64,000 nt of DNA, from contig PHDD01000013.1 of the NCBI GenBank assembly GCA_002840905.1, positions 73,075 through 137,074 of the forward strand. Direction: 5' to 3'. Positions 1-64,000 of the stretch are shown here, in pieces. Every line of letters begins with the position of its first letter. The stretch's first letter is position 1. The notes below the pieces were generated by a model, which saw nothing but the letters and a program-made list of their open reading frames with translations, searched no databases and was not told the DNA's origin. Source of the DNA: Bacteroidetes bacterium HGW-Bacteroidetes-4. Lineage in GTDB: Bacteria; Bacteroidota; Bacteroidia; Bacteroidales; SZUA-534. Position numbers and translations under genes: made by a program.

Positions 1-21
1 CAAGCTGGCAATGTTTAGTTC

Positions 22-78
22 AACATACCCTCCAATGCAAAGCGTATGCAAGCAACGCTTTATTGGAGGCTAAGTGTT
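22..78. repeat. bulged hairpin abutting the helicase gene, attC-like in shape
   Basis: A near-perfect inverted repeat. Positions 29-36 pair with 62-69 (8 bp), 39-45 pair with 55-61 (7 bp), the loop is 46-54, and two bases (GC, 37-38) are extrahelical on one arm. An outer AACA (22-25) pairs with TGTT (75-78) across an asymmetric internal loop. Read on the minus strand the far end carries GTTGAAC, which fits the GTTRRRY box of integron recombination sites; the other box is a poor match. It lies immediately downstream of the helicase stop codon. It could be a recombination site, an mRNA 3' hairpin or a chance structure. Confidence 0.5.
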
Positions 79-90
79 ACAGGCAGTGTT
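78..90. repeat. left copy of 13-bp inverted repeat flanking the helicase
   Basis: TACAGGCAGTGTT here matches the reverse complement of 2455-2467 at 12 of 13 positions. This copy touches the helicase stop codon, and the other copy lies 22 bp upstream of the chosen helicase start. A shorter direct copy, GGCAATGTTT, is at 7-16. Confidence 0.55.
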
Positions 91-2433
91 TTATTTTTTT
101 AGTCTAAAAATATTTTTCATATTCGTTAAAAATGTATCTTCTTTTATCTCTTCTCTTTCAATCTCTTGATTGCTGCCAGAAGAAGATTCGTCTTTATCTA
201 TTGATTCATTTTCAATGTCAACAGAACTCTCTTTATGAATTTCAGAATTTGCAATGGAATTTTCCTTTTTCTCAAGTTTTTTTAGTCCTCGCCAATCGTA
301 TCTAATTGGTCGTTCACTATTTAATTTGTCAAAATGAATCATGTATGTTTTCTGCTCATCATTCTTTGAAATGACTTTACCTTCGCCCCATGCGCTAAAT
401 TCAACAACATCACCAATCTCTAAAACAGGAATAGGAGGAGGATTTAATAATTCCTTTTCAAATTCAATTTGGTTTTTGGCAGCATCTATAATTTCTTGTA
501 GTAAAATGCCTTGGCGCACATACAAATTATCTTTTATTTCCCATAAAAACCTTGAAGGATACTTATTCATTCCTGTCTGAAAGTTATATCCTTCTGATTC
601 AGTTATATAAAATGCTTTTTCTGCTCTCGTAATTGCAACATAGGTAAGTCGTCTTTCTTCTTCCAACCGTCTTTCTTTCATTGACATATAACTTGGTAAG
701 ACACCATCCGTGAAACCACACAGAAAAACATAAGGAAACTCTAAACCCTTTGCAGTATGAATTGTCATAAGTTTTACTCTGTCTGTTTTACTATCGTCAA
801 CATCCATATCTGTGTAAAGAGCTATTTCCTGTAAATAATTCTCTAATGTTAGTTTTTCTGTATCATCATTCTCGATAGCAATTATTGCGTTTTGGAGTTC
901 CTTGATATTTTCAAGTCGTTCTTCATCGCCATCTGCGCGATACATCTCTGTTAGACCTGTTTTGTCTAATATTTCCTTTACTAAATCAGAGACCAATATT
1001 TCATCTTTCCGTTTTTTAAACTCCTTTATAAGATTAATAAATTCTATTGCACTTTGTCTATTTAACGAATTGTCCTCTATTGTTTCATACAATGAGGTGT
1101 TGTTCTGTTCAGCTAACTGTTTAATACTGTTAATCCATACTTTGCCTAATTTTCGAGAAGGTGTATTTATTATTCTCAAAAAGGATAAATCATCTCCAAA
1201 AACAATTAGTCTCAAATACGATAATACATCCTTAATTTCCTTTCTTTCAAAAAATCTAATACCACCCCAAATAGAATACGGAATTTGTTCTTTGATTAAG
1301 GACTGTTCAATCATTCTTGAAATATGATTGGCTCTGTAAAGAATAGCAAAATCACCATATTTTGATTGATTTTCCTTTACTAGTTTTTGTATTTCAGAAA
1401 CAACAAATAATCCTTCGTCGAAATCGCTTTTTGCATGATAATGAACAACATCTACACCATTAGGATTATTTGTAAACATATCCTTGTCAATGCGAATTTT
1501 ATTGTTTTTAATGATGTAATTGCTAAGATTAAGAATGTTAGGTGTAGAACGGTAATTTTGATTCATAATTACCGTTTGAGTATTCGGGTATTTCTTATCG
1601 AAATTAACAAGCAATTCTGGTTTTGCACCTCTCCACTCGTAAATGGTTTGGTCTGGGTCGCCAACGACAAATAGGTTTTTGTGCTTCTGTGAAAGTGTAT
1701 CTACTAAATAAAATTGTTTTGGGGAACTGTCTTGTGTTTCATCAACTTGAATATAGAATAATCGTTGCTGCCATTTTTCTAAAACATCGGTGTATTTACC
1801 AAAAATATAGACTGTAAAATTTATTAAATCATTGAAATCTAATGCAAAATTGCGCTGCTGTTTTTCCAAGTATTTTAAAAAGACTTGGTCGAGTAATACT
1901 TTGCTATCCTTTAATAATTGCTCTGAACCGGCTATAACGTCTTTCCCTTCTGCAATATATTCAAGATAATTTGTTGATTCTTTTAATATTCCAATGTGTT
2001 TAATAGCTTGTTTATGAGAACAGTCTTTTGAATTAATGCCCAAATCTTCATATACATCTCTCAATATGGTTTTTTGGTCTTCAACATCCATTATTACAAA
2101 TTGCTTTGGATATTGAACTTTATTAATGTCTTCTCGCAGTACTTTTACACAGAAACCGTGATAGGTTGTAATATAACCATAATCATTATCCTCTCCAACC
2201 AACCGCTTTACACGATTTCGCATTTCATTTGCTGCTTTATTGGTGAAAGTAACGCAAAGAATGTTTGAAGCATTTATTCCCAATGCTTCTACTAGATATG
2301 CGTATCGAGAAGTTAGTGCCTTTGTCTTACCAGAGCCAGCACCTGCAATAACACGAACATAACCTTCCGTTGTCGTAACGGCTTGAACTTGTTGTTCGTT
2401 AAGGTTCTCTAATATTTTATCAAATTGGTTCAT
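91..2433 (-). CDS. UvrD/Rep/PcrA-type ATP-dependent DNA helicase
   Basis: A superfamily 1A 3'-5' helicase that would unwind DNA using ATP. Seen directly: Walker A GAGSGKT near the N-terminus, a Walker B-type box reading VDETQD (VDEFQD is usual), QNYRS, HTAKGLEFP and LTYVAITRAE motifs in the expected order, then a small beta-rich C-terminal region (VEFSAWGEGKV) and an acidic tail. I start it at the ATG at 2433, because the open frame upstream to 2493 runs through an inverted repeat and carries residues unlike the family, while the N-terminus from 2433 (MNQFDKILENLNEQQ) looks normal. Its DNA is visibly more AT-rich than the genes to its right. The hairpins and inverted repeats on both sides suggest it was acquired as a unit. 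It is probably an accessory helicase rather than the housekeeping copy. Confidence 0.9.
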   Translation of the reverse strand: MNQFDKILENLNEQQVQAVTTTEGYVRVIAGAGSGKTKALTSRYAYLVEALGINASNILCVTFTNKAANEMRNRVKRLVGEDNDYGYITTYHGFCVKVLREDINKVQYPKQFVIMDVEDQKTILRDVYEDLGINSKDCSHKQAIKHIGILKESTNYLEYIAEGKDVIAGSEQLLKDSKVLLDQVFLKYLEKQQRNFALDFNDLINFTVYIFGKYTDVLEKWQQRLFYIQVDETQDSSPKQFYLVDTLSQKHKNLFVVGDPDQTIYEWRGAKPELLVNFDKKYPNTQTVIMNQNYRSTPNILNLSNYIIKNNKIRIDKDMFTNNPNGVDVVHYHAKSDFDEGLFVVSEIQKLVKENQSKYGDFAILYRANHISRMIEQSLIKEQIPYSIWGGIRFFERKEIKDVLSYLRLIVFGDDLSFLRIINTPSRKLGKVWINSIKQLAEQNNTSLYETIEDNSLNRQSAIEFINLIKEFKKRKDEILVSDLVKEILDKTGLTEMYRADGDEERLENIKELQNAIIAIENDDTEKLTLENYLQEIALYTDMDVDDSKTDRVKLMTIHTAKGLEFPYVFLCGFTDGVLPSYMSMKERRLEEERRLTYVAITRAEKAFYITESEGYNFQTGMNKYPSRFLWEIKDNLYVRQGILLQEIIDAAKNQIEFEKELLNPPPIPVLEIGDVVEFSAWGEGKVISKNDEQKTYMIHFDKLNSERPIRYDWRGLKKLEKKENSIANSEIHKESSVDIENESIDKDESSSGSNQEIEREEIKEDTFLTNMKNIFRLKK

Positions 2434-2454
2434 CTGCTGATTTGTAGCGTCTTT

Positions 2455-2467
2455 AACATTGCCTGTA
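2455..2467. repeat. right copy of 13-bp inverted repeat flanking the helicase
   Basis: AACATTGCCTGTA, inverted relative to 78-90 with one mismatch. It lies just upstream of the helicase start codon. Confidence 0.55.
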
Positions 2468-2469
2468 CA

Positions 2470-2540
2470 AGATAAACGCACCCCACTTCCCATTATCTAC
2501 CCAAATTTGGGGTGATATATGCACCCTGTTGCGTTTATCT
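2470..2540. repeat. long-loop inverted repeat upstream of the helicase
   Basis: An 11-bp perfect inverted repeat (2470-2480 with 2530-2540, AGATAAACGCA). Inside it are CCCCA (2481-2485) pairing with TGGGG (2508-2512) and the 12-bp palindrome CCCAAATTTGGG at 2500-2511. It could mark the module boundary, hold an operator, or form a 5' structure. No known family was recognised. Confidence 0.45.
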
Positions 2541-2730
2541 TTACAATATGTGCTATTTGAGTTCACGGTATTTGGTTTTAGCTAAGCTAAGCAATAAAAT
2601 AATTGAATGTTATCTAGTTAAAAAAAACACCTATAATCCCCTTAAGCCGATTCTTGTTCCGATGGAACAATGCAAGTCCTTCTGTCACGGCGGAGGGTGA
2701 AATATGCTTAACTGAACGACATTGAATTAG
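2541..2730. other. non-coding spacer with a short palindrome
   Basis: No credible gene. It holds a 7-bp palindrome around a 3-base loop (TTGTTCC-GAT-GGAACAA, 2654-2670) and a GC-richer patch at about 2640-2700 that stands out from its surroundings and looks like the end of a dispersed repeat. No second copy is in the window. Confidence 0.4.
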
Positions 2731-4854
2731 CTACCCTTTTTTGGCTTTTTTCTGTTCCGGATACTCAATACGCGCATGATAAATATTCATCAGCTTTTGC
2801 TTAAATACTTGTTTTACCATCGAAATTTCTTTAAACGTAATGTCGGCTTCTTCAAACTGATTGTCTTCAATCTGGTTATTAATAATTTTTTCGACCAACT
2901 CGTCGATGGTGTTTTTGTTGTATTCTTTTAGGGTTCGTGATGCGGCTTCCACCGAATCGGCCATCATCAGCACCGCCGTTTCTTTAGTAAACGGTGTTGG
3001 TCCGGGATAAGTAAATTGGGAAATATCGGGTACAGCGCCTTCGTTTTCGTTGGCTTTTTTGGTGTAAAAATACTTAACCAATCCGGTTCCATGATGGGTA
3101 AAAATAAAATCGATTACCGGCTTGGGTAATTTGTATTTGCGTGCCAGTTCGGCTCCGTAATGCACGTGCTGAATAATCATTTCGGCACTTTTCTCGTATT
3201 TTAGTCCGTCGTGGGGATTATTTCCGCTTTGGTTTTCGACAAAGAAACCCGGCGCTCCTGTTTTTCCGATATCGTGATACATGGCTCCCACTCTTATTAA
3301 TAAGGCGTTTCCTCCAATTTTACGGGTGGCCGCTTCGGCCAGGTTCGAAACCTGTATTACATGATGAAAAGTTCCCGGTGCTTTTTCGGCCAGTTCACGT
3401 AAAGCCGGATGATTGGTGTCTGACAACTCCATAAGTGTAACATCGGACAGGAACCCAAAAAGCTTTTCAAAAATAAAAATCAGCGGATAACTTATCAGTA
3501 ACAAAAGACCATTGCCCAAAAACCACAAATAATGGTAATAGTTTACTTTTAAGATGGAGCCCTCCTGCATTATGGCTAAAGCGGTATAAGCAACCACATA
3601 AGTTAAAATAATGTAACCCACGGCAGCAAAAAGCTGTCCCCGCCGGTGTAATTGTGTTAAACTAAAAATGGAAATGGCTCCGGCTAAAAACTGAAGAAAA
3701 ATAAACTCAAAACTATTGGGTGCCAAAAAACCAATAATCATAATGGTTACAATATGAATGTAATATGCCAGGCGCGAATCGTAAAAAGCATGAATTATTA
3801 TGGGAAGCATTACAAACGGAACCAGATAAATACTAACCTGATTAAAACGCACCACCAGACTGGCTGATATAAACATAAGCAAGACCATCATTAAAATAAA
3901 AAGCGTTTTTTGCATGCTATCCAAAATCTCTTTCCTGAAGTGGTATAAAAACAGATAAAGCACCAAAAAAGCAAACAACACCACAATTACATGACCCAAA
4001 AACAACCAGCGTAAAAAGGTGCTCGAACCCAGAATGTTCTGGTATTCGCGTTTTAAGGATTCAATCATCCTGAAGTTTTCATCCAGAACCAAATCGCCGC
4101 GCGAAATAATCCGCTCACCAGCCTGTACCATTCCACGCTTTAACGATATATTATTCAATAAATCGTCGCGTACTTTTAACGAGGTTTCCTCGTCATACTT
4201 CAGGTTTTGGACTACAAAATCATAAAGTTTGATGTTTTCAAACAAAGTAACTATCTCGGGATGTTCAGGAAAATCTCTCTGCAATTTTTTGCTGATGTAA
4301 CCGTAGGCAATTTTTTGTGTAAATACTTCTTCAACATCGCGGTTTTCAGCAATTCCTTCTTTTAAAATAACTATAGTGCTTCCTTTACTGGTTTTGTCGA
4401 GTACTTCGGCAAAATCGACCACTCCTTTTTCGTAAATAAAACTCAACAGATTTTTACCATATTTTAAAAGAAAAGCAGATAAGGTGTCTGGAATGTTGTA
4501 TTTTGGATACAGTTTTTCCAGTACCTGTTCCGCCTCGTCGTTACGCAAAGGAAAGTCGAGTACAAATTTATTGATTTGCTGAGCTCCCACCTCAACATTT
4601 AACTTAAAATAAGGCCTATAATGCCTCAATACACTGTCGCGGGCCATTTTTATCTCGTTGCTCGATTTATTAATGGCAAAGTCGAAAGGAGCAATTAAAT
4701 CATCGTGTTGCCAGGGAGCTCCTTTTTGGTACTCATATTTAAACTTTCCTTTCGACGGAAAAAGATAAACACAAATACCAGCAGCCAACACAAATAAAAT
4801 AACTATATAAATTCGCTTTGAATTTTTTGATATATTATCGGAAAAATTACTCAT
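2731..4854 (-). CDS. 7TM receptor with HD phosphohydrolase domain (PgpH-like)
   Basis: Membrane-bound HD-domain phosphohydrolase of the PgpH family, whose studied members cleave the second messenger c-di-AMP; that substrate is inferred here. Residues 14-32 form a first membrane helix, about 45-280 an extracytoplasmic 7TMR-HDED domain, and 284-465 a bundle of seven hydrophobic segments. The cytoplasmic HD domain follows, with H498/H499, the HD pair H527-D528, H587-H588 and a late aspartate D633 (MADSVEA). The 707-residue length fits the family. The gene stands alone, divergent from the NlpC/P60 gene across 139 bp. The C-terminus ends in a lysine-rich stretch. No diadenylate cyclase gene is in the window, so the pathway link cannot be confirmed here. 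Confidence 0.9.
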   Translation of the reverse strand: MSNFSDNISKNSKRIYIVILFVLAAGICVYLFPSKGKFKYEYQKGAPWQHDDLIAPFDFAINKSSNEIKMARDSVLRHYRPYFKLNVEVGAQQINKFVLDFPLRNDEAEQVLEKLYPKYNIPDTLSAFLLKYGKNLLSFIYEKGVVDFAEVLDKTSKGSTIVILKEGIAENRDVEEVFTQKIAYGYISKKLQRDFPEHPEIVTLFENIKLYDFVVQNLKYDEETSLKVRDDLLNNISLKRGMVQAGERIISRGDLVLDENFRMIESLKREYQNILGSSTFLRWLFLGHVIVVLFAFLVLYLFLYHFRKEILDSMQKTLFILMMVLLMFISASLVVRFNQVSIYLVPFVMLPIIIHAFYDSRLAYYIHIVTIMIIGFLAPNSFEFIFLQFLAGAISIFSLTQLHRRGQLFAAVGYIILTYVVAYTALAIMQEGSILKVNYYHYLWFLGNGLLLLISYPLIFIFEKLFGFLSDVTLMELSDTNHPALRELAEKAPGTFHHVIQVSNLAEAATRKIGGNALLIRVGAMYHDIGKTGAPGFFVENQSGNNPHDGLKYEKSAEMIIQHVHYGAELARKYKLPKPVIDFIFTHHGTGLVKYFYTKKANENEGAVPDISQFTYPGPTPFTKETAVLMMADSVEAASRTLKEYNKNTIDELVEKIINNQIEDNQFEEADITFKEISMVKQVFKQKLMNIYHARIEYPEQKKAKKG

Positions 4855-4947
4855 TTTTAGCTTTTTTGCTAATTATTAAAGCCACTAATTTAGTCGCTTT
4901 AATCCATAAATCAATAACAATGCGTGTGGAATTTAGCTAACGTTTTC

Positions 4948-4955
4948 TAACTTTG
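4948..4955 (+). promoter_or_regulatory. TAnnTTTG promoter element for the NlpC/P60 gene
   Basis: TAACTTTG matches the Bacteroidota -7 consensus TAnnTTTG. A TGTG at 4925-4928, 19 bases upstream, could serve as the -33 box (TTTG consensus). Transcription would start about 30 bases before the ATG at 4994. Confidence 0.5.
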
Positions 4956-4993
4956 GCTTGAAAATTATCCTGAATTAACTTAAACCAAAGCTA

Positions 4994-5773
4994 ATGTCAA
5001 TTCTTTTTTCTGTTTGCAATCAGTCAATTATACCTGTCCGAGCCCAGGCTTCAGAAACTTCCGAGTTGGTAAGCCAACTTTTGTTCGGAGAACTTTTTAC
5101 GGTAATTGAAACGGATAAAAACTGGGCTCGCATACAAATTACATTCGATAATTATACGGGTTGGATTGATAAAAAACTGGTAAGCAAACTTTCAAAAGAA
5201 AACTACGAATTGCTCCATACAAGCCCGTCAATTACGTTAACAAAACCATTTAATTTGTTGCTCACTCAAAACAAATCGCCCCTGTGGGTTCCGGCTGGTT
5301 CAAGTGTACCCAAACCCGATGCCGAAGGTTGTTTTTATTTGGGAAACCAGGCATTTTACCTGAAAGACGATTTTTATTTAAGCCGATTGCCGGAACAAAA
5401 ACCCGAAACACTGGCCAAACAGTTTTTGAATGCACCCTATTTGTGGGGAGGAAAAACCATTTTTGGGATGGATTGTTCCGGATTTACCCAGATGGTTTAT
5501 AAACTAATTAACCTGGCGCTTCCGCGCGATGCATCGCAGCAAGTGATGCATGGTACAACTGTCGATTTTTTGGAAGTGGCGCAAAGCGGCGATTTGGCAT
5601 TTTTCGACAATGCTGAAGGGACTATTATTCACGTGGGCATTTTGCTAAACCAACACCAAATAATTCACGCTTCGGGCAATGTACATATAGACGCCATCGA
5701 TCACCAGGGAATTTTTAATTCCGAAACACAGAACTATTCGCATAAGCTGCGAATTATTAAACGATTAATTTAA
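4994..5773 (+). CDS. NlpC/P60 (C40) peptidoglycan peptidase with SH3-like domains
   Basis: Cysteine peptidase expected to cut gamma-D-glutamyl-diamino acid bonds in peptidoglycan fragments, as YkfC-type enzymes do in muropeptide recycling. Residues about 5-65 and 70-130 look like two bacterial SH3 units (PVRAQASETSELVSQLLFGE, then WVPAGSSV). The NlpC domain follows with C161 in DCSGF, H213 in HVGI and H225 as the third catalytic residue. No signal peptide is visible: the SH3 fold begins within the first ten residues, so a cytoplasmic recycling role is more likely than cell-wall cutting outside. The start is the only ATG that keeps the whole first SH3 unit. A tiny membrane-peptide gene and a Nudix gene follow on the same strand. 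Confidence 0.88.
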   Translation: MSILFSVCNQSIIPVRAQASETSELVSQLLFGELFTVIETDKNWARIQITFDNYTGWIDKKLVSKLSKENYELLHTSPSITLTKPFNLLLTQNKSPLWVPAGSSVPKPDAEGCFYLGNQAFYLKDDFYLSRLPEQKPETLAKQFLNAPYLWGGKTIFGMDCSGFTQMVYKLINLALPRDASQQVMHGTTVDFLEVAQSGDLAFFDNAEGTIIHVGILLNQHQIIHASGNVHIDAIDHQGIFNSETQNYSHKLRIIKRLI

Positions 5774-5784
5774 TTTGCTTTATC

Positions 5785-5889
5785 ATGACACCTTCGCTTA
5801 TTGTCAAACTCGTTTTTTTAGCAACGCTGCTGGTAATTGTGTTCTATTTTTGGAGCAAAGACAAAAAGAAAAATGAAAACGAATCCTAA
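5785..5889 (+). CDS. 34-residue single-pass membrane peptide
   Basis: A short open frame from ATG at 5785 to TAA at 5889. It encodes a hydrophobic helix (about residues 5-23, LIVKLVFLATLLVIVFYFW) followed by a lysine- and glutamate-rich tail (SKDKKKNENES). This is the typical shape of a small inner-membrane protein with its tail in the cytoplasm. It sits 11 bases after the NlpC/P60 stop and 16 before the Nudix start, on the same strand, so it is probably co-transcribed. The function is unknown. Support is limited to this shape and position; conservation in relatives would be decisive. Confidence 0.5.
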   Translation: MTPSLIVKLVFLATLLVIVFYFWSKDKKKNENES

Positions 5890-5905
5890 CGATAATTTTT
5901 AAATT

Positions 5906-6331
5906 ATGTTTACTTATCGTTATCCACGCCCAATGGTAACTACCGATATTGTAGTTTTAAAAAAAGATGCAACGGGTGTGAACGTTTTATTAATTGAAAG
6001 GAGAAATCCACCTTTTGAGGGACAATGGGCATTACCAGGCGGATTTGTTGATGAAAACGAAGCTCTAAAAGCAGCAGCACTACGCGAACTTAAAGAAGAA
6101 ACCCAACTTGAAGGCATTGAACTTAGCCAGCTGCATACTTTTGGCAATCCGGGTCGCGATCCGCGAGGGCATAGTGTAAGCATTGTTTATATGGGTTGGC
6201 TTATCGACGCAAAACAACAAGCAGCAGCAGGCGACGATGCCAAAAAAACAGGATGGTTTCCGATTAACGAATTACCCCAGTTGGCATTCGATCATAAAGA
6301 AATTATTGCTCTGGCTATAAAAAAGCTATAA
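5906..6331 (+). CDS. Nudix hydrolase
   Basis: Hydrolase of nucleoside diphosphate-linked substrates. The Nudix box begins at G45-G46 and contains the RELKEE core (R60, E61, E64, E65) that binds the catalytic metals. The N-terminus (YPRPMVTTDIVVL) and the ERRNPPFEGQWALPGGF segment resemble the ADP-ribose pyrophosphatase-like and NrtR-like branch, so ADP-ribose or a related dinucleotide is the best guess; the sequence does not prove it. At 141 residues it is a single-domain enzyme without the DNA-binding extension of NrtR. A terminator hairpin begins at the stop codon. Confidence 0.9.
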   Translation: MFTYRYPRPMVTTDIVVLKKDATGVNVLLIERRNPPFEGQWALPGGFVDENEALKAAALRELKEETQLEGIELSQLHTFGNPGRDPRGHSVSIVYMGWLIDAKQQAAAGDDAKKTGWFPINELPQLAFDHKEIIALAIKKL

Positions 6332-6364
6332 AAAAAGGCCTCCTTAAAAGGAAGCCCGTTTTTT
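6331..6364. terminator. bidirectional intrinsic terminator
   Basis: A 9-bp stem with one mismatch (6337-6345 with 6348-6356), an A-run on the left and a T-run on the right. It serves the convergent Nudix gene and the alpha-oxoamine synthase gene. Confidence 0.75.
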
Positions 6365-6382
6365 ATTCGTTAAAAATATTTC

Positions 6383-7648
6383 TTAAACCTTTAGTTTTGA
6401 AATATCAGCAAAATCTTCAGCCTGATAGGCTCCGGCTTTAAGTTTTCCTGCACATTCTTTAAAGGCTTCCAACGTGCGGTTCACATCATCGATGGTGTGC
6501 GAAGCGGTAGGAATTAAACGAAGCAGGATATGGCCCTTAGGAATTACAGGATAAATAACTACTGAACAGAAAATTCCATAGTTTTCGCGTAAATCGAGAA
6601 TTAGGTTGGTAGCTTCAATAATTCCGCCATGCATCATAACCGGAGTTACCGGCGATTCGGTATTGCCGATATCGAAACCATTTTTGCGTAATCCTTTTTG
6701 CAAGGCATTTACAATAGTCCACAATTTTTCGCGTAACGAATGGTCGTTTTGTAATAAATCAAGACGTTTTAATGCTCCTTTAACCATAGGCATAGGCAGT
6801 GATTTGGCAAAAGTTTGCGAACGCATGTTGTACCTAAGGTAATCAACAATATCGCTTTCGGCAGCAATAAAACCTCCAATACCGGCCATTGCTTTGGCAA
6901 ACGTTGAAAAATACAAATCAATTTCGTTTTGAACGCCATAATGTGTTCCCACACCGGCTCCTTTGGGTCCCATGGTTCCAAAACCGTGTGCATCGTCAAC
7001 CAATAAACGGAAATCGAATTTCTTTTTCATGGCAACAATGTCTCTCAGATTTCCCAGGTCGCCTTCCATTCCAAAAACCCCTTCGGTAATAACCAGAATA
7101 CCGCCGTCGTTCTCTTTGGCTAATTTGGTAGCAAAGCCCAGCATTTTTTCACATTTAGCCATTTCGTTGTGCGGGAAAACAAAACTTTTTCCGCCTTTGG
7201 CTTTATGCAAAAATACACCGTCCATAATGCAGGCATGCGATTCGGAATCATAAACGATTACATCTTTCCGACTGGCAATCGAATCAATTATGGAAACCAT
7301 ACCCTGGTATCCGTAGTTCAGCAAAAAAGCATCTTCTTTTTCTACAAAGGCTGCCAGGCGCTGCTCTAACTCTTCGTGGAATTTTGTTTGACCTGACATC
7401 ATGCGGGCCCCCATCGGGTAAGCCATTCCATATTCCTTAGCAGCATCCGCATCGGCCTTGCGAACATCAGGATGATTGGCCAAGCCAATATAATTATTCA
7501 AACTCCAGTTTAAAACTTTTTTACCTCTGAAAAGCATGTGAGGATGAATTTCACCTTCTAACTTTGGAAATGAAAAATATCCATGACCAGCTTTCTGGTA
7601 TTGACCCAGCGGCCCCCGGTTAATTTTTATTCTTTCAAAAATATCCAC
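6383..7648 (-). CDS. alpha-oxoamine synthase family PLP enzyme (acyl-CoA/ACP:amino acid condensing)
   Basis: PLP enzyme of the family that includes glycine C-acetyltransferase, AONS and serine palmitoyltransferase. These enzymes condense an amino acid with an acyl thioester and lose CO2. The PLP lysine is K252 (STFAKAMAGIGG), and D218-D219-A-H221-G is the cofactor-ring binding segment. The N-terminus (RGPLGQYQKAGHGYFSFPKLEG) and the central MGARMMSGQTKFHEELE segment differ from the Bacteroides and Sphingobacterium serine palmitoyltransferases I can recall, so this is a paralogous branch that databases often label glycine acetyltransferase. A role in sphingo- or sulfonolipid base synthesis is plausible but inferred. 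Translation starts at GTG; no ATG lies nearby and the N-terminus fits the family. Transcribed alone. Confidence 0.85.
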   Translation of the reverse strand: MDIFERIKINRGPLGQYQKAGHGYFSFPKLEGEIHPHMLFRGKKVLNWSLNNYIGLANHPDVRKADADAAKEYGMAYPMGARMMSGQTKFHEELEQRLAAFVEKEDAFLLNYGYQGMVSIIDSIASRKDVIVYDSESHACIMDGVFLHKAKGGKSFVFPHNEMAKCEKMLGFATKLAKENDGGILVITEGVFGMEGDLGNLRDIVAMKKKFDFRLLVDDAHGFGTMGPKGAGVGTHYGVQNEIDLYFSTFAKAMAGIGGFIAAESDIVDYLRYNMRSQTFAKSLPMPMVKGALKRLDLLQNDHSLREKLWTIVNALQKGLRKNGFDIGNTESPVTPVMMHGGIIEATNLILDLRENYGIFCSVVIYPVIPKGHILLRLIPTASHTIDDVNRTLEAFKECAGKLKAGAYQAEDFADISKLKV

Positions 7649-7847
7649 GATAATAAATTTTATGTGATTTATGACGACAAATGTAGGCTTTGCCCAATAA
7701 AAATGCAGTAGTAAAAGTACTTATTATTTGATGTGATTAAAACCCTTAAATTCAACTCAAAAGAATGTATAAAACTTAAGTATTTAAACCTTAGTGTTCT
7801 AAATAAAATTATTCCGATGTGAAGTAAAAAAATTCAAAAGCTTTATG

Positions 7848-7855
7848 TATATTTG
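7848..7855 (+). promoter_or_regulatory. TAnnTTTG element upstream of bamD
   Basis: TATATTTG followed by C, a full match to the Bacteroidota -7 element, 77 bp before the bamD ATG. I see no clear TTTG at the -33 spacing. Confidence 0.45.
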
Positions 7856-7931
7856 CACCCCAAATTCGTTAAGTAAATACATAAAACTTAGATTACTCCG
7901 TTTATACAAAGTAATCTTTTAACTAAACATT

Positions 7932-8735
7932 ATGCTGAGAAACAAAACTATAATATTAGTTTTTAGTGTTTTAACCACCTTCTTTTTGTCTTCCTGTTCC
8001 GAGTATCAAAAAGTTTTAAAAAGTACCGACTACAACCTTAAGTACAAAAAAGCTGTTGAATATTACGAAGCTGAAGATTATTACCGGGCACAGTCGCTTT
8101 TTGATGAATTGGTAACCATTTATAAAGGTTCTGATAAAGCTGAATTGGTGCTGTTTTATTATGCCGATTGCCATTACAAACAGAAAGACTACATTTTGGG
8201 AGCTTATTATTTCGATAATTTTGCCAAAACTTTTCCGTACAGCAAAAAAACTGAGGAAGCTGCTTACACTGCTGCCTATTGTTATTACATGAATTCGCCA
8301 AGGTATAACCTCGATCAAACCGACACCTACAAAGCTATTGAGGCGATGCAACTGTTTATTAACAAATACCCAAACAGCAATTATGTTCCAGAGGCTAATG
8401 AAATAATTGAAAAACTCAGGGCAAAGCTGGAAATAAAATCATATGAAAACGCAAAACTGTATTACAAACTGGCCGATTACCAATCGGCTACCATTGCGTT
8501 AAAAAACAGCATAAAAGATTTCCCTGACAACAAATATCGTGAAGAAATACTTTACCTGATTGTAAAATCAAGTTTTATGCTTGCCGAAATGAGTATTCCT
8601 GATAAACAAGGAGAGCGTTATCAAAATACCATTTCAGAATATTACTCGTTTATTGATGAGTATCCGGAATCGGAATATTTAAAAGAAATTGAGAAAATGT
8701 ATACCAAGTCGGTTAATCAAATTAAAAATTTATAG
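7932..8735 (+). CDS. bamD: BamD, outer-membrane assembly lipoprotein
   Basis: Subunit of the BAM complex that inserts beta-barrel proteins into the outer membrane. A signal peptide ends in a lipobox (LSSC, Cys22), so the protein is a lipoprotein facing the periplasm. The rest is helical TPR repeats (YYEAEDYYRAQSLFDELV, YYFDNFAKTFPYS, AIEAMQLFINKYPNS, ADYQSATIALKNSIKDFP), the standard BamD fold of about five repeats. It is the first gene of the bamD-rpoZ-coaBC-DUF4835-recN run typical of Bacteroidota; rpoZ starts 2 bases after its stop, indicating tight co-expression. Confidence 0.93.
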   Translation: MLRNKTIILVFSVLTTFFLSSCSEYQKVLKSTDYNLKYKKAVEYYEAEDYYRAQSLFDELVTIYKGSDKAELVLFYYADCHYKQKDYILGAYYFDNFAKTFPYSKKTEEAAYTAAYCYYMNSPRYNLDQTDTYKAIEAMQLFINKYPNSNYVPEANEIIEKLRAKLEIKSYENAKLYYKLADYQSATIALKNSIKDFPDNKYREEILYLIVKSSFMLAEMSIPDKQGERYQNTISEYYSFIDEYPESEYLKEIEKMYTKSVNQIKNL

Positions 8736-8737
8736 CA

Positions 8738-9079
8738 ATGGATTACAAAAAAAGCAATGCTCCTACCTCTACCATTACAAGAGATTTAAGAGAGATTGAA
8801 AAAGAGACCGGGAATATTTACGAAAGCCTTGTAGCCATTTCAAAAAGAGCTAACCAAATTAGCGTTGAAGTGAAAGAAGAATTAAGCCGCAAGCTGGAGG
8901 AGTTTGCCTCATATACCGATAATCTGGAAGAAGTTTTCGAGAATCGCGAACAAATTGAGATTTCACGGTTTTACGAGCGTTTGCCAAAACCTTCTTCAAT
9001 TGCCATTGAAGAATTTATCGAGGGCAAAGTTTATCATCGACTGGCTGACGAAGAACCCAAGAGCCTGGCAAAGGAATAA
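8738..9079 (+). CDS. rpoZ: RNA polymerase omega subunit, Bacteroidota type
   Basis: Small RNA polymerase subunit that helps assemble beta-prime. The segment TGNIYESLVAISKRANQI is the recognisable omega core, followed by helices rich in charged residues and the EFIEGKVYHRLADEEP tail found in the Bacteroidota form. It begins 2 bases after bamD and ends 12 bases before coaBC. At 113 residues it is longer than the E. coli subunit (91), as is normal for this phylum. Confidence 0.88.
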   Translation: MDYKKSNAPTSTITRDLREIEKETGNIYESLVAISKRANQISVEVKEELSRKLEEFASYTDNLEEVFENREQIEISRFYERLPKPSSIAIEEFIEGKVYHRLADEEPKSLAKE

Positions 9080-9091
9080 ACCCTTTGAACC

Positions 9092-10288
9092 ATGCTTAAG
9101 GGCAAAAACATAATATTGGGTGTAACCGGGGGGATTGCTGCCTACAAAGCTGCCAATCTTACCCGTTTATTCGTTAAAAAGGGAGCACAGGTAAAAGTTA
9201 TAATGACACCACTTTCTAAAGAATTTATTACACCATTAACCCTGGCCACGCTTTCAAAAAATCCCATTTTAGTCGATTTTTACAATCCTGAAAATGGCGA
9301 CTGGAACAGCCATGTTGATTTGGGCCTTTGGGCCGACGCCATGGTTATTGCACCTGCTACGGCCAACTCCATGGGAAAAATGGCCCATGCCATTGCCGAT
9401 AATTTGCTCATCACCACCTATTTATCAGCCCGATGCCCGGTGTTTTTGGCACCTGCTATGGATTTAGATATGTTACAACATCCGGCCAACAAAAACAATA
9501 TTGATATATTAAAATCGTTCGGTAATCATATTATCGAACCCGAATCGGGCGAATTGGCCAGCGGATTAATTGGCAAAGGACGCATGGCAGAACCCGAAGA
9601 AATTCTTGCTTTTCTGGAAAATTACTTCAGCAAAAATCTCGACTTTAAAGGGAAAAAAATAGTGCTCACCGCAGGACCAACTTATGAGGTTATCGACCCG
9701 GTTCGTTTTATTGGAAATCACTCATCGGGTAAAATGGGCTATGCCCTGGCCAATGAATTGGCTGAACGCGGAGCCGAAGTGACTTTGATTTCAGGACCGG
9801 TAACTATTCAGGCTAATCATCCGGCTATAAAAATAATTCCGGTAACTTCAGCTGTACAAATGTACCAGGCAGCCGTTGAAAACTTTAAGAATGCCGATGC
9901 GGCTATTATGGTTGCGGCAGTGTCTGATTATATGCCCGCTGAAGTATCCAACAAAAAAATAAAAAAGAAGGATGCTGATTTAAATATTAAGTTAAAACCA
10001 ACTCCTGACATTGCTGCCGAACTCGGGAAAATTAAAAAACCACATCAGAAACTTATTGGTTTTGCGCTTGAAACCGATCAGGAGGAACTCAACGCGATTG
10101 AAAAGCTGAAAAGAAAAAACTTCGACTTTATTGTTCTGAATTCATTAAACGATGAAGCCTCGGGGTTCAAAACCGACACAAATAAAGTTACCATCCTTAC
10201 ATCAAAAGGCGAAAAAAAACCGTTTGATTTAAAACAAAAGAACGAAGTTGCACACGACATTTGCAACGAATTACTTTTATTGTTTTAA
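9092..10288 (+). CDS. coaBC: bifunctional phosphopantothenoylcysteine decarboxylase / phosphopantothenate-cysteine ligase
   Basis: Catalyses two successive steps of coenzyme A synthesis. The N-terminal CoaC flavoprotein half shows VTGGIAAYKA, H75 (SHVDL, catalytic base), PATANSM (88-94) and PAMDLDML (121-128). The C-terminal CoaB half begins near residue 187 with LTAGPTYEVIDPVRFIGNHSSGKMG. In CoaC the motif that reads ACG-x-x-G in E. coli, with an essential cysteine (Cys158), reads ASGLIG here, with Ser157 in that place. The PAMN motif is PAMD. Both may be normal for the phylum. Neighbours place it in the bamD-recN operon. Confidence 0.95.
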   Translation: MLKGKNIILGVTGGIAAYKAANLTRLFVKKGAQVKVIMTPLSKEFITPLTLATLSKNPILVDFYNPENGDWNSHVDLGLWADAMVIAPATANSMGKMAHAIADNLLITTYLSARCPVFLAPAMDLDMLQHPANKNNIDILKSFGNHIIEPESGELASGLIGKGRMAEPEEILAFLENYFSKNLDFKGKKIVLTAGPTYEVIDPVRFIGNHSSGKMGYALANELAERGAEVTLISGPVTIQANHPAIKIIPVTSAVQMYQAAVENFKNADAAIMVAAVSDYMPAEVSNKKIKKKDADLNIKLKPTPDIAAELGKIKKPHQKLIGFALETDQEELNAIEKLKRKNFDFIVLNSLNDEASGFKTDTNKVTILTSKGEKKPFDLKQKNEVAHDICNELLLLF

Positions 10289-10308
10289 TCACACTGAAAA
10301 ACAGCACG

Positions 10309-11226
10309 ATGCTTAGAAAAATTAAAGCCATACTATTTTTAACACTTACTATTAGTTTTGGTTTTGTTGCACCAGAATCAATTGCTCAGGAATTAAACGC
10401 TCGAATTCAGGTCAATTCGAGTCAGATTCAGGGAACCAACAAAACGGTTTATGAAGAACTTCAAAAAGGTTTGTTTGAATTTTTAAACAACCGGAACTGG
10501 ACCAATCACACCTACTCTGTTGAAGAACGCATTGAAGTGAACTTTATGCTGAATATTACCAAACAGTTGTCGGTCGATGAGTTTGAAGGAACACTTCAGG
10601 TAAACTCCAGCCGCCCGGTATATAATTCAGGTTACTCCACTCCGTTATTGGTTTTTCTCGATAAAAACATCAAATTTCGTTACGCTGAAGGACAGGCGCT
10701 GGAATTCAGCGAAACATCGCACAATGAACTTACATCGCTTTTTGCCTATTATGTTTACCTGGTAATCGGATTCGATTACGATTCATTTTCACCGTCAGGC
10801 GGAACTGAGTATTTTAGAATTGCCGAAAAAATAGTTAGCAATGCCCAATCGTCGACCAGTACGGGCTGGAAACAATACGAAAATCGAAAAAACAGGTATT
10901 GGTTGGTCGAAAACTTATTAAACCAGGTTTACAGTCCCGTTCGTGATTTCTACTATACCTATCACCGACAAGCACTCGATTTAATGCACAAAAGTCCGGC
11001 TGATAGCCGCACAAAGATTGTTGAAGGCCTGGTTGAATTGCAGAAAGTACATCGGGCCAAACCCAGTTCGTTTATTATGCAAATAGTTTTTGATGCCAAA
11101 CGCGACGAACTGATTAATCTGCTCAGCGAATCGCCCACTGCTGAAGCAACACGCGCCTTAAATTACCTCAAGGAACTCGATCCGGCCAATGCAAACCGAT
11201 ATCAAAAAATAGTTAACAAGGGCTAA
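10309..11226 (+). CDS. DUF4835 periplasmic protein (also named PorD in some databases)
   Basis: Exported protein of about 305 residues found between coaBC and recN across Bacteroidota. Some annotation sources call the family PorD and connect it with the type IX secretion system; the biochemical role is unknown. The start at 10309 gives a clean signal peptide (LRKIKAILFLTLTISFGFVAPESIAQ), whereas the frame extended to 10261 starts at TTG and overlaps the coaBC end. The mature part contains NARIQVNSSQIQGTNKTVYEELQKGLFEFLNNRNWT, the family signature, and no lipobox, so it is probably a soluble periplasmic protein. Confidence 0.88.
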   Translation: MLRKIKAILFLTLTISFGFVAPESIAQELNARIQVNSSQIQGTNKTVYEELQKGLFEFLNNRNWTNHTYSVEERIEVNFMLNITKQLSVDEFEGTLQVNSSRPVYNSGYSTPLLVFLDKNIKFRYAEGQALEFSETSHNELTSLFAYYVYLVIGFDYDSFSPSGGTEYFRIAEKIVSNAQSSTSTGWKQYENRKNRYWLVENLLNQVYSPVRDFYYTYHRQALDLMHKSPADSRTKIVEGLVELQKVHRAKPSSFIMQIVFDAKRDELINLLSESPTAEATRALNYLKELDPANANRYQKIVNKG

Positions 11227-11374
11227 TCAATTCAGGTATTTCCACAACCTACCATTTAAGCTTACGCGGAGCTTCGCGATAAATTGAAATCACAGACTCC
11301 CTGAATAAATTATGGCTGGAACGCCTTATGAAAGAATTTATTTTAAATTTGTAGGCTGAAACTGAAATGCAACT

Positions 11375-13030
11375 ATGCTAAAATCATTAAAAGTAAAAAA
11401 CTATGCGCTCATTCAGGACTTGCGCATCGATTTTGAGAATGATTTTTCGACTTTAACCGGAGAAACCGGAGCCGGAAAGTCCATCCTGCTGGGTGCACTT
11501 TCACTGGTTTTGGGTGCCCGGGCCGATTCGGTTGCCCTGGGTAATTCAGAAGAAAAATGCGTTGTGGAAGCTGAGTTTTGGATTAAAAACTACGAACTGA
11601 ATTCTTTTTTCCGTACGCACGATATCGACTACGAACCGGAAACCATCATCCGTCGCGAGATACTCAGCAACGGAAAATCGAGGGCTTTTATCAACGACTC
11701 GCCGGTAAACCTGCAATTACTAAAAGATTTATCGGTTCAACTTATCGACATTCACTCACAACACGAAAACCTGGAACTCAACAACAACCTGTTTCAGTTA
11801 AAAGTGTTGGATGCCATTGCGCAAAATAAACAACAACTCGAATTATACGCTGAGTGCTTTGTCAACTATAAAAAACAAAATCAGGCGCTTTTTTACCTAA
11901 AAGATGAAGCTCAAAAAGCTGAAGCCGATTACGATTACAACCTTTTTCAATTTAATCAGCTCAACGATTTAAATCTGGAACAACTTAACCAGGAAGAACT
12001 GGAGAACGAACTGGAAGTGTTGAGCAATACCGAAGAAATTCAGCAAAACTTGGGACTTTCATTTAGCCTTCTTTCGGAAGGGGAACAAAACATACTCGAT
12101 TTATTGAAACAAAGCAAACAGGCTTTCGACCGAATCAAATCGTATTTTAAAGAAGCGGCCAAATACGCTGAACGAATTGAAAGTGCCTACATCGATTTAA
12201 AAGACATTGCTCACGAAACAGAGCTTCATGCCGGAACACTGGAATACAATCCCGAAAGAGCTGCATGGGTTAAACTTCAGCTCGACCAATTGTATGCACA
12301 AATGCAGAAACATCAGGTGAATTCCTATGAAGAACTGCTGGAACTTAAAGCAAATTTTGAATTAAAAATTCAGCAAAAAGAAAGTTATTCTATCGAAATT
12401 GAAGCATTGGAAAAAAAACTGTCCGAAACAGAAAAAAAACTTGACCAATTTTCCACCGAACTTTCACATCGTCGGTGGGAAGCAATTAATGGATTTACCT
12501 CATATATTGAACAGCAGCTACACGAACTGGGTATGCCCCACGCTCGTTTTATTGTTGCTATAAATCCGCTGGAACAATTCACTGAAACCGGGAAAGACAG
12601 GGTAAGTTTTATGTTCTCGGCCAACAAAAACCAGGCAGAACAAAATATTTCAAAAATTGCTTCAGGAGGCGAAATTAGCCGACTTATGCTGAGTATTAAG
12701 GCTTTGTTATCGAAATCGACTTCGCTCCCAACCATAATTTTTGACGAAATTGATACCGGGGTGTCGGGCGAAATTGCCGATAAAATGGCTGATATGATGA
12801 AGCAAATGGCCCAAAACATGCAAGTAATCAGCATTACGCACTTGCCACAAATTGCAGCCCGGGGCAAGCATCACTTTAAAGTATACAAAACAGAAAATGC
12901 CCATTCGGTAAGCACACAAATTCAAAAACTAAACACCGACGACCGCATTGTTGAGATAGCCAAAATGCTGAGTGGCAAGGAACTTACCAAAGAAGCTATT
13001 GAAAACGCAAAAACACTCATGCTATCGTAA
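11375..13030 (+). CDS. recN: RecN, SMC-like DNA double-strand break repair ATPase
   Basis: Structural-maintenance-of-chromosomes relative that acts on DNA ends in recombination repair. Walker A is GETGAGKS (29-36). About 150-370 is coiled coil (long runs of E, K, Q and L). The signature ASGGEISRLMLSIKALL and Walker B TIIFDEIDTGVSGEIA lie in the C-terminal head. At 551 residues it has normal length. A TAAATTTG element at 11344-11351 suggests its own promoter in the 148-bp gap after DUF4835. Confidence 0.95.
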   Translation: MLKSLKVKNYALIQDLRIDFENDFSTLTGETGAGKSILLGALSLVLGARADSVALGNSEEKCVVEAEFWIKNYELNSFFRTHDIDYEPETIIRREILSNGKSRAFINDSPVNLQLLKDLSVQLIDIHSQHENLELNNNLFQLKVLDAIAQNKQQLELYAECFVNYKKQNQALFYLKDEAQKAEADYDYNLFQFNQLNDLNLEQLNQEELENELEVLSNTEEIQQNLGLSFSLLSEGEQNILDLLKQSKQAFDRIKSYFKEAAKYAERIESAYIDLKDIAHETELHAGTLEYNPERAAWVKLQLDQLYAQMQKHQVNSYEELLELKANFELKIQQKESYSIEIEALEKKLSETEKKLDQFSTELSHRRWEAINGFTSYIEQQLHELGMPHARFIVAINPLEQFTETGKDRVSFMFSANKNQAEQNISKIASGGEISRLMLSIKALLSKSTSLPTIIFDEIDTGVSGEIADKMADMMKQMAQNMQVISITHLPQIAARGKHHFKVYKTENAHSVSTQIQKLNTDDRIVEIAKMLSGKELTKEAIENAKTLMLS

Positions 13031-13106
13031 AAGCATATTTTTTAATTGAACATAAACGGCTTTAGGCTGTTATTCGAAAGTATCTAATTTTAAAAATGAA
13101 AATTAT

Positions 13107-13961
13107 ATGGCCTATAATTTATTAAAAGGTAAAAAAGGGATCATCTTTGGTGCGCTTAACGACAAATCCATTGCCTGGAAAGTAGCGTTAAAAGCTCACG
13201 AAGAAGGTGCACAATTTGTATTGACCAATACACCAGTGGCTTTACGCATGGGCGAACTCAACGAACTGGGCAAAGCATGTAATGCACCCATTATTCCGGC
13301 CGACGCCACCAGTTTCGAAGATATTGAACGTTTGTTTAAAGATTCGATGGAAGCTTTAGGTGGAAAAGTAGATTTTATTCTTCACTCCATTGGTATGTCA
13401 CCCAATGTACGCAAAGGTTTATCGTACGACGATATTAACTACAGTTATTTCCAGAAAACGCTGGATATTAGCGCTGTTTCGCTGCACAAAATTCTTCAGG
13501 TTGCCCGCAAAATGGATGCAATTAATACCTGGGGTTCGGTAGTAGCATTATCGTATGTGGCTGCGCAGCGCACATTATATGGTTATAACGATATGGCCGA
13601 TGCAAAAGCATTGCTGGAATCAATTGCCCGCAGTTTTGGATACATTTACGGACGCGATAAAAAAGTAAGGGTCAACACCATTTCGCAATCACCAACTTTA
13701 ACTACTGCTGGTAGTGGAATCAGAGGCTTTGATAATATTGTTGACTTCTCTGATCGCACATCGCCTCTTGGAAACGCCAACGCTGATGAGTGTGCTGATT
13801 ACTGCATAACCCTGTTCTCCGATCTTACCCGCAAGGTAACCATGCAGAACCTGTTCCACGATGGTGGATTTTCAAGTATGGGAATGAGTTACCGGGCTAT
13901 GTCGCAATACAACAAAAGTTTTGATTGCGATAAAGACGATGAAATTCCAAAAGAATGGTAA
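13107..13961 (+). CDS. fabI: enoyl-[acyl-carrier-protein] reductase FabI
   Basis: NADH- or NADPH-dependent reductase for the last step of each fatty-acid elongation cycle. Short-chain dehydrogenase fold of the FabI branch: N-terminal GIIFGALNDKSIAWKVA replaces the usual Gly-rich loop, and the catalytic pair is Y160 and K167 (Y-x6-K, GYNDMADAK). The C-terminal segment NLFHDGGFSSMGMS fits FabI. Single gene with a strong terminator just downstream. Confidence 0.93.
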   Translation: MAYNLLKGKKGIIFGALNDKSIAWKVALKAHEEGAQFVLTNTPVALRMGELNELGKACNAPIIPADATSFEDIERLFKDSMEALGGKVDFILHSIGMSPNVRKGLSYDDINYSYFQKTLDISAVSLHKILQVARKMDAINTWGSVVALSYVAAQRTLYGYNDMADAKALLESIARSFGYIYGRDKKVRVNTISQSPTLTTAGSGIRGFDNIVDFSDRTSPLGNANADECADYCITLFSDLTRKVTMQNLFHDGGFSSMGMSYRAMSQYNKSFDCDKDDEIPKEW

Positions 13962-13976
13962 AAACTTAATTGATAT

Positions 13977-14013
13977 AAAAAAAGGCTGCTTCTTTAAAAT
14001 GCAGCCTTTTTTA
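13977..14013. terminator. bidirectional intrinsic terminator
   Basis: AAAGGCTGC (13981-13989) pairs with GCAGCCTTT (14001-14009), flanked by A- and T-runs. It lies between the convergent fabI and DUF4251 genes. Confidence 0.85.
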
Positions 14014-14029
14014 TGAATTTATACTTGAA

Positions 14030-14581
14030 TTAGTAGCCCTTTCCCTTTAAAACTCCTGCTTCATCTATTGACACCAGCTTTCCACTAAAGTCCATTCGTT
14101 TTCCATTTGGTGAATAAACCTCAGCATCGGCTTTTCCATTAGGTCTAACGTCAATTACTACCCAGTAATTTCCTTTCAAGCTGTTTATATTAAAACGAAT
14201 AAATGTTGAATTTGACTTACCTTTTACATATTGCTCATAATCGAAAACCTTTCCTTCAACAGTTACTCCCACCTCTCCGCCTGCGGCAATAGTTCGGAAG
14301 GATGAAAACTGCACGACAGATAAAACAGAATCGACCCAAATAAAATTCCTGGTATCATCAACTGAAAGGTAAGAGCCATACGGATTTTTTAAATAATTGG
14401 CCTTTAGCACATATTGCTTACCCTCAATCAGCTTAGTTACTTTCTTTCGGGTTTCTTCTTTTTCAATTTTCCGCAGTTCTTTTCGCTCTTTACGCGATAA
14501 TTTATCTTTCTTTTCTTCAGTTTGTGCCGATGAAAACAAGCTAACAACCAACAATGCGGCAATGAGCAGGTGAGTTTTCAT
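14030..14581 (-). CDS. DUF4251 family exported protein
   Basis: Periplasmic or envelope protein of unknown function. The ATG at 14581 gives MKTHLLIAALLVVSLFSSAQ, a signal peptide ending after AQ; the TTG two codons upstream is unlikely. A strongly basic and acidic linker (KKDKLSRKERKELRKIEKEE) precedes a beta-rich domain of about 120 residues with GGEVGVTVEGKVFDYE and NINSLKGNYWVVIDVRPNGKADAEVYS, the DUF4251 pattern. Last minus-strand gene after the FKBP/TPR group, 103 bp beyond it, so possibly separate. Confidence 0.75.
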   Translation of the reverse strand: MKTHLLIAALLVVSLFSSAQTEEKKDKLSRKERKELRKIEKEETRKKVTKLIEGKQYVLKANYLKNPYGSYLSVDDTRNFIWVDSVLSVVQFSSFRTIAAGGEVGVTVEGKVFDYEQYVKGKSNSTFIRFNINSLKGNYWVVIDVRPNGKADAEVYSPNGKRMDFSGKLVSIDEAGVLKGKGY

Positions 14582-14684
14582 ATCCAAAGGGTTTAGCGTG
14601 AAACGAATGATTGATAATGGATTAAACCAAACAACTATTATGCCAAATCATTTAAAAAAAAATAAAGCCGGCATTCAAGCTTGT

Positions 14685-16652
14685 TTAATTTGAATTATCT
14701 GAATCCTTTAATTGGTTGGCTATAGCCATATTTTCGTTGGCTTCGCCGGTTCTTCCCAATTGATAACAGGCAGTAGCCAGATTCAGAAATGCCTGCGCAT
14801 CGTTAGGTGCCAAAACCGTTGCCTGTTTAAAGGCCCGATAAGCTTCCGCTGATTTACCCGACAAACCATATGCAGTTCCCAAATCTTTAAAGGCTTCTGC
14901 TTTTGTATTATCCAACTGTATGGCTCTTTTTAAATAAGAGATACTAGCAGGAAAATTGCCAAAGTAACGGCCATACAAAACACCTAATCGATAATTAAGG
15001 ATATACCGGTTCGAATCGATTTTAAAAGCTTGTTGGTAGCGCTCAAGTTGCAATTGATGGCTTGTACTTTGTTGCAAAACAATATCGAGATTTTGCCAGG
15101 CATTTTTATTGGCTGGTTGAATGTTTAAAACATTCAAATAACACAGCGAAGACTCTTCGATTGCCTTTTTACTGTCGAATAAAACATTTCCCAACAACAA
15201 CCAGGCATCAGCGTAATTGGGATGGATTTTTATTGCTCTCCTTAAATAAGACTCCGATTTTTCGTACAAATCAATTTGTTGTTTTCCTTTGGGAAGCGTT
15301 TTGCCTTTCTCCCATAACTTACCTCCGGCTGAACAGTTACTTTTAGCACTTTGATCAGACGTTATAACATCGGTTGTAAATAAAACGAAATCGTTTTCCC
15401 AGGCTATATTCCGATGAATGGTTTTAAGTGCATAAAAACCAATAAAGTATAATCCGGATGCCACCAGAAACAGTTTACTATATGTTTTTGATTTTATCTG
15501 GCTATACCCATAAATTAAAACCCAGGCCAGAAATAAACTCCAAAAGAGCGATGGCATATATAAAAAGCGTTCGTTCATAAAAGTACCAACGGGAAAAAGC
15601 AGGTTCGAAACCGGTGCAAAGGTTCCGGCAAATCCAATCAGAGTAAAAAATAGCAGCCGGTTTTTACGGAATGATTTTATTCCCAACACCAGAACTCCCA
15701 GCACCAATATAAGGGACAACCATACCTTCCAGCTTCCGAAATTCATTAAAGAAATATGGTAAGGATAATAATCGTAGGTTAAGGGATGGGGAAATATTAA
15801 AAGCTTGAAATATACCAGCCAGGTATAAAATACAGTGGCAAAACGTTCCATTGTTGTGGCTTCGGCAAAGGGATTATTCATGAGTTCTGTACTCACACCA
15901 CTGTGAAATCCACCTAAAACACGATGCCGAATGATTAAAAAAATAAGAGAAGGCACAAGTAAAAAAAGGAATTGTAAAACTGCCTTTTTATAGCCGGCAT
16001 TCAGAAAAAGGAATCCTGCCAAAGGTATCAATACCAGAAACGCGAGTGCATTTTCTTTTGAAAGCAGTGCCAGAAAAAGACAGATTCCTCCAAATAACCA
16101 GTTGAAACCGAAGTGCTTTTTGCTTTTCTTAATTGTAAACCAGGTGGCTAAAAGAGCAAATAAAGTGCTTAAAATTTCATCGCGCCCTTTAATATTAGCC
16201 ACCACTTCGGTATGTAGCGGATGAAGCATAAAAAGCAGCATGGCTAAAAAGGCCAATAATGTTGCGCTGTAACTATTTTCAAAATGCAGCAACTGATTCA
16301 GCGTGAAAAAAACCAACACTAAAGTAAGTGCATACAAAAGAATATTAATAAAATGACTAAGAAATGGATTCGCACCAAAAAAATGATACTCCAATGCAAA
16401 AGTAACAACCGATAAAGGTCGATAGCGGCCTCCTGCCACCAGATTTTTTTGCTGCCCAAAAAATCCGGTAAACGAATCGGTGGTGAGTATTTCCCTGATA
16501 CCGGAGATTCCCTTTTTGGTATATTCGTTCTGGGTAATTACAATAGCATCGTCGAGGGCGTATTGGTGAAACAAGGTGTTGCCATACAAAATAAAGCTTC
16601 CTGCAAAAGCAATCAGCCAAATAAACCCGGTATTTTCCAATTGTTTCAGCAT
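14685..16652 (-). CDS. multi-pass GT-C-like membrane protein with C-terminal TPR repeats (TMTC-like)
   Basis: Inner-membrane protein of 655 residues. The first 400 residues hold about ten hydrophobic segments and an early DD motif after the first helix (YALDDAIVITQN), a hallmark of GT-C glycosyltransferases that use lipid-linked sugars. MLHPLHTEVVANIKGRDEILSTLFALLATW is the conserved segment of the TMTC-like group. The last 220 residues are TPR repeats (NYADAWLLLGNVLFDSKKAIEES, KAEAFKDLGTAYGLSGKSAEAYRAF, NDAQAFLNLATACYQLGRTGEA). The eukaryotic relatives are protein O-mannosyltransferases. It starts 18 bp after the triple-FKBP gene, so it is likely co-expressed with exported folding factors. 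Protein glycosylation is an inference. Confidence 0.75.
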   Translation of the reverse strand: MLKQLENTGFIWLIAFAGSFILYGNTLFHQYALDDAIVITQNEYTKKGISGIREILTTDSFTGFFGQQKNLVAGGRYRPLSVVTFALEYHFFGANPFLSHFINILLYALTLVLVFFTLNQLLHFENSYSATLLAFLAMLLFMLHPLHTEVVANIKGRDEILSTLFALLATWFTIKKSKKHFGFNWLFGGICLFLALLSKENALAFLVLIPLAGFLFLNAGYKKAVLQFLFLLVPSLIFLIIRHRVLGGFHSGVSTELMNNPFAEATTMERFATVFYTWLVYFKLLIFPHPLTYDYYPYHISLMNFGSWKVWLSLILVLGVLVLGIKSFRKNRLLFFTLIGFAGTFAPVSNLLFPVGTFMNERFLYMPSLFWSLFLAWVLIYGYSQIKSKTYSKLFLVASGLYFIGFYALKTIHRNIAWENDFVLFTTDVITSDQSAKSNCSAGGKLWEKGKTLPKGKQQIDLYEKSESYLRRAIKIHPNYADAWLLLGNVLFDSKKAIEESSLCYLNVLNIQPANKNAWQNLDIVLQQSTSHQLQLERYQQAFKIDSNRYILNYRLGVLYGRYFGNFPASISYLKRAIQLDNTKAEAFKDLGTAYGLSGKSAEAYRAFKQATVLAPNDAQAFLNLATACYQLGRTGEANENMAIANQLKDSDNSN

Positions 16653-16670
16653 CGGCTAACAGGAAAGTTT

Positions 16671-17852
16671 TTAACGAATTATATCTAGTACTTCAATATC
16701 AAAAATTAAATCGCTGTTTGCCGGAATTTGCGGAGGGGCTCCGGCTTCGCCATAGGCCAAATGCGAAGGTACCAGCAACTGAAATTTGCTTCCCTTCCGC
16801 ATCAGCAACAAACCCTCGTCCCAACCATCGATAACCGCACCAATTCCTACCGGAAAGCGAATGGGATCAAAACGTTTTACCGAAGAATCGAACAGCTCTC
16901 CATTGGTAAAATAACCGGAATAATGCACTTCAACAACATCTTCTTTTTCAATAAGCTCACCGGTTCCCGCTTCGAACTCCACATATTTTAATCCACTGAG
17001 GGTTTCTTTAACCGTTTTGCCGGCATTATTCCACATTACTACCGGTTCTGGCGGAACCAGATCAATCATTTCCAGATCGAGGTGAATGGTTGCATTTGAG
17101 GGAACCAGATTCTTATAGCCCGACTTTCCATAAGCCAATTTGGGAGGAATTACCAGGTGAATTTTACTTCCTTTTTGCATAAGTTCCAGACCCATATCCC
17201 AACCTGTAATTACCTGATTGATTCCGACTGTAATCCGTACCGGTTCCCCGTTTTTATGAGAAGAATCAAAAATTGTACTATCGGAAAGATACGCAGTAAA
17301 ATGAACATAAGCATTATCCCCTTTTTGGGCGTAAGCGCCAATGCCTTTTTCTACCAAATAATAGCGCAACTTTTTCTTTGCTTTTTGGATCTTTTTACCT
17401 TCAAGTGAGAAAAGTTCGATTGGAGTACCTTTATCAATCTGCAAAAGAGAAATCTCGAAGCGTAAGGTTGAATTCTTTGGAATAAACGGGTGTTCCATGG
17501 CTCCATAGGCCAATTCGGGAGGAACAATCAACAAAATAGTTCCTCCGGGTTTAATCAGTTGCAGGCCTTCTTCCCAGCCCTTAATCAGCTGCCCTTTTCC
17601 TAAAAACAAATCTCTGGGGCCTTTATTCATGGTATTCTCAAAGATGGAATCGTTCGCTAAAAATCCGGCAAAATGAATCCATACTTTATCACCCGGACCA
17701 GGAAAATCGCCAACGCCCTGTTTGATAATTTTATACCTAAGCCCCGAATGGCTTTCGGTAAAGCCACGGCTCCATTCATCTGACTGTGCAAAAAGCAGGT
17801 TCTGAAAAAATATTAGGCACAATATAACTATTGCCAATAACTTGCGATTCAT
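16671..17852 (-). CDS. exported protein with three tandem FKBP-type prolyl isomerase domains
   Basis: Periplasmic peptidyl-prolyl cis-trans isomerase with three FKBP units at about residues 30-140, 160-265 and 285-393. Each carries VH-F/Y-x-G-y, F-D-S-S or equivalent (SIFENT in the first), G-W-E/D-E/M-G and the LAYG loop, so all three look potentially active. The start at 17852 gives the signal peptide NRKLLAIVILCLIFFQNLLFAQ; an upstream ATG at 17873 adds seven residues that do not help. No lipobox, unlike its three FKBP neighbours. It is followed after 18 bp by the GT-C/TPR gene and preceded by a 91-bp gap. Confidence 0.9.
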   Translation of the reverse strand: MNRKLLAIVILCLIFFQNLLFAQSDEWSRGFTESHSGLRYKIIKQGVGDFPGPGDKVWIHFAGFLANDSIFENTMNKGPRDLFLGKGQLIKGWEEGLQLIKPGGTILLIVPPELAYGAMEHPFIPKNSTLRFEISLLQIDKGTPIELFSLEGKKIQKAKKKLRYYLVEKGIGAYAQKGDNAYVHFTAYLSDSTIFDSSHKNGEPVRITVGINQVITGWDMGLELMQKGSKIHLVIPPKLAYGKSGYKNLVPSNATIHLDLEMIDLVPPEPVVMWNNAGKTVKETLSGLKYVEFEAGTGELIEKEDVVEVHYSGYFTNGELFDSSVKRFDPIRFPVGIGAVIDGWDEGLLLMRKGSKFQLLVPSHLAYGEAGAPPQIPANSDLIFDIEVLDIIR

Positions 17853-17943
17853 CATAATTACATTAATTTTCACAGGCCTTATGGAACACCCATACTGGTG
17901 ATTCCAAAACCATTGTGTCTTGAATACATGTATGGCTCATAAA

Positions 17944-18795
17944 CTAAGGTTCTACTTGTAATAATTCAATAACAAAAACAAGGGTTGAATAGGCCGGAAT
18001 AGGCCCTTTAGATTCATCACCATAAGCGAGGTACGAAGGAATTATTAGTTTGTATTTTCCGCCCACTTGCATTCGGGCTATTCCCTCGTCCCAACCCTGA
18101 ATTACCTCACCTACCCCAAAGCAAAACGTAAAAGGTTTATTGCGCTTGAACGATGAATCAAAAACCTGACCATTGATAAATGCTCCCTCATAATGTACAG
18201 TTACTTCCCTACCAGGCTCAGGACGGAGTCCGGTACCTTTTTCCAATTCAATAAAATACAATCCACTTAAGGTCGGTTCATCGGTAATTTTATGTTCTTT
18301 CAAATAAAGCGTCAACAAACGTTCTTCTTCCCGTTTATCGCTTAACATGGCTAATTCACGCTCTTTTTCGTATTCCGCTTTAGGTATGATATCGATCAGT
18401 TTGATATAAAAAATCAGATTTTCGTCAGCGTTTATGCCCTCGGGCAATGCCCTTTGTTTTGTGTAAATAAAATAATTGTTTGCTTTGATTAAAAAGATGG
18501 CGCTGTCTCCTTTGTGCATCAAACCCAGTGCATCTTCAACTGAACCTCCTGCATGCGATGGTTTAGTAAGAATTATACGAAAGGGTGGAATCTCTTCTAC
18601 CAGATTTCCTTCAGAACCGGTAACACGCATTTTTAATAGCAACACATCGTTTATAAAAGGCTGAGGATTGTCATTATTTTTTGTTATAAACCGGTATTGC
18701 AATCCGCTGGAATGGGTAATAAAATTATCGGATTGGCACTGAAACAAGAACAATACCAGACCAACTAAAACAATTTGTGTTATCGTTTTATTCAT
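17944..18795 (-). CDS. FKBP-type prolyl isomerase lipoprotein, one degenerate and one intact domain
   Basis: Lipoprotein: the signal peptide ends in FLFQC, with the cysteine at about residue 20. The N-terminal half (about 35-140) has the FKBP layout but lacks the FDSS and AYG motifs, so it is probably inactive and may serve for substrate binding or dimerisation. The C-terminal half (about 185-283) is canonical: VHYEGAFINGQVFDSSFKRNKP, VIQGWDEGI, SYLAYGDE. The two-domain form parallels the 308-residue neighbour upstream. The 21-bp gap to that gene suggests one transcript. Confidence 0.88.
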   Translation of the reverse strand: MNKTITQIVLVGLVLFLFQCQSDNFITHSSGLQYRFITKNNDNPQPFINDVLLLKMRVTGSEGNLVEEIPPFRIILTKPSHAGGSVEDALGLMHKGDSAIFLIKANNYFIYTKQRALPEGINADENLIFYIKLIDIIPKAEYEKERELAMLSDKREEERLLTLYLKEHKITDEPTLSGLYFIELEKGTGLRPEPGREVTVHYEGAFINGQVFDSSFKRNKPFTFCFGVGEVIQGWDEGIARMQVGGKYKLIIPSYLAYGDESKGPIPAYSTLVFVIELLQVEP

Positions 18796-18816
18796 TTTGC
18801 CGGAGAATTATTTTTA

Positions 18817-19719
18817 TCAAAAGGGTTCTTCCTGGCTCACCGTTTCCAGTGTTCTCGACTCGGCCCGAAGCAATTCAACTTCGTAAATTACCGAAGTAAA
18901 AGGGGGAATAATTCCTGTAGAAGAACCTTTTTCGCCCCAGGCCAATTCCGAAGGCAAAATTACCAAGGCTTTCTCACCTTCCCGCATTCGGCCAATAGCT
19001 TCTTCGAGTCCGGGAATTACCTGCATTTCGGTTCCAAAAACAAACTCAAAAGGCTGGTTGCGCCGGGTGGTTGAATCGAAAAAACGGCCATTAAGGAATT
19101 TACCTTCGTAATTAACTGTAACCAAATCGCCGTTTTCTACTGGTTTTCCGGTTCCTTTATGAATCGAGATAAAATAAAGACCGCTGGCTGTTGGCTCAAT
19201 AACAAGCTGTTGCTCATCCATAAAGCGACGTAAAATCATTTTTTCGTATTCGCCAAAATCTTCAATCCACTTTAAAAATTCGCTTTTATCTTTTTGATAT
19301 TGTTCAGCGGTGCGTATTTCGTCAATCCGTAAATCTACCTTAAGTCTATCTCCGGCTTCCATAAATCGTGGCAATTTGGTTTGCAATGTTTTGGTAAAAA
19401 AGTTAGTTGCATCAATAATAAACGAAGCACTATCGCCAGCCGACATCATTAAAAAACATTCGTCGATTGAGCCTTTAAATTCTGGTTCAGTAAGCTGAAA
19501 GGTTCGATGGCCCTTAAAAAATACAGAATCGTTGGTTGTTGCGTAACGTATATCAGCAGTAATATAATTGCCCGCCCGGGGTGGAGCTACAACTTCGCCA
19601 ATAACATGTAACTTATAAAAAATGCCCGTTTTTGTTTTCGAATAACCCGGATAACGCTCAAACCAAGTGCACGAGGTAAAAAAAACCAGGCTTAAAAAGA
19701 TAATCAAAAGTTGCTTCAT
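18817..19719 (-). CDS. FKBP-type prolyl isomerase lipoprotein, one degenerate and one intact domain
   Basis: Lipoprotein paralogous to the next gene downstream. The start at 19719 gives MKQLLIIFLSLVFFTSC with a lipobox cysteine at residue 17; the frame extends eight codons upstream without adding a better signal. The N-terminal half (about 40-150) is FKBP-like but without active-site motifs. The C-terminal half has VNYEGKFLNGRFFDSTTRRNQP, VIPGLEEAI (Leu in place of the usual Trp) and SELAWGEKGS (Trp for Tyr in the A-Y-G loop), so its activity may be altered. It ends in a short acidic tail. Confidence 0.87.
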   Translation of the reverse strand: MKQLLIIFLSLVFFTSCTWFERYPGYSKTKTGIFYKLHVIGEVVAPPRAGNYITADIRYATTNDSVFFKGHRTFQLTEPEFKGSIDECFLMMSAGDSASFIIDATNFFTKTLQTKLPRFMEAGDRLKVDLRIDEIRTAEQYQKDKSEFLKWIEDFGEYEKMILRRFMDEQQLVIEPTASGLYFISIHKGTGKPVENGDLVTVNYEGKFLNGRFFDSTTRRNQPFEFVFGTEMQVIPGLEEAIGRMREGEKALVILPSELAWGEKGSSTGIIPPFTSVIYEVELLRAESRTLETVSQEEPF

Positions 19720-19809
19720 CTGTGTCGAATATTTTACTATCATACTTTTTAGCTCTTAATTAACTAATTACAAAAACGTTTTGATAATTAAGAAGCATAA
19801 CAACACCGG

Positions 19810-20349
19810 TTAATAATCGGTTAATTTAAGTAATTCTGCGCTATAAACAATAACTGAACGGGGTGGAATTTTATTGTCGTCGCCCAATAAGCCATGAGCC
19901 AAATGAGGCGGAAGTATAAAACGCCCTTTTTCGCCAACGCGCATTAATAAAATTGCTTCTTCCAATCCCGACTCTACACCGCCCTGCCCTATTTTAAACT
20001 GCATCAGTCCCAAACTATCGGAGGTATAACAAATGGTTCCATCCAACAAGCTCACCTGATATTTTAAATAGGCAATTTTACCGGTTTGTGCTTTTTCATT
20101 GGTATTGGTGTCCATTAGTTGATACCAAAGTCCGGTTTCAGTTACCTGCATCTCCCAATTCCGTCGCTTAACATAGTTTTTAATTCGTTGTTGATCGAGC
20201 GAAACCAGGCCCTTATTTGCTCTAAGCAGATTCTCCCGTTGTGATGCACGATCGTTTACCGGCGCATTCGATGAATTTTGTTTGCATGAAACCATCAGAA
20301 TAATTCCAAATAAAAGAATGCCAATCGTACCATAGGATTTCTTACTCAT
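19810..20349 (-). CDS. GldI-like FKBP prolyl isomerase lipoprotein
   Basis: Lipoprotein with the lipobox LMVSC (cysteine about residue 22) and a single FKBP domain. The position directly after the DHH phosphoesterase gene and the short, divergent FKBP domain resemble GldI, a gliding-motility protein of flavobacteria. The domain has ICYTSDS for FDSS, VESGLEEAI with Leu replacing the Trp, and PPHLAHGLLGDD. A gliding or type IX secretion role is therefore possible but cannot be read from the sequence. The start overlaps the end of the DHH gene by 8 bp, showing translational coupling. Confidence 0.8.
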   Translation of the reverse strand: MSKKSYGTIGILLFGIILMVSCKQNSSNAPVNDRASQRENLLRANKGLVSLDQQRIKNYVKRRNWEMQVTETGLWYQLMDTNTNEKAQTGKIAYLKYQVSLLDGTICYTSDSLGLMQFKIGQGGVESGLEEAILLMRVGEKGRFILPPHLAHGLLGDDNKIPPRSVIVYSAELLKLTDY

Positions 20350-21364
20350 GCAAATAGCTTTTATAAGTAGGCAGAATGGATTCGAATTTTTTTATAGTTT
20401 CAGCCAAAGTGGTTTTTGATTCTCCACCTGCGGCGTTTATATGACCACCCCCACCAAAATGCTCTTTGGCTACCAGGTTGGCCGGAAAATCGCCTTTAGA
20501 GCGGAAGGAACATTTGGTATGATCGTCTTTTTCGATAAAAATTGCTGAAAAAACAATTCCCCGAATGGAAAGCGGATAATTTACAAATCCCTCGCTGTCG
20601 CCCGCCTCAAATTGAAAAGTTTCCATATCACTCCGGGTAAGATAAAGGTAAGCAGCCTGATATTCAGGAAAAACCACCATACGCTGGTTCATGGCATGTC
20701 CCATTAAACGAAGCCGGTGTTCCGAAAAATTATTATACACTTTATCGGTAATATAATCTTTATCGATACCTTTTTTTAATAATGCTGCTACAATTTCAAA
20801 GGTTAAAGGTTCCGACGAATTGTAGCTAAACGAGCCGGTATCAGTCATAATACCCACGAATAAACAAGTAGCTACCGTTTGCGAAACATATTGCGTTCCG
20901 AATATTCCGGCAATAAATTCATAAACCATTTCAGCGGTTGAACTGGCCGAAGTTCGACTGTATATATGTTCAGCAATGGCTTCGGGATGCGGGTGATGAT
21001 CGATTAAAAACTTGGGTGTTTTCAGCGGAATAACATAGTCACCAGCCTCTGACAAACGGCTGCGATGATTAAAATCGACCATAATCAGCACATCAGCATT
21101 TTTTAAAAGCTCCCGGCCGGTTTCTTTTTGTTTTTCATACACCAGAACATCTTCGTAACCTGGCATCCAGTTTAAATACACCGGCAACTGATTGGGAACA
21201 ATAAAACAAACGTCTTTTCCCAGTTCTTTAAGAAAATGATAGAGCGCAAGTCCTGAGCCCACCGCATCGCCATCGGGATTTTTATGTGACAATATGATGA
21301 TTTTGTTAGCCGGTTCCATTACCGACAAAGTTGCTTGTTTAAATGCCTGACTAATGTTTTCCAA
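20342..21364 (-). CDS. DHH/DHHA1 phosphoesterase, NrnA-like oligoribonuclease/pAp phosphatase
   Basis: Manganese-dependent phosphoesterase that in NrnA relatives removes nucleotides from very short RNAs and dephosphorylates pAp. Motifs: SHKNPDGDAVGS, MVDFNH, IDHHPHPE (DHH) and the C-terminal GGGGHINAAGG of DHHA1. Start choice: the longest frame begins at a TTG at 21388, but that TTG is inside a TAnnTTTG promoter element (21386-21393 on this strand), so it would lie upstream of the transcript. A TTG at 21364 keeps the N-terminal helix; an ATG at 21319 is the alternative. It heads the minus-strand FKBP operon. Confidence 0.88.
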   Translation of the reverse strand: MENISQAFKQATLSVMEPANKIIILSHKNPDGDAVGSGLALYHFLKELGKDVCFIVPNQLPVYLNWMPGYEDVLVYEKQKETGRELLKNADVLIMVDFNHRSRLSEAGDYVIPLKTPKFLIDHHPHPEAIAEHIYSRTSASSTAEMVYEFIAGIFGTQYVSQTVATCLFVGIMTDTGSFSYNSSEPLTFEIVAALLKKGIDKDYITDKVYNNFSEHRLRLMGHAMNQRMVVFPEYQAAYLYLTRSDMETFQFEAGDSEGFVNYPLSIRGIVFSAIFIEKDDHTKCSFRSKGDFPANLVAKEHFGGGGHINAAGGESKTTLAETIKKFESILPTYKSYLHE

Positions 21365-21385
21365 TGTTAATTGTTTTAAAAAAAA

Positions 21386-21393
21386 CAAATATA
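21386..21393 (-). promoter_or_regulatory. TAnnTTTG promoter element for the DHH/FKBP operon
   Basis: TATATTTG on the minus strand, followed after some 22 bases by the chosen start codon. It rules out the longest possible start of the DHH gene. Confidence 0.5.
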
Positions 21394-21656
21394 AGTTTTA
21401 TATGATTAAATCGACAGTGCCGTATGCCTCAATTAGTATTCCAGGTGATAAATTTACCAACATCTGGGCAGAATTAGCATTTGTAGGGTACTTTATAGCA
21501 AAAATTAAAGCGCTTTCTGCTCTTTTTACTAAACAGATTCCCCGCTTATGCGTTATTAAAACGGTAAAATTTAAACCAACTAAGAAACAGGGTACATTTT
21601 TTACATAAAAACTGTAAATTTGAAATCCAATAACAAATCATTCAGATTTTAGGACT

Positions 21657-22967
21657 ATGGATTATTTAAAGAAACCTTTTGAATACTTTTTTAAAGAGGA
21701 AATAAGGGGCAGTGTATTGCTTTTTATGGCTACACTTGCAGCCATTCTCCTTGCCAATAGCCCCTGGGCCAATTATTACCAAGACTTCTGGAAAATTCCG
21801 CTGACTATTGGAACTCCTGAGTTTAATCTGGAAAAGCCACTTATTTTATGGATTAACGACGGTTTAATGGCCATTTTCTTTTTTGTGATTGGCCTCGAAA
21901 TAAAACGCGAAGTTCTTGTGGGCGAGTTAAACAACCTGCAAAAAGCTTCGCTCCCCATATTTGGAGCTATTGGAGGTATGATAGTTCCGGTTGCTTTGTT
22001 TTTTCTTATGAACCCCGGCTCACCCGAAAATCAGGGATGGGGAATATCTATGGCCACCGACATAGCTTTTACATTAGGCATACTGCAACTTTTGGGCAAA
22101 CGGGTACCGTTAGGGCTGAAAGTATTTTTAACCGCTTTTGCCATTGTCGATGATATTGGTGCGGTTCTGGTTATTGCTATTTTTTACAGTTCGAACATTC
22201 AATGGATACTTGTAATTATTGCACTGCTTATTATTGGTATTTTTGCTATACTCGATCATTTCAAACGGTTCTCAAAGCATTTATTCTTTTTAGCCAGCAT
22301 CGTTGTTTGGATACTTTTCTTAAAATCAGGAATTCACCCAACCATTGCCGGTATTTTATTGGCCTTGGTCGTTCCGGTTCACCGGAAAGTAAGTACACAA
22401 AAATTCTATCAAAAGAGCAAAAAAGCCATTGATACTATGTGTTATTACGAAGACGATGAACCCCGTTTTTTAACCGGGCAACAAAGTGGGGCTCTGGCTA
22501 CTTTAGGCGATTTAACCGAAAAGACCATCTCTCCCCTGCAGCATCTCGAAAGCAAACTGCACGGCTATGTAATTTACCTTATTATGCCCATCTTTGCATT
22601 TGCCAACGCAGGCGTTCAGTTGGGTGGCGAAATTATCGAGCTTACCTGGATAATTGCGTCGAGTATGGTATTAGGTAAATTTATTGGCATTGCATCTTTT
22701 GCCTTTGGCGCCATAAAACTGGGTTTTGCCAAATTACCCGAGAATGTAAACTATACCCAATTAATTGGAATCTCCATTCTGGGCGGTCTGGGTTTTACCA
22801 TGGCCCTGTTTATTTCAGGCCTGGCCTATAACGATCTTATGTTGGTCGAAAGTTCCAAAATGGGAATTCTCATAGGCTCGCTGGTTGCCGGAGTAGTGGG
22901 TTACATTGTCTTAAAAGTGGGCTTGAAAAACAATCTGGTTGAAGAAGATAACGACGACGACGATTAA
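21657..22967 (+). CDS. nhaA: NhaA Na+/H+ antiporter
   Basis: Inner-membrane antiporter that exports sodium in exchange for protons, important for pH and salt balance. About eleven or twelve hydrophobic segments are visible. The ion-binding aspartates are D135 (SMATDIAFTLG) and the pair D165-D166 (AIVDDIGAVLVIA). The 436-residue length is longer than E. coli NhaA (388) mainly through a cytoplasmic insert around 245-285 (YYEDDEPRFLTGQQ) and an acidic tail of Asp and Glu. A TAAATTTG element at 21615-21622 is a likely -7 promoter box. Single gene. Confidence 0.95.
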   Translation: MDYLKKPFEYFFKEEIRGSVLLFMATLAAILLANSPWANYYQDFWKIPLTIGTPEFNLEKPLILWINDGLMAIFFFVIGLEIKREVLVGELNNLQKASLPIFGAIGGMIVPVALFFLMNPGSPENQGWGISMATDIAFTLGILQLLGKRVPLGLKVFLTAFAIVDDIGAVLVIAIFYSSNIQWILVIIALLIIGIFAILDHFKRFSKHLFFLASIVVWILFLKSGIHPTIAGILLALVVPVHRKVSTQKFYQKSKKAIDTMCYYEDDEPRFLTGQQSGALATLGDLTEKTISPLQHLESKLHGYVIYLIMPIFAFANAGVQLGGEIIELTWIIASSMVLGKFIGIASFAFGAIKLGFAKLPENVNYTQLIGISILGGLGFTMALFISGLAYNDLMLVESSKMGILIGSLVAGVVGYIVLKVGLKNNLVEEDNDDDD

Positions 22968-23026
22968 CCCTTGTTAACCAAACGTGTAACTAATTAATCT
23001 CTAACTAATATTTAACACTTTCTATT

Positions 23027-23470
23027 ATGGCTGGTACCTATACCTTTACCATTATTAAACCTGGTGCTGTTAACAACGAGCACATTGGCCCTATTTTAAA
23101 CAAAATTAATAACAGTGGTTTTCATATATCGGCTATGAAGCTGATTAAACTTCGAACTGCTCAGGCTAAAAAGTTTTACGAAGTACACCGCGACAAACCT
23201 TTTTACAACGACTTAATTGAGTTCATGACCTCGGGCCCCATTGTAGTTGCTATTCTCGAAAAAGAGAATGCCGTTGAAGAATACCGCAAGATTATTGGGG
23301 CTACCGATCCCGAGAAGGCCGAAGAAGGAACTATCCGTAAACTTTTTGCTCAAAGCATGCAAAAAAATGCCGTGCATGGTTCCGATAGCGACGAAAACGC
23401 TAAGATTGAAAGCGACTTTTTCTTCTCAAACAGCGAACGCTTTAGCATTTTTGAAGAACGCGATTTTTAA
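23027..23470 (+). CDS. ndk: nucleoside diphosphate kinase
   Basis: Balances nucleoside triphosphate pools by phosphate transfer through a phospho-histidine. The active histidine is H117 in NAVHGSDSDENA; K11 lies in TIIKPGAV (most homologues read KPD). R103 of GTIRKLFAQS and the ITGATDPEKA-like segment are in place. Two inserted stretches make it similar to the longer Bacteroidota form. It lies between nhaA and a terminator, probably its own unit. Confidence 0.95.
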   Translation: MAGTYTFTIIKPGAVNNEHIGPILNKINNSGFHISAMKLIKLRTAQAKKFYEVHRDKPFYNDLIEFMTSGPIVVAILEKENAVEEYRKIIGATDPEKAEEGTIRKLFAQSMQKNAVHGSDSDENAKIESDFFFSNSERFSIFEERDF

Positions 23471-23507
23471 TATTTCTTTGTGTTTCGTATAGAAGAACAC
23501 AGAAATA
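23471..23507 (+). other. hairpin directly after the ndk stop codon
   Basis: TATTTCT (23471-23477) and GTGTT (23480-23484) pair with AACAC (23496-23500) and AGAAATA (23501-23507), with a TT bulge. No T-run follows, so it is more likely a 3' mRNA structure than a terminator. Confidence 0.4.
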
Positions 23508-23583
23508 CGGATTTGTTAACTTCAATTATTTTTTAAAGCAGTCTTTGGTATAAATCAATGTTATTTGATACAATTTAATCCAA

Positions 23584-23613
23584 AAAAAAGGCGCCCGAAA
23601 AGGCGCCTTTTTT
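23584..23613. terminator. bidirectional intrinsic terminator
   Basis: AAAGGCGCC pairs with GGCGCCTTT around a short loop, with flanking A- and T-runs. It separates the convergent ndk and yceI-like genes. Confidence 0.88.
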
Positions 23614-23630
23614 AATTTACTAAAATAGCT

Positions 23631-24290
23631 CTACATTGAATATACCTCAATTTTCAAACTAAATTCGTCGTGAATAAAGTTGTCTTTTATTTCTTTAAAG
23701 ATGCTTTTTGAACCATAATTTACATTCCATTGGGTACGGTCTAAAACAAACTCCTCGCTGGTTGCCGATACAGCTCCTTCGTTAACCTTAACATTTGCCT
23801 TAAATTCAATCCCTTTGGTAATATCCTTCATGGTTAAGTTTCCTTTGATGGTGTGCGTAAATTCTTCATTGCCGCTCAAAGCTTCAACCGAAGTAATCAC
23901 AAATTTAGCCGTGGGAAACGAATCGGCATGGAAAAAATCGGCCGATTTCAGGTGTCCAACCAGTTTAGCATTCATTTCTTCGTCTTCAAGGTCAACATTT
24001 ACAATGGAATTCATATCAATAATGAATTCGCCACCAACCAATTGGTTGTCTTCAACCATAAATTTACCACCTTCTTTTAATTTAATAAATCCGGTATGTT
24101 CGCCGGTAGGTTTGGTTCCTTTCCAGTAAATTTTCGACTGATGCTGACAAGCGGTTAAACCATCCGCATCAGCGGTCATCTCCATTTTGTGGGTATCAGA
24201 GGCCTCTACTTTTGTTCCTTTGGACGACTGATTACATGCCACTCCAGCCATTAGAGTGAATGCAAAAATTGCATAAATTACTTTTTTCAT
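23631..24290 (-). CDS. YceI-family lipoprotein
   Basis: Lipocalin-like beta-barrel of the YceI family, whose structures bind isoprenoid or other lipid chains in a central cavity. The signal peptide ends in AGVAC (Cys19), so the protein is a lipoprotein. Family signatures: SKIYWKGTKPTGEHTGFIKLKEGG, a middle segment SADFFHADSFPTAKFVITSVE and the C-terminal VLDRTQWNVNYGSKSIF. The 219-residue length is normal with a short linker after the lipid anchor. The ligand and role are unknown. A 7-bp inverted repeat and one TTGTTTAA motif lie upstream. Confidence 0.88.
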   Translation of the reverse strand: MKKVIYAIFAFTLMAGVACNQSSKGTKVEASDTHKMEMTADADGLTACQHQSKIYWKGTKPTGEHTGFIKLKEGGKFMVEDNQLVGGEFIIDMNSIVNVDLEDEEMNAKLVGHLKSADFFHADSFPTAKFVITSVEALSGNEEFTHTIKGNLTMKDITKGIEFKANVKVNEGAVSATSEEFVLDRTQWNVNYGSKSIFKEIKDNFIHDEFSLKIEVYSM

Positions 24291-24339
24291 ACTCTTTCTT
24301 GTTTTTAAATGTTATATTATTTTGTTGTTTGCTATTTCA

Positions 24340-24361
24340 CATACCAGTTTCACTTGGTATG
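24340..24361. promoter_or_regulatory. inverted repeat upstream of the yceI-like gene
   Basis: CATACCA, an 8-base spacer, then TGGTATG: 22 bp in all, 50 bp before the start codon. It could be an operator for a dimeric repressor or a leader hairpin. A TTGTTTAA (24393-24400) lies slightly further upstream. Confidence 0.35.
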
Positions 24362-24446
24362 CTTATGTAAAACAAACCATCAAAAAACGTTTTTGTTTAA
24401 CTCCTACTGTTAATCAGGTGTTAAAAAAAAGAAAAGCTATGTTGGG

Positions 24447-24737
24447 TTAGAGTAAAACCAAATCGATAATTACTTCGGCTTTGGCCTCTTCATTCATCCG
24501 TTTGATAAGTGGTTCTTTTATGAGTGCCAATTCGTTCCTCACCACCGAGGATTTTAACACTACAAAAAGCTTTTTATCCTTTATATAAATGTCTTTGGTA
24601 GCCCGGGCAACCGTTCTACCAACCATGTTTTCCCAATTACTGATTAAACTGACTTCTTTTAATTTTGAATTCATCTTCAGGGCCTCAAGGTACTCCTGAA
24701 TTACTTCTTTTAAAGGTTGGGTGCTAGATCGTTTCAT
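24447..24737 (-). CDS. DUF721 (DciA-like) protein
   Basis: Small DUF721 protein of 96 residues. The family includes DciA, which loads or assists the replicative helicase DnaB in many bacteria; the short Bacteroidota form has only the core domain. The segment ISNWENMVGRTVARATKDIYIKDKKLFVVLKSSVVRNELALIKEPLI is the signature. It overlaps the end of recF by 14 bp and is translationally coupled to it, a common arrangement of the two genes. Confidence 0.82.
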   Translation of the reverse strand: MKRSSTQPLKEVIQEYLEALKMNSKLKEVSLISNWENMVGRTVARATKDIYIKDKKLFVVLKSSVVRNELALIKEPLIKRMNEEAKAEVIIDLVLL

Positions 24738-25839
24738 AAACGCGTTCCAATTGGTTTGGGCTTACATGGTAATGGTAATACTCGCCTTCAATTTGCGAAA
24801 GCACCTGGTGAATACGCTGCGGATTGGTATCGGTAATAAATATCTGACCAAAATTATTTTGCGCCACCAGCATAATAATTTGCTCTACCCGGTCGCTGTC
24901 GAGCTTATCAAACACATCGTCGAGCAACAGCAAAGGTTTAAACCCGCATTGTTGGTAAATAAACTCGAACTGTGCCAGCTTAAGGGCTACCAGATACGAC
25001 TTTTGCTGCCCCTGCGAACCCAGCCGTCGCATGGCAAAATCGCCCAGCATAAAATCCAAATCGTCTTTATGGATTCCAACGGTTGAAAAACGGGCTTGTT
25101 TATCTTTATCGCGGCTGCTTTGGAGCTGTTCTCTGAAGTTTTGATTGCTTAACCCGGAGTTGTAGATGAGTGAAACCGTTTCGCGCCCTTTCGAAATATG
25201 GGTAAAGTATTGCTGAAATACCGGTTTCATCCGGCTCACAAAGTCCTCCCTTTTAATATGAATCTGTTGTCCGGTTTCAACCAGTTCTTCGTCGTAAATA
25301 TCGAGCACTGAATCGTCAATATAACCGGTTTTTCCGTATTGTTTGAGCAAAAAATTCCGCTGGGCCAGCACCCGGTTGTAGCGCTGCAAATCGAACAGGT
25401 ATTCGCGGTCGAACTGCGAAATAATTCCATCGACAAACTTGCGGCGTTCGTCGCTTCCGCCTGTAATAAGATTAATATCGTAGGGCGAAATCATTACCAG
25501 GGGAATAAGCCCGATATGATCGGCCAGCTTTTCGTACTCTTTTTTGTTCCGTTTAAACCGCTTGCGCTTTCCGGTTTCAAAACCACAATAAATCAGTTCC
25601 TGCGAATCGTTCACCTGGTAGCGGCCTTCAACTACAAAAAGGGCATCTCCGTGTTTAATATTCACCGCATCGTTGTTGCTTAAAAAGCTTTTGCAAAACG
25701 ACAAATAATAAATGGCATCGAGAATATTGGTTTTACCCACCCCGTTGTTACCGGTAAAGCAGTTAATCTTTGAGGATAGTTCGACCTCAAGCCCACCGTA
25801 ATTCTTGAAATTTACCAATGATAAGTGTTGCAAAAACAT
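24724..25839 (-). CDS. recF: RecF recombination mediator ATPase
   Basis: SMC-like ATPase of the RecFOR pathway that directs RecA loading at single-stranded gaps. Walker A GNNGVGKT at 30-37, signature LGSQGQQKSYLVALKLAQ, Walker B PLLLLDDVFDKLDSDR. The 371-residue length is typical. The DUF721 gene follows with an overlap. No dnaN or gyrB is adjacent, unlike many other phyla. Confidence 0.95.
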   Translation of the reverse strand: MFLQHLSLVNFKNYGGLEVELSSKINCFTGNNGVGKTNILDAIYYLSFCKSFLSNNDAVNIKHGDALFVVEGRYQVNDSQELIYCGFETGKRKRFKRNKKEYEKLADHIGLIPLVMISPYDINLITGGSDERRKFVDGIISQFDREYLFDLQRYNRVLAQRNFLLKQYGKTGYIDDSVLDIYDEELVETGQQIHIKREDFVSRMKPVFQQYFTHISKGRETVSLIYNSGLSNQNFREQLQSSRDKDKQARFSTVGIHKDDLDFMLGDFAMRRLGSQGQQKSYLVALKLAQFEFIYQQCGFKPLLLLDDVFDKLDSDRVEQIIMLVAQNNFGQIFITDTNPQRIHQVLSQIEGEYYHYHVSPNQLERVYETI

Positions 25840-25887
25840 AGCCCAAAGATAGCTAAATTCGCGAGGCTCCGTAAACGAAAAGACACA

Positions 25888-25920
25888 AAAAAATCCTCCG
25901 GAGGGCTCCGGAGGATTTTA
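25888..25920. terminator. strong intrinsic terminator hairpin
   Basis: AAATCCTCCGGAG pairs with CTCCGGAGGATTT around a 2-base loop, with A- and T-runs on the outside. It lies upstream of recF and about 300 bp downstream of the LytTR regulator gene, so it probably stops that long transcript. Confidence 0.8.
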
Positions 25921-26072
25921 ACTCCCTTGTTTGTTTACCTGCATTAAATTAACCACGAAACTTTATCCATTAACCATCATACGCCTTGCTATAAAATTTA
26001 ATTGGCAAAACATCTACCAAACATAAAATATAGGCCTGGTAGTAAATTCTATAGCAAAAGGGAGTTTTTCTC

Positions 26073-26206
26073 TTTACTTCAATTTTATTAGAACACCATT
26101 TAATCACCGTTTGATTAAACTGAAGTAAAATTACAACGACTTTTTTTCTAAAAAGGGTACAATGTGATTCTGCAATTAATTAAAAGGAATCTGATTCCGT
26201 TAATTG
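26073..26206. other. non-coding stretch with nested palindromes
   Basis: The 25840-26232 gap has no gene. Beyond the terminator it holds TTTACTTCA (26073-26081) pairing with TGAAGTAAA (26121-26129), enclosing TTTAATCA/TGATTAAA (26099-26106 and 26112-26119, 5-base loop). Then comes a second dyad: CAATTAA (26173-26179) with TTAATTG (26200-26206) enclosing GGAATC-T-GATTCC (26186-26198). Both could be structures in a long 3' untranslated region, a small RNA, or protein-binding sites. Nothing else is recognised. Confidence 0.4.
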
Positions 26207-26232
26207 AGAAAGTGCAACTTGGGTTAACTTTA

Positions 26233-26982
26233 TCAGGTTAATCCTTCAATTACTTCGAGCAGTTTTTGTTTTTTGCGCTGGCTAACGGGAATCTGCGATT
26301 TATCGGTCAATATCACATAGCCGCCGTCTTTTTTGTCGAAGCGGGCTATGAATTTCAGGTTTATCAGGTGCGACTGGTGAACCCTGAAAAAACCATAGTT
26401 TCCCAACAAATCTTCGTACTCTTTTAAGCCATGCGAAATAACAATACGTTCGCCTGTAGCCAGGTAAAAGGTGGTGTAATTGTTATCGGCTTCGCAACGC
26501 ATAATATCGCAAACACTTACCAGGTGGATGCTTTCGCTGGTTTTCAACACAATTTTTTTACCTTCTTTACGGATGTTTTCGGCATTATAAAAAAACGCAT
26601 CCATCTTTAACTGGTGGTTTGCCGTACCTTGCTCGGCCAATACCCGATCGATTGCTGCTTTTAGCTCCGATTCGCTTACCGGTTTTAATATGTAATCGAA
26701 AGCACTGAACTTGATGGCTTTCATGGCATATTCCTGATGGGCCGTAATAAAGATAATCTTAAATTGTATGGGTTTTAAGAGGTTCAGAATATCGAAACCC
26801 GTTCCATCGGTCAAATCCACATCCAGAAAAACAAGGTCGGGCTTGAGCGAAGGTAATAGTTCAACGGCGGTTTTAACCGAATCGGCCTGGCCCACCACTT
26901 CAATATCCTTAAAGCTCTCACTCAGCAGATCAGTTATTGTTTGTCTCGAAAAAAATTCATCGTCAACAACTACAACTCTCAT
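26233..26982 (-). CDS. LytTR-family response regulator
   Basis: Two-component response regulator. Receiver domain with acidic pocket D7-D8, phosphorylation site D54 (LVFLDVDL), T/A switch FITAH and K near 104 (YILKPVSE). A C-terminal LytTR DNA-binding domain follows from about residue 140 (FYNAENIRKEGKKIVLKTSESIHLVSVCDIMRCEADNNYTTFYL...). The start at 26982 begins exactly at the receiver fold; the frame reaches 27051 only through a TTG, and a TAnnTTTG promoter element (27012-27019) lies within that extension. No histidine kinase is adjacent, so its partner is elsewhere. Confidence 0.92.
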   Translation of the reverse strand: MRVVVVDDEFFSRQTITDLLSESFKDIEVVGQADSVKTAVELLPSLKPDLVFLDVDLTDGTGFDILNLLKPIQFKIIFITAHQEYAMKAIKFSAFDYILKPVSESELKAAIDRVLAEQGTANHQLKMDAFFYNAENIRKEGKKIVLKTSESIHLVSVCDIMRCEADNNYTTFYLATGERIVISHGLKEYEDLLGNYGFFRVHQSHLINLKFIARFDKKDGGYVILTDKSQIPVSQRKKQKLLEVIEGLT

Positions 26983-27179
26983 CTCATCGGGTTTATTTGG
27001 AAAATTATTGCCAAATATAAATATATCCGCAAAATAAACTATTAAAACCAAAGAAATTCATGGTTTTATCCATTTAAAAAAGCATCCTTTTGTATTGACT
27101 TATGATTATAGCAACCAACGCCTGAAATGCCTGCATCAAACAAAAGTGAAAGATTATTTCCTTAAATGATAAAAAGGAT

Positions 27180-27187
27180 TATTTTTG
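27180..27187 (+). promoter_or_regulatory. TAnnTTTG promoter element for the TPR protein gene
   Basis: TATTTTTG with TTTC at 27157-27160 (19-base spacing) as a near-match to the -33 TTTG. It contains the TTG that would otherwise be an upstream start. Confidence 0.5.
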
Positions 27188-27217
27188 CCAAGAATTTCCG
27201 TAAATAAAAAAGCTATT

Positions 27218-27907
27218 ATGTCAAAAAAGAATATGAAGCAGGAAGACAACCTGCAGGAATTTGAAAGTGCTTTAACCCGTACCGAACAATTTATTGAAGA
27301 CAACCAGAAATTACTTTCGTACATTGTTTTGGGTGCTTTAGTTATTGTATCAGGCTACCTGGCCTTCCAAAAGTTTATTATTGATCCTAAAGAAGACGAA
27401 GCCCGGTCGTACATGTTTGTTGCCGAGCAATACTTTCAGAAAGACTCATTTAACCTGGCGTTGAACGGCGACGGTAATTACTATGGTTTTATCGATATTA
27501 TGGATGAGTTTGGCATGACCAAAGCAGCCAACTTATCGAAGTATTATGCCGGCATCAGTTACCTGCACCTGGGCGATTACGAGGCAGCTATCGATTACCT
27601 GAAAAAATTCAAATCGACCGACCTTATCATTAGCTCGGTAGCTAAAGGAGCTATGGGCGATGCTTACACCGAACTGGGTGATTACGGCAAGGCCTTGTCG
27701 TACTACATGGCAGCAGCCAAAGATAAGTCCAACGATTTTTCGAGCCCCATTTATCTGAACAAGGCAGCCATTATTTACGAACAAGAAGGCGAATACCAAA
27801 AAGCCATTGCTTTGTACGAAAAGTTGAAAACCGACTACCCGCAATCGCAGGAAGGTCGTCAGGCAGAAAAAATGATTGCAAAAGCCAAACTGGCTTTAGA
27901 AAAATAG
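27218..27907 (+). CDS. membrane-anchored tetratricopeptide repeat protein
   Basis: About 229 residues with a single membrane helix near the N-terminus (about 33-52, LLSYIVLGALVIVSGYLAF) and TPR repeats beyond it (AKYYAGISYLHLGDYEAAIDYLKKF, AMGDAYTELGDYGKALSYYMAA, NKAAIIYEQEGEYQKAIALYEKL). The layout resembles YfgM, a periplasmic-facing partner of the secretion and chaperone machinery, but the identity is not certain. The ATG at 27218 is chosen because the upstream TTG at 27185 is part of a promoter element. The gene lies directly before ribH and ends in its own terminator. Confidence 0.82.
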   Translation: MSKKNMKQEDNLQEFESALTRTEQFIEDNQKLLSYIVLGALVIVSGYLAFQKFIIDPKEDEARSYMFVAEQYFQKDSFNLALNGDGNYYGFIDIMDEFGMTKAANLSKYYAGISYLHLGDYEAAIDYLKKFKSTDLIISSVAKGAMGDAYTELGDYGKALSYYMAAAKDKSNDFSSPIYLNKAAIIYEQEGEYQKAIALYEKLKTDYPQSQEGRQAEKMIAKAKLALEK

Positions 27908-27928
27908 CCGTTAATCAATAATATTTAT

Positions 27929-27970
27929 AAAAAGTATCATTAACTTATCCGGGTTTTTGATACTTTTTTT
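27929..27970 (+). terminator. intrinsic terminator between the TPR gene and ribH
   Basis: AAAAGTATCA pairs with TGATACTTTT around an 18-base loop and runs into a long T-tract. Confidence 0.7.
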
Positions 27971-27991
27971 TTACTTAATCTTACTAAACAT

Positions 27992-28492
27992 ATGGCAACC
28001 TCTTTAAAAAACCTGAGCGATTACAACATGCTGTTGGTAGCCGATGCCGGCAACATGAAATTTGGCATTGTAGTAGCCGAATGGAACAGCGAAATTACCG
28101 AAGCACTTTACCAGGGAGCCTACACTACCCTGCTAAAGCACGGAGCTAAAGAAGAAAACATTATCCGTAAATACGTGCCCGGAACCTTTGAGTTGACGCT
28201 GGGCGCCCAACTCATTGCGCAAAATACCGATGTAGATGCCGTTATTGTTTTAGGCTGTGTAATCCAGGGCGAAACCCGTCACTTCGATTTTATTTGCCAG
28301 GGAATCACCCAGGGCATTACCACCCTGAATATGGATTACAGCATGCCCTTTATTTTTGGCGTGCTAACCACCGACAACCAACAACAGGCTTTAGACCGCG
28401 CCGGAGGCAAGCATGGCAACAAAGGCAACGAGGCCGCTGTTACCGCTATTAAAATGGTGAGCCTGCAACGCAGCCTGGAATCAGTGGAATAA
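27992..28492 (+). CDS. ribH: 6,7-dimethyl-8-ribityllumazine synthase
   Basis: Penultimate enzyme of riboflavin synthesis, joining the ribityl pyrimidine with dihydroxybutanone phosphate. Substrate loop FGIVVAEWNSEIT (W31), VPGTFELTLGAQ, and H97 in GETRHFDF, the proton-transfer histidine. The 166-residue length suits the 60-meric or pentameric enzyme. No FMN riboswitch is recognisable upstream. Alone, with the other rib genes outside the window. Confidence 0.95.
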   Translation: MATSLKNLSDYNMLLVADAGNMKFGIVVAEWNSEITEALYQGAYTTLLKHGAKEENIIRKYVPGTFELTLGAQLIAQNTDVDAVIVLGCVIQGETRHFDFICQGITQGITTLNMDYSMPFIFGVLTTDNQQQALDRAGGKHGNKGNEAAVTAIKMVSLQRSLESVE

Positions 28493-28665
28493 AAGAACGT
28501 ATTTATTACCGAATAAGCACAGGGAGCAGCCCATAACCAAGGGTTCTGCTCCTTTTGTTTTATTCGGCTTTTCACTATTACCTGGCTTCATTTACCTCAG
28601 CCCCCAAGCTTTAAAAACACCCGCCCTAATTCCCTAAAATAAACCCCTGCAACCAGCAATAAAAC
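28493..28665. other. non-coding DNA after ribH
   Basis: No gene. It leads into the 22-bp repeat array; one partly matching unit may begin at 28644. Confidence 0.4.
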
Positions 28666-28885
28666 CGTATAGACGAAAATAAATAATCGTATTGACGCTT
28701 TTAAAAAATCGTATCGATGCAAATTTATATTCGTATAGATAAAAATTTAAAAACCTCTTGATGTTTTTATTTTTTCGTATAGACCAAAGTTTAAAAACCT
28801 CTTGATGTTTTTATTTTTTCATATAGACGATTTTCTAAAAACCTCTTGAGGTTTTTTAAAAAGGGAATTGATATTTTTGAAAAAC
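28666..28885. repeat. phased 22-bp repeat array, ten units without indels
   Basis: Ten consecutive units of exactly 22 bp, each a 10-bp core and a 12-bp spacer that is almost only A and T. Cores begin at 28666, 28688, 28710, 28732, 28754, 28776, 28798, 28820, 28842 and 28864. They read CGTATAGACG, CGTATTGACG, CGTATCGATG, CGTATAGATA, CCTCTTGATG, CGTATAGACC, CCTCTTGATG, CATATAGACG, CCTCTTGAGG and GGAATTGATA. The last unit is degenerate. Units 5 and 7 are identical over the full 22 bp. The period is close to two helical turns, so all cores face the same side of the helix. The length and layout recall iterons or a multi-site protein-binding array; no function is known. Confidence 0.85.
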
Positions 28886-29155
28886 CGTCATTAGGTAATT
28901 ATTGGTTTGCCGTTAAAGCAATAAGAATAGATGCATACGACTTTGGGTCAGCCTCTATAGCAGGTAATACAATCGAAACTATTATAACACAGAGAAACAC
29001 TGAGATGCACAAAGGCGCACCGGGAAGCAAATGCGGTCTTTAGGCAAGGCCTTTAGCTGGTAAATACGTGGAACCTGGAGAACCACCGGCAAACTTCATC
29101 CTGAACAGCAGACCGGCTGTTGCAACAACTCTTTAAACCAAACAAAACAGTACAT
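28886..29155. other. non-coding DNA with a short 10-bp periodicity
   Basis: No credible gene. CAC recurs every 10 bp, ending at 28990, 29000, 29010 and 29020, in purine-rich units (AGAGAAACAC, TGAGATGCAC, AAAGGCGCAC). The rest shows nothing recognisable. Confidence 0.4.
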
Positions 29156-29156
29156 A

Positions 29157-29188
29157 AAAAAACCCGGACGAACCGGGCTTTTGTTTTT
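29157..29188. terminator. intrinsic terminator downstream of yidC
   Basis: CCCGG (29163-29167) pairs with CCGGG (29173-29177), extended by A/T pairs. On the minus strand a run of T follows. Confidence 0.75.
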
Positions 29189-29199
29189 TTATTTTTTAA

Positions 29200-31077
29200 T
29201 TAGCGTTTGGGAGGCTGATAACCTTTTTGTTTGGCCATATCCTCGAGGCGCTGTTGCCATTTCGATTTTTGCGGGGCCTTTTTATTGGCCGATGCCGCTT
29301 TCAGTTTGGCCAGAATCTCGTCGTCGTTAATGGTACGGCGAATGGCCCAGGTTTGAATGATGGTAATTAACAGCGACAAGAAGTAATAATAACTTAAAGC
29401 CGATGCGTAACTGTTAAACCAGAACAGCATCATTACAGGCATCATATACATCATCATCTTCATTCCCGGAATCTTTTGATTGCTCATGCTCATCTGGTCG
29501 TTAAACTTCATGTAAACGATGTTCACCACCGTCATTAGCAAACACCAAAGACTAATGTGGTCGCCAAAACCAAAAGGAACAGTAAAGGGCAGGTTGATTA
29601 CCGCGTCGTAAGTAGAAAGGTCGGTAGCCCAAAGGAAGGCTTCCTGGCGCAACTCAATAGAGTTGGGGAAGAATCGGAACATAGCAATCAGGAGCGGCAT
29701 CTGGAAAAGCAAAGGCAAACATCCGCCCATGGGGCTCACGCCCACCTTTTTGTAAAGGGCCATGGTAGCCTGTTGCTTTTTCATGGCATCTTCCTGCTTC
29801 GGAAACTTCTCACTAATCTTATCCACCTCGGGCTTAAGGGCCTTCATTTTGGCGGTCGACATGTACGATTTATAGGTAAAGGGGAAAATCAGCAGCTTGA
29901 TTATAATGGTCATCAGCAAGATAATTAATCCGTAATTACCCATGTATTTTCCCAAAAAGTTAAACAAAGGAATCACCAAACCCACGTTCACCCAGCGAAT
30001 AATACTCATACCCAATTCAATAACCCGCTCCAAATCGATGTCCATTTTGCGGAGCGTTTTATAATGGTTGGGGCCAAAGTAAAACGACATGGGATAATCG
30101 AGGCTTTGTTTGGCATCGTAGGGAAGCGAAATAGACGCTGAAAACTGTTTCAGGAAATTGGGGTTGATGACTTCCTTTTCGGTTTTCACCAGGGCATTGC
30201 TGAAATAATTATCGGCAATTAAAGCTACGTTAAAGAATTGCTGCTTAAACGAAATCCATTTAACCGGAGTGGTCAGGTCTTTTTGGTCGGAGTCGGAGCG
30301 CATGTTCAGGCTTTCCACATCGGCCTCGTGAAACTTGTAAAACACGGTCGAGTTGGTTTCTTCCCAGCTGCGTCCCTTTTCCTGTCCGGTAATGTAACTT
30401 TTCCAGTTCAGGGTAAGGTAACCGGTATTGGTCGAAATATCGGCCTGTAAGCCTTCAATTTTTATATCGAAATCAACCACGTAACTTTCAGGATTGATGG
30501 TATAGCGGTATTCCACATATTTACCAGGGGTTACCATAAGTCGGAAGGCAAAGGTTTCGGCCTTGTCGGTAACCACTTTGCCGTTGGTTCCCTCAACCAG
30601 CTCAAAAAACAGGTTGTTGGTAGCAATGCTCCGGTTTTTGGCAAAAAAGTTAAGGCCAAATTCGGTAGAATCGCCCGAGAAAAGAATCAGCGGGGTGCCA
30701 TCGTATTTTTTATAGTTTTTAAGCTCGGCCGAATAAATACGCCCGCCTTTATTGCTAAACTGAAGTTTGATTAGGTCGTTCTCAGCGGTGTAGAATTCCC
30801 GTTCGCCTTTGGCTGCCGGGGCAAAATCACCATAAAACTGGTTTAGCTGGTCGTTGGTGTTTGCTGTATTACCAGTTTCATTTGCTGAGATTACAGGACT
30901 TTGTTTTTGTTGGTTTTCGATGACAAGTTCCTGTTTGTTTCTCTCGCGCTCTATCTGAGCAATGGAATCTTGTCGGCGTTGTTCGGCAATTTGCTGTTCA
31001 GTAGGCCGGGTAAAATAGCTCCAGGTAAATAACACCCCTACAATCAGCACCAGGCCTATCCATGAATTTTTATCCAT
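29200..31077 (-). CDS. yidC: YidC membrane protein insertase
   Basis: Inserts and folds inner-membrane proteins, alone or with SecYEG. Residues 5-22 are the first membrane helix, about 60-370 the periplasmic beta-sandwich domain of the Gram-negative form, and about 380-600 the conserved 60KD_IMP core with five helices (GNYGLIILLMTIIIKLLIFPFTYKSYMSTAKMKALKPE, MGGCLPLLFQMPLLIAMF). The C-terminal tail is basic (KKAPQKSKWQQRL...PPKR), fitting ribosome contact. The 26-bp gap after pyrG suggests a shared transcript. Confidence 0.96.
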   Translation of the reverse strand: MDKNSWIGLVLIVGVLFTWSYFTRPTEQQIAEQRRQDSIAQIERERNKQELVIENQQKQSPVISANETGNTANTNDQLNQFYGDFAPAAKGEREFYTAENDLIKLQFSNKGGRIYSAELKNYKKYDGTPLILFSGDSTEFGLNFFAKNRSIATNNLFFELVEGTNGKVVTDKAETFAFRLMVTPGKYVEYRYTINPESYVVDFDIKIEGLQADISTNTGYLTLNWKSYITGQEKGRSWEETNSTVFYKFHEADVESLNMRSDSDQKDLTTPVKWISFKQQFFNVALIADNYFSNALVKTEKEVINPNFLKQFSASISLPYDAKQSLDYPMSFYFGPNHYKTLRKMDIDLERVIELGMSIIRWVNVGLVIPLFNFLGKYMGNYGLIILLMTIIIKLLIFPFTYKSYMSTAKMKALKPEVDKISEKFPKQEDAMKKQQATMALYKKVGVSPMGGCLPLLFQMPLLIAMFRFFPNSIELRQEAFLWATDLSTYDAVINLPFTVPFGFGDHISLWCLLMTVVNIVYMKFNDQMSMSNQKIPGMKMMMYMMPVMMLFWFNSYASALSYYYFLSLLITIIQTWAIRRTINDDEILAKLKAASANKKAPQKSKWQQRLEDMAKQKGYQPPKR

Positions 31078-31103
31078 AATATAATTAAAGTTTACAAAAA
31101 TAT

Positions 31104-32702
31104 TTACTCTAAAACCGCTTTAACAAAACTCACAAACAGCGGATGTGGCTTAACAACGGTACTCCGGTATTCGGGATGAAACTGCACCCCGACAAACCAT
31201 TTATGCGATGGTATTTCGACAATCTCAACCAGGTTGGTTTCGGGGTTGATACCCACGGGCACCATGCCGGCATTTTTAAAATCGTCGAAATATTTGTCGT
31301 TAAATTCATAGCGATGCCTGTGCCTTTCTTCAATCAGGGTTTCGCCGTAGGCTTTATAGGCATTGCTTTTTTTATCGATGCGGCAGGGATAAGCACCCAA
31401 TCGCATGGTTCCCCCTTTTTCGAGCACATTTTTTTGCTCTTCCATAATATCAATCACCGGATAAGGCGTTTTCTCGTCCATTTCCGATGAATTTGCTTTT
31501 TCGAAACCGAGCACGTTGCGGGCAAACTCAATGACGGCACATTGCATTCCCAGGCAAACGCCAAAAAAGGGTACGTTGTTTTCGCGGGCATATTTTACCG
31601 CCAGAATTTTACCTTCCATGCCCCGATGTCCAAAACCCGGAGCCACAAGAACCCCTTTCATGGGCTTCAGCAACTCTTCGTAGTTTTTGCGGGTAATATT
31701 TTCGGAGTGAATCCAGTGCAGGTTTACTTTGCAGTTATTAACCGCTCCCGCATGAATAAACGATTCGGCAATCGATTTATAAGCATCCTGAAGTTCTACA
31801 TATTTACCCACCAAAGCAACATCGACGGTTCGTTCGGGGTTTTTATACTTACTCAGGAACTCTTTCCAGGCGATAAGCTCGGGGTTCTTTTCGACGGGCA
31901 TCCCGAATTTTTCGAGCACCCGTTTATCCAATTCTTCTTCCTGCATTTTAATGGGCACCTCGTAAATGGTACACACATCAATCGATTGGATTACGTTGCC
32001 AATATTTACATTACAGAACAAGGCTACTTTGGCACGAATATCTTCGGTAAGTTCTCTTTCGGTACGCAATACTAAAATATCGGGTTGTACCCCGGCTTCG
32101 AGCAAAAGTTTTACCGAATGTTGGGTGGGTTTGGTTTTCAACTCACCCGATGCGCTCAGGTAAGGAACCAGCGTAAGGTGAATTACCAGGGCGTTTTGTC
32201 CCAGCTCCCACTTTAACTGACGAACTGTTTCAATATAGGGTAATGATTCAATATCGCCCACCGTACCGCCAATTTCGGTAATTACAAAGTCGTATTTGTA
32301 TTTGTTTCCCAGAATTTTTATGCGGCGTTTAATTTCATCGGTAATGTGCGGGATTATCTGTACGGTTTTTCCCAAAAAATCGCCCCGTCGTTCCTTTTCA
32401 ATTACCGATTTATAAATGCTTCCTGTAGTAACATTGTTTGCCTGCGATGTGGGCACATTCAAAAACCGTTCGTAATGCCCAAGGTCCAAATCAGTTTCGG
32501 CGCCATCGTCGGTTACAAAGCATTCGCCATGTTCGTAGGGGTTAAGTGTTCCGGGATCGACATTCAAATAAGGATCGAGCTTTTGAATGGTTACAGAAAA
32601 ACCCCTTGACTGCAGCAGCTTGGCTAATGAAGCTGAAATTATTCCTTTGCCCAACGACGATGTTACTCCGCCGGTTACAAATATGTATCTGGTAGTTGAC
32701 AA
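31104..32702 (-). CDS. pyrG: CTP synthase
   Basis: Makes CTP from UTP, ATP and glutamine. The N-terminal synthetase domain shows [22 protein letters not shown] (P-loop) and [21 protein letters not shown]. The C-terminal class I glutaminase has the nucleophile in FGVCLGMQC and the His/Glu pair in GVQFHPEY. The 532-residue length is normal. It lies upstream of yidC on the minus strand, a frequent Bacteroidota pairing. TACTTTTG at 32735-32742 on the minus strand is a probable promoter element. Confidence 0.96.
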
Positions 32703-32921
32703 TTTTGCTATTTTTTAAAAATTTAACACCTGCACAAAAGTACATTATTAATTCAATTCTTAATAATTGCTTTAAATAAAATACCGTTTTAACCCGGCTT
32801 AATATAGAATACTCCCGGTAAACAAAGCGGTTATCGGGTAGTACGCAATTGAATATCAAGCCAAAAAAGATTCTGCTTTTTTAACATTCAAACAAAAATC
32901 AGGGAACAAGCCTCCAAAGCA

Positions 32922-32944
32922 ATGCCGGATTTTTGGTCCGGCAT
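32922..32944. other. perfect 8-bp hairpin after the DUF349 gene
   Basis: ATGCCGGA, 7-base loop, TCCGGCAT, starting 7 bases past the DUF349 stop codon. There is no T-run on the minus strand, so it may be a 3' end stabiliser or a factor-dependent end rather than a canonical terminator. Confidence 0.45.
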
Positions 32945-32950
32945 CGACAG

Positions 32951-34891
32951 CTATTCCTGATCAAGGGTATCGAGCAGGATAAGTTTTTCTTTAAGAACCT
33001 CCATGCGTTCTTTGGCTTTTTCAATCTTACGGTTTACTTCACCCAAAAGTGCATCGGACGAACTTGATTTGGAGAAAAACCCGATATTGTTCTCGTATAA
33101 AGCAATTTCGTTTTCCAATTCTTTAATGCGGGTAATTAATTTATTTCGCTCCGAGTAAATTTTACCCCTGGCATTGTCCGACACCCAATTCTCGACCCTG
33201 TTCTGGAAATTTAGCTTCTCAAGCTCGGTTGTTTCCAAATTAAGTGCATTAACCTGTTCATTAAAGGCATCGCGGAAATTCTTTTGCACTTCATCTTTTT
33301 TATTTAAAGGAACATGCCCAATGGACGACCATTGCTTTTGCAGTTCCATCAATGCCTGCATCGATTCCTGATTCGTGCCAAGTTTCTTAAAATGCTTAAC
33401 TGTTTCAATCAATTCCATTTTTTGTTTCAGGTTGTCTTCCTGACGTTTATCAGAAGTATTAAAGAATTCGGCGCGTTTATCAAAGAAATAATCGCAGGCA
33501 GTACGAAACCTTTTCCAAAGCGCAGCAGATTGCTTTTTAGGAATCGGACCGCTTTCTTTCCAGCGTTTTTGCAGCAGAATAAAATCTTTGGTGCTTTTTT
33601 TCCAGTCGGTACTGTCTTTCATTGCCTCAGCTTGTTCGCACAATTCATTTTTTACCACCAGATTATTCTTCAGCATGCTCTGTGTGTCTTTATAAAACTC
33701 ACGTTTACGATCAAAGAATTGGTCGCAGGCCAGGCGATAACGCTGATTTATTTTGCCATTATCTTTTCGGGGAGCATACCCAATGGTCCGCCAAATTTTC
33801 TGAATCTCAATAATTTCTTTTGTTTTGGTTTCCCATTCTTTATGCGAATCAATTTGGGCAACAGTCAATTGTTCAATCTGCTCACACAATACAAGTTTTT
33901 GTTTCAGGTTATTGTTTTGCTGCTCAATTTGCCCTTCATAAAAAGCCTGGTGTTTTTTATTAATAATTGCGGTTGCGGCTTTAAAACGATCCCAAATGGC
34001 TTCGCTTTCTTCGCGGGGAGCCGGACCTGTTTCGCGCCAGCTATGATGCAAATCCTGTAGCGTTTTAAATGCTTTAACCGCCGACTTTTCTTCGTGCAGG
34101 GCCTCAGCTTTTTTACAAAGCAAAATCTTAGCTTCCAGATTCTTTTTCAGGTCAAGATCGCGTAACTCATTGTTAATTTTAATGTAGTCGTAAAATTGTT
34201 CAACAGCAAGATTATAACTTTCCCACAAATTCTTTAAGCGATTTTGCGGAACCAGACCCGCATCGTGCCAGCGTTGTTGCAAATCGCGGAACTCCTGAAA
34301 GGTTTTGTTTATTGATTCTTCTTTATTAATAAGGTCTTTAATCTCTTCAATAATCTGATACTTTATTTTCAGATTATCTTCTTTTTTAAACTCCAGCTTT
34401 TTATTTAATTCAACCTTTTTTTCTCTAAACTGGTTATAGACTTCCTTAAAGGTTTCATCTGATGCTTCGTCGTAAAACTTAAAATCTTCGGGTTTTCCAC
34501 CGCTCTCTTCAAAAGCTTTTCGTGCCTCAGCCTGCTCGGCCAGGTATTTTTTATAGAAAACCGAACGTATTTCTTCAACCGCTTCTTTACAAACTTCAAC
34601 TTCGTAATTATTAACCAACTCGTTGAGTTTTGTCAGAAGTACAGTTCTATCATAAATGGAATAATCTTCCTTTTTAATAGCGGTTTTTCCTTTTTTAGTT
34701 TCTGTCTTCTCCTTTTCATCTCCAGCAACCACAGCATCATCCGGCACTTCATCAGCAACGGGTTCTTCAGCAGCTTTTTTTTCATCAATTGATTCCTGAC
34801 TATTTACTGCTTGCTCCTCATTTGCCGCATCAGTTGGCATTGCTCCTTTTTCAGGTAAGTTTTCCGCGTTCACGTTATCTTTAGTTTCCAT
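32951..34891 (-). CDS. DUF349 repeat protein, five repeats
   Basis: 646 residues with an acidic, low-complexity N-terminus (about 1-75, rich in E, K and A) and five successive DUF349 helical repeats of about 70 residues. Each has the pattern L-x-x-x-W-x-x-x-G-x-x-P: QQRWHDAGLVP, HHSWRETGPAP, QKIWRTIGYAP, QKRWKESGPIP and QKQWSSIGHVP. A coiled-coil tail follows. The family is widespread in Bacteroidota and its function is unknown; no enzyme motif is seen. It is probably cytoplasmic, since there is no signal sequence. It stands alone on its strand with 224 bp upstream. Confidence 0.9.
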   Translation of the reverse strand: METKDNVNAENLPEKGAMPTDAANEEQAVNSQESIDEKKAAEEPVADEVPDDAVVAGDEKEKTETKKGKTAIKKEDYSIYDRTVLLTKLNELVNNYEVEVCKEAVEEIRSVFYKKYLAEQAEARKAFEESGGKPEDFKFYDEASDETFKEVYNQFREKKVELNKKLEFKKEDNLKIKYQIIEEIKDLINKEESINKTFQEFRDLQQRWHDAGLVPQNRLKNLWESYNLAVEQFYDYIKINNELRDLDLKKNLEAKILLCKKAEALHEEKSAVKAFKTLQDLHHSWRETGPAPREESEAIWDRFKAATAIINKKHQAFYEGQIEQQNNNLKQKLVLCEQIEQLTVAQIDSHKEWETKTKEIIEIQKIWRTIGYAPRKDNGKINQRYRLACDQFFDRKREFYKDTQSMLKNNLVVKNELCEQAEAMKDSTDWKKSTKDFILLQKRWKESGPIPKKQSAALWKRFRTACDYFFDKRAEFFNTSDKRQEDNLKQKMELIETVKHFKKLGTNQESMQALMELQKQWSSIGHVPLNKKDEVQKNFRDAFNEQVNALNLETTELEKLNFQNRVENWVSDNARGKIYSERNKLITRIKELENEIALYENNIGFFSKSSSSDALLGEVNRKIEKAKERMEVLKEKLILLDTLDQE

Positions 34892-35028
34892 TTATTGAAA
34901 TAATTAAATGACAGTTAGACTCGAAGCTTTGTTTATTTAGTTTCGACCTACGAAAATATAATTTCTGAACGAAAAACACTAAGTTTCTCAACTAATATTT
35001 ACCGGTATCAACACAAATGAATACGAAG

Positions 35029-35066
35029 CAAAAAAGGCAGAAACGTAATCGCTCTGCCTTTTTTTT
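35029..35066. terminator. intrinsic terminator downstream of hsp20
   Basis: AAAAAGGCAGA (35031-35041) pairs with TCTGCCTTTTT (35052 on), 10-base loop. On the minus strand a T-run follows the stem. Confidence 0.82.
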
Positions 35067-35115
35067 AGTGAAGATCTTGCTTTAAAGCAATAATCTGTAT
35101 ATCTGATTTAAGTGC

Positions 35116-35541
35116 TTATGCAATCTCAATGGCACGTGCAGGTTTTCTAACAGCTTCTTCGGTTTTAGGTAAATTCACGTATAAAATACCATTTTGGGTT
35201 GTAGCAGAAATTGCATCACTTTTAATTTTGTCGCTCACTTTAAAGCGCTTCTCAAAATCGACTGCCGCAAAACTGCGTTTAGCATTTTCTTCAGAATCCT
35301 GAATCGATTTAATGGTAAGTACCTCGTTGTCGAGTTCAATCAGAATATCCTCTTTTGAAAACCCGGGAACCACCATTTCAATAGTGATGGAATCGTCCTG
35401 CTCGTTCAAACGATAAAGCACATCCGATTTGCAAGTAGGTTTTAAATCGTTATCCAGATTACTGTCAATTAAATTACGGGTTAATGCTTCGTTGGCTAAA
35501 CCTCTTAATAATGCCGGGTGATTAAATCTAATAAGTGTCAT
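35116..35541 (-). CDS. Hsp20-family small heat-shock protein
   Basis: ATP-independent holdase that binds unfolding proteins. The alpha-crystallin domain spans about residues 42-132 (DSITIEMVVPGFSKEDILIELDNEVLTIK and ILYVNLPKTEEA), with a short N-terminal arm and a C-terminal tail ending ARAIEIA. An I-x-I type motif (IEIA) is present. The ribosome-binding site AGGAGG sits 8 bases before the ATG, unusually strong for this genome. Single gene with its own terminator. Confidence 0.93.
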   Translation of the reverse strand: MTLIRFNHPALLRGLANEALTRNLIDSNLDNDLKPTCKSDVLYRLNEQDDSITIEMVVPGFSKEDILIELDNEVLTIKSIQDSEENAKRSFAAVDFEKRFKVSDKIKSDAISATTQNGILYVNLPKTEEAVRKPARAIEIA

Positions 35542-35549
35542 AATTTTTT

Positions 35550-35555
35550 CCTCCT
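35550..35555 (-). promoter_or_regulatory. strong Shine-Dalgarno sequence of hsp20
   Basis: AGGAGG on the minus strand, 8 bases before the start codon. Most genes here lack such a site, so hsp20 may be tuned for high translation under stress. Confidence 0.7.
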
Positions 35556-35780
35556 ATTTTTGTTTATTTTTTTGTTTCCCGTACTTTTCAAATTGAATAC
35601 CAAAGGAAAAATATCACTAATTTAAGTCATATTGTCCTTATTTGATAAAATTACCTGTCATATAGTCTGTTTTTTGGTATTTTGATAACTAAAAAGAGCT
35701 AACCAGTCGGTATTCATTCCAGGTAAGCATACAAGTTTGTTTTATTTAATAGATGCTCTTACTTTTGCTCAAAAAAAAAT

Positions 35781-36467
35781 ATGCGCATCGATATTTTAAC
35801 TGTGTTACCGGAATTACTTAATGGGCCGTTCGATCACAGCATTATAAAACGGGCAAAAGATAAAGGCCTGGCTGAAATTCACATTCATAACATCAGAGAT
35901 TATTCGAACGATAAACATAAAAAAGTTGATGATTATGCTTTTAGCGGCGGAGCTGGAATGGTAATGACGATTCAACCCATTGAATCGGCAATTAATGCAC
36001 TTAAAGCCGAACGAGACTACGATGCCATTATCTACACCTCACCCGACGGAGAGCTGTTTAATCAAAAAATTGCCAATTCCATGTCGCTTTACACCAACCT
36101 GATTATTTTGTGTGGACATTACAAAGGAGTTGACCAACGCATAAGAGAACACTTAATTACACAAGAAATATCGATAGGCGATTACGTGCTTACCGGAGGT
36201 GAGTTAGCTGCTGCTGTTATAAGCGATGCCATAGTACGTCTTATTCCCGGAGTGCTTTCTGACGAAACCTCAGCTCTTAGCGATTCATTTCAGGATAATT
36301 TATTATCGCCGCCGGTTTACACACGCCCGGCCAATTACAAAGGTTGGAAAGTTCCCGATATTCTTTTGTCGGGCGACACCAAAAAAATTGAAAACTGGAA
36401 GCATCAGCAAGCCATAGAAAGAACGCAACGCTTACGCCCTGATTTACTCAAAGATTCTGAAGACTAA
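35781..36467 (+). CDS. trmD: tRNA (guanine-N1-)-methyltransferase
   Basis: Methylates G37 of tRNAs reading CNN codons and so prevents frameshifting. The SPOUT-fold knot motifs are present: [14 protein letters not shown] and [14 protein letters not shown], plus the N-terminal [17 protein letters not shown]. 228 residues, standard length. Unlike many bacteria, the rimM, rpsP and rplS neighbours are absent here. Confidence 0.95.
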
Positions 36468-36711
36468 GCACTAAAAATTTAAGGTTTTGGTTCCCAATCA
36501 CCAATAAAATATTTGGTAAGAAAACCCTTCAACGACGTAATTTGTCAAGTTAGTTTGAAAACAAATTTTTAAATACAGTCATACTGATTTTTTTTGATAT
36601 TATTGTAAACAAACCATCGACTCAACTGTATTATAGTTAAACAAACCTAACTTTTCTAATACATTATTTCTGCAACAGACATTACTATATACAAATTAAA
36701 ATCATACAATT

Positions 36712-37287
36712 ATGGCATTTGAATTACCAAAACTTCCGTATGAACTGAATGCGCTGGAACCGCACATCAGTCAAAAAACCCTTGAGTTTCATTATGGGAA
36801 ACACCATCAGGCTTATGTTACCAATTTAAACAATCTGGTACCCGGAACAGCCTTTGAAAAAAGCGATTTGGAAACTATTGTAAAAAAAGCTGATGGAGGA
36901 ATCTTCAACAATGGCGCCCAGGTTTGGAATCACACCTTTTATTTTATGCAATTTTCGAAAAAAGGTCCAAAAACTCCTACCGGAAACCTGGCCAAAGCTA
37001 TTAACGAAGAATTTGGTTCTTTTACCGCGTTTAAAGAAGCGTTTACCAAAGCTGCAGCAACACTTTTCGGTTCAGGTTGGGCCTGGTTGGTCAAAAACAA
37101 ATCGGGTAAACTTGAAATTATTCAGGAAAGTAATGCAGGAAATCCGCTACGCTCAGGTCACACCCCTGTTTTAACCTGCGATGTTTGGGAACACGCCTAT
37201 TATCTGGACACTCAAAACCGCAGACCCGATTACCTGGTTAATTTCTGGGAAATTCTCGACTGGGATATAATTGGCAAACGTTTTTAA
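36712..37287 (+). CDS. sodB: superoxide dismutase, iron/manganese family
   Basis: Destroys superoxide in the cytoplasm. Metal ligands H27, H74, D157 and H161 (DVWEHAYY) are all present, with second-sphere residues H31, Y35 and the [13 protein letters not shown] segment. Q70 in that segment suggests an iron-type or cambialistic enzyme. No signal peptide. A TTAAACAA (36637-36644), the motif clustered around the MerR regulator, lies 68 bp upstream; this could be chance. A terminator follows. Confidence 0.95.
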
Positions 37288-37297
37288 CGATTAACTT

Positions 37298-37323
37298 TTA
37301 GGCTGCCGATGGCAGCCTTTTTC
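37298..37323. terminator. intrinsic terminator after sodB
   Basis: AGGCTGCC-GAT-GGCAGCCT at 37300-37318, then a T-run. It ends at the convergent addB-like gene. Confidence 0.85.
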
Positions 37324-37324
37324 A

Positions 37325-40207
37325 TTACCGTCCGCAAATGTTCCGATACGGACAATACTCACATTTTTTCAAATCATTGGTCTGTGTAAAAGGCACCTGT
37401 TCGTTAAACAATTCAGTTAACAGAATTTGCAGTTTAAGTTCAACATCATCAGCCACATCGTTAAAGTTACCTGATGCATACAAAACATCTTTTGACGAAA
37501 CTGCAAAGCTTTGTTCATCTTCAAAAAACTTTTTCAGCTGATAAACGGTTGGTACAATTACCGGCTCTGCCGGAAAATTCTTTTTAATTACATAACTGTA
37601 AACAAAGGTCTGAAAAACAGCTTTGGTATTTGCAATTTTTTGCGGGTCGAACACGTCGTTAAACGAGCTAAACACCAGCTTATCGGCTCCTGTTTTGTAA
37701 TCAACAATGCGAAGCTGCTTGTTATCGCGGTCGAGCCGATCGATTAATCCACCCACTTTTACAGCTGTTTTCTTACCCCGGAATGTAAACGAAACGGGTG
37801 CATCCATCTTTAACTCAAGACCAACAATACTGAACGGTGCAAAATCCTGATCAATGGAAATCATTTTATATAGGAATTTTCGGATAACTTCAAAAACAAT
37901 GTGATTTTTGCCCTGAAGTGAAAATTTATTCTTTGTTTTTTCTCCACGTAAAACTTCGTTGAACGATTCCATTATCCAGGCATCAAGCTGAACCGAATCG
38001 GCTCCAAGTTTTTGCAGGTTTTCGGTAGTAATCAAGGATTTTGATTTCAGAAAAGGCTCATAAAATTTTTCTGCAACTTTGTGAAAAATATTACCAAACA
38101 AGCGGGCATCTACTGTTTCTTCAACCTCGTCGGGTTCATGAATTTGCGCAAGCGAGCGAAAATAGAAACGAAGCGGACACATTAAATAGGTCGACAAGGC
38201 GCTTGGTGAAAGCGCTTTAGGATTATTGGCGTCCAGGTATTCCAATAACTTATTCAACACATCACCTTGTTTTTGTATTTCGATTGGTGTTGGTGAAACC
38301 ACTTCGATGGTTTGCAAAACATTCTCTGTTCTGATTTGGAAGTTTGCATCGAACTGAAGCTGGTAAATGTAGCGGCTTTTTTCGCCCGACGACAAACCAC
38401 CCACAGCCGAATTGTAGATAAGCCAAATATTTTCCGCCCTTTGTATCAAACGATAAAAATAATAGGCGTACATGGCATCGTGTAATTCGCGGGTTGGTAA
38501 ACCAAATCCGCGGCGCAAGCCGTAGGGAATAAATGAAATATTCTGCATGCCTGCCGGTAAAGTCCCCTCGTTTACCGACAAAATAATTAAATTTTTAAAA
38601 TCGAGATTTCTTGTTTCCAAAAAACCCATCAACTGTAAACCTCCAATGGGTTCGCCTTCGAACGGAACCCGAAGGGTTTTAATTACCCGTCGGAGCAACC
38701 TAAAATAAGTACTCATCTGAATTTCAATCTGCTGGCTTTGCAACTGTTCCGAAAGTTGATTTATTTTCAGGTAAATGTGATAACCAAACTCCTGCTCCAT
38801 GGCAAAACTAGCATTTTCTGCTTTTTTTGAAGATATCAGATTTCCAAACAAGGTTACATGCTCCTTTAAATAAAATTCAAAATCGGCAATGCCTGAAACA
38901 GATCTGAACACCGACGTTAGAATCTCGCTTTTTTGAAATAATTCATTACCAACCTGGTAAATATTTTCTTTGCGAATGTTTTCAATAATAGAACTTGTTA
39001 AAACTTCATCGTAAACCTGAAAAAACGGATGTTGAAGTAAATCGACCACATTTTTATAATAAAAAGTAGCGGTTTGGTTCGCTGTTATTTTTGCATTTGC
39101 CTGCAGGTTTATCAATAAATCAATAACTTGTGCCATCAGCGACTCTGAAACTCCGTAGCCCATGGTAACATTCACCTGTTTTACATTATGCGGAATCTGG
39201 TTGAGAAACGGCATCAGCAATTGTTCGTTTGAAAGCACTATGGCTGTTTCACCAATTTCGTCGGCCGGTAATGTGTTAATTAATTGCGATGCTTTAAAAA
39301 CCTGACCGTGATCGGTAGGAACCGTAACCACCTGAATCTTCTTTTTATTTTCTATCAGTGTATCGGGCAAATCAAAACCAACTTCCATGGGAAATTGACG
39401 GAGGTATTTTCGTTGAAAAAAACCAGCTTCCATTTGCTTGTTTTCAATGTAATAGCTATCGAAATCCCAAAAGAAACCGGCCTTGCTTTGGGTCTGAAAA
39501 TATTCAAAAATTCGTTCTTCGACAGGAGTTATGGCATTAAATCCAATAAAATAAACCTTAGTAAAAGGAAAATCACCGGAATGCTTTTCTTTAATATTGC
39601 TCAAGGCATCATTATACAGCAAACCTTCATAAGCCAAACCCGATTCCACAAGTTTAACTCTAAAATCCTGGTAAACAGGAAACAAAACTTCCCATATTTT
39701 CAGGAACTGTTCTTTTAATGCCGACTTGTGCTCCTTATTAAAAGTTGAAAAGAAACGCTGAATTACTTCCAACTGATTTTCAGTAAGAAATTGAAAATCA
39801 GACTCCATATCTTTCAAGGCGCGAACATTGGAAAAAATAGTTTTGGGATCGACCAAGTACTTGTCCACATCGTTAAAATCGCGAAGCATGGTTTCGCCCC
39901 ACGAGAAAAAATCATCAAAACTCTCGAGCGATTTACTTTTATCGACATAAATACGATACAGAATTCCCAACAATTCAATGGGTTCAGCAAGGCGAAGCAT
40001 CGAAAATTCTGAAATAAATTCATTAATGGTATGAATTCGGGGTAACCAAAACGGAGCTTTTGAATCATTTCTGACGTTTATATTCTTGAGATGGTGCATG
40101 AAAAATACACCCGAACGCTGATTTGGAAAAACAAGTTGTATGTTTCTAAAGTTAGCTTTATGCTTATTGAACAGCCATAGCGCTACCTCATTTAAAAAAA
40201 TTTGCAT
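37325..40207 (-). CDS. AddB-like PD-(D/E)XK exonuclease with iron-sulfur cysteines
   Basis: Partner subunit of an AddAB-type helicase-nuclease that resects double-strand breaks. The N-terminal helicase-like half has no Walker A box (VFPNQRSGVFFMHHL), as expected for the degenerate B subunit. UvrD-like remnants include FLETRNLDFKNLIILSVNEGTLPAG. The C-terminal nuclease has LSPSALSTYLMCPLRFYF and IVDYKTG. Cysteines in LMCPL and the final CEYCPYRNIC are placed to bind an iron-sulfur cluster. 960 residues. The presumed partner AddA-like gene lies 12 kb away at 52128-55373 rather than next to it. Confidence 0.88.
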   Translation of the reverse strand: MQIFLNEVALWLFNKHKANFRNIQLVFPNQRSGVFFMHHLKNINVRNDSKAPFWLPRIHTINEFISEFSMLRLAEPIELLGILYRIYVDKSKSLESFDDFFSWGETMLRDFNDVDKYLVDPKTIFSNVRALKDMESDFQFLTENQLEVIQRFFSTFNKEHKSALKEQFLKIWEVLFPVYQDFRVKLVESGLAYEGLLYNDALSNIKEKHSGDFPFTKVYFIGFNAITPVEERIFEYFQTQSKAGFFWDFDSYYIENKQMEAGFFQRKYLRQFPMEVGFDLPDTLIENKKKIQVVTVPTDHGQVFKASQLINTLPADEIGETAIVLSNEQLLMPFLNQIPHNVKQVNVTMGYGVSESLMAQVIDLLINLQANAKITANQTATFYYKNVVDLLQHPFFQVYDEVLTSSIIENIRKENIYQVGNELFQKSEILTSVFRSVSGIADFEFYLKEHVTLFGNLISSKKAENASFAMEQEFGYHIYLKINQLSEQLQSQQIEIQMSTYFRLLRRVIKTLRVPFEGEPIGGLQLMGFLETRNLDFKNLIILSVNEGTLPAGMQNISFIPYGLRRGFGLPTRELHDAMYAYYFYRLIQRAENIWLIYNSAVGGLSSGEKSRYIYQLQFDANFQIRTENVLQTIEVVSPTPIEIQKQGDVLNKLLEYLDANNPKALSPSALSTYLMCPLRFYFRSLAQIHEPDEVEETVDARLFGNIFHKVAEKFYEPFLKSKSLITTENLQKLGADSVQLDAWIMESFNEVLRGEKTKNKFSLQGKNHIVFEVIRKFLYKMISIDQDFAPFSIVGLELKMDAPVSFTFRGKKTAVKVGGLIDRLDRDNKQLRIVDYKTGADKLVFSSFNDVFDPQKIANTKAVFQTFVYSYVIKKNFPAEPVIVPTVYQLKKFFEDEQSFAVSSKDVLYASGNFNDVADDVELKLQILLTELFNEQVPFTQTNDLKKCEYCPYRNICGR

Positions 40208-40403
40208 GCTAATAAAAAATACACCATTTATAAAATAAGAGTATAAACAAAACCTATCGATTGTTTAAGTGTTTATAACATCGTTAACAGCTATCGAATA
40301 TAAAGATTTAATTACATAATGACTATAATTTTTAGAATAAGTAGGCCCAAATGAAATAAAAGACACACGCATTTTTACCTTGTTTAAACATATAAGAAAG
40401 CAC

Positions 40404-40436
40404 ATTGTTATTTTTGTTTAACAATCGATATATTTG
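40404..40436 (+). promoter_or_regulatory. promoter of the MerR regulator gene with internal operator
   Basis: A -33-like ATTG (40404-40407) and a -7 TATATTTG (40429-40436) are separated by 21 bases. TTGTTTAACAA (40414-40424) occupies the spacer and TTGTTTAA (40434-40441) overlaps the end of the -7 box. Two further copies lie at 40261-40268 and 40380-40387. This layout suggests autoregulation. Confidence 0.6.
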
Positions 40437-40451
40437 TTTAATTTTTATTTA

Positions 40452-41336
40452 ATGAAGACAGAAAAATACAACATAAAAGATCTGGAAAAACTTACTGGCA
40501 TTAAGGCACATACCATCAGAATTTGGGAAAAAAGGTATAAGCTTTTGGATCCGAGCAGAACCGACACCAATATTCGGCATTACACCGGCGAAGACTTAAA
40601 AAAATTATTGAATATCTCCATTCTAAATAAAAATGGTTTAAAAATATCGCGAATAGCAGAATTAAACGAAGCGCAGATTAGCGAAAAGGTAATTGAACTA
40701 ACCAACCGCAACAGCGATGTTGAAGACCAAATTCAGGCTCTAACCATGGCCATGTTTCATTTTAATCTGCAAAAATTTGAAAAACTACTTACCGTTTCAT
40801 ACATCAACCGGGGATTTGAGAGCACCTATGCAGAAATCATCGTTCCTTTTTTAGCCAAAATGGGATTTCTTTGGCAAGCCGGCACCATCTCGCCAGCACA
40901 GGAACATTTTGCCGCAAACATTATACGCCGGAAAATTTTGGTTGCTATAGACGGATTGCTGGCATCATACAACGAGCATAGTAAAAAATACATTCTGTTT
41001 TTACCTGAAGGTGAATTTCACGAAATAAATTTGCTTTACGCTTACTATCTATTAAAAAAAGAAAACCAACATGTTACTTACCTTGGCTCATCGGTTCCTT
41101 ATACAAGTATCGATGAAAACAACCAATTTCACCAGGCTGATTATTTGGTTTGCTCATTTACCAGCGCACTTAATACAAATAAAATACAAGTTTACCTAAA
41201 ACAATTATCGCAGCAGTTTAGCAACCAAACCATTTTGGTAATGGGTCCGCAAATTGCCTTATACAATCAACCCCTGCCAGCAAATGTTATAAAAACAAAA
41301 GAGATTGATGAATTACGAAAAATCATCAAGTCGTAA
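40452..41336 (+). CDS. MerR-family regulator with B12-binding domain (CarH/LitR-like)
   Basis: Transcription factor of the CarH/LitR type, which uses adenosylcobalamin as a light sensor. An N-terminal MerR winged helix (residues 4-70, YNIKDLEKLTGIKAHTIRIWEKRY) is followed by a helical B12-cap domain with the W-x9-EH signature (W141, E151, H152) and a Rossmann B12-binding domain. H190 in EFHEIN stands where the DxHxxG lower-ligand histidine is expected; the glycine is replaced. The residue after W141 is Gln, where Thermus CarH has the histidine that caps cobalt after light. The ATG at 40452 is used because the frame upstream lies inside the promoter. An ECF sigma gene follows on the same strand. 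Confidence 0.88.
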   Translation: MKTEKYNIKDLEKLTGIKAHTIRIWEKRYKLLDPSRTDTNIRHYTGEDLKKLLNISILNKNGLKISRIAELNEAQISEKVIELTNRNSDVEDQIQALTMAMFHFNLQKFEKLLTVSYINRGFESTYAEIIVPFLAKMGFLWQAGTISPAQEHFAANIIRRKILVAIDGLLASYNEHSKKYILFLPEGEFHEINLLYAYYLLKKENQHVTYLGSSVPYTSIDENNQFHQADYLVCSFTSALNTNKIQVYLKQLSQQFSNQTILVMGPQIALYNQPLPANVIKTKEIDELRKIIKS

Positions 41337-41377
41337 TATTTAGCAAATCCATTTCTCTTCTTTTTAATTTAACCATC

Positions 41378-41404
41378 TTGTTTAATAATAATCCTATTAA
41401 ACAA
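41378..41404. promoter_or_regulatory. inverted operator-like pair TTGTTTAAT-N9-ATTAAACAA
   Basis: Two perfect 9-bp half-sites facing each other with a 9-base spacer, soon after the MerR stop codon. They share the motif found in the MerR, sigma and sucA promoters and are a good candidate binding site for a MerR dimer or tetramer. Confidence 0.55.
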
Positions 41405-41681
41405 AATGCAATTTCAAATTATTGCTTATCAATAATATACTCCAATAGACACCTACCACGTTAAACAAAACAATATAATTATTGCAATTTTACATCAATT
41501 TTACGGTTAAAATCAACTGTTGTTTTTACTATGTGTTTTCATTACTGTTAATAAGTTTCAAAAGCACACAATTATTTATACTAAACAATTTAAAACTCTA
41601 TTATATTATTGATACATTGTTATTTAAACTATTTTGTTATTTAGATTGTGTCTAATTTAACAAATATTTAACACAAATATA

Positions 41682-41714
41682 TTTGGCAATGTGTTTAATT
41701 ATTCCCTATATTTG
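41682..41714 (+). promoter_or_regulatory. promoter of the ECF sigma gene with internal operator
   Basis: TTTG (41682-41685), a 21-base spacer and TATATTTG (41707-41714) fit the Bacteroidota housekeeping promoter. A near-copy of the motif (GTGTTTAAT, 41691-41699) lies in the spacer, where a MerR-type protein would repress or remodel the promoter. The leader is about 60 bases. Confidence 0.65.
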
Positions 41715-41780
41715 CTTAAACATTTTTGTTAAATGTTTTTGTTTATTTATTGAACATTCACAACCTAAAACTACACCGTT

Positions 41781-42290
41781 ATGACAGCAATTGAATTTAC
41801 CAATAAATTATTGAGCATTGAGGACAAATTAAAGTATTTTGCCTACAGCTTAACAACAAATTCTGAAGAAGCAAAGGACTTGCTTCAGGAAACTATGCTT
41901 AAAGCCCTAACCAATCGCGATAAATTTACTGACCCGCGCAACTTCAATTCATGGGCTTATACCATTATGAAGAATACATTTATAAACAATTACCGCCGGA
42001 ACGTAAAATCGAATACCATATTTAATAAAACCGATAATAATGAGAATTTAGCGCATCGTCAAGAAGCTGTTTCTCCCGAGTCGGAGCATGCATATAAAGA
42101 AATCCGTAAAAAAGTTGACAGCCTGCAAGACGATTTCAGAATTCCTTTCCAAATGTTTACCGAAGGGTTCAAATACAAAGAGATTGCAGAAAAATTAGAC
42201 ATTCCCATTGGTACGGTAAAAAGCAAAATATTTTTTGCCCGACAAAAACTAATGGACACCTTGCCCGAATATAAAAATGAATACAGATAA
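41781..42290 (+). CDS. ECF sigma factor
   Basis: Extracytoplasmic-function sigma factor of 169 residues with region 2 (SEEAKDLLQETMLKALTNRDKF...FNSWAYTIMKNTFINNYRR) and region 4 (FKYKEIAEKLDIPIGTVKSKIFFARQKL). No anti-sigma gene follows; instead the neighbour upstream is the CarH/LitR-like regulator. This matches the known pairing of such regulators with an ECF sigma (LitR-LitS) in light-induced systems, where the sigma switches on carotenoid and DNA-photolyase genes. No such target genes lie in this window. A terminator follows the gene. Confidence 0.9.
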   Translation: MTAIEFTNKLLSIEDKLKYFAYSLTTNSEEAKDLLQETMLKALTNRDKFTDPRNFNSWAYTIMKNTFINNYRRNVKSNTIFNKTDNNENLAHRQEAVSPESEHAYKEIRKKVDSLQDDFRIPFQMFTEGFKYKEIAEKLDIPIGTVKSKIFFARQKLMDTLPEYKNEYR

Positions 42291-42307
42291 CACCAGCGTT
42301 GAAACAT

Positions 42308-42335
42308 TTGACCCGGCTTTTGCCGGGTTTTTTTA
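42308..42335 (+). terminator. intrinsic terminator after the ECF sigma gene
   Basis: ACCCGGC-TTTT-GCCGGGT (42311-42328) and a T-run. Confidence 0.88.
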
Positions 42336-42396
42336 TACCCCAGTGTTTTATAACACTACACAAAAGCAGGCTACAGCTAAACAAAACGATTCGTAG

Positions 42397-42427
42397 TTTT
42401 TTAATATATAATTGTTTAATATCTTTA
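42397..42427 (+). promoter_or_regulatory. probable sucA promoter with internal TTGTTTAA
   Basis: TTTT (42397-42400) and TATCTTTA (42420-42427) are near-matches to the -33 and -7 elements with 19-base spacing. TTGTTTAA (42412-42419) abuts the -7 box, and CTAAACAA is at 42377-42384. It suggests control of sucAB by the MerR circuit. Confidence 0.4.
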
Positions 42428-42506
42428 ACATTTACCAATCAAGAGCAGAACAATTAAACGGACAAACCATTAATGGATAATTAATATAACTTAATGTACA
42501 CTACAA

Positions 42507-45323
42507 ATGGACAATTTTGATTTTCTTAATAACATATCAGCAGAAAGTCTTGACAACCTATATCAGAAATACCGGACAAATCCTGATAGCATCGACAAAC
42601 AATGGGTGCTTTTCTTTAAAGGATTTGAATTAGCACAAAAACAGTTCCCTGTCGAAAATAAAGTGAATGATGCGCTTACTTCGAAAGAATTCAGTGTTAT
42701 CAACTTAATTCATGCTTACCGCCAACGCGGACATTTATTTACCAAAACAAATCCGGTACGTGAACGGCGAAAATACCTTCCACCACTTACCTATACTGAA
42801 TTTGGTTTAATTGAACAGGATTTAAATACTACCTTTAATGCTGGTAAAAACATAGGACTCGGAAAAACAAGCCTGCAAAACATCATCGACCACCTTGAAA
42901 AAACATATTGTCAATCGATAGGCGTTGAGTACCTTTATATTCGAAATCCCGAGGAAGTTGAATGGTTGAGAAGTAAGATGGAGGGAACCCAAAACACACC
43001 ATCGTTTTCTGTTAACGAAAAAAAACAGATTTTCAAGCGGCTGGTTAGTGCTGTAGGTTTCGAAAAATTTATTCATCAACGTTTTACCGGCCAAAAACGT
43101 TTTTCGCTTGAAGGAACAGAAACCATAATTCCCGCATTAAATTCAGTAATTGAACACGGTGCACAATTGGGTATCGAAGAGTTTATAATTGGCATGTCAC
43201 ACCGGGGCCGATTGAACATTCTGGCCAATATTTTAAAGAAACCCTATGAATTAATCTTTAGGGAATTTACAGGCAAATCGTATGTCGATTCCATTTCGCT
43301 TGGCGATGTAAAATATCACTTAGGGTACGGGAACACTATACAAACCAGTCAAGGTCATACCGTTCGTTTAAATCTGGCTCCCAACCCCTCACATCTTGAA
43401 GCTGTAGGCCCTATTATACAAGGAATTGCTCATGCTAAAATAAAACACAAATACCACAACAACCCCGACAAACTGGCTCCAATAATAATTCATGGCGATG
43501 CAGCCATAGCCGGTCAGGGAGTAGTTTACGAAGTAATTCAGATGTCTGAACTTCCGGGTTACCAATCGGGAGGAACCATTCATCTGGTAATCAACAATCA
43601 GGTTGGTTTTACAACTAACTACCTCGAAGCCAGATCCAGTACCTACTCCACTGATGTGGCCAAAGTTACACGCAGCCCGGTATTCCATATAAATGGAGAT
43701 GATGCCGAAGCGCTTGTTTTTACCATAAAAATGGCTATGGAGTACCGACAAAAATTTCATAAAGATGTATTTATCGATATTCTATCGTATCGGAAATACG
43801 GACACAACGAAGGCGATGAACCCCGATACACCCAGCCTTTGCTTTATAAAGCCATTGCAAAACATCCTAATCCCCGCGACATTTACGCAAAAAAACTGAT
43901 TGCAGAAAAAGTTTATTCGGAACAGGATATTGCAAACGAAGAAGAAAGTTTTGACCAATTAATGGAACAAAAGTTCGAAATTGCAAACCAAGATACCAAG
44001 GTTGCCATCAAACAATTTCTGATTGAAGACTGGGAACATTACCGCTATGCTATTCCCGAAGATTTTTATACCAGCACAAACACAGCTATAAGCATAGAAA
44101 AACTCTTGTTCCTTTCTGAGCAAATGAATAATTTACCCAACGAGAAATCGTTTTTCAACAAAATTGTAAAACTCAAAAAGGAGCGAATACAAATGGTTGA
44201 AGAAGATCGCATCGACTGGGCAGTTGGTGAGCTTCTGGCGTACGCTTCGTTGGTTGACGAAGGTTTTCCGGTGCGCATAAGCGGACAAGATTCACAACGT
44301 GGAACATTCTCGCATCGACATGCAGCACTAACAATTGAAGATGCCGGAGAACGTTACATCCCCTTAAAACATATAAGCGAAAAACAAGCTGACTTTGATG
44401 TGTACAATTCGCCTTTAAATGAATATGGCGTTTTAGGATTTGAATACGGTTATGCACTGGCAGTTCCACAGGGACTTACTATTTGGGAAGCACAGTTTGG
44501 CGATTTTCATAATGTAGCTCAGGTAATTATTGACCAATACATTAGTTCGGCCGAAGAAAAATGGGGTATCCAAAATGGCCTGGTTTTGATGCTTCCCCAC
44601 GGCTACGAAGGCCAGGGACCAGAGCATTCCAGCGCCCGTATGGAACGCTTCATTACCCTGAGTGCTAACAACAACATGCGATTGTTGAATTGCACAACGC
44701 CGGCAAATCTTTTTCATAGCTTACGACAGCAATTAAAAAAAGAATCGCGAACCCCTTTGATAATTTTTACCCCAAAAAGCCTGTTGCGTCACCCCAAAGC
44801 CATATCAACCAAAGACGATTTCACAAAAGGAACTTTCCAACGGATAATTGACGATAACAATACAGAAGTAGAAAAAGTAACCCGGGTAGTTTTCTGTACC
44901 GGTAAAATATATTACGATTTACTTAACGAGAAAAATTCGCTAGGAGTAAAAGACATTGCCCTGGTTCGTGTCGAACAAATATATCCCTTGCCAAAAAACG
45001 AAATAGTTGATGTAATTAATAAATACACAAATGCACTTCAAATTCTGTGGGTCCAGGAAGAACCTATGAACATGGGAGCCTGGTATTTTATAAGAAACGA
45101 AGTACCCGAAATTCCTTTCGAGGGAATTTATCGTTTCCCCAGCGGAAGCCCGGCAGTAGGTCTGCATGAATTACATCAACGCGAACAGGAAGAAATTATT
45201 GGAAAAGTATTTAAAAAATGCACCTGTGAATTAAAAATGCCCTACTGCGGTTTACAATGTGAAACCGGAAAGAAGAAAATTCCTATCTTAAAACACTATA
45301 ATTATTTTAAATCTGAAAAATAA
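42507..45323 (+). CDS. sucA: 2-oxoglutarate dehydrogenase E1 component
   Basis: Thiamine-diphosphate enzyme that decarboxylates 2-oxoglutarate in the TCA cycle and passes the succinyl group to E2. Motifs: N-terminal [50 protein letters not shown] and [13 protein letters not shown] (thiamine and metal binding), and the C-terminal transketolase-like half with [18 protein letters not shown]. 938 residues compare well with E. coli SucA (933). A cysteine-rich C-terminus ([16 protein letters not shown]) is noticeable. Its stop overlaps the sucB start (TAATG). Confidence 0.96.
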
Positions 45324-46546
45324 TGAGCGTAGAAATAAAAATACCCAGCCCTGGCGAATCAATCACTGAAGTTGTGCTGGCTACCTGGTTTGTTGACGAA
45401 GGCGACTATGTGAAAAAGAATCAGGATTTGGCCGAAGTTGAATCTGATAAGGCAACATTAACATTAACCGCTGATGCATCGGGAACCATCAGCTTAAAGA
45501 TTTCAGAAGGTGAAACCATAAATGTTGGTGCCATTGCTGCCCTTATTGACGACACCGCAGAAGCTCCCGCACAGGATGAAAAAACTGAAGAACCGAAAAA
45601 GGAAACGCCTGCAAAAGAAATTAAAGAAACTCCTAATGAAACAAATAAAGATGCCCGGGACGTAAAAATAACTCCGTTAGCAAAAAAAATGCTCGACGAA
45701 AAAGGCCTAAGCGTAGATGCTTTGCTTGATAAACTGCATCGTATTACATCAAAAGATGTAGATACGCTTATGAACATGCCCGACGCTGTTGTTACAAATA
45801 AACCCACACACCAACCCCGCAATGAGGATCGAAAAAAACTTACCCCGCTGCGTAAAAAACTCAGTGAACGTTTGGTTCATGTGAAAAATCAAACGGCCAT
45901 GTTAACCACTTTTAACGAGGTAAACATGCAGCCTGTTATGGAATTACGCAACAAATACAAAAATGAATTTGCCGAAAAATTTGGAGTAAAACTCGGTTTT
46001 ATGTCGTTTTTTGCAAAAGCTGCAGCCATTTCGCTTGGAAAATTTCAAAGTATTAATTCCATGATTGATGGCGAAGAATTGGTAAGCTTTAACTATGCCG
46101 ATATCGGAATTGCAGTTCAAACTCCCAAAGGCTTAATGGTTCCAGTTATTCGCGATGTTGACAAACTTTCGCTGGCTCAAACAGAACTGGAAATTGCGCG
46201 GATGGCTCAAAAGGCACGCGATGCAAAAATCAGTCTTGAAGAAATGAGTGGAGGAACTTTTACCATAACCAACGGAGGTGTTTTTGGCTCACTGCTATCA
46301 ACTCCTATAATTAATCCGCCACAAGCAGCCATTTTAGGTATGCATAACATTCTCGACCGCCCGGTTGCTGAGAACGGACAAGTCGTTATCCGCCCGATGA
46401 TGTATCTTGCCTTATCGTACGATCACCGAATTGTAGATGGCAAAGATTCCGTTGGTTTCTTGCTGAATATTAAAGAATTGATTGAAAATCCGGGGCGTAT
46501 GCTCTTTAATGGCAAAAACCCTTTAGAGCAATTTATTTTAGGATAA
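45323..46546 (+). CDS. sucB: 2-oxoglutarate dehydrogenase E2 component (dihydrolipoyl succinyltransferase)
   Basis: Core of the 2-oxoglutarate dehydrogenase complex, transferring succinyl to CoA. Lipoyl domain 1-75 with the lipoylated K43 (ESDKAT). A flexible E/K/P/T-rich linker covers about 85-115, an E3-binding domain about 117-152 ([20 protein letters not shown]), and the catalytic domain from about 175 with [13 protein letters not shown]. 407 residues, same as E. coli SucB class. Coupled to sucA by one overlapping base. It converges with the M28 peptidase gene 2 bp away with no terminator between. Confidence 0.96.
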
Positions 46547-46548
46547 GC

Positions 46549-48087
46549 TTATTTGCTTTTATCCGGATTTCCGAACGGATTTTTAGAGTAAGAAACCTGA
46601 TGAATGTATCGGTAAACCACGGTTGATATATTTGTCAGGTTTTTATAATTGAGTAAATCTGGTGTGTCATTAGGGGTATGATAATCGGGATGCAAACCTG
46701 TAAAAAATACGGCTACAGGTATTTCGCGGGTAAAAAAACTGTAATGATCAGAACCGTATTTAAACGTCCGTTTTTCATTTAATCCTGCTCGGTGAGTTAC
46801 CTGGAAATTTTCAGGTAAATTAATCTGACGTTTTCCAACAGCAAACCATTTTAAGCGCTTATTTCCGGCAGTAAGCAGGTAAACAAAATCACGATTTTTT
46901 TCATGCTTTTTGTCCCATCGCCCAACCATGTCGAGGTTAATAGATAAAACAGTTTCGCTTTTACTAAATAAATTACTTTGAATAAAAGCCTCAGAGCCAT
47001 ACAAACCAAGTTCCTCAGCAGTTAAAGCCAAAAACAGGATATTACGTTCCGGAATGATTCCCTTTTTATAATCACCAGCAATAAGACGGCTGCTTTCGAG
47101 CAAGGCAGCTGTTCCCGATGCATTATCATCAGCACCGTAATAAATGCGTCCAAAATCTTCGCCCAAATGATCGTAATGCGCAGTAACCACTATAGTTTGC
47201 ATAGTATCTTTCCCCATAAAACTACCACCTACATTAGCTGCCATAATGGTATCGACCGTCGCTGTTTTATAATTCAATGTTAGTTCTAATTCAGGTTGAT
47301 AAAGGGTTTGCAATAACGAAAAATCCTGTTTGCGATTTTTCTTTGCCAAGGCAATCAACTCCTTATCAGATAAAGAAAACACTTTTTTCAGCACATTCGG
47401 GAAGCAATAATAAATACTCAATGAATCTTTAACGGGCAGGGTATTCCAATCATCAGCCGGATATTTTTCCTTTCTCTGGTTGAAATCGTTGGGCAATTGA
47501 TAATCGGACAAAACATAATCGTAGCCCCAGGTTTCTTCCATCAACTTACTGCGTTTCGAAAAAATAACAAAAAACCGGGTGTTCCCATATTCTTTTTTAA
47601 TTCGCAATATAGTATGATAAGCTTCTGCCGGATTTTCGGCTATAAAAGCCAATGCTTTATTCTTAATGGGTAATTTTTCGAGTTCCAAATCGGTTCCAAA
47701 TCCGGCAAACACAAGTTTTACTACCATTGTATCGGCATGATTATAATTAGCAACGTAAAAGAAATGCCAGGGCCAAAAAAGCAGAACACCCTGACTTTTT
47801 ACCAAAATTGAATTGCGATGTTTTCGCACTAATTCAAATTTATGATAATAACTATCACCAGCTAAAGGTGCTAATCCAAAATTATCAAATTGATTGGCAA
47901 GGTATTCAGCCGCAAGTTGTCCTCCCCGGGTTCCTGTTTCACGGCCTTTTAACGAATCAGATGTCAGGTAATAAACATGTTCTTTTATTCTTTCTGTGCT
48001 TGCTACCTGGTTTTGAGCCATAAGCTGATTCATCGTCATCCCCAAAGCCAGATTAACCAAACATAATACACTTATTATCTTTAACAT
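46549..48087 (-). CDS. M28-family zinc aminopeptidase, exported
   Basis: Secreted or periplasmic metallopeptidase. A signal peptide (LKIISVLCLVNLALGMTMNQLMAQ) is followed by a prodomain-like first half that contains a protease-associated (PA) region. The catalytic domain has the zinc ligands in VVTAHYDHLGEDFGRIYYGADDNASG (H, D), EE in LTAEELGLYG and D in INLDMVGR, plus a late H in YGSDHYSF. 512 residues. No lipobox and no C-terminal type IX sorting domain, so it is likely periplasmic. Substrates are unknown, presumably peptides. Confidence 0.9.
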   Translation of the reverse strand: MLKIISVLCLVNLALGMTMNQLMAQNQVASTERIKEHVYYLTSDSLKGRETGTRGGQLAAEYLANQFDNFGLAPLAGDSYYHKFELVRKHRNSILVKSQGVLLFWPWHFFYVANYNHADTMVVKLVFAGFGTDLELEKLPIKNKALAFIAENPAEAYHTILRIKKEYGNTRFFVIFSKRSKLMEETWGYDYVLSDYQLPNDFNQRKEKYPADDWNTLPVKDSLSIYYCFPNVLKKVFSLSDKELIALAKKNRKQDFSLLQTLYQPELELTLNYKTATVDTIMAANVGGSFMGKDTMQTIVVTAHYDHLGEDFGRIYYGADDNASGTAALLESSRLIAGDYKKGIIPERNILFLALTAEELGLYGSEAFIQSNLFSKSETVLSINLDMVGRWDKKHEKNRDFVYLLTAGNKRLKWFAVGKRQINLPENFQVTHRAGLNEKRTFKYGSDHYSFFTREIPVAVFFTGLHPDYHTPNDTPDLLNYKNLTNISTVVYRYIHQVSYSKNPFGNPDKSK

Positions 48088-48131
48088 GTTATTTCTAATA
48101 TCTAAATTTCAAAAAAAAACAATTCCCCTTT

Positions 48132-48839
48132 TTAAAAGGTTCCTTTAAGGCAGTCATGCCGTAGGGATACGTCGAACTTTTCGATAGCATAACGCAAGGT
48201 AGTACGCGACATGGCAGTATAATGTTCCCTGATAAAGTTCAAAGCAAGCGGTTGATTTCGCATAGCTATTTCACGTAACATCCAACCTACGGCTTTATGA
48301 ATTATATCGTTTTTATTTTCGATTAAAAGTTCAGCAATGCGTAATGGTAATTCAAATGCTTTTTGTTTGATATGATAAAAAGTGGCTATCATGGCTACCC
48401 TGTTGTACCACATATTACTATGCGTTGCCAATTGAAACAGGGTTTCAGAAGGATGTTGAAATTCCCATGCACCCAAAACATAATGAGCCGACGAGTCGAC
48501 CAAATCCCAATTATTGACAAAATCGAGGTTTTTAAGATAAGAACTTACCAATTGCTTTTTCTCATTCGTAGTAGCTTTTTTGTTTTGAAATTTTAACACC
48601 AGTATATACAAGGCCAAAAGCCTTATTTCATGAATCTTATCCTGGATTAAGCTTTCCAGTTGAGCTAAAGTAATGCCCCGGTATTTTTTTGCCAGAGTTC
48701 TTAGTTCAGGGCTTTTAATGCCAACAAAAGTATCACCATAACCATAAGCTCCCGGAATACATTTAAAATAGCGCTTGTACGATTCAATCCGTTCGGCATC
48801 AGAAAACTGTAATGCTTCAGCTTTAATAGCCTTATGCAT
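48132..48839 (-). CDS. AlkD-like DNA alkylation repair protein
   Basis: HEAT-repeat protein of the AlkD family, whose studied members are DNA glycosylases that remove bulky or positively charged alkylated bases. Helical repeats run through the protein: VGIKSPELRTLAKKYRGIT, EIRLLALYILVLKF, NNWDLVDSSAHYVLGAWEF, HKAVGWMLREIAMRN and TTLRYAIEKFD. D in NNWDLVDSSA is at the place of the catalytic or DNA-contacting Asp of AlkD. 235 residues is normal. Its start overlaps the stop of the sensor gene upstream (TAATG). Confidence 0.85.
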   Translation of the reverse strand: MHKAIKAEALQFSDAERIESYKRYFKCIPGAYGYGDTFVGIKSPELRTLAKKYRGITLAQLESLIQDKIHEIRLLALYILVLKFQNKKATTNEKKQLVSSYLKNLDFVNNWDLVDSSAHYVLGAWEFQHPSETLFQLATHSNMWYNRVAMIATFYHIKQKAFELPLRIAELLIENKNDIIHKAVGWMLREIAMRNQPLALNFIREHYTAMSRTTLRYAIEKFDVSLRHDCLKGTF

Positions 48840-51800
48840 TACTTCTTTGAATTATTTTGGAATTCAGTAATATCGAAAGCAATTTTAAGCACCTTAACTA
48901 CTTTACCTTCGGCATCTTTTATAGGCGTATAAGTTTCAGACAACCAAACCACTTTTCCATTAATTTCGAGACGGTTTCTCAACTTTTTAATTTCGCCTTT
49001 GTTTAAATCTTTCCAAAAGGCTTCATACTCTTTTTTAGCTACACCCTGCATATCAATTCCATCCTGATGATGCGTTCCCACAATTTGTTCCCGGGTTAGT
49101 CCGAACAGTTCAAGCAAAGCATCATTCGCATCGGTAATTGTACCATTGGCATCGTACTCAACAGTATAAGTCGATTTTTTAACAGCATTCAAAATTCCAT
49201 TAAGTTCTACTTCGCGTTGATGGGTTTCCACTTCAAGATTTTTTAAAGCAGTTACATCTTTTGAAATACCAAATGTACCCATACAATCGCCGTTGTCGGT
49301 TAAAAGAGGCAGTTTGGTAACACTATTCCAAAGGTGCGTTCCATCGGGCATTATTTCACGTTGCAACTGATTGGTAATGCCTTTTCGGGTTTTAATTATC
49401 TGCTGCTCATCTTCGTAATATTTTTTCGCGTTTTCAGGAGTCTGGAAGTCAAAGTCCGATTTTCCAATGACCTCATCAACCGATTTAGCGCCAAATAAGC
49501 TGGTCATCGATTTACTTATGCGAATAAATTTACTGTCCCTATCTTTAAAATAAATGTAATCGGGCAGGTAATTTAGCAAGGCATCGAGCAGTGTAGTTTG
49601 CTGTAATAAACTCTCCCGCATTTTGGCATTCAAATCGTTTTGCTTTTTTAAATTGGTTTGCGTAACCTCCATGGCCTCAAGATTGTGCTGCATTTCCTCG
49701 TTTTTCTTTTGGGTTTCGATTTCAAGATTTTTTAAGGCAGTTACGTTCTTTGAGATACCAAAAGTTCCGATGCATTCACCCTGGTCGGTTAACAAAGGTA
49801 GTTTGGTTGCTGAGGTCCAAACAATCTCTCCATCGTGTGTTACTTCTCGCTGTAATTGGTCGGTAATTCCCTGCTTGGTGCGAATAATGTTTTGTTCGTC
49901 TTCGAAATATTTTTTCGCATTTTCGGGGGTATGATAATCGAAATCGGATTTACCAATCACCTCTTCCACCGTTTTGGCACCAAACAAACCAAGCATGGAT
50001 TTACTGATTTTCAGGAAGCGACTTTCTTTATCTTTAAAGTAGATGTAATCGGGTAATGAATTAAGCAGCGCATCAAGTAAAGCAGTTTGCTTTTGCATTT
50101 CTTCGCGCATCTTGGCATTGGTTTCCATTTGCCGTTTTAAATCTTCCTGGGTTGCCTCCATTTCTTCCAGGTTCTGGCGAAGCTCTTCTTCCTGAGCAGC
50201 AAGTTCTTCACTCTGATTTTGGCTGGCAGCCAATAAACGGTTGGTTTTTTCGTTCACCTTAACATTTGAAATGGTAGAAGCCAGGCTTTCGCCCAACTTT
50301 TCGACAAATTCAATTTCGTGAGGTTTTAGAGTTCGGAACGAAGCAATTTCAATAACTCCATAAACCTCATCGTTCAGTATGCAGGGAACAATTAAAACAC
50401 AGGTTGGATTTGCTGTTCCCAAACCTGAGGTAATTTTCATATAATCTTCGGGTACTTCAGTAAGGAATATGGTTTTCTTTTCGTAAGCGCATCGCCCAAC
50501 CAAACCTTCACCCAAACGAATTTCTTTTTTCATAAATTTATCGCGACCATAGGCAATGGCTGTAGATAATTCAAAGAAACAATCATCCTCCATTTCATCG
50601 TTTAAAACAAACATGGCCCCTTGATTCACTTCAAGATAATTCACCAGGTTTGAAATAAAGTTGAAACCCAGTTTTTTCATGTCGCTGGAATCCTGACGAA
50701 GAATTTCGCCAAACATTGCCACACCCTGGGTTGCCCAACTTCGCAATTGTTCTTCTTCTTTTCGTTTTTTCTCTTCTTCAACACTGTGCTGCAGACTTTC
50801 GCGCATGCTTAACAAAGCTTTGCCTAATCGATCCTCGCTCCCAAGCACTTCAAAATCTGCATTCAGATTTCCTTTTCCAATCTCGAGTGCAAATTTTTCA
50901 GTAATCCGGAGCCCTTTTACTACCTTATTAAGTGATTCGTTCATTTGCTGCAACTCGCCTTTGCCTTTTATTTCCTGCTCTGAAATGGCATGAGTATTAC
51001 CAACAGCAAGTAAATCGAGAATGTTGGTAACTTTACGAATTGGACCAATAATGCGCCTTGTAACCTGAAAAATTACAATTATCATAATTAAAACACCGAA
51101 TAAGGCGAATACTACCGAATTGTGAATGGCGGTTTTCGACGACTCAAGAATTTTATGCATGGGCACAGTAACCTCAATCATCCATCTTTTGGGTGTATCG
51201 TCAATTTGCATGGGCACAAAATACGAATAGTAAGTAGCACGCTGAAAATTTGTGGTAATATCAAAACTTTTAGCTTTGCTCACTTTATTCTCCACATTCC
51301 AATCGTTTTCGTCCTGAGGAAAATTTTGCCCAAATGATTTACCAACCAGTTCGGGATTGGCATGAGCCACAAATTGCGAAGCAGAGGTCATTACCGTAAT
51401 GAAGCCTCCTTCAAAAATTTTAGCTTTTTGAACATAATCAGTTAAAAATGCCAGATTAAGGGTTATCCCAACAAAACCCTTTAAGGTACCATCAGCATGT
51501 ATAGGTGCTGTTAAATCAGCTAAATAAAGTCCTTTGCTTTTATAGGGTTCAGTAAGGTTTACTCCCTCACTATCGGATAGTTTATGATTAAAAAAACCAG
51601 CTCCTTTTGAATTAGTTTTAAAAAGCACTTCTCCCTGATTCTTATTATTCAGTTCATATTTTGCCCAGCTATTAAACTGCTCATTCCCCTCAATGGATTC
51701 TGCATCCAAGATAAACCAAACCGATTCAAATTGTGGATGCTTTTTCAGTTGAATCTGAAGCAAGGATGTTATTTGTTCGGGAGTAATTTTTTGATTATTA

Positions 51801-52036
51801 AGCTGTGAGGCCAGATTTTCGGTATTAGCAACTACAATACCTTTAAATTCTTTAAAGAAACCAACCACCTTTTGACTGTTATTGTCGGCCATGAGTTGGG
51901 TATATTCTTTTGCCCTGTCGACGGCAAAATTATGGTTGCGAACACCTACAAAAAAGCCGATAGACACTAAGACAAGCATTACTGTGCTCAGAATAAAGAC
52001 CAATATTCGAGTCTGCAAATTATGAAAAAGTTTCAT
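48839..52036 (-). CDS. membrane dCache-HAMP-GAF-PAS3 sensor protein without an output domain
   Basis: Order along 1065 residues: membrane helix 10-31; periplasmic dCache sensor about 35-300; membrane helix about 307-325; HAMP about 328-385; coiled coil 405-432; GAF about 450-592; coiled coil 600-650; PAS-1 about 652-775; PAS-2 about 816-937; PAS-3 about 942-1060. PAS-1 and PAS-2 are almost the same sequence, offset by 164 residues (LLDALLNSLPDYIYFKDKESRF and LLDALLNYLPDYIYFKDRDSKF), a recent internal duplication. The protein ends after PAS-3 with no histidine kinase, GGDEF or methyl-accepting domain, so any output must come through a partner. Overlaps the AlkD gene by one base. Confidence 0.88.
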   Translation of the reverse strand: MKLFHNLQTRILVFILSTVMLVLVSIGFFVGVRNHNFAVDRAKEYTQLMADNNSQKVVGFFKEFKGIVVANTENLASQLNNQKITPEQITSLLQIQLKKHPQFESVWFILDAESIEGNEQFNSWAKYELNNKNQGEVLFKTNSKGAGFFNHKLSDSEGVNLTEPYKSKGLYLADLTAPIHADGTLKGFVGITLNLAFLTDYVQKAKIFEGGFITVMTSASQFVAHANPELVGKSFGQNFPQDENDWNVENKVSKAKSFDITTNFQRATYYSYFVPMQIDDTPKRWMIEVTVPMHKILESSKTAIHNSVVFALFGVLIMIIVIFQVTRRIIGPIRKVTNILDLLAVGNTHAISEQEIKGKGELQQMNESLNKVVKGLRITEKFALEIGKGNLNADFEVLGSEDRLGKALLSMRESLQHSVEEEKKRKEEEQLRSWATQGVAMFGEILRQDSSDMKKLGFNFISNLVNYLEVNQGAMFVLNDEMEDDCFFELSTAIAYGRDKFMKKEIRLGEGLVGRCAYEKKTIFLTEVPEDYMKITSGLGTANPTCVLIVPCILNDEVYGVIEIASFRTLKPHEIEFVEKLGESLASTISNVKVNEKTNRLLAASQNQSEELAAQEEELRQNLEEMEATQEDLKRQMETNAKMREEMQKQTALLDALLNSLPDYIYFKDKESRFLKISKSMLGLFGAKTVEEVIGKSDFDYHTPENAKKYFEDEQNIIRTKQGITDQLQREVTHDGEIVWTSATKLPLLTDQGECIGTFGISKNVTALKNLEIETQKKNEEMQHNLEAMEVTQTNLKKQNDLNAKMRESLLQQTTLLDALLNYLPDYIYFKDRDSKFIRISKSMTSLFGAKSVDEVIGKSDFDFQTPENAKKYYEDEQQIIKTRKGITNQLQREIMPDGTHLWNSVTKLPLLTDNGDCMGTFGISKDVTALKNLEVETHQREVELNGILNAVKKSTYTVEYDANGTITDANDALLELFGLTREQIVGTHHQDGIDMQGVAKKEYEAFWKDLNKGEIKKLRNRLEINGKVVWLSETYTPIKDAEGKVVKVLKIAFDITEFQNNSKK

Positions 52037-52127
52037 AGCAGTTATTGTATTAAGTTAATTGTGGCAAAAATTTGTAAACAATAAAAATGTACGATAAATT
52101 TAGCATAAATATAAAAAAAACAAAACT

Positions 52128-55100
52128 TCAGTCAGAATTTACTTCAACCAAATGATTATTAATTAAATACCAAACAAAACCTTTGACTGGTTTGTTTTCA
52201 ATTTGCGAAATAGCCTGCATGTATTCCTGTACCTGTTTTTTATGTGCGTCTGAAGTACTTAATGTATATTTATAATCGATAACTATTACCTCATCAGCTC
52301 CAAAAAGCACACGATCGGGGCGTTTTAGTGCGCCATCGGTTAACATAATTGAGGCCTCGGTAATGGTTTTATAGCCGGAGGTAAAAAAAGAATTAACGGC
52401 AGTATGTGAAATTAATTTGCTTAACGCATCAATATATAACTTCTTTTCAGAAAAATGAATTAGTCCATTTCCAATCAATTTTTCAACTGCATTGGGAATA
52501 TCATCGGGCGTAAAAATATGTTCGAGCAAAGCATGAAAAATCTGTCCTTTATAAATGGGTTCCGATTCTTGATTGTCTTTTTGGAAAAAGCGCTGTCCTT
52601 TTAATCGCAGTTTTAAAAAATCGGTTGTATTTAACTGGGGAATTGTATTGTTAACTAAAAGTGGAATTTCTTTAATTTTCTCCACCGGAGGAATGACTCC
52701 ATAGGTGAAAAAATCCGGAAAGGTTTCTGTATTCGGAATGGGTAATAATTTGTTTTTGAAATCGGTAAAAGCACGATACAAAACATCGTTTATCCGTTTA
52801 GCAGATTCGTTCTTTTTAGGAAGAGGCGCTATAATAAACAAAGCATTTTCGGCACGGGTAAAAGCTACGTAAGCCATATTTAAACTGTCGATTATCGCCA
52901 TAAGATACTCGTGCATATAATGCGCTCCAAAATGTGTTGATAACAATTTAGCTGAGTACGTTATGGGTAAAACCGGCATTGAATTAAAGGGCTTATTCTC
53001 AGGTTTTGCCCATATTAATTTGCTTTGCTGATCGAGGGTCCAATTTACAAAAGGAAGAATCACCGCTTTATACTGTAAGCCTTTCGATTTGTGGATGGTT
53101 AAAATACGAATGGCATTTTGCTCTTCGGATAAACTCACTGCAAGCTGATTCCCTGTTTGTTTCCACCATTCGATAAATGATGCCAGATTATTTCCCTGCT
53201 TTTGTGAGAATTGTAAAACAGCATCCTGAAAGGTTTGAATAAAAGCAAAATTCTGGCTGATATTCAACGAATCGTCCGGATAAATTAACAAGTTTAACAG
53301 TCGGTTTACCAAAGTGGTTAAAGGCAATTGCCGCAACTCATCGATGGCAAGTACAAAATTGTGAGGCAAAAGTTTTAAAAAAGCTTCCAAATCAGAAAAA
53401 TCAATAGCTGCTAAATTACTTACCGAACCTGAAGGAGATTCTTTACGTGAAGTATAAAAATAATATAACTCTGCATTATTCAATTCGTTTTTAGGTTCAA
53501 TTAAAAAGCGAATGGCTGCTATCAAATAGTTTACAATAAGCGAGGCATTTAAAAACACCGAATCGTTCGACACAAATGCAAACAAATGACCATCCTTAGG
53601 ATTATCCTGCCGATGTTGCATCAGCCATTTGGCAACCAGGGCTCCTTCGGCATTTTTGCGCACCAGAACAGCCACATCGCGCGGCTGGTAACCATTCTCA
53701 AACAATTGATTCAAATTCTCAATTAATTGAGTTTGTACCTGCAATTCGGCCGGATTATCTGGATTATCGTCGGAATTAAAACGAACTGAAACAAAGCCCT
53801 GGGTATTAATCTTATTCTCGGGCAAATCTTGTTTTACCGTTTGATAAATCTGAGTAATAATATCGGGATTCTGAATTTGCAGTTTTCCTTCTTCAAGTTT
53901 TTGAGTAAACTGCGACTGAGCAATAGCGGCTATTGTAGAGAAACACCAGTTATTAAATTCAACCACATACCTTTGGCTACGGTAATTATTCGGCAGGTTT
54001 ACCACATTGGGCCCAAAGGCTGCAAATTCCTGCAACAATTCGCTATGCAACAAATTCCAATCGCTGTTTCGCCAACGGTAAATACTTTGTTTAACATCGC
54101 CAACAACCAAAGAACGGTTTCCCTGCGAAATACTATTAAAAAACAAGGGATAAAAATTCTGCCACTGCATACGGCTTGTGTCCTGAAACTCATCAATCAT
54201 ATAGTATTTCAGGTATTCGCCAGTTTTCTCATAAATAAAAGGGGCATCGTTTTTATCGATTAATTTGGCCAAAAAAGGCGAAGCCATGGAAAGCAAGAAA
54301 ATATCCTGCTCGTTGCAGTAATCCCTCAAGTGATTAAACACATCGCTGAGCAAAGCAAACACGTCGAGGTTTTTATAAACCTCATGAGCAGTATTGTAAT
54401 TTACAATTTGTTGGTTATAAAAATCGACACACTGGTTTAACAAATCCTGCAATCCACTTTGTACACATTGTTGAATTAAGGGAGCATTCGCTGAACTTTT
54501 GGCACACCAATCCTGCATACCGTCGGGCGATGCATAAGCTTTTAGTACGCGAACGCCCGGCTCGGGAACCTTGCCAGGCATCATTTGTTGCAGTTTTATA
54601 AAAAAACCTGCAACACCGGAATTTTTGTATTGAAAATCGTCAACCTGGAGTCCATTGGTGCGGATTATTTTAAGCGCCTGAATTCCAAAATCGCGTAATT
54701 TGTTAAAAACCGGATCCATAATGGCAGCCAGTTCTTTTTTAAACAATTTAAACGATTCGAGCGATGTTATTTGCTTAAGGTCTGCTTCAGAAAGGGAAAA
54801 GAAGGTTTCATTAAAAGCCTCGGTGGCAAATTTGAGCACATCTTTTTGCACATCCCAACTTTTTCCTTCATGGATTTTTTGAATGGCAAATTCTGAAAGC
54901 CAGTGTTTAAGCTGTGGCTTTTCGTCGATTAGTGAAAAAAAATCCTCAACACTTTTCTCAATAATCTGATTTTGGTTCAGCTCCACATTTAACGATGCGT
55001 TTAAACCAATCTCGCGGGTTAAGGCTTTTAATATTATCTGAAAAAAACTATCAATAGTGCTGATATTGAAGCGACTGTAATTATGAACAATTTGCTTTAA

Positions 55101-55373
55101 TAAAAACGTTGCCCGTTGCGCCAGTTCCCGGTCGTTCAGTTGATAGCATTCTTTTAATGCATTGGCATGATTTGATTTCTGGCTTGTCGCCAGCAGGTAT
55201 AATTCGCTAAGGATACGGTCGCGCATCTCGGCTGTAGCCTTATTGGTAAAAGTTACCGCCAATATACTTCGGAAACTCACCTCAGGATTAAAAATCAGTT
55301 TTAAATACTCACCGGTAAGCTGAAAGGTTTTGCCTGAACCTGCTGAAGCGGTATATACGGTAAGCAAAGACAT
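52128..55373 (-). CDS. AddA-like UvrD helicase-nuclease
   Basis: Helicase and nuclease subunit of an AddAB-type recombination-repair enzyme. Walker A ASAGSGKT (9-16), VTFTNKATAEMRDRI, Walker B region YYMIDEFQDTSRMQW, RSLVVGDVKQSIYRWRNSDW, ILTIHKSKGLQYKAVILP, NMAYVAFTRAENALFI and, at the C-terminus, the nuclease motif RPDRVLF...VIVIDYKYT. 1081 residues. It follows holA after 3 bp, so it is in the AMP nucleosidase-holA-addA operon. The B-subunit gene is 12 kb away. Confidence 0.92.
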   Translation of the reverse strand: MSLLTVYTASAGSGKTFQLTGEYLKLIFNPEVSFRSILAVTFTNKATAEMRDRILSELYLLATSQKSNHANALKECYQLNDRELAQRATFLLKQIVHNYSRFNISTIDSFFQIILKALTREIGLNASLNVELNQNQIIEKSVEDFFSLIDEKPQLKHWLSEFAIQKIHEGKSWDVQKDVLKFATEAFNETFFSLSEADLKQITSLESFKLFKKELAAIMDPVFNKLRDFGIQALKIIRTNGLQVDDFQYKNSGVAGFFIKLQQMMPGKVPEPGVRVLKAYASPDGMQDWCAKSSANAPLIQQCVQSGLQDLLNQCVDFYNQQIVNYNTAHEVYKNLDVFALLSDVFNHLRDYCNEQDIFLLSMASPFLAKLIDKNDAPFIYEKTGEYLKYYMIDEFQDTSRMQWQNFYPLFFNSISQGNRSLVVGDVKQSIYRWRNSDWNLLHSELLQEFAAFGPNVVNLPNNYRSQRYVVEFNNWCFSTIAAIAQSQFTQKLEEGKLQIQNPDIITQIYQTVKQDLPENKINTQGFVSVRFNSDDNPDNPAELQVQTQLIENLNQLFENGYQPRDVAVLVRKNAEGALVAKWLMQHRQDNPKDGHLFAFVSNDSVFLNASLIVNYLIAAIRFLIEPKNELNNAELYYFYTSRKESPSGSVSNLAAIDFSDLEAFLKLLPHNFVLAIDELRQLPLTTLVNRLLNLLIYPDDSLNISQNFAFIQTFQDAVLQFSQKQGNNLASFIEWWKQTGNQLAVSLSEEQNAIRILTIHKSKGLQYKAVILPFVNWTLDQQSKLIWAKPENKPFNSMPVLPITYSAKLLSTHFGAHYMHEYLMAIIDSLNMAYVAFTRAENALFIIAPLPKKNESAKRINDVLYRAFTDFKNKLLPIPNTETFPDFFTYGVIPPVEKIKEIPLLVNNTIPQLNTTDFLKLRLKGQRFFQKDNQESEPIYKGQIFHALLEHIFTPDDIPNAVEKLIGNGLIHFSEKKLYIDALSKLISHTAVNSFFTSGYKTITEASIMLTDGALKRPDRVLFGADEVIVIDYKYTLSTSDAHKKQVQEYMQAISQIENKPVKGFVWYLINNHLVEVNSD

Positions 55374-55376
55374 GAA

Positions 55377-56405
55377 TTAAATGTGTAGGATTTTATAAAT
55401 TAACTCGCGCATCAGCTCCATATCGTCAACGGCTGGCGTGTCAATACCTTTCGCTTTGGTATCGTACTCGCGCAAATACCCTATAATGGCCACACACCGC
55501 TTAATATTGTAAATTCGGGCAGCCTGCATATAATCTAAAACATAAAACGGACTAACTCCCAATAACGACGCCAGGCCTGTTTTAGACTTATCGTTTGCAC
55601 TATGTACCATCAAAATTTTTGCAAAAAATGTGTATAAGATTGCAATCATCGGAATAATGCTTTTGGTTTTAGGGTTTTGCCCCATGTGATTAATAATCAG
55701 ATTTGCTCTGTAAACATCTCGATTACCCAGAGCTTTTTGCAGTTCAAAAACATTAAAATCTTTGCTGATACCTATATTTTCTTCTACCTCTTTTAAAGTA
55801 ACGTGCCCCCCTTTTGGAATCACTACCAGTAATTTTTCCAATTCTTTCGAAACTTTCGATAAATCGTTCCCCAAGTGACTGGCCATTAATTCAGCTGCTT
55901 TTATATCGATGGTATAACCCGCCTGTTTTAGTTTGCCGATAATCCATTCGCCCACTTTATTTTCGTAAATGCGTTTCGATTCGAACAATACGGCATTTTT
56001 ATCGAGCAACTTATACAGTTTTTTTCGCTTATCGAGCGATTTTCCCTTAAGATTAATTACCAGAATAGTCGATTTTAATGGATTTTCAGCATATAGCAAG
56101 AGTGGATCAACCTCATCAGCCGAAGCTCCTTCAATTCCTTTAATGTTTTGTGCTTCGCGAACAATAACCACGTTGTAGTTGCTCATCATGGGGAATCGAC
56201 GTGCGGTATTCAATAAATCGCCCAACTCAATATCCTTTCCATAAACCACGGTTTGATTAAACGAACGTTCCTCTTCAGGAAGCACCGATTTTTCAATTTT
56301 GGTGGTTATCTCATCGATAAAGTATGATTCTTCGCCCATTAAATAATAAATGGGTTTATATATTTTTTTGTTTATGTCGGCAAGTATTTGGTCGAACGTG
56401 TACAT
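55377..56405 (-). CDS. holA: DNA polymerase III delta subunit
   Basis: Clamp-loader subunit that opens the beta clamp. Family segments YLMGEESYFIDEITTKI at the N-terminus, FPMMSNYNVVIVREAQ, and LASHLGNDLSKVSKELEKLLVVIPKGGHVTLKEVEENIGISKDFNVFELQKALGN in the middle. 342 residues is normal. Between the AMP nucleosidase gene (8-bp gap) and addA (3-bp gap). Confidence 0.93.
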   Translation of the reverse strand: MYTFDQILADINKKIYKPIYYLMGEESYFIDEITTKIEKSVLPEEERSFNQTVVYGKDIELGDLLNTARRFPMMSNYNVVIVREAQNIKGIEGASADEVDPLLLYAENPLKSTILVINLKGKSLDKRKKLYKLLDKNAVLFESKRIYENKVGEWIIGKLKQAGYTIDIKAAELMASHLGNDLSKVSKELEKLLVVIPKGGHVTLKEVEENIGISKDFNVFELQKALGNRDVYRANLIINHMGQNPKTKSIIPMIAILYTFFAKILMVHSANDKSKTGLASLLGVSPFYVLDYMQAARIYNIKRCVAIIGYLREYDTKAKGIDTPAVDDMELMRELIYKILHI

Positions 56406-56413
56406 ATGTAGAT

Positions 56414-57184
56414 TTAAAACTGAAGGTGTTTAACCGATTTTCCGTCGTTTATAATTAATGTTAAGGCTTTGATACCTATTTGAATGTGATCGTTTACAAA
56501 CTGTTCTGTTATTTTTCTATCGCTTTCGTCGGTTTTCACTCCAGTCGATATCATGGGCTGATCCGATACCAGCAGCAAAGCTCCTGAAGGAATCTGATTG
56601 GCAAACCCTACGCTGAAAATGGTAGCTGTTTCCATGTCGATAGCCATAGAACGGGTTTTTTGAAGGTACTTTTTAAACCGCTCGTCGTATTCCCAAACCC
56701 TGCGGTTGGTTGTAAAAACGGTACCAGTCCAGTAATCGCGTCCTGAATCGCGAATGGCAGTTGAAACTGCCCGCTGCAAATTAAAAGCCGGCAAGGCGGG
56801 CACTTCGGCAGGCAGGTAATCGTTCGATGTACCATCGCTCCGGATGGCTGCAATGGGTAAAATTAAATCGCCCAGTTTATTTTTCTTTTTTAAGCCACCA
56901 CATTTTCCTAAAAAAAGCACAGCTTTGGGAGATACCGCTGTAAGCAAATCCAAAATAGTTGCAGCATTTGGGCTACCCATTCCAAAGTTAATAATGGTTA
57001 TACCATTGGCTGCTGCATTGGGCATGTTGTTATCTTCGCCTAAAACAGGTACATTAAATTGTTTTGCAAACAACTCAACATATAAAGTAAAATTGGTAAG
57101 GATAATATGTTTTGTAAAATCTTCGAGTTTGCGACCCGTATACCTGGGTAGCCAATTAGACACAATTTCTTCTTTAGTTTTCAT
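56414..57184 (-). CDS. AMP nucleosidase-like phosphorylase-superfamily enzyme
   Basis: Phosphorylase-superfamily protein called AMP nucleosidase in Bacteroidota; it would cleave AMP to adenine and ribose 5-phosphate. The fold signature is seen in INFGMGSPNAATILDLLTAVSPKAVLFLGKCGGL, the base-binding region, and in SMAIDMETATIFSVGFANQIPSGALLLVSDQP (the MET/E active-site strand). 256 residues, shorter than E. coli Amn (484), lacking its N-terminal regulatory half. Substrate specificity could also be another purine nucleoside. First gene of the minus-strand holA group. Confidence 0.82.
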   Translation of the reverse strand: MKTKEEIVSNWLPRYTGRKLEDFTKHIILTNFTLYVELFAKQFNVPVLGEDNNMPNAAANGITIINFGMGSPNAATILDLLTAVSPKAVLFLGKCGGLKKKNKLGDLILPIAAIRSDGTSNDYLPAEVPALPAFNLQRAVSTAIRDSGRDYWTGTVFTTNRRVWEYDERFKKYLQKTRSMAIDMETATIFSVGFANQIPSGALLLVSDQPMISTGVKTDESDRKITEQFVNDHIQIGIKALTLIINDGKSVKHLQF

Positions 57185-57389
57185 AAAAAAAGTTTTGCTT
57201 TAATATAATCCGTTGTTTGTTATCCGGCTCATTCACTTTATAATGTGCAGCAACAATGATAATAATTAACCATCATTTACCGGTTTTCAAAGATACCTTA
57301 TAAAGGCAAGCTTTACAATTTGAGGATGAAAATGTTGAAAAGTTTCTGTTCAATATTATGCCAATTCAGTTAATTTTACGGCAAAAAGG

Positions 57390-57848
57390 ATGGATTTACT
57401 CAAACTTCCCGATGTTTCGTTACTAATAAAGATTGACCCAATCAACAAAACCATTTTCGATTCGTTTCGAAAAAAGTTTGTGGCATTGACTCCCGAAGAA
57501 TGGGTTCGCCAACATTTTCTGCATTATTTGGTACAATACTTAAATTACCCTGCAGGTCTTATTTCGGTAGAAATGCCTTTGCATTTTAATAAACTAACAC
57601 GCCGCTGCGATATTGTAGTTTTTACCCGAAACGGGGTCCCAAAAATGATAATAGAATGCAAAGCTCCCAAGGTAAAAATTTCGCAAAAAGCTTTTGATCA
57701 GGTGGCTGCTTACAACCTGAAACTTAAAGTCGATTTTTTGGTGGTAACCAACGGTTTAAATCATTTTTGCTGTAAAATGGACTATACCAACAACAGCTAC
57801 ACTTATTTTGAAGAAGTTCCGGATTATTCACTTCTTACCGACAGTTAA
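57390..57848 (+). CDS. HsdR-N-like PD-(D/E)XK domain protein
   Basis: Stand-alone 152-residue protein of the type I restriction HsdR N-terminal domain family (HSDR_N_2). The nuclease core residues are visible: D in CDIVVF and E-x-K in MIIECKAPK, followed by FDQVAAYNLKLKVDFLVVTNG. No helicase domain follows and no HsdM or HsdS gene is near, so it is not a restriction system; a conserved Bacteroidota repair-linked nuclease beside holA is more likely. Its TAA and the reverse-strand GNAT stop share TTAA at 57845-57848. A TAATTTTA at 57371-57378 may be a promoter element. Confidence 0.85.
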   Translation: MDLLKLPDVSLLIKIDPINKTIFDSFRKKFVALTPEEWVRQHFLHYLVQYLNYPAGLISVEMPLHFNKLTRRCDIVVFTRNGVPKMIIECKAPKVKISQKAFDQVAAYNLKLKVDFLVVTNGLNHFCCKMDYTNNSYTYFEEVPDYSLLTDS

Positions 57849-58393
57849 TGTGCTTTGATTTTGGGATTTAATTTTTGATACATCAACTCGTCCTGCCATC
57901 CATCGCTTTGATTTAACCATTCTTTCTTTGTTCCACAAGGAGTAAAGCCGCATTTTTCGAATAGTTTTATACTAACCCGATTATCGGCAGCAATGTTGCA
58001 ATAAACCTGATGGAACTTTAAATAGTTGAAACAATAATCAATTAATAAATTGAGTGAAATATCGGCGTAACTTTTTCCGCGATCTTCCACATTATGAATC
58101 AGAATACCAATTCCAGCCCGTTGGTGAAAGGGATCGAAATCGAATAAATCAATTGCACCAAGAGCTTTCTCAGGAGCCTCTTTTTTTGCTATAATCAGAC
58201 GTAATTGTTTGTTGGTATAAATATCGTGATGCGAATTTTCAAGATACTGTTTTAATACAAATTTTGAGTAAGGAGCCATTGTATTACTCAGATGCCATAC
58301 CTCGGGATTATTCTCGCAGGCATACAAAAAATCGAGATCTTCGGGCTCCATGCCCCGAAGTATTAAAACATCGTTCTTTAAAAATAGGGGCAT
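57845..58393 (-). CDS. GNAT-family N-acetyltransferase (RimJ/RimL-like)
   Basis: Acetyl-CoA-dependent acetyltransferase of 182 residues. N-terminal LILRGMEPEDLDFLYACENNPEVWHLS, the acetyl-CoA loop in RAGIGILIHNVEDRGKSYADISLNLLIDYCFNYLKFHQVYCNIAADNRVSIKLFEKCGF. The usual R/Q-x-x-G-x-G/A loop reads EDRGKSYA here. The acceptor could be a ribosomal protein N-terminus, spermidine or another amine. It begins 1 base after the OmpA gene stop, so it is probably co-transcribed with the envelope proteins. Confidence 0.88.
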   Translation of the reverse strand: MPLFLKNDVLILRGMEPEDLDFLYACENNPEVWHLSNTMAPYSKFVLKQYLENSHHDIYTNKQLRLIIAKKEAPEKALGAIDLFDFDPFHQRAGIGILIHNVEDRGKSYADISLNLLIDYCFNYLKFHQVYCNIAADNRVSIKLFEKCGFTPCGTKKEWLNQSDGWQDELMYQKLNPKIKAH

Positions 58394-58394
58394 C

Positions 58395-61091
58395 TTAGTT
58401 TTTAAATTTATTTATTTCTACAATAAAGGCGTCGTAAAAACCTTTTTCAATAGCACTTTGCAGTGCTTGCCTGGCCGATGTTCTACCAATAAATTCGCCC
58501 CAAACATAGCGGGTGTAACCATCGTTGCAAATTATTTTGTCTACATCGGTAAGCCCTTTGTAGGCAGGATCGCTTTTGGGATTCTTAAGTGCATAAAGCT
58601 GAACGGTGTACACCGTGCGATCGGTTTCGCTCATTTTTGATTTATAAAAATTCGCACTTTTCTGCACCAGTTCGTTATAATCGAGGTTACTAATTACCCT
58701 TGCATCCGGGAAACCTGCATCGACCACTAAATTCATCAATTCCAGGGCTTCTGATTGATGATTGAATTTACCTACTGTATATAAATAACCGGCTTCTGTC
58801 TGGAACATCCAAACATTGCTTATGGTACTACCCGATTTTTTGAAATAGGAAAGTTCAAGTGGTTTTTGTGTTTCCATCAGGAAGATGGTGTAGGTCATTT
58901 GATCTTTGTATTTCAATTCGTCGGGAACATAAATATCTTCGATAGAAATGTTATCGTTATTTGATTTAATAATCTTTATTTCCACCCTGCGATTCAAACG
59001 GCGACCTTCAGGATTATCGGTTCCATCGGGATTCTGATTAATGGCAATAAAATTCTCTTTTCCCATACCTTTGGTAACAAAGCGGCTGTTATCGATTCCT
59101 TTACTATGAACATAATCGACTACTGCACGAGCTCTTTTTAACGAAAGATTCTTGTTAAATTCATCGGTTCCGTGAGCATCGGTATTTCCGACTACCTCAA
59201 CGTATAGTGATGGATTTTTCTCCATAAGTTTGGCCAGTTTCTCAATTTCTATTTGACTTTCGCGGTTTAGCTGCTCGCTGTTATAATCGAAAAAGATATT
59301 TTTAATGGTAAAGTATTCACCGCTGCTAACTGAAAGCGGAACCATTTGCAAAAAGGTTAATACTTCCTCCGATTGTTGGTCAGCACTTATAAAGATATTT
59401 TTTTCAGCCGGCTGGTATCCTTCGCCAAAAGCTTTAACCGTGTAGGAACCATGCTTTATTTTTCCTCGAAATTCACCGGTTGTAATATCAGGACTCAAAG
59501 CAGCGACCACTTCACCATTAGGTTTGGTAACATGAATGTAGAATGAAGGATCGAGTTGTTGATTGTCTTCGAGGGTTATTCTGCCTTTTAGCTCGTATTC
59601 TGAGGGAACAACAATGGTTTTTACTTCGGGAACGTAAGTCGATTCCACATCGCTAAGCTGGGTTTCATTTTGCGTTCCGGTTTCTCCTGTTTGTGTTTCA
59701 GAAGTTGCTGTATCTATATTATCGGAATTATCAGGCACGTTGTCGGCCACAACTTCAATAATACGTTCTGTTTTAGGATACTCTATCCTGAATATCTTTT
59801 TCTTATTGCCACCTTCGGGCAGGCGTGACATATAAGCTACTGATCCATCGCCAATGGGAAGGTAGAAAACATCGTCGGCTGCTGAATTTATGGGGTATCC
59901 AAGATTTTGTGGTTCCGACCAGTTGCCGTTGTCATCGCTAACCGATTTAAAAATGTCGTATCCTCCCATGCTATTGTGTGCTTCTGATGCAAAATAAAGG
60001 GTTCGTCCATCTTCGGCTAAAAAAGGCGTTTCTTCCTCGAACTGCGTATTAATTACATCACCTAAATTCTCGGCTGTACCCCAGCGACCTTTGCTGTCTT
60101 TTTCAATTTTGTAAATATCTTTATAACCATATCCGCCCGGACGATCGCTGACAAAGAACAGGGTATTTCCATCTTTCGAAATACTGGCATGGGTTTCGTT
60201 GTAGCGCGAACTAATTTGTTTTGGCATCCGTTCAATCGAATTCCAACTTCCGCCACTTTTCTCAGAATAATAAATATTTCCATTGCCATAATCATCGCGA
60301 TAAAGCAACATATAATCACCGTTGTACGATAAGTGCGCCGTTGAAAAATATCCGTCGGATGCTAATTTCTGGGAAATGTCTTTGGGTTTTTTCCAATCGT
60401 GTCCATCGGATTCTGAAAAGTAAATAACCTCAAAAAAAGCATTTCCAATATATTCGTCATAAACTTCCTGGTAAGCCGTAAAGGCCATCGATTTCTCATT
60501 ACCTGCCACAGCAGGAAAATAGTTTTCGCCTTCCTGATTAATTTTTAACTCTTCACCTATAAAATTAACCGGCGAAGACATCATTCTTTTGGCCGTATTA
60601 CAGGTTTCAATTTGCAAATCTACAAATTCGTTGTAATAAATATCGGCAGAACTCAGGAACGATTTGAATTTTTCGTAAGCCTCAATTGCTTTATCAAACT
60701 GCCCGTCGATGCGGTATGATTTAGCCAGATAAAACCAGGCCTCTTCGGGAGCACCTTCTTCTTTGTAATTTCCTTCTTTATAATTCGGTGAGATATTGAG
60801 TACAGCTTTTTCAAGGTAGGGAATTGCATCTTTCACATCGGTCTGGGTATTCAGGTAACACATACCAATACTTAAATAGATATTTGAATTCTCCCAACCT
60901 TCACCAATTATCTCCTGATACAAAGGTAACGCCAGTTCATACTCTTCGTAAAGCAAGTGGGTTTCAGCCTCTTTATAAAGCTGTTTTACCTTCTTCATAT
61001 CCTGAGCCTGAATTCCTATGGCAAAAAACACCAGTAAAACCATTATCAGGTATTTTTTGGTTGAATTAAAAGTGCCGTTATGTATCTTCAT
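58395..61091 (-). CDS. PorE-like TPR / beta-propeller / OmpA envelope protein with SPOR-like repeats
   Basis: Periplasmic or outer-membrane-linked protein of 898 residues. Signal peptide up to IQAQ (about residue 30); TPR about 31-150; PD40 beta-propeller about 170-430 with the repeated S-x-D-G-x-T-L-F-F motif; acidic linker; carboxypeptidase-regulatory-like fold about 500-585; OmpA-like peptidoglycan-binding domain about 600-712 (NIFFDYNSEQLNRESQIEIEKLA, GNTDAHGTDEFN, LSLKRARAV, RRLNRRVEIKI). Two SPOR-like repeats are at the C-terminus. The TPR-PD40-CRD-OmpA order equals PorE of the type IX secretion system, but SPOR repeats are extra and the lipobox is lacking. It precedes the GNAT gene by one base. 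Confidence 0.85.
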   Translation of the reverse strand: MKIHNGTFNSTKKYLIMVLLVFFAIGIQAQDMKKVKQLYKEAETHLLYEEYELALPLYQEIIGEGWENSNIYLSIGMCYLNTQTDVKDAIPYLEKAVLNISPNYKEGNYKEEGAPEEAWFYLAKSYRIDGQFDKAIEAYEKFKSFLSSADIYYNEFVDLQIETCNTAKRMMSSPVNFIGEELKINQEGENYFPAVAGNEKSMAFTAYQEVYDEYIGNAFFEVIYFSESDGHDWKKPKDISQKLASDGYFSTAHLSYNGDYMLLYRDDYGNGNIYYSEKSGGSWNSIERMPKQISSRYNETHASISKDGNTLFFVSDRPGGYGYKDIYKIEKDSKGRWGTAENLGDVINTQFEEETPFLAEDGRTLYFASEAHNSMGGYDIFKSVSDDNGNWSEPQNLGYPINSAADDVFYLPIGDGSVAYMSRLPEGGNKKKIFRIEYPKTERIIEVVADNVPDNSDNIDTATSETQTGETGTQNETQLSDVESTYVPEVKTIVVPSEYELKGRITLEDNQQLDPSFYIHVTKPNGEVVAALSPDITTGEFRGKIKHGSYTVKAFGEGYQPAEKNIFISADQQSEEVLTFLQMVPLSVSSGEYFTIKNIFFDYNSEQLNRESQIEIEKLAKLMEKNPSLYVEVVGNTDAHGTDEFNKNLSLKRARAVVDYVHSKGIDNSRFVTKGMGKENFIAINQNPDGTDNPEGRRLNRRVEIKIIKSNNDNISIEDIYVPDELKYKDQMTYTIFLMETQKPLELSYFKKSGSTISNVWMFQTEAGYLYTVGKFNHQSEALELMNLVVDAGFPDARVISNLDYNELVQKSANFYKSKMSETDRTVYTVQLYALKNPKSDPAYKGLTDVDKIICNDGYTRYVWGEFIGRTSARQALQSAIEKGFYDAFIVEINKFKN

Positions 61092-61149
61092 TATTGCCGG
61101 AGTTTATAAATTACTATTCAAATATAGTTGATAAAATATGATTATACTA

Positions 61150-63171
61150 TCAATTTTTTCGGATCACCTTATATAAACCAAATAAAAGTAAGGGAAGTAT
61201 CAAAAACCACCACCACCATTTGCTTGCCGACGAATCGCTTAAATTGTTTGTAAGGTTTTGATTTTGTGAACCCAATAGGCTTTTTTTGTTTTTTGATTTT
61301 TGATTTAGCGTTTGGTCGTTGTTTTTTGAGTTGCCTTTGGTTGGTGATTGCGCCAAATTTTCATTTTCGTTAAAAACAAGTCGCTTATTCAACTCACTGG
61401 CAATTAACAATTCGGCAGTATGTAAACTTTTATTGCTTGCATCAGATTGATTGGCAGCTATAGTTGAATCATTAACTTGAGATGCATTAATACCATCATT
61501 ATCAGTATCAATACCCTGCAATTTGCTTTGGTCTGAATTTGGGATTGAAGCATAAGTATCTGGTGCTTTTGTAAGTGGTGAAACTATATTGGTAAAGGCT
61601 ACTACTTGTTGCGACTGATCGTAAGCATATTCAGGAACATTAATCACATATTCAAAAGCTTCCTGACTTTTGGATTCAAATATTACTTTAAATTGTTGTC
61701 CCCGGGGTAGTATAAACAGAAATTTTCCCGATTCAGCATCGGGCGTGTATATACCGAATAAATTATCGTCAAGATCGGTTAATGTAATGACTGCGTTTTC
61801 CAGTATTCTACCATCCAAACCACGTGCAAAACCCGCTATTACGGTTTGATTACGGATATGCGATTCCGAAAGGTCGATTCTAAAAATGTCGTAATTTCCA
61901 ATGCTGTTATTGGCATACGATGCATAATAAGCCCTGCGTCCATCAACCGATGGCACATAATACACATTATCGTCGGGCGTATTTATCGGGTAACCCAAAT
62001 TTTGCGGAGTAGACCATTGTTCTTTGTCATCGATATAACTCACAAAAACATCAAATCCACCCATGGTGTTATGACCGCGTGAAGCAAAAAACAGCGAAGT
62101 TCCATCGGGATGAATGTATGGGCCTTCTTCGTCGAAAGGTGTATTAATTGTAGGACCCAGGTTTTGAGCCTTGCTCCAGTTTCCGTTGGGTAACTTACGA
62201 ACCCGGTAAATATCCAATCCGCCGTAACCTCCTTTTCTATCGGAAGTAAAAAACAGTTGATTCTGATCGAAGGACATGGAAGCATGTGTTTCACGAAACT
62301 TGCTGTTAACTACATCGGGTAGGCGCTCTGGGGCATCCCAAACAGCACCTTTTCGGTTACTAACATACAGGTTCCCATCGCCGGCATCGTCGCGGTAAAT
62401 AAAAAGTTTTGTCCCATCGAACGAAAGTCCCACTGAAGCTTCATGCCCGGCCGTGTTTACGTTTCCGCTAATTCGCTGTGAAGGTGTATATTCCGAACCA
62501 TTAAAACTACTCAGGTAAATGTCTTCAAAGTATTGTCCATCGTCCATCATCAGGTTTCCGGTGTTTCCTTCACGTTTCGATGTAAAAATCAACAAGCTTT
62601 CGTCGCCGCTAATTACAGGGCTGTGTTCTGCATAAGCCGAATTGACCTGACTTCCCAAGTTGGAAACTTTCATCTCGACCGGTGATTTCATTAATACCCT
62701 GGCCACCTGACACGATGCCAATTCATGATTAATGCGTGCCATAAACGCCTCATCTTCGTCGGTAAGCATTCCTTTAAGTTCGAAAAATGTACGCTCAGCA
62801 TCATCAATCCGATAAGTTACATGGTACGCTTTACCCATATAAAATAATACCTCGAGTGGGGCATTTTGCTCCTGATAATTCAGTGGATTGTACGATTCGG
62901 AAATATGTTTCGACGCAAACTCAAGGTAAGGAATGGAATTTGCTTTATTTACTGCAGTGTTTAAATAACAAAAACCCACTTTAAAATTTAAGTTGGCATT
63001 ATTAGGCGCTTTGCTCAACAGGCTTTGATACAATTCCAACGCTTTATGAAAATTTCCATCTTCAACAAAATCTTCAGCCTGAAAATAAACTTCTTCATTG
63101 GTTTGCGACATAAGAACCAACGGAAACAACAGTGAAGCAATTAAGAGTGCCCAATAGTATTTTTTTAACAT
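61150..63171 (-). CDS. TPR / beta-propeller protein with C-terminal membrane anchor
   Basis: Tandem paralogue of the gene downstream. Signal peptide (LKKYYWALLIASLLFPLVLMSQ), TPR about 25-150, PD40 beta-propeller about 180-445 (FTSDRKGGYGGLDIYRV, FFASRGHNTMGGFDVFVSY) and a CRD-like fold about 450-525. Then a Ser/Asn/Lys/Gln-rich linker (about 545-645) ends in a Trp-rich membrane helix (KWWWWFLILPLLLFGLYKVIRKN). It has no OmpA or SPOR domain. It was probably made by duplication with a change of anchor from peptidoglycan binding to a membrane helix. 58 bp separate it from the next gene. Confidence 0.82.
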   Translation of the reverse strand: MLKKYYWALLIASLLFPLVLMSQTNEEVYFQAEDFVEDGNFHKALELYQSLLSKAPNNANLNFKVGFCYLNTAVNKANSIPYLEFASKHISESYNPLNYQEQNAPLEVLFYMGKAYHVTYRIDDAERTFFELKGMLTDEDEAFMARINHELASCQVARVLMKSPVEMKVSNLGSQVNSAYAEHSPVISGDESLLIFTSKREGNTGNLMMDDGQYFEDIYLSSFNGSEYTPSQRISGNVNTAGHEASVGLSFDGTKLFIYRDDAGDGNLYVSNRKGAVWDAPERLPDVVNSKFRETHASMSFDQNQLFFTSDRKGGYGGLDIYRVRKLPNGNWSKAQNLGPTINTPFDEEGPYIHPDGTSLFFASRGHNTMGGFDVFVSYIDDKEQWSTPQNLGYPINTPDDNVYYVPSVDGRRAYYASYANNSIGNYDIFRIDLSESHIRNQTVIAGFARGLDGRILENAVITLTDLDDNLFGIYTPDAESGKFLFILPRGQQFKVIFESKSQEAFEYVINVPEYAYDQSQQVVAFTNIVSPLTKAPDTYASIPNSDQSKLQGIDTDNDGINASQVNDSTIAANQSDASNKSLHTAELLIASELNKRLVFNENENLAQSPTKGNSKNNDQTLNQKSKNKKSLLGSQNQNLTNNLSDSSASKWWWWFLILPLLLFGLYKVIRKN

Positions 63172-63340
63172 CTGCGTAAAGGATTAATTTGATTTACATA
63201 AATTCAGCAGCAATTTAATAAATTACTATTCATGAACAAAATACACATAACCCTTTATTACAATAACTTATAAAAAAATACTTACTTGCATTGATGCAAG
63301 TAATTCAAATTAAACAAAAATAAACACTACAAAATAAAAA

Positions 63341-63380
63341 AAACGGTCAGGTACTATAGCAATACCCGACCGTTTTGATT
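63341..63380. terminator. intrinsic terminator after the E2 gene
   Basis: AAACGGTC and GGTA (63341-63353) pair with TACC and GACCGTTT (63363-63375); A- and T-runs flank both sides. On the minus strand it ends the E2 transcript. Confidence 0.75.
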
Positions 63381-63400
63381 TATTGATAATTTAAAAATTT

Positions 63401-64000
63401 CTACAACCAATGAGTGCCGTCAAAAGCTTCCATATTATCGGCAACCTGTTTTATAAACATGCCACCCAATGAACCATCAACCACCCGGTGATCGTAAGAT
63501 AAAGCCAATATCATCTGGTGACGTATTCCGATTAAATCACCCTGGGGTGTTTCTATTACAGCCGGACGCTTTTTAATAGCTCCAATGGCCAAAATTGCTA
63601 CTTCTGGCTGGTTAATAATTGGAGTCCCCGAAAGGTTTCCAAAGGTTCCCACATTGGTAATGGTGAATGTTCCTCCCTGAATCTCGGTGGGTAACAGTTT
63701 TCGGTTACGTGCCCGCTGAGCCAAATCGTTTACCCTCGAAGCCAGGCCTGAAATGCTTAATTCATCGGCACTATGAATTACCGGAACAATCAGGTTACCA
63801 TCGGGTAAAGCAGTAGCCATTCCAATGTTTACCTGCTTTTTAAGCAAAATTTTTGAACCATCGACCGAAATGTTAATCATCGGATACATTTTAATGGCCC
63901 GTACCACCGCATCGATAAAAATTGGGGTAAAAGTTAATTTCTGGCCAAAGCGTTTCTGGAATTCTTCTTTATGCTTTTCGCGCCAGGTTACTATTGCAGT
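63401..64000 (-). CDS. 2-oxoacid dehydrogenase E2 acyltransferase, 3' part only
   Basis: Partial: the frame is open to the right edge, so about 200 codons of the catalytic domain are visible and the lipoyl and E3-binding regions lie outside. Catalytic motif SYDHRVVDGSLGGMF near the C-terminus, with TFTITNVGTFGNLSGTPIINQPEVAILAIGAIKKRP before it. It is clearly different from sucB ([13 protein letters not shown]), so it is a second E2, for pyruvate or branched-chain 2-oxoacids; which of the two cannot be decided from this part. A terminator follows. Confidence 0.9.
   Translation of the reverse strand, partial: TAIVTWREKHKEEFQKRFGQKLTFTPIFIDAVVRAIKMYPMINISVDGSKILLKKQVNIGMATALPDGNLIVPVIHSADELSISGLASRVNDLAQRARNRKLLPTEIQGGTFTITNVGTFGNLSGTPIINQPEVAILAIGAIKKRPAVIETPQGDLIGIRHQMILALSYDHRVVDGSLGGMFIKQVADNMEAFDGTHWL

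What the first reader, a model, noticed from the sequence alone, without database searches (positions are those of the whole stretch)
28666..28885. Phased 22-bp repeat array in non-coding DNA between ribH and yidC
Ten units of exactly 22 bp, each with a 10-bp core (C-G/C-T-A/C-T-x-G-A-Y-G) and a 12-bp A/T spacer, with no insertions or deletions over 220 bp. Two core types (CGTATAGACG-like and CCTCTTGATG-like) alternate in the second half, and units 5 and 7 are identical. The spacing of about two helical turns puts all cores on one face of the DNA. Constant spacing despite core drift suggests selection for position. Replication iterons have similar unit length, but no initiator gene is near. 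Alternatives are a nucleoid- or segregation-protein array or bent DNA.
Basis: seen in the sequence. Interest (0 to 1): 0.75.

Follow-up and report, generated by a model that had tools for sequence, protein, structure and literature searches.

The report
Dispersed 22-bp phased palindrome arrays
A stretch of DNA between two ordinary bacterial genes is one of a scattered family of short arrays, found almost only in Bacteroidales, in which small mirror-symmetric sites recur exactly every 22 base pairs; the family appears undescribed and probably serves as a landing strip for a DNA-binding or DNA-topology protein, though that is not proven.

Summary
The array is real: 28666-28885, exact 22-bp pitch, self-match 0.54 at offset 22 and 0.70 at 44, against at most 0.47 at any offset in 1000 shuffles. 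It is not a single-copy control site. The same genome holds five more arrays with the same pitch and core. A scan of about 85,000 species genomes found the two-unit core at 52 places, 51 in Bacteroidota; some genomes hold dozens of unit pairs. Core (CRWMYRKWYG) and spacer (YRWWRSSYWWYR) are both near-palindromic, so symmetry axes fall every 11 bp. In unselected contigs 34 of 36 neighbouring cores lie exactly 22 bp apart. Longer, unrelated palindromes flanking arrays fall in the same register (14 of 15). Arrays favour 3' ends and convergent gene pairs. No compensatory covariation, which argues for duplex DNA sites rather than hairpins. At this locus the array is absent from relatives with the same ribH-yidC pair, and both genes appear to have their own terminators. 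Iteron, bent A-tract DNA, RAYT-mobilised REP and terminator readings are not supported. Best reading: a REP/BIME-like dispersed repeat with a strict 22-bp lattice, probably bound by a DNA-topology or nucleoid protein. A selfish minisatellite is the main rival.

The parts
28666..28885 (.). Array of ten 22-bp units (10-bp core + 12-bp A/T-rich spacer); the last unit is degenerate
   Evidence: exact pitch, self-match far above shuffles
28666..28753 (.). Units 1-4, core type CGTATAGACG (CGTATAGACG, CGTATTGACG, CGTATCGATG, CGTATAGATA)
28754..28841 (.). Units 5-8: 44-bp dimer CCTCTTGATG / CGTATAGACC-type, units 5 and 7 identical
   Evidence: period 44, score 184; a similar dimer run exists at contig C23:91403-91484 of the same genome
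28837..28856 (.). In-register longer near-palindrome AAAAACCTCTTGAGGTTTTT centred on core 9 (cap-like; core 28842-28851)
   Evidence: sequence; similar in-register caps of other sequence elsewhere
28864..28885 (.). Unit 10, degenerate core GGAATTGATA
27992..28492 (+).
28520..28561 (+). Probable intrinsic terminator of ribH (GGAGCAG ... CTGCTCC TTTTGTTTT), upstream of the array
   Evidence: read from the sequence; loop too long for the scan
29163..29177 (.). Terminator hairpin CCCGGACGAACCGGG between A- and T-runs, at the 3' end of yidC and outside the array; similar ones lie there in relatives
29200..31077 (-). Flanking convergent gene yidC
   Evidence: orthologues in relatives

Best explanation
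The array is one member of a dispersed, mostly intergenic repeat family of Bacteroidales whose defining feature is a lattice: near-palindromic 10-bp cores alternating with near-palindromic 12-bp spacers at a rigid 22-bp pitch, so two-fold axes fall every 11 bp. Shown: dispersion, pitch, dyad-symmetric consensus, in-register flanking palindromes, enrichment at gene 3' ends and convergent gene pairs, patchy lineage distribution. Inferred: the lattice is kept because a two-fold symmetric protein (or a topology enzyme, as gyrase is reported to do at E. coli BIME-2 arrays; from general knowledge) binds successive dyads on one face of the double helix, so insertions and deletions are removed while bases drift. 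Placed downstream of transcription units, especially between convergent ones, the likely effect is to anchor or relax transcription-driven supercoils or to limit read-through, which is the way REP/BIME arrays are thought to work. Arrays grow and spread by duplication of units and of whole arrays.
For: Six arrays in the own genome, with reversed-pattern controls low. Bacteroidota-restricted distribution of the exact two-unit pattern, 51 of 52 hits, none in viral contigs. Dozens of unit pairs in some genomes. Core distances 22/44/66/88/110 dominate in unselected contigs; 34 of 36 neighbouring cores 11-40 bp apart are exactly 22, while neighbours in the array set differ on average at 3.8 of 12 spacer and 1.4 of 10 core positions. 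Strong palindromes near arrays: 21 of 26 centred at phase 0 and 4 at phase 11 of the 22-bp register, including 14 of 15 outside the arrays and of several unrelated sequences. The register continues through diverged DNA beyond the cap in G410 (23 of 53 core-like hits at one phase of 22; the six copies are homologous). No within-unit covariation, so half-sites are read as duplex. Context: 29 convergent, 23 tandem, 7 divergent arrays, against 37/150/68 background intergenic regions. No recurrent neighbouring gene.
Against: No binding protein identified and no binding data. Exact pitch is also what tandem duplication gives by default. The family is missing from most Bacteroidales by the patterns used (3 of 393), including same-genus genomes, so it is not essential. 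The convergent bias is also expected of neutral insertions that avoid promoters. The array at this locus is not conserved.
Confidence: 0.45

Rival explanations
1. Selfish or neutral minisatellite: a palindromic 22-bp unit that expands by slippage and spreads by recombination or transposition in trans, tolerated downstream of genes; pitch is only a memory of the duplication.
For: Patchy distribution, lineage-specific presence at the window locus, uneven copy number between related genomes, array duplicated with flanks at C25:30793 and C25:63437, arrays attached to a dispersed ~370-bp non-coding element in G410. A tandem array of a palindromic unit has dyads every half unit automatically.
Against: Register is kept across units that differ at about a quarter of their positions, with no 20, 21, 23 or 24-bp neighbours in unselected contigs; unrelated palindromes outside the arrays lie in register; the core is shared between distant genomes while spacers are not.
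Confidence: 0.33
2. RNA-level element: transcribed 3' hairpins acting as terminators or mRNA 3' stabilisers.
For: 3'-end and convergent location; the window array folds better than shuffles (z -2.6 and -3.2); caps are perfect palindromes with a few compensated changes.
Against: No covariation of paired positions within cores, within spacers or across cores (complementarity not above shuffled); ribH and yidC appear to have their own terminators outside the array; most caps lack a U-tract; no Rfam match at gathering scores in array loci and none credible in the window.
Confidence: 0.12
3. REP/RAYT system: units are REPs mobilised by a Y1 tyrosine transposase.
For: Dispersed palindromic intergenic repeats, convergent or downstream location as in PMC3733652; a Y1_Tnp gene exists in this genome.
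Against: No Y1_Tnp match in array-bearing G105, G286, G408 and G414; no GTAG tag; no 5-13 bp covarying stem; no recurrent neighbouring gene.
Confidence: 0.05
4. Replication or segregation iterons, or intrinsically bent DNA.
For: Unit length of about two helical turns.
Against: Many dispersed copies per genome; no GC-skew switch in the window and no 10-11-bp A-tract phasing; GC-rich arrays elsewhere.
Confidence: 0.05

Closest known systems
REP / BIME (repetitive extragenic palindromes, bacterial interspersed mosaic elements)
   Same: Dispersed, intergenic, palindromic, mosaic, downstream of genes and enriched between convergent genes, copy number very uneven between species
   Different: Strict 22-bp lattice with dyads every 11 bp; no conserved stem with compensatory changes; no GTAG tag; RAYT not required
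CGTC-tagged REPs (PMC3733652; reported in five phyla including Bacteroidetes)
   Same: CGTC occurs at one end of the core in one orientation; no dedicated transposase; Bacteroidetes among the hosts
   Different: Those have an unpaired CGTC tag, 8-9 bp stems, 4-5 nt loops and a CCA-type tail, mostly as head-head dimers with rare clusters; here clusters dominate and there is no such stem or tail
BrickBuilt MITE of Porphyromonas gingivalis (PMC4596501)
   Same: Intergenic minisatellite in a Bacteroidales genome, many loci
   Different: 23-bp unit AGAYCATARTATCCTCTCRTRTG, leader and tail with terminal inverted repeats, reported only in P. gingivalis by BLASTn
Replication iterons (17-22 bp)
   Same: Unit length, head-to-tail arrays
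   Different: Dispersed multi-locus, palindromic, both orientations, no initiator seen nearby

Membership tests
REP (GTAG type) | Terminal GTAG tag | tested here: not met
   Consensus core CRWMYRKWYG and spacer YRWWRSSYWWYR, no GTAG
REP (any) | 5-13 bp stem with complementary pairing kept | tested here: not met
   No excess complementarity over shuffles in core, spacer or across core
REP (any) | Intergenic, between convergent and unidirectional genes | tested here: met
   29 convergent / 23 tandem / 7 divergent against 37/150/68 background
REP-RAYT | Associated Y1 tyrosine transposase | tested here: not met
   PF01797 not found in array-bearing G105, G286, G408, G414
CGTC REP | CGTC tag, 8-9 bp stem, 4-5 nt loop, CCA tail, HH dimers with rare clusters | tested here: not met
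   CGTC only as part of CGTCTATACG in one orientation; pitch 22 and arrays of 2-10 units; feature list from PMC3733652
BIME | Binding by gyrase or IHF | not testable with these tools
   needs ChIP or footprinting
BrickBuilt MITE | 23-bp unit AGAYCATARTATCCTCTCRTRTG | tested here: not met
   Unit length and sequence differ
MITE | Terminal inverted repeats and target duplication | tested here: inconclusive
   Arrays start and stop without common ends; the 370-bp G410 element has an internal inverted repeat but its borders were not resolved
Replication iteron | Adjacent initiator gene or origin | tested here: not met
   No such gene recognised among the ORFs listed, no skew switch in the window, many dispersed copies; no family search for initiators was run
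Intrinsic terminator | GC stem plus U-tract at the gene end | tested here: not met
   Scan finds no terminator in the array; only unit 9 resembles one by eye
Bent A-tract DNA | A-tracts phased at about 10.5 bp | tested here: not met
   AAA/TTT power at 10, 10.5 and 11 bp not above shuffles

The most novel reading that the evidence does not exclude
A Bacteroidales chromosomal lattice: a dedicated or adapted protein forms a filament or wrap on duplex DNA with two-fold axes every 11 bp, and tolerates almost any palindromic sequence as long as the register is kept, so that selection acts on geometry rather than on letters. It marks the ends of transcription units as a bacterial counterpart of a chromatin boundary.
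Probability: 0.25. Interest if true: 0.85.

Novelty: new variant of a known kind. Interest (0 to 1): 0.6.

Why it matters
If register rather than sequence is what is conserved, these arrays would be a rare natural case in which the geometry of the double helix is the selected trait, and would point to an unknown DNA-organising or topology factor in a major group of gut and rumen bacteria. Even as selfish repeats they are a widespread family for which the paper searches made here found no description, and which can confuse assembly and annotation.

Tried and rejected
RAYT/REP link (PF01797): not required. Recurrent neighbouring gene as autoregulator or cargo: none. Hairpin covariation: none. 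Rfam: nothing credible. Viral contigs: none. A-tract curvature and GC-skew position: negative. Literature by core sequence (unrelated hits) and by description: only BrickBuilt and REP papers relevant. Core-agnostic period scan in same-genus G002, 400 kb: no array found. Orthologous array positions between species: one of four compared 3' ends has arrays in both species, with different cores; too few to conclude. First attempt at G410 contigs used the wrong contig numbers.

Full report
Observation. The array is present as described. Ten 22-bp units run from 28666 to 28885 without an indel; the tenth is degenerate. Self-match at offset 22 is 0.535 and at 44 is 0.70, against 0.316 +/- 0.032 at offset 22 in shuffles and at most 0.468 at any offset. 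It lies in non-coding DNA between the convergent genes ribH and yidC. Reading the sequence, ribH has its own probable terminator at about 28520-28561, and a hairpin at 29163-29177 sits at the end of yidC, so the array is outside both.

Own genome. A two-unit pattern with mismatches and a BLAST search find five more arrays (C11:96668, C23:91403, C25:30793, C25:63437, C26:62524); the reversed-pattern control gives 5 and 1 against 17 and 8 at up to 3 mismatches and none at up to 2 with the palindromic pattern. All have the same pitch. Cores occur in both orientations (CGTATAGACG / CGTCTATACG). Second core types (CCTCTTGATG, GTCCCGATC-like) lie in the same register. The two C25 arrays share flanking sequence and look like copies of each other.

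Synteny. The convergent ribH-yidC pair is conserved in five relatives, with intergenic lengths of 90-1203 bp, but none has the array. At this locus it is therefore lineage-specific.

Distribution. An exact two-unit pattern against one genome per species (84,980 species) gives 52 stretches, 51 in Bacteroidota and nearly all Bacteroidales, mostly rumen and termite-gut genomes plus Marinifilum; viral contigs give none. By rough calculation about 15 hits would be expected by chance over the whole collection, spread over all phyla, so the concentration is not chance. In an even sample of the order only 3 of 393 genomes carry the strict pattern. Hit genomes carry many unit pairs (196 in G410 against 25 in the reversed control, 84 against 2 in G413, 64 against 4 in G415, 42 against 1 in G408). 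With a looser three-unit pattern, 9 of 41 genomes (G410 included) in the genus of G410 are positive, with lineage-specific cores such as CATCTATATG, CGACTATACG and CATCTACATG. The strict pattern therefore underestimates the family.

Anatomy. In 75 non-redundant arrays (351 cores, 276 spacers; 2-10 units each) the core consensus is CRWMYRKWYG and the spacer consensus YRWWRSSYWWYR, both two-fold symmetric. A shuffle test stratified by genome or by array finds no compensatory covariation within cores, within spacers or across cores, so this is not a family of selected hairpins; it looks like symmetric double-stranded sites with independent half-sites. In 469 kb of G410 and 464 kb of G000, core distances fall on 22, 44, 66, 88 and 110, and 34 of 36 neighbouring cores 11-40 bp apart are exactly 22 apart, although neighbouring units across the array set differ on average at 3.8 of 12 spacer and 1.4 of 10 core positions. 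Note that the 75-array set was built by register and cannot itself prove absence of indels; the contig counts can.

In-register caps. Strong palindromes (at least 10 of 11 pairs) within 90 bp of arrays number 26; 21 are centred on core axes, 4 on spacer axes and 1 elsewhere. Fifteen lie outside the arrays and 14 of these are in phase. They belong to several unrelated sequences (GTTATTCGGTCGCGACCGAATAAC, AGGTGGATCACCATGGTGGTCCACCT, GTGTCCCATTAATGGGACAC), although many are copies of the same cap. In G410 some arrays are the end of a ~370-bp non-coding dispersed element, and the 22-bp register continues through it beyond the cap: 23 of 53 core-like hits fall at one phase of 22, in six homologous copies.

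Context. Arrays lie between convergent genes in 29 cases, tandem in 23, divergent in 7 (11 at contig edges, 5 inside predicted ORFs, some of them probably chance hits). Background intergenic regions of at least 120 bp in two of the genomes are 37, 150 and 68. Gene calls came from a simple codon-usage caller written here. No gene family recurs beside arrays. Y1 transposases are absent from several array-bearing genomes.

Mechanism. The combination of dispersal, 3'-end and convergent location, and palindromic mosaic units is that of REP/BIME sequences (PMC3733652), which are thought to act on supercoiling, termination or mRNA ends. The distinctive feature is a rigid 22-bp lattice with axes every 11 bp, kept while letters change. 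I infer that a two-fold symmetric protein or a topology enzyme binds successive axes on one face of duplex DNA; the binder is unknown. The chief rival is a neutral or selfish minisatellite whose pitch is the memory of duplication. RNA hairpins, iterons, bent DNA and RAYT-mobilised REPs are each contradicted by a test above.

Verdict.

Noticed in passing
G410:C5:25646-26035, C5:69141-69504, C2:36210-36604, C2:63907-64386, C13:61599-62017: A ~370-bp non-coding dispersed element (AAACTACACTTTAGCAC... with an internal inverted repeat CTACACTTTAGCAC / GTGCTAAAGTGTAG) without ORF, ending in the GGTCGCGACC cap and a 22-bp array; possibly an uncharacterised MITE or ncRNA.
   Followed up: partly
L080, L088, L129, G410:C5:88012; L068, L095, L109; L224: Other in-register caps of unrelated sequence: GAGGTGGATCACNATGGTGGTCCACCTC, GTGTCCCATTAATGGGACAC, and a tandem of CCACTGGTGG palindromes flanked by AACTC/GAGTT.
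   Followed up: partly
G000:C25:30793-30868 and C25:63437-63512: Two arrays about 33 kb apart that share units and flanking sequence (AAAATAAGGCCTGCTGCAA), apparently copies of one another.
   Followed up: no
L082:1515 and G410:C5:55816-55913: Arrays in two species at the 3' end of orthologous genes (71% protein identity) but with different cores (CGTATAGACG versus CGAATAGTCG): either position-conserved turnover or independent gain.
   Followed up: partly
L084:5411-5442 (Paraburkholderia nodosa): The only hit outside Bacteroidota; two units with similar spacers, may be chance.
   Followed up: no
window 61283-61349: Short tandem repeat (25 bp x 2.2, TTGATTTTTGAGTTGCCTTTGGTCG).
   Followed up: no
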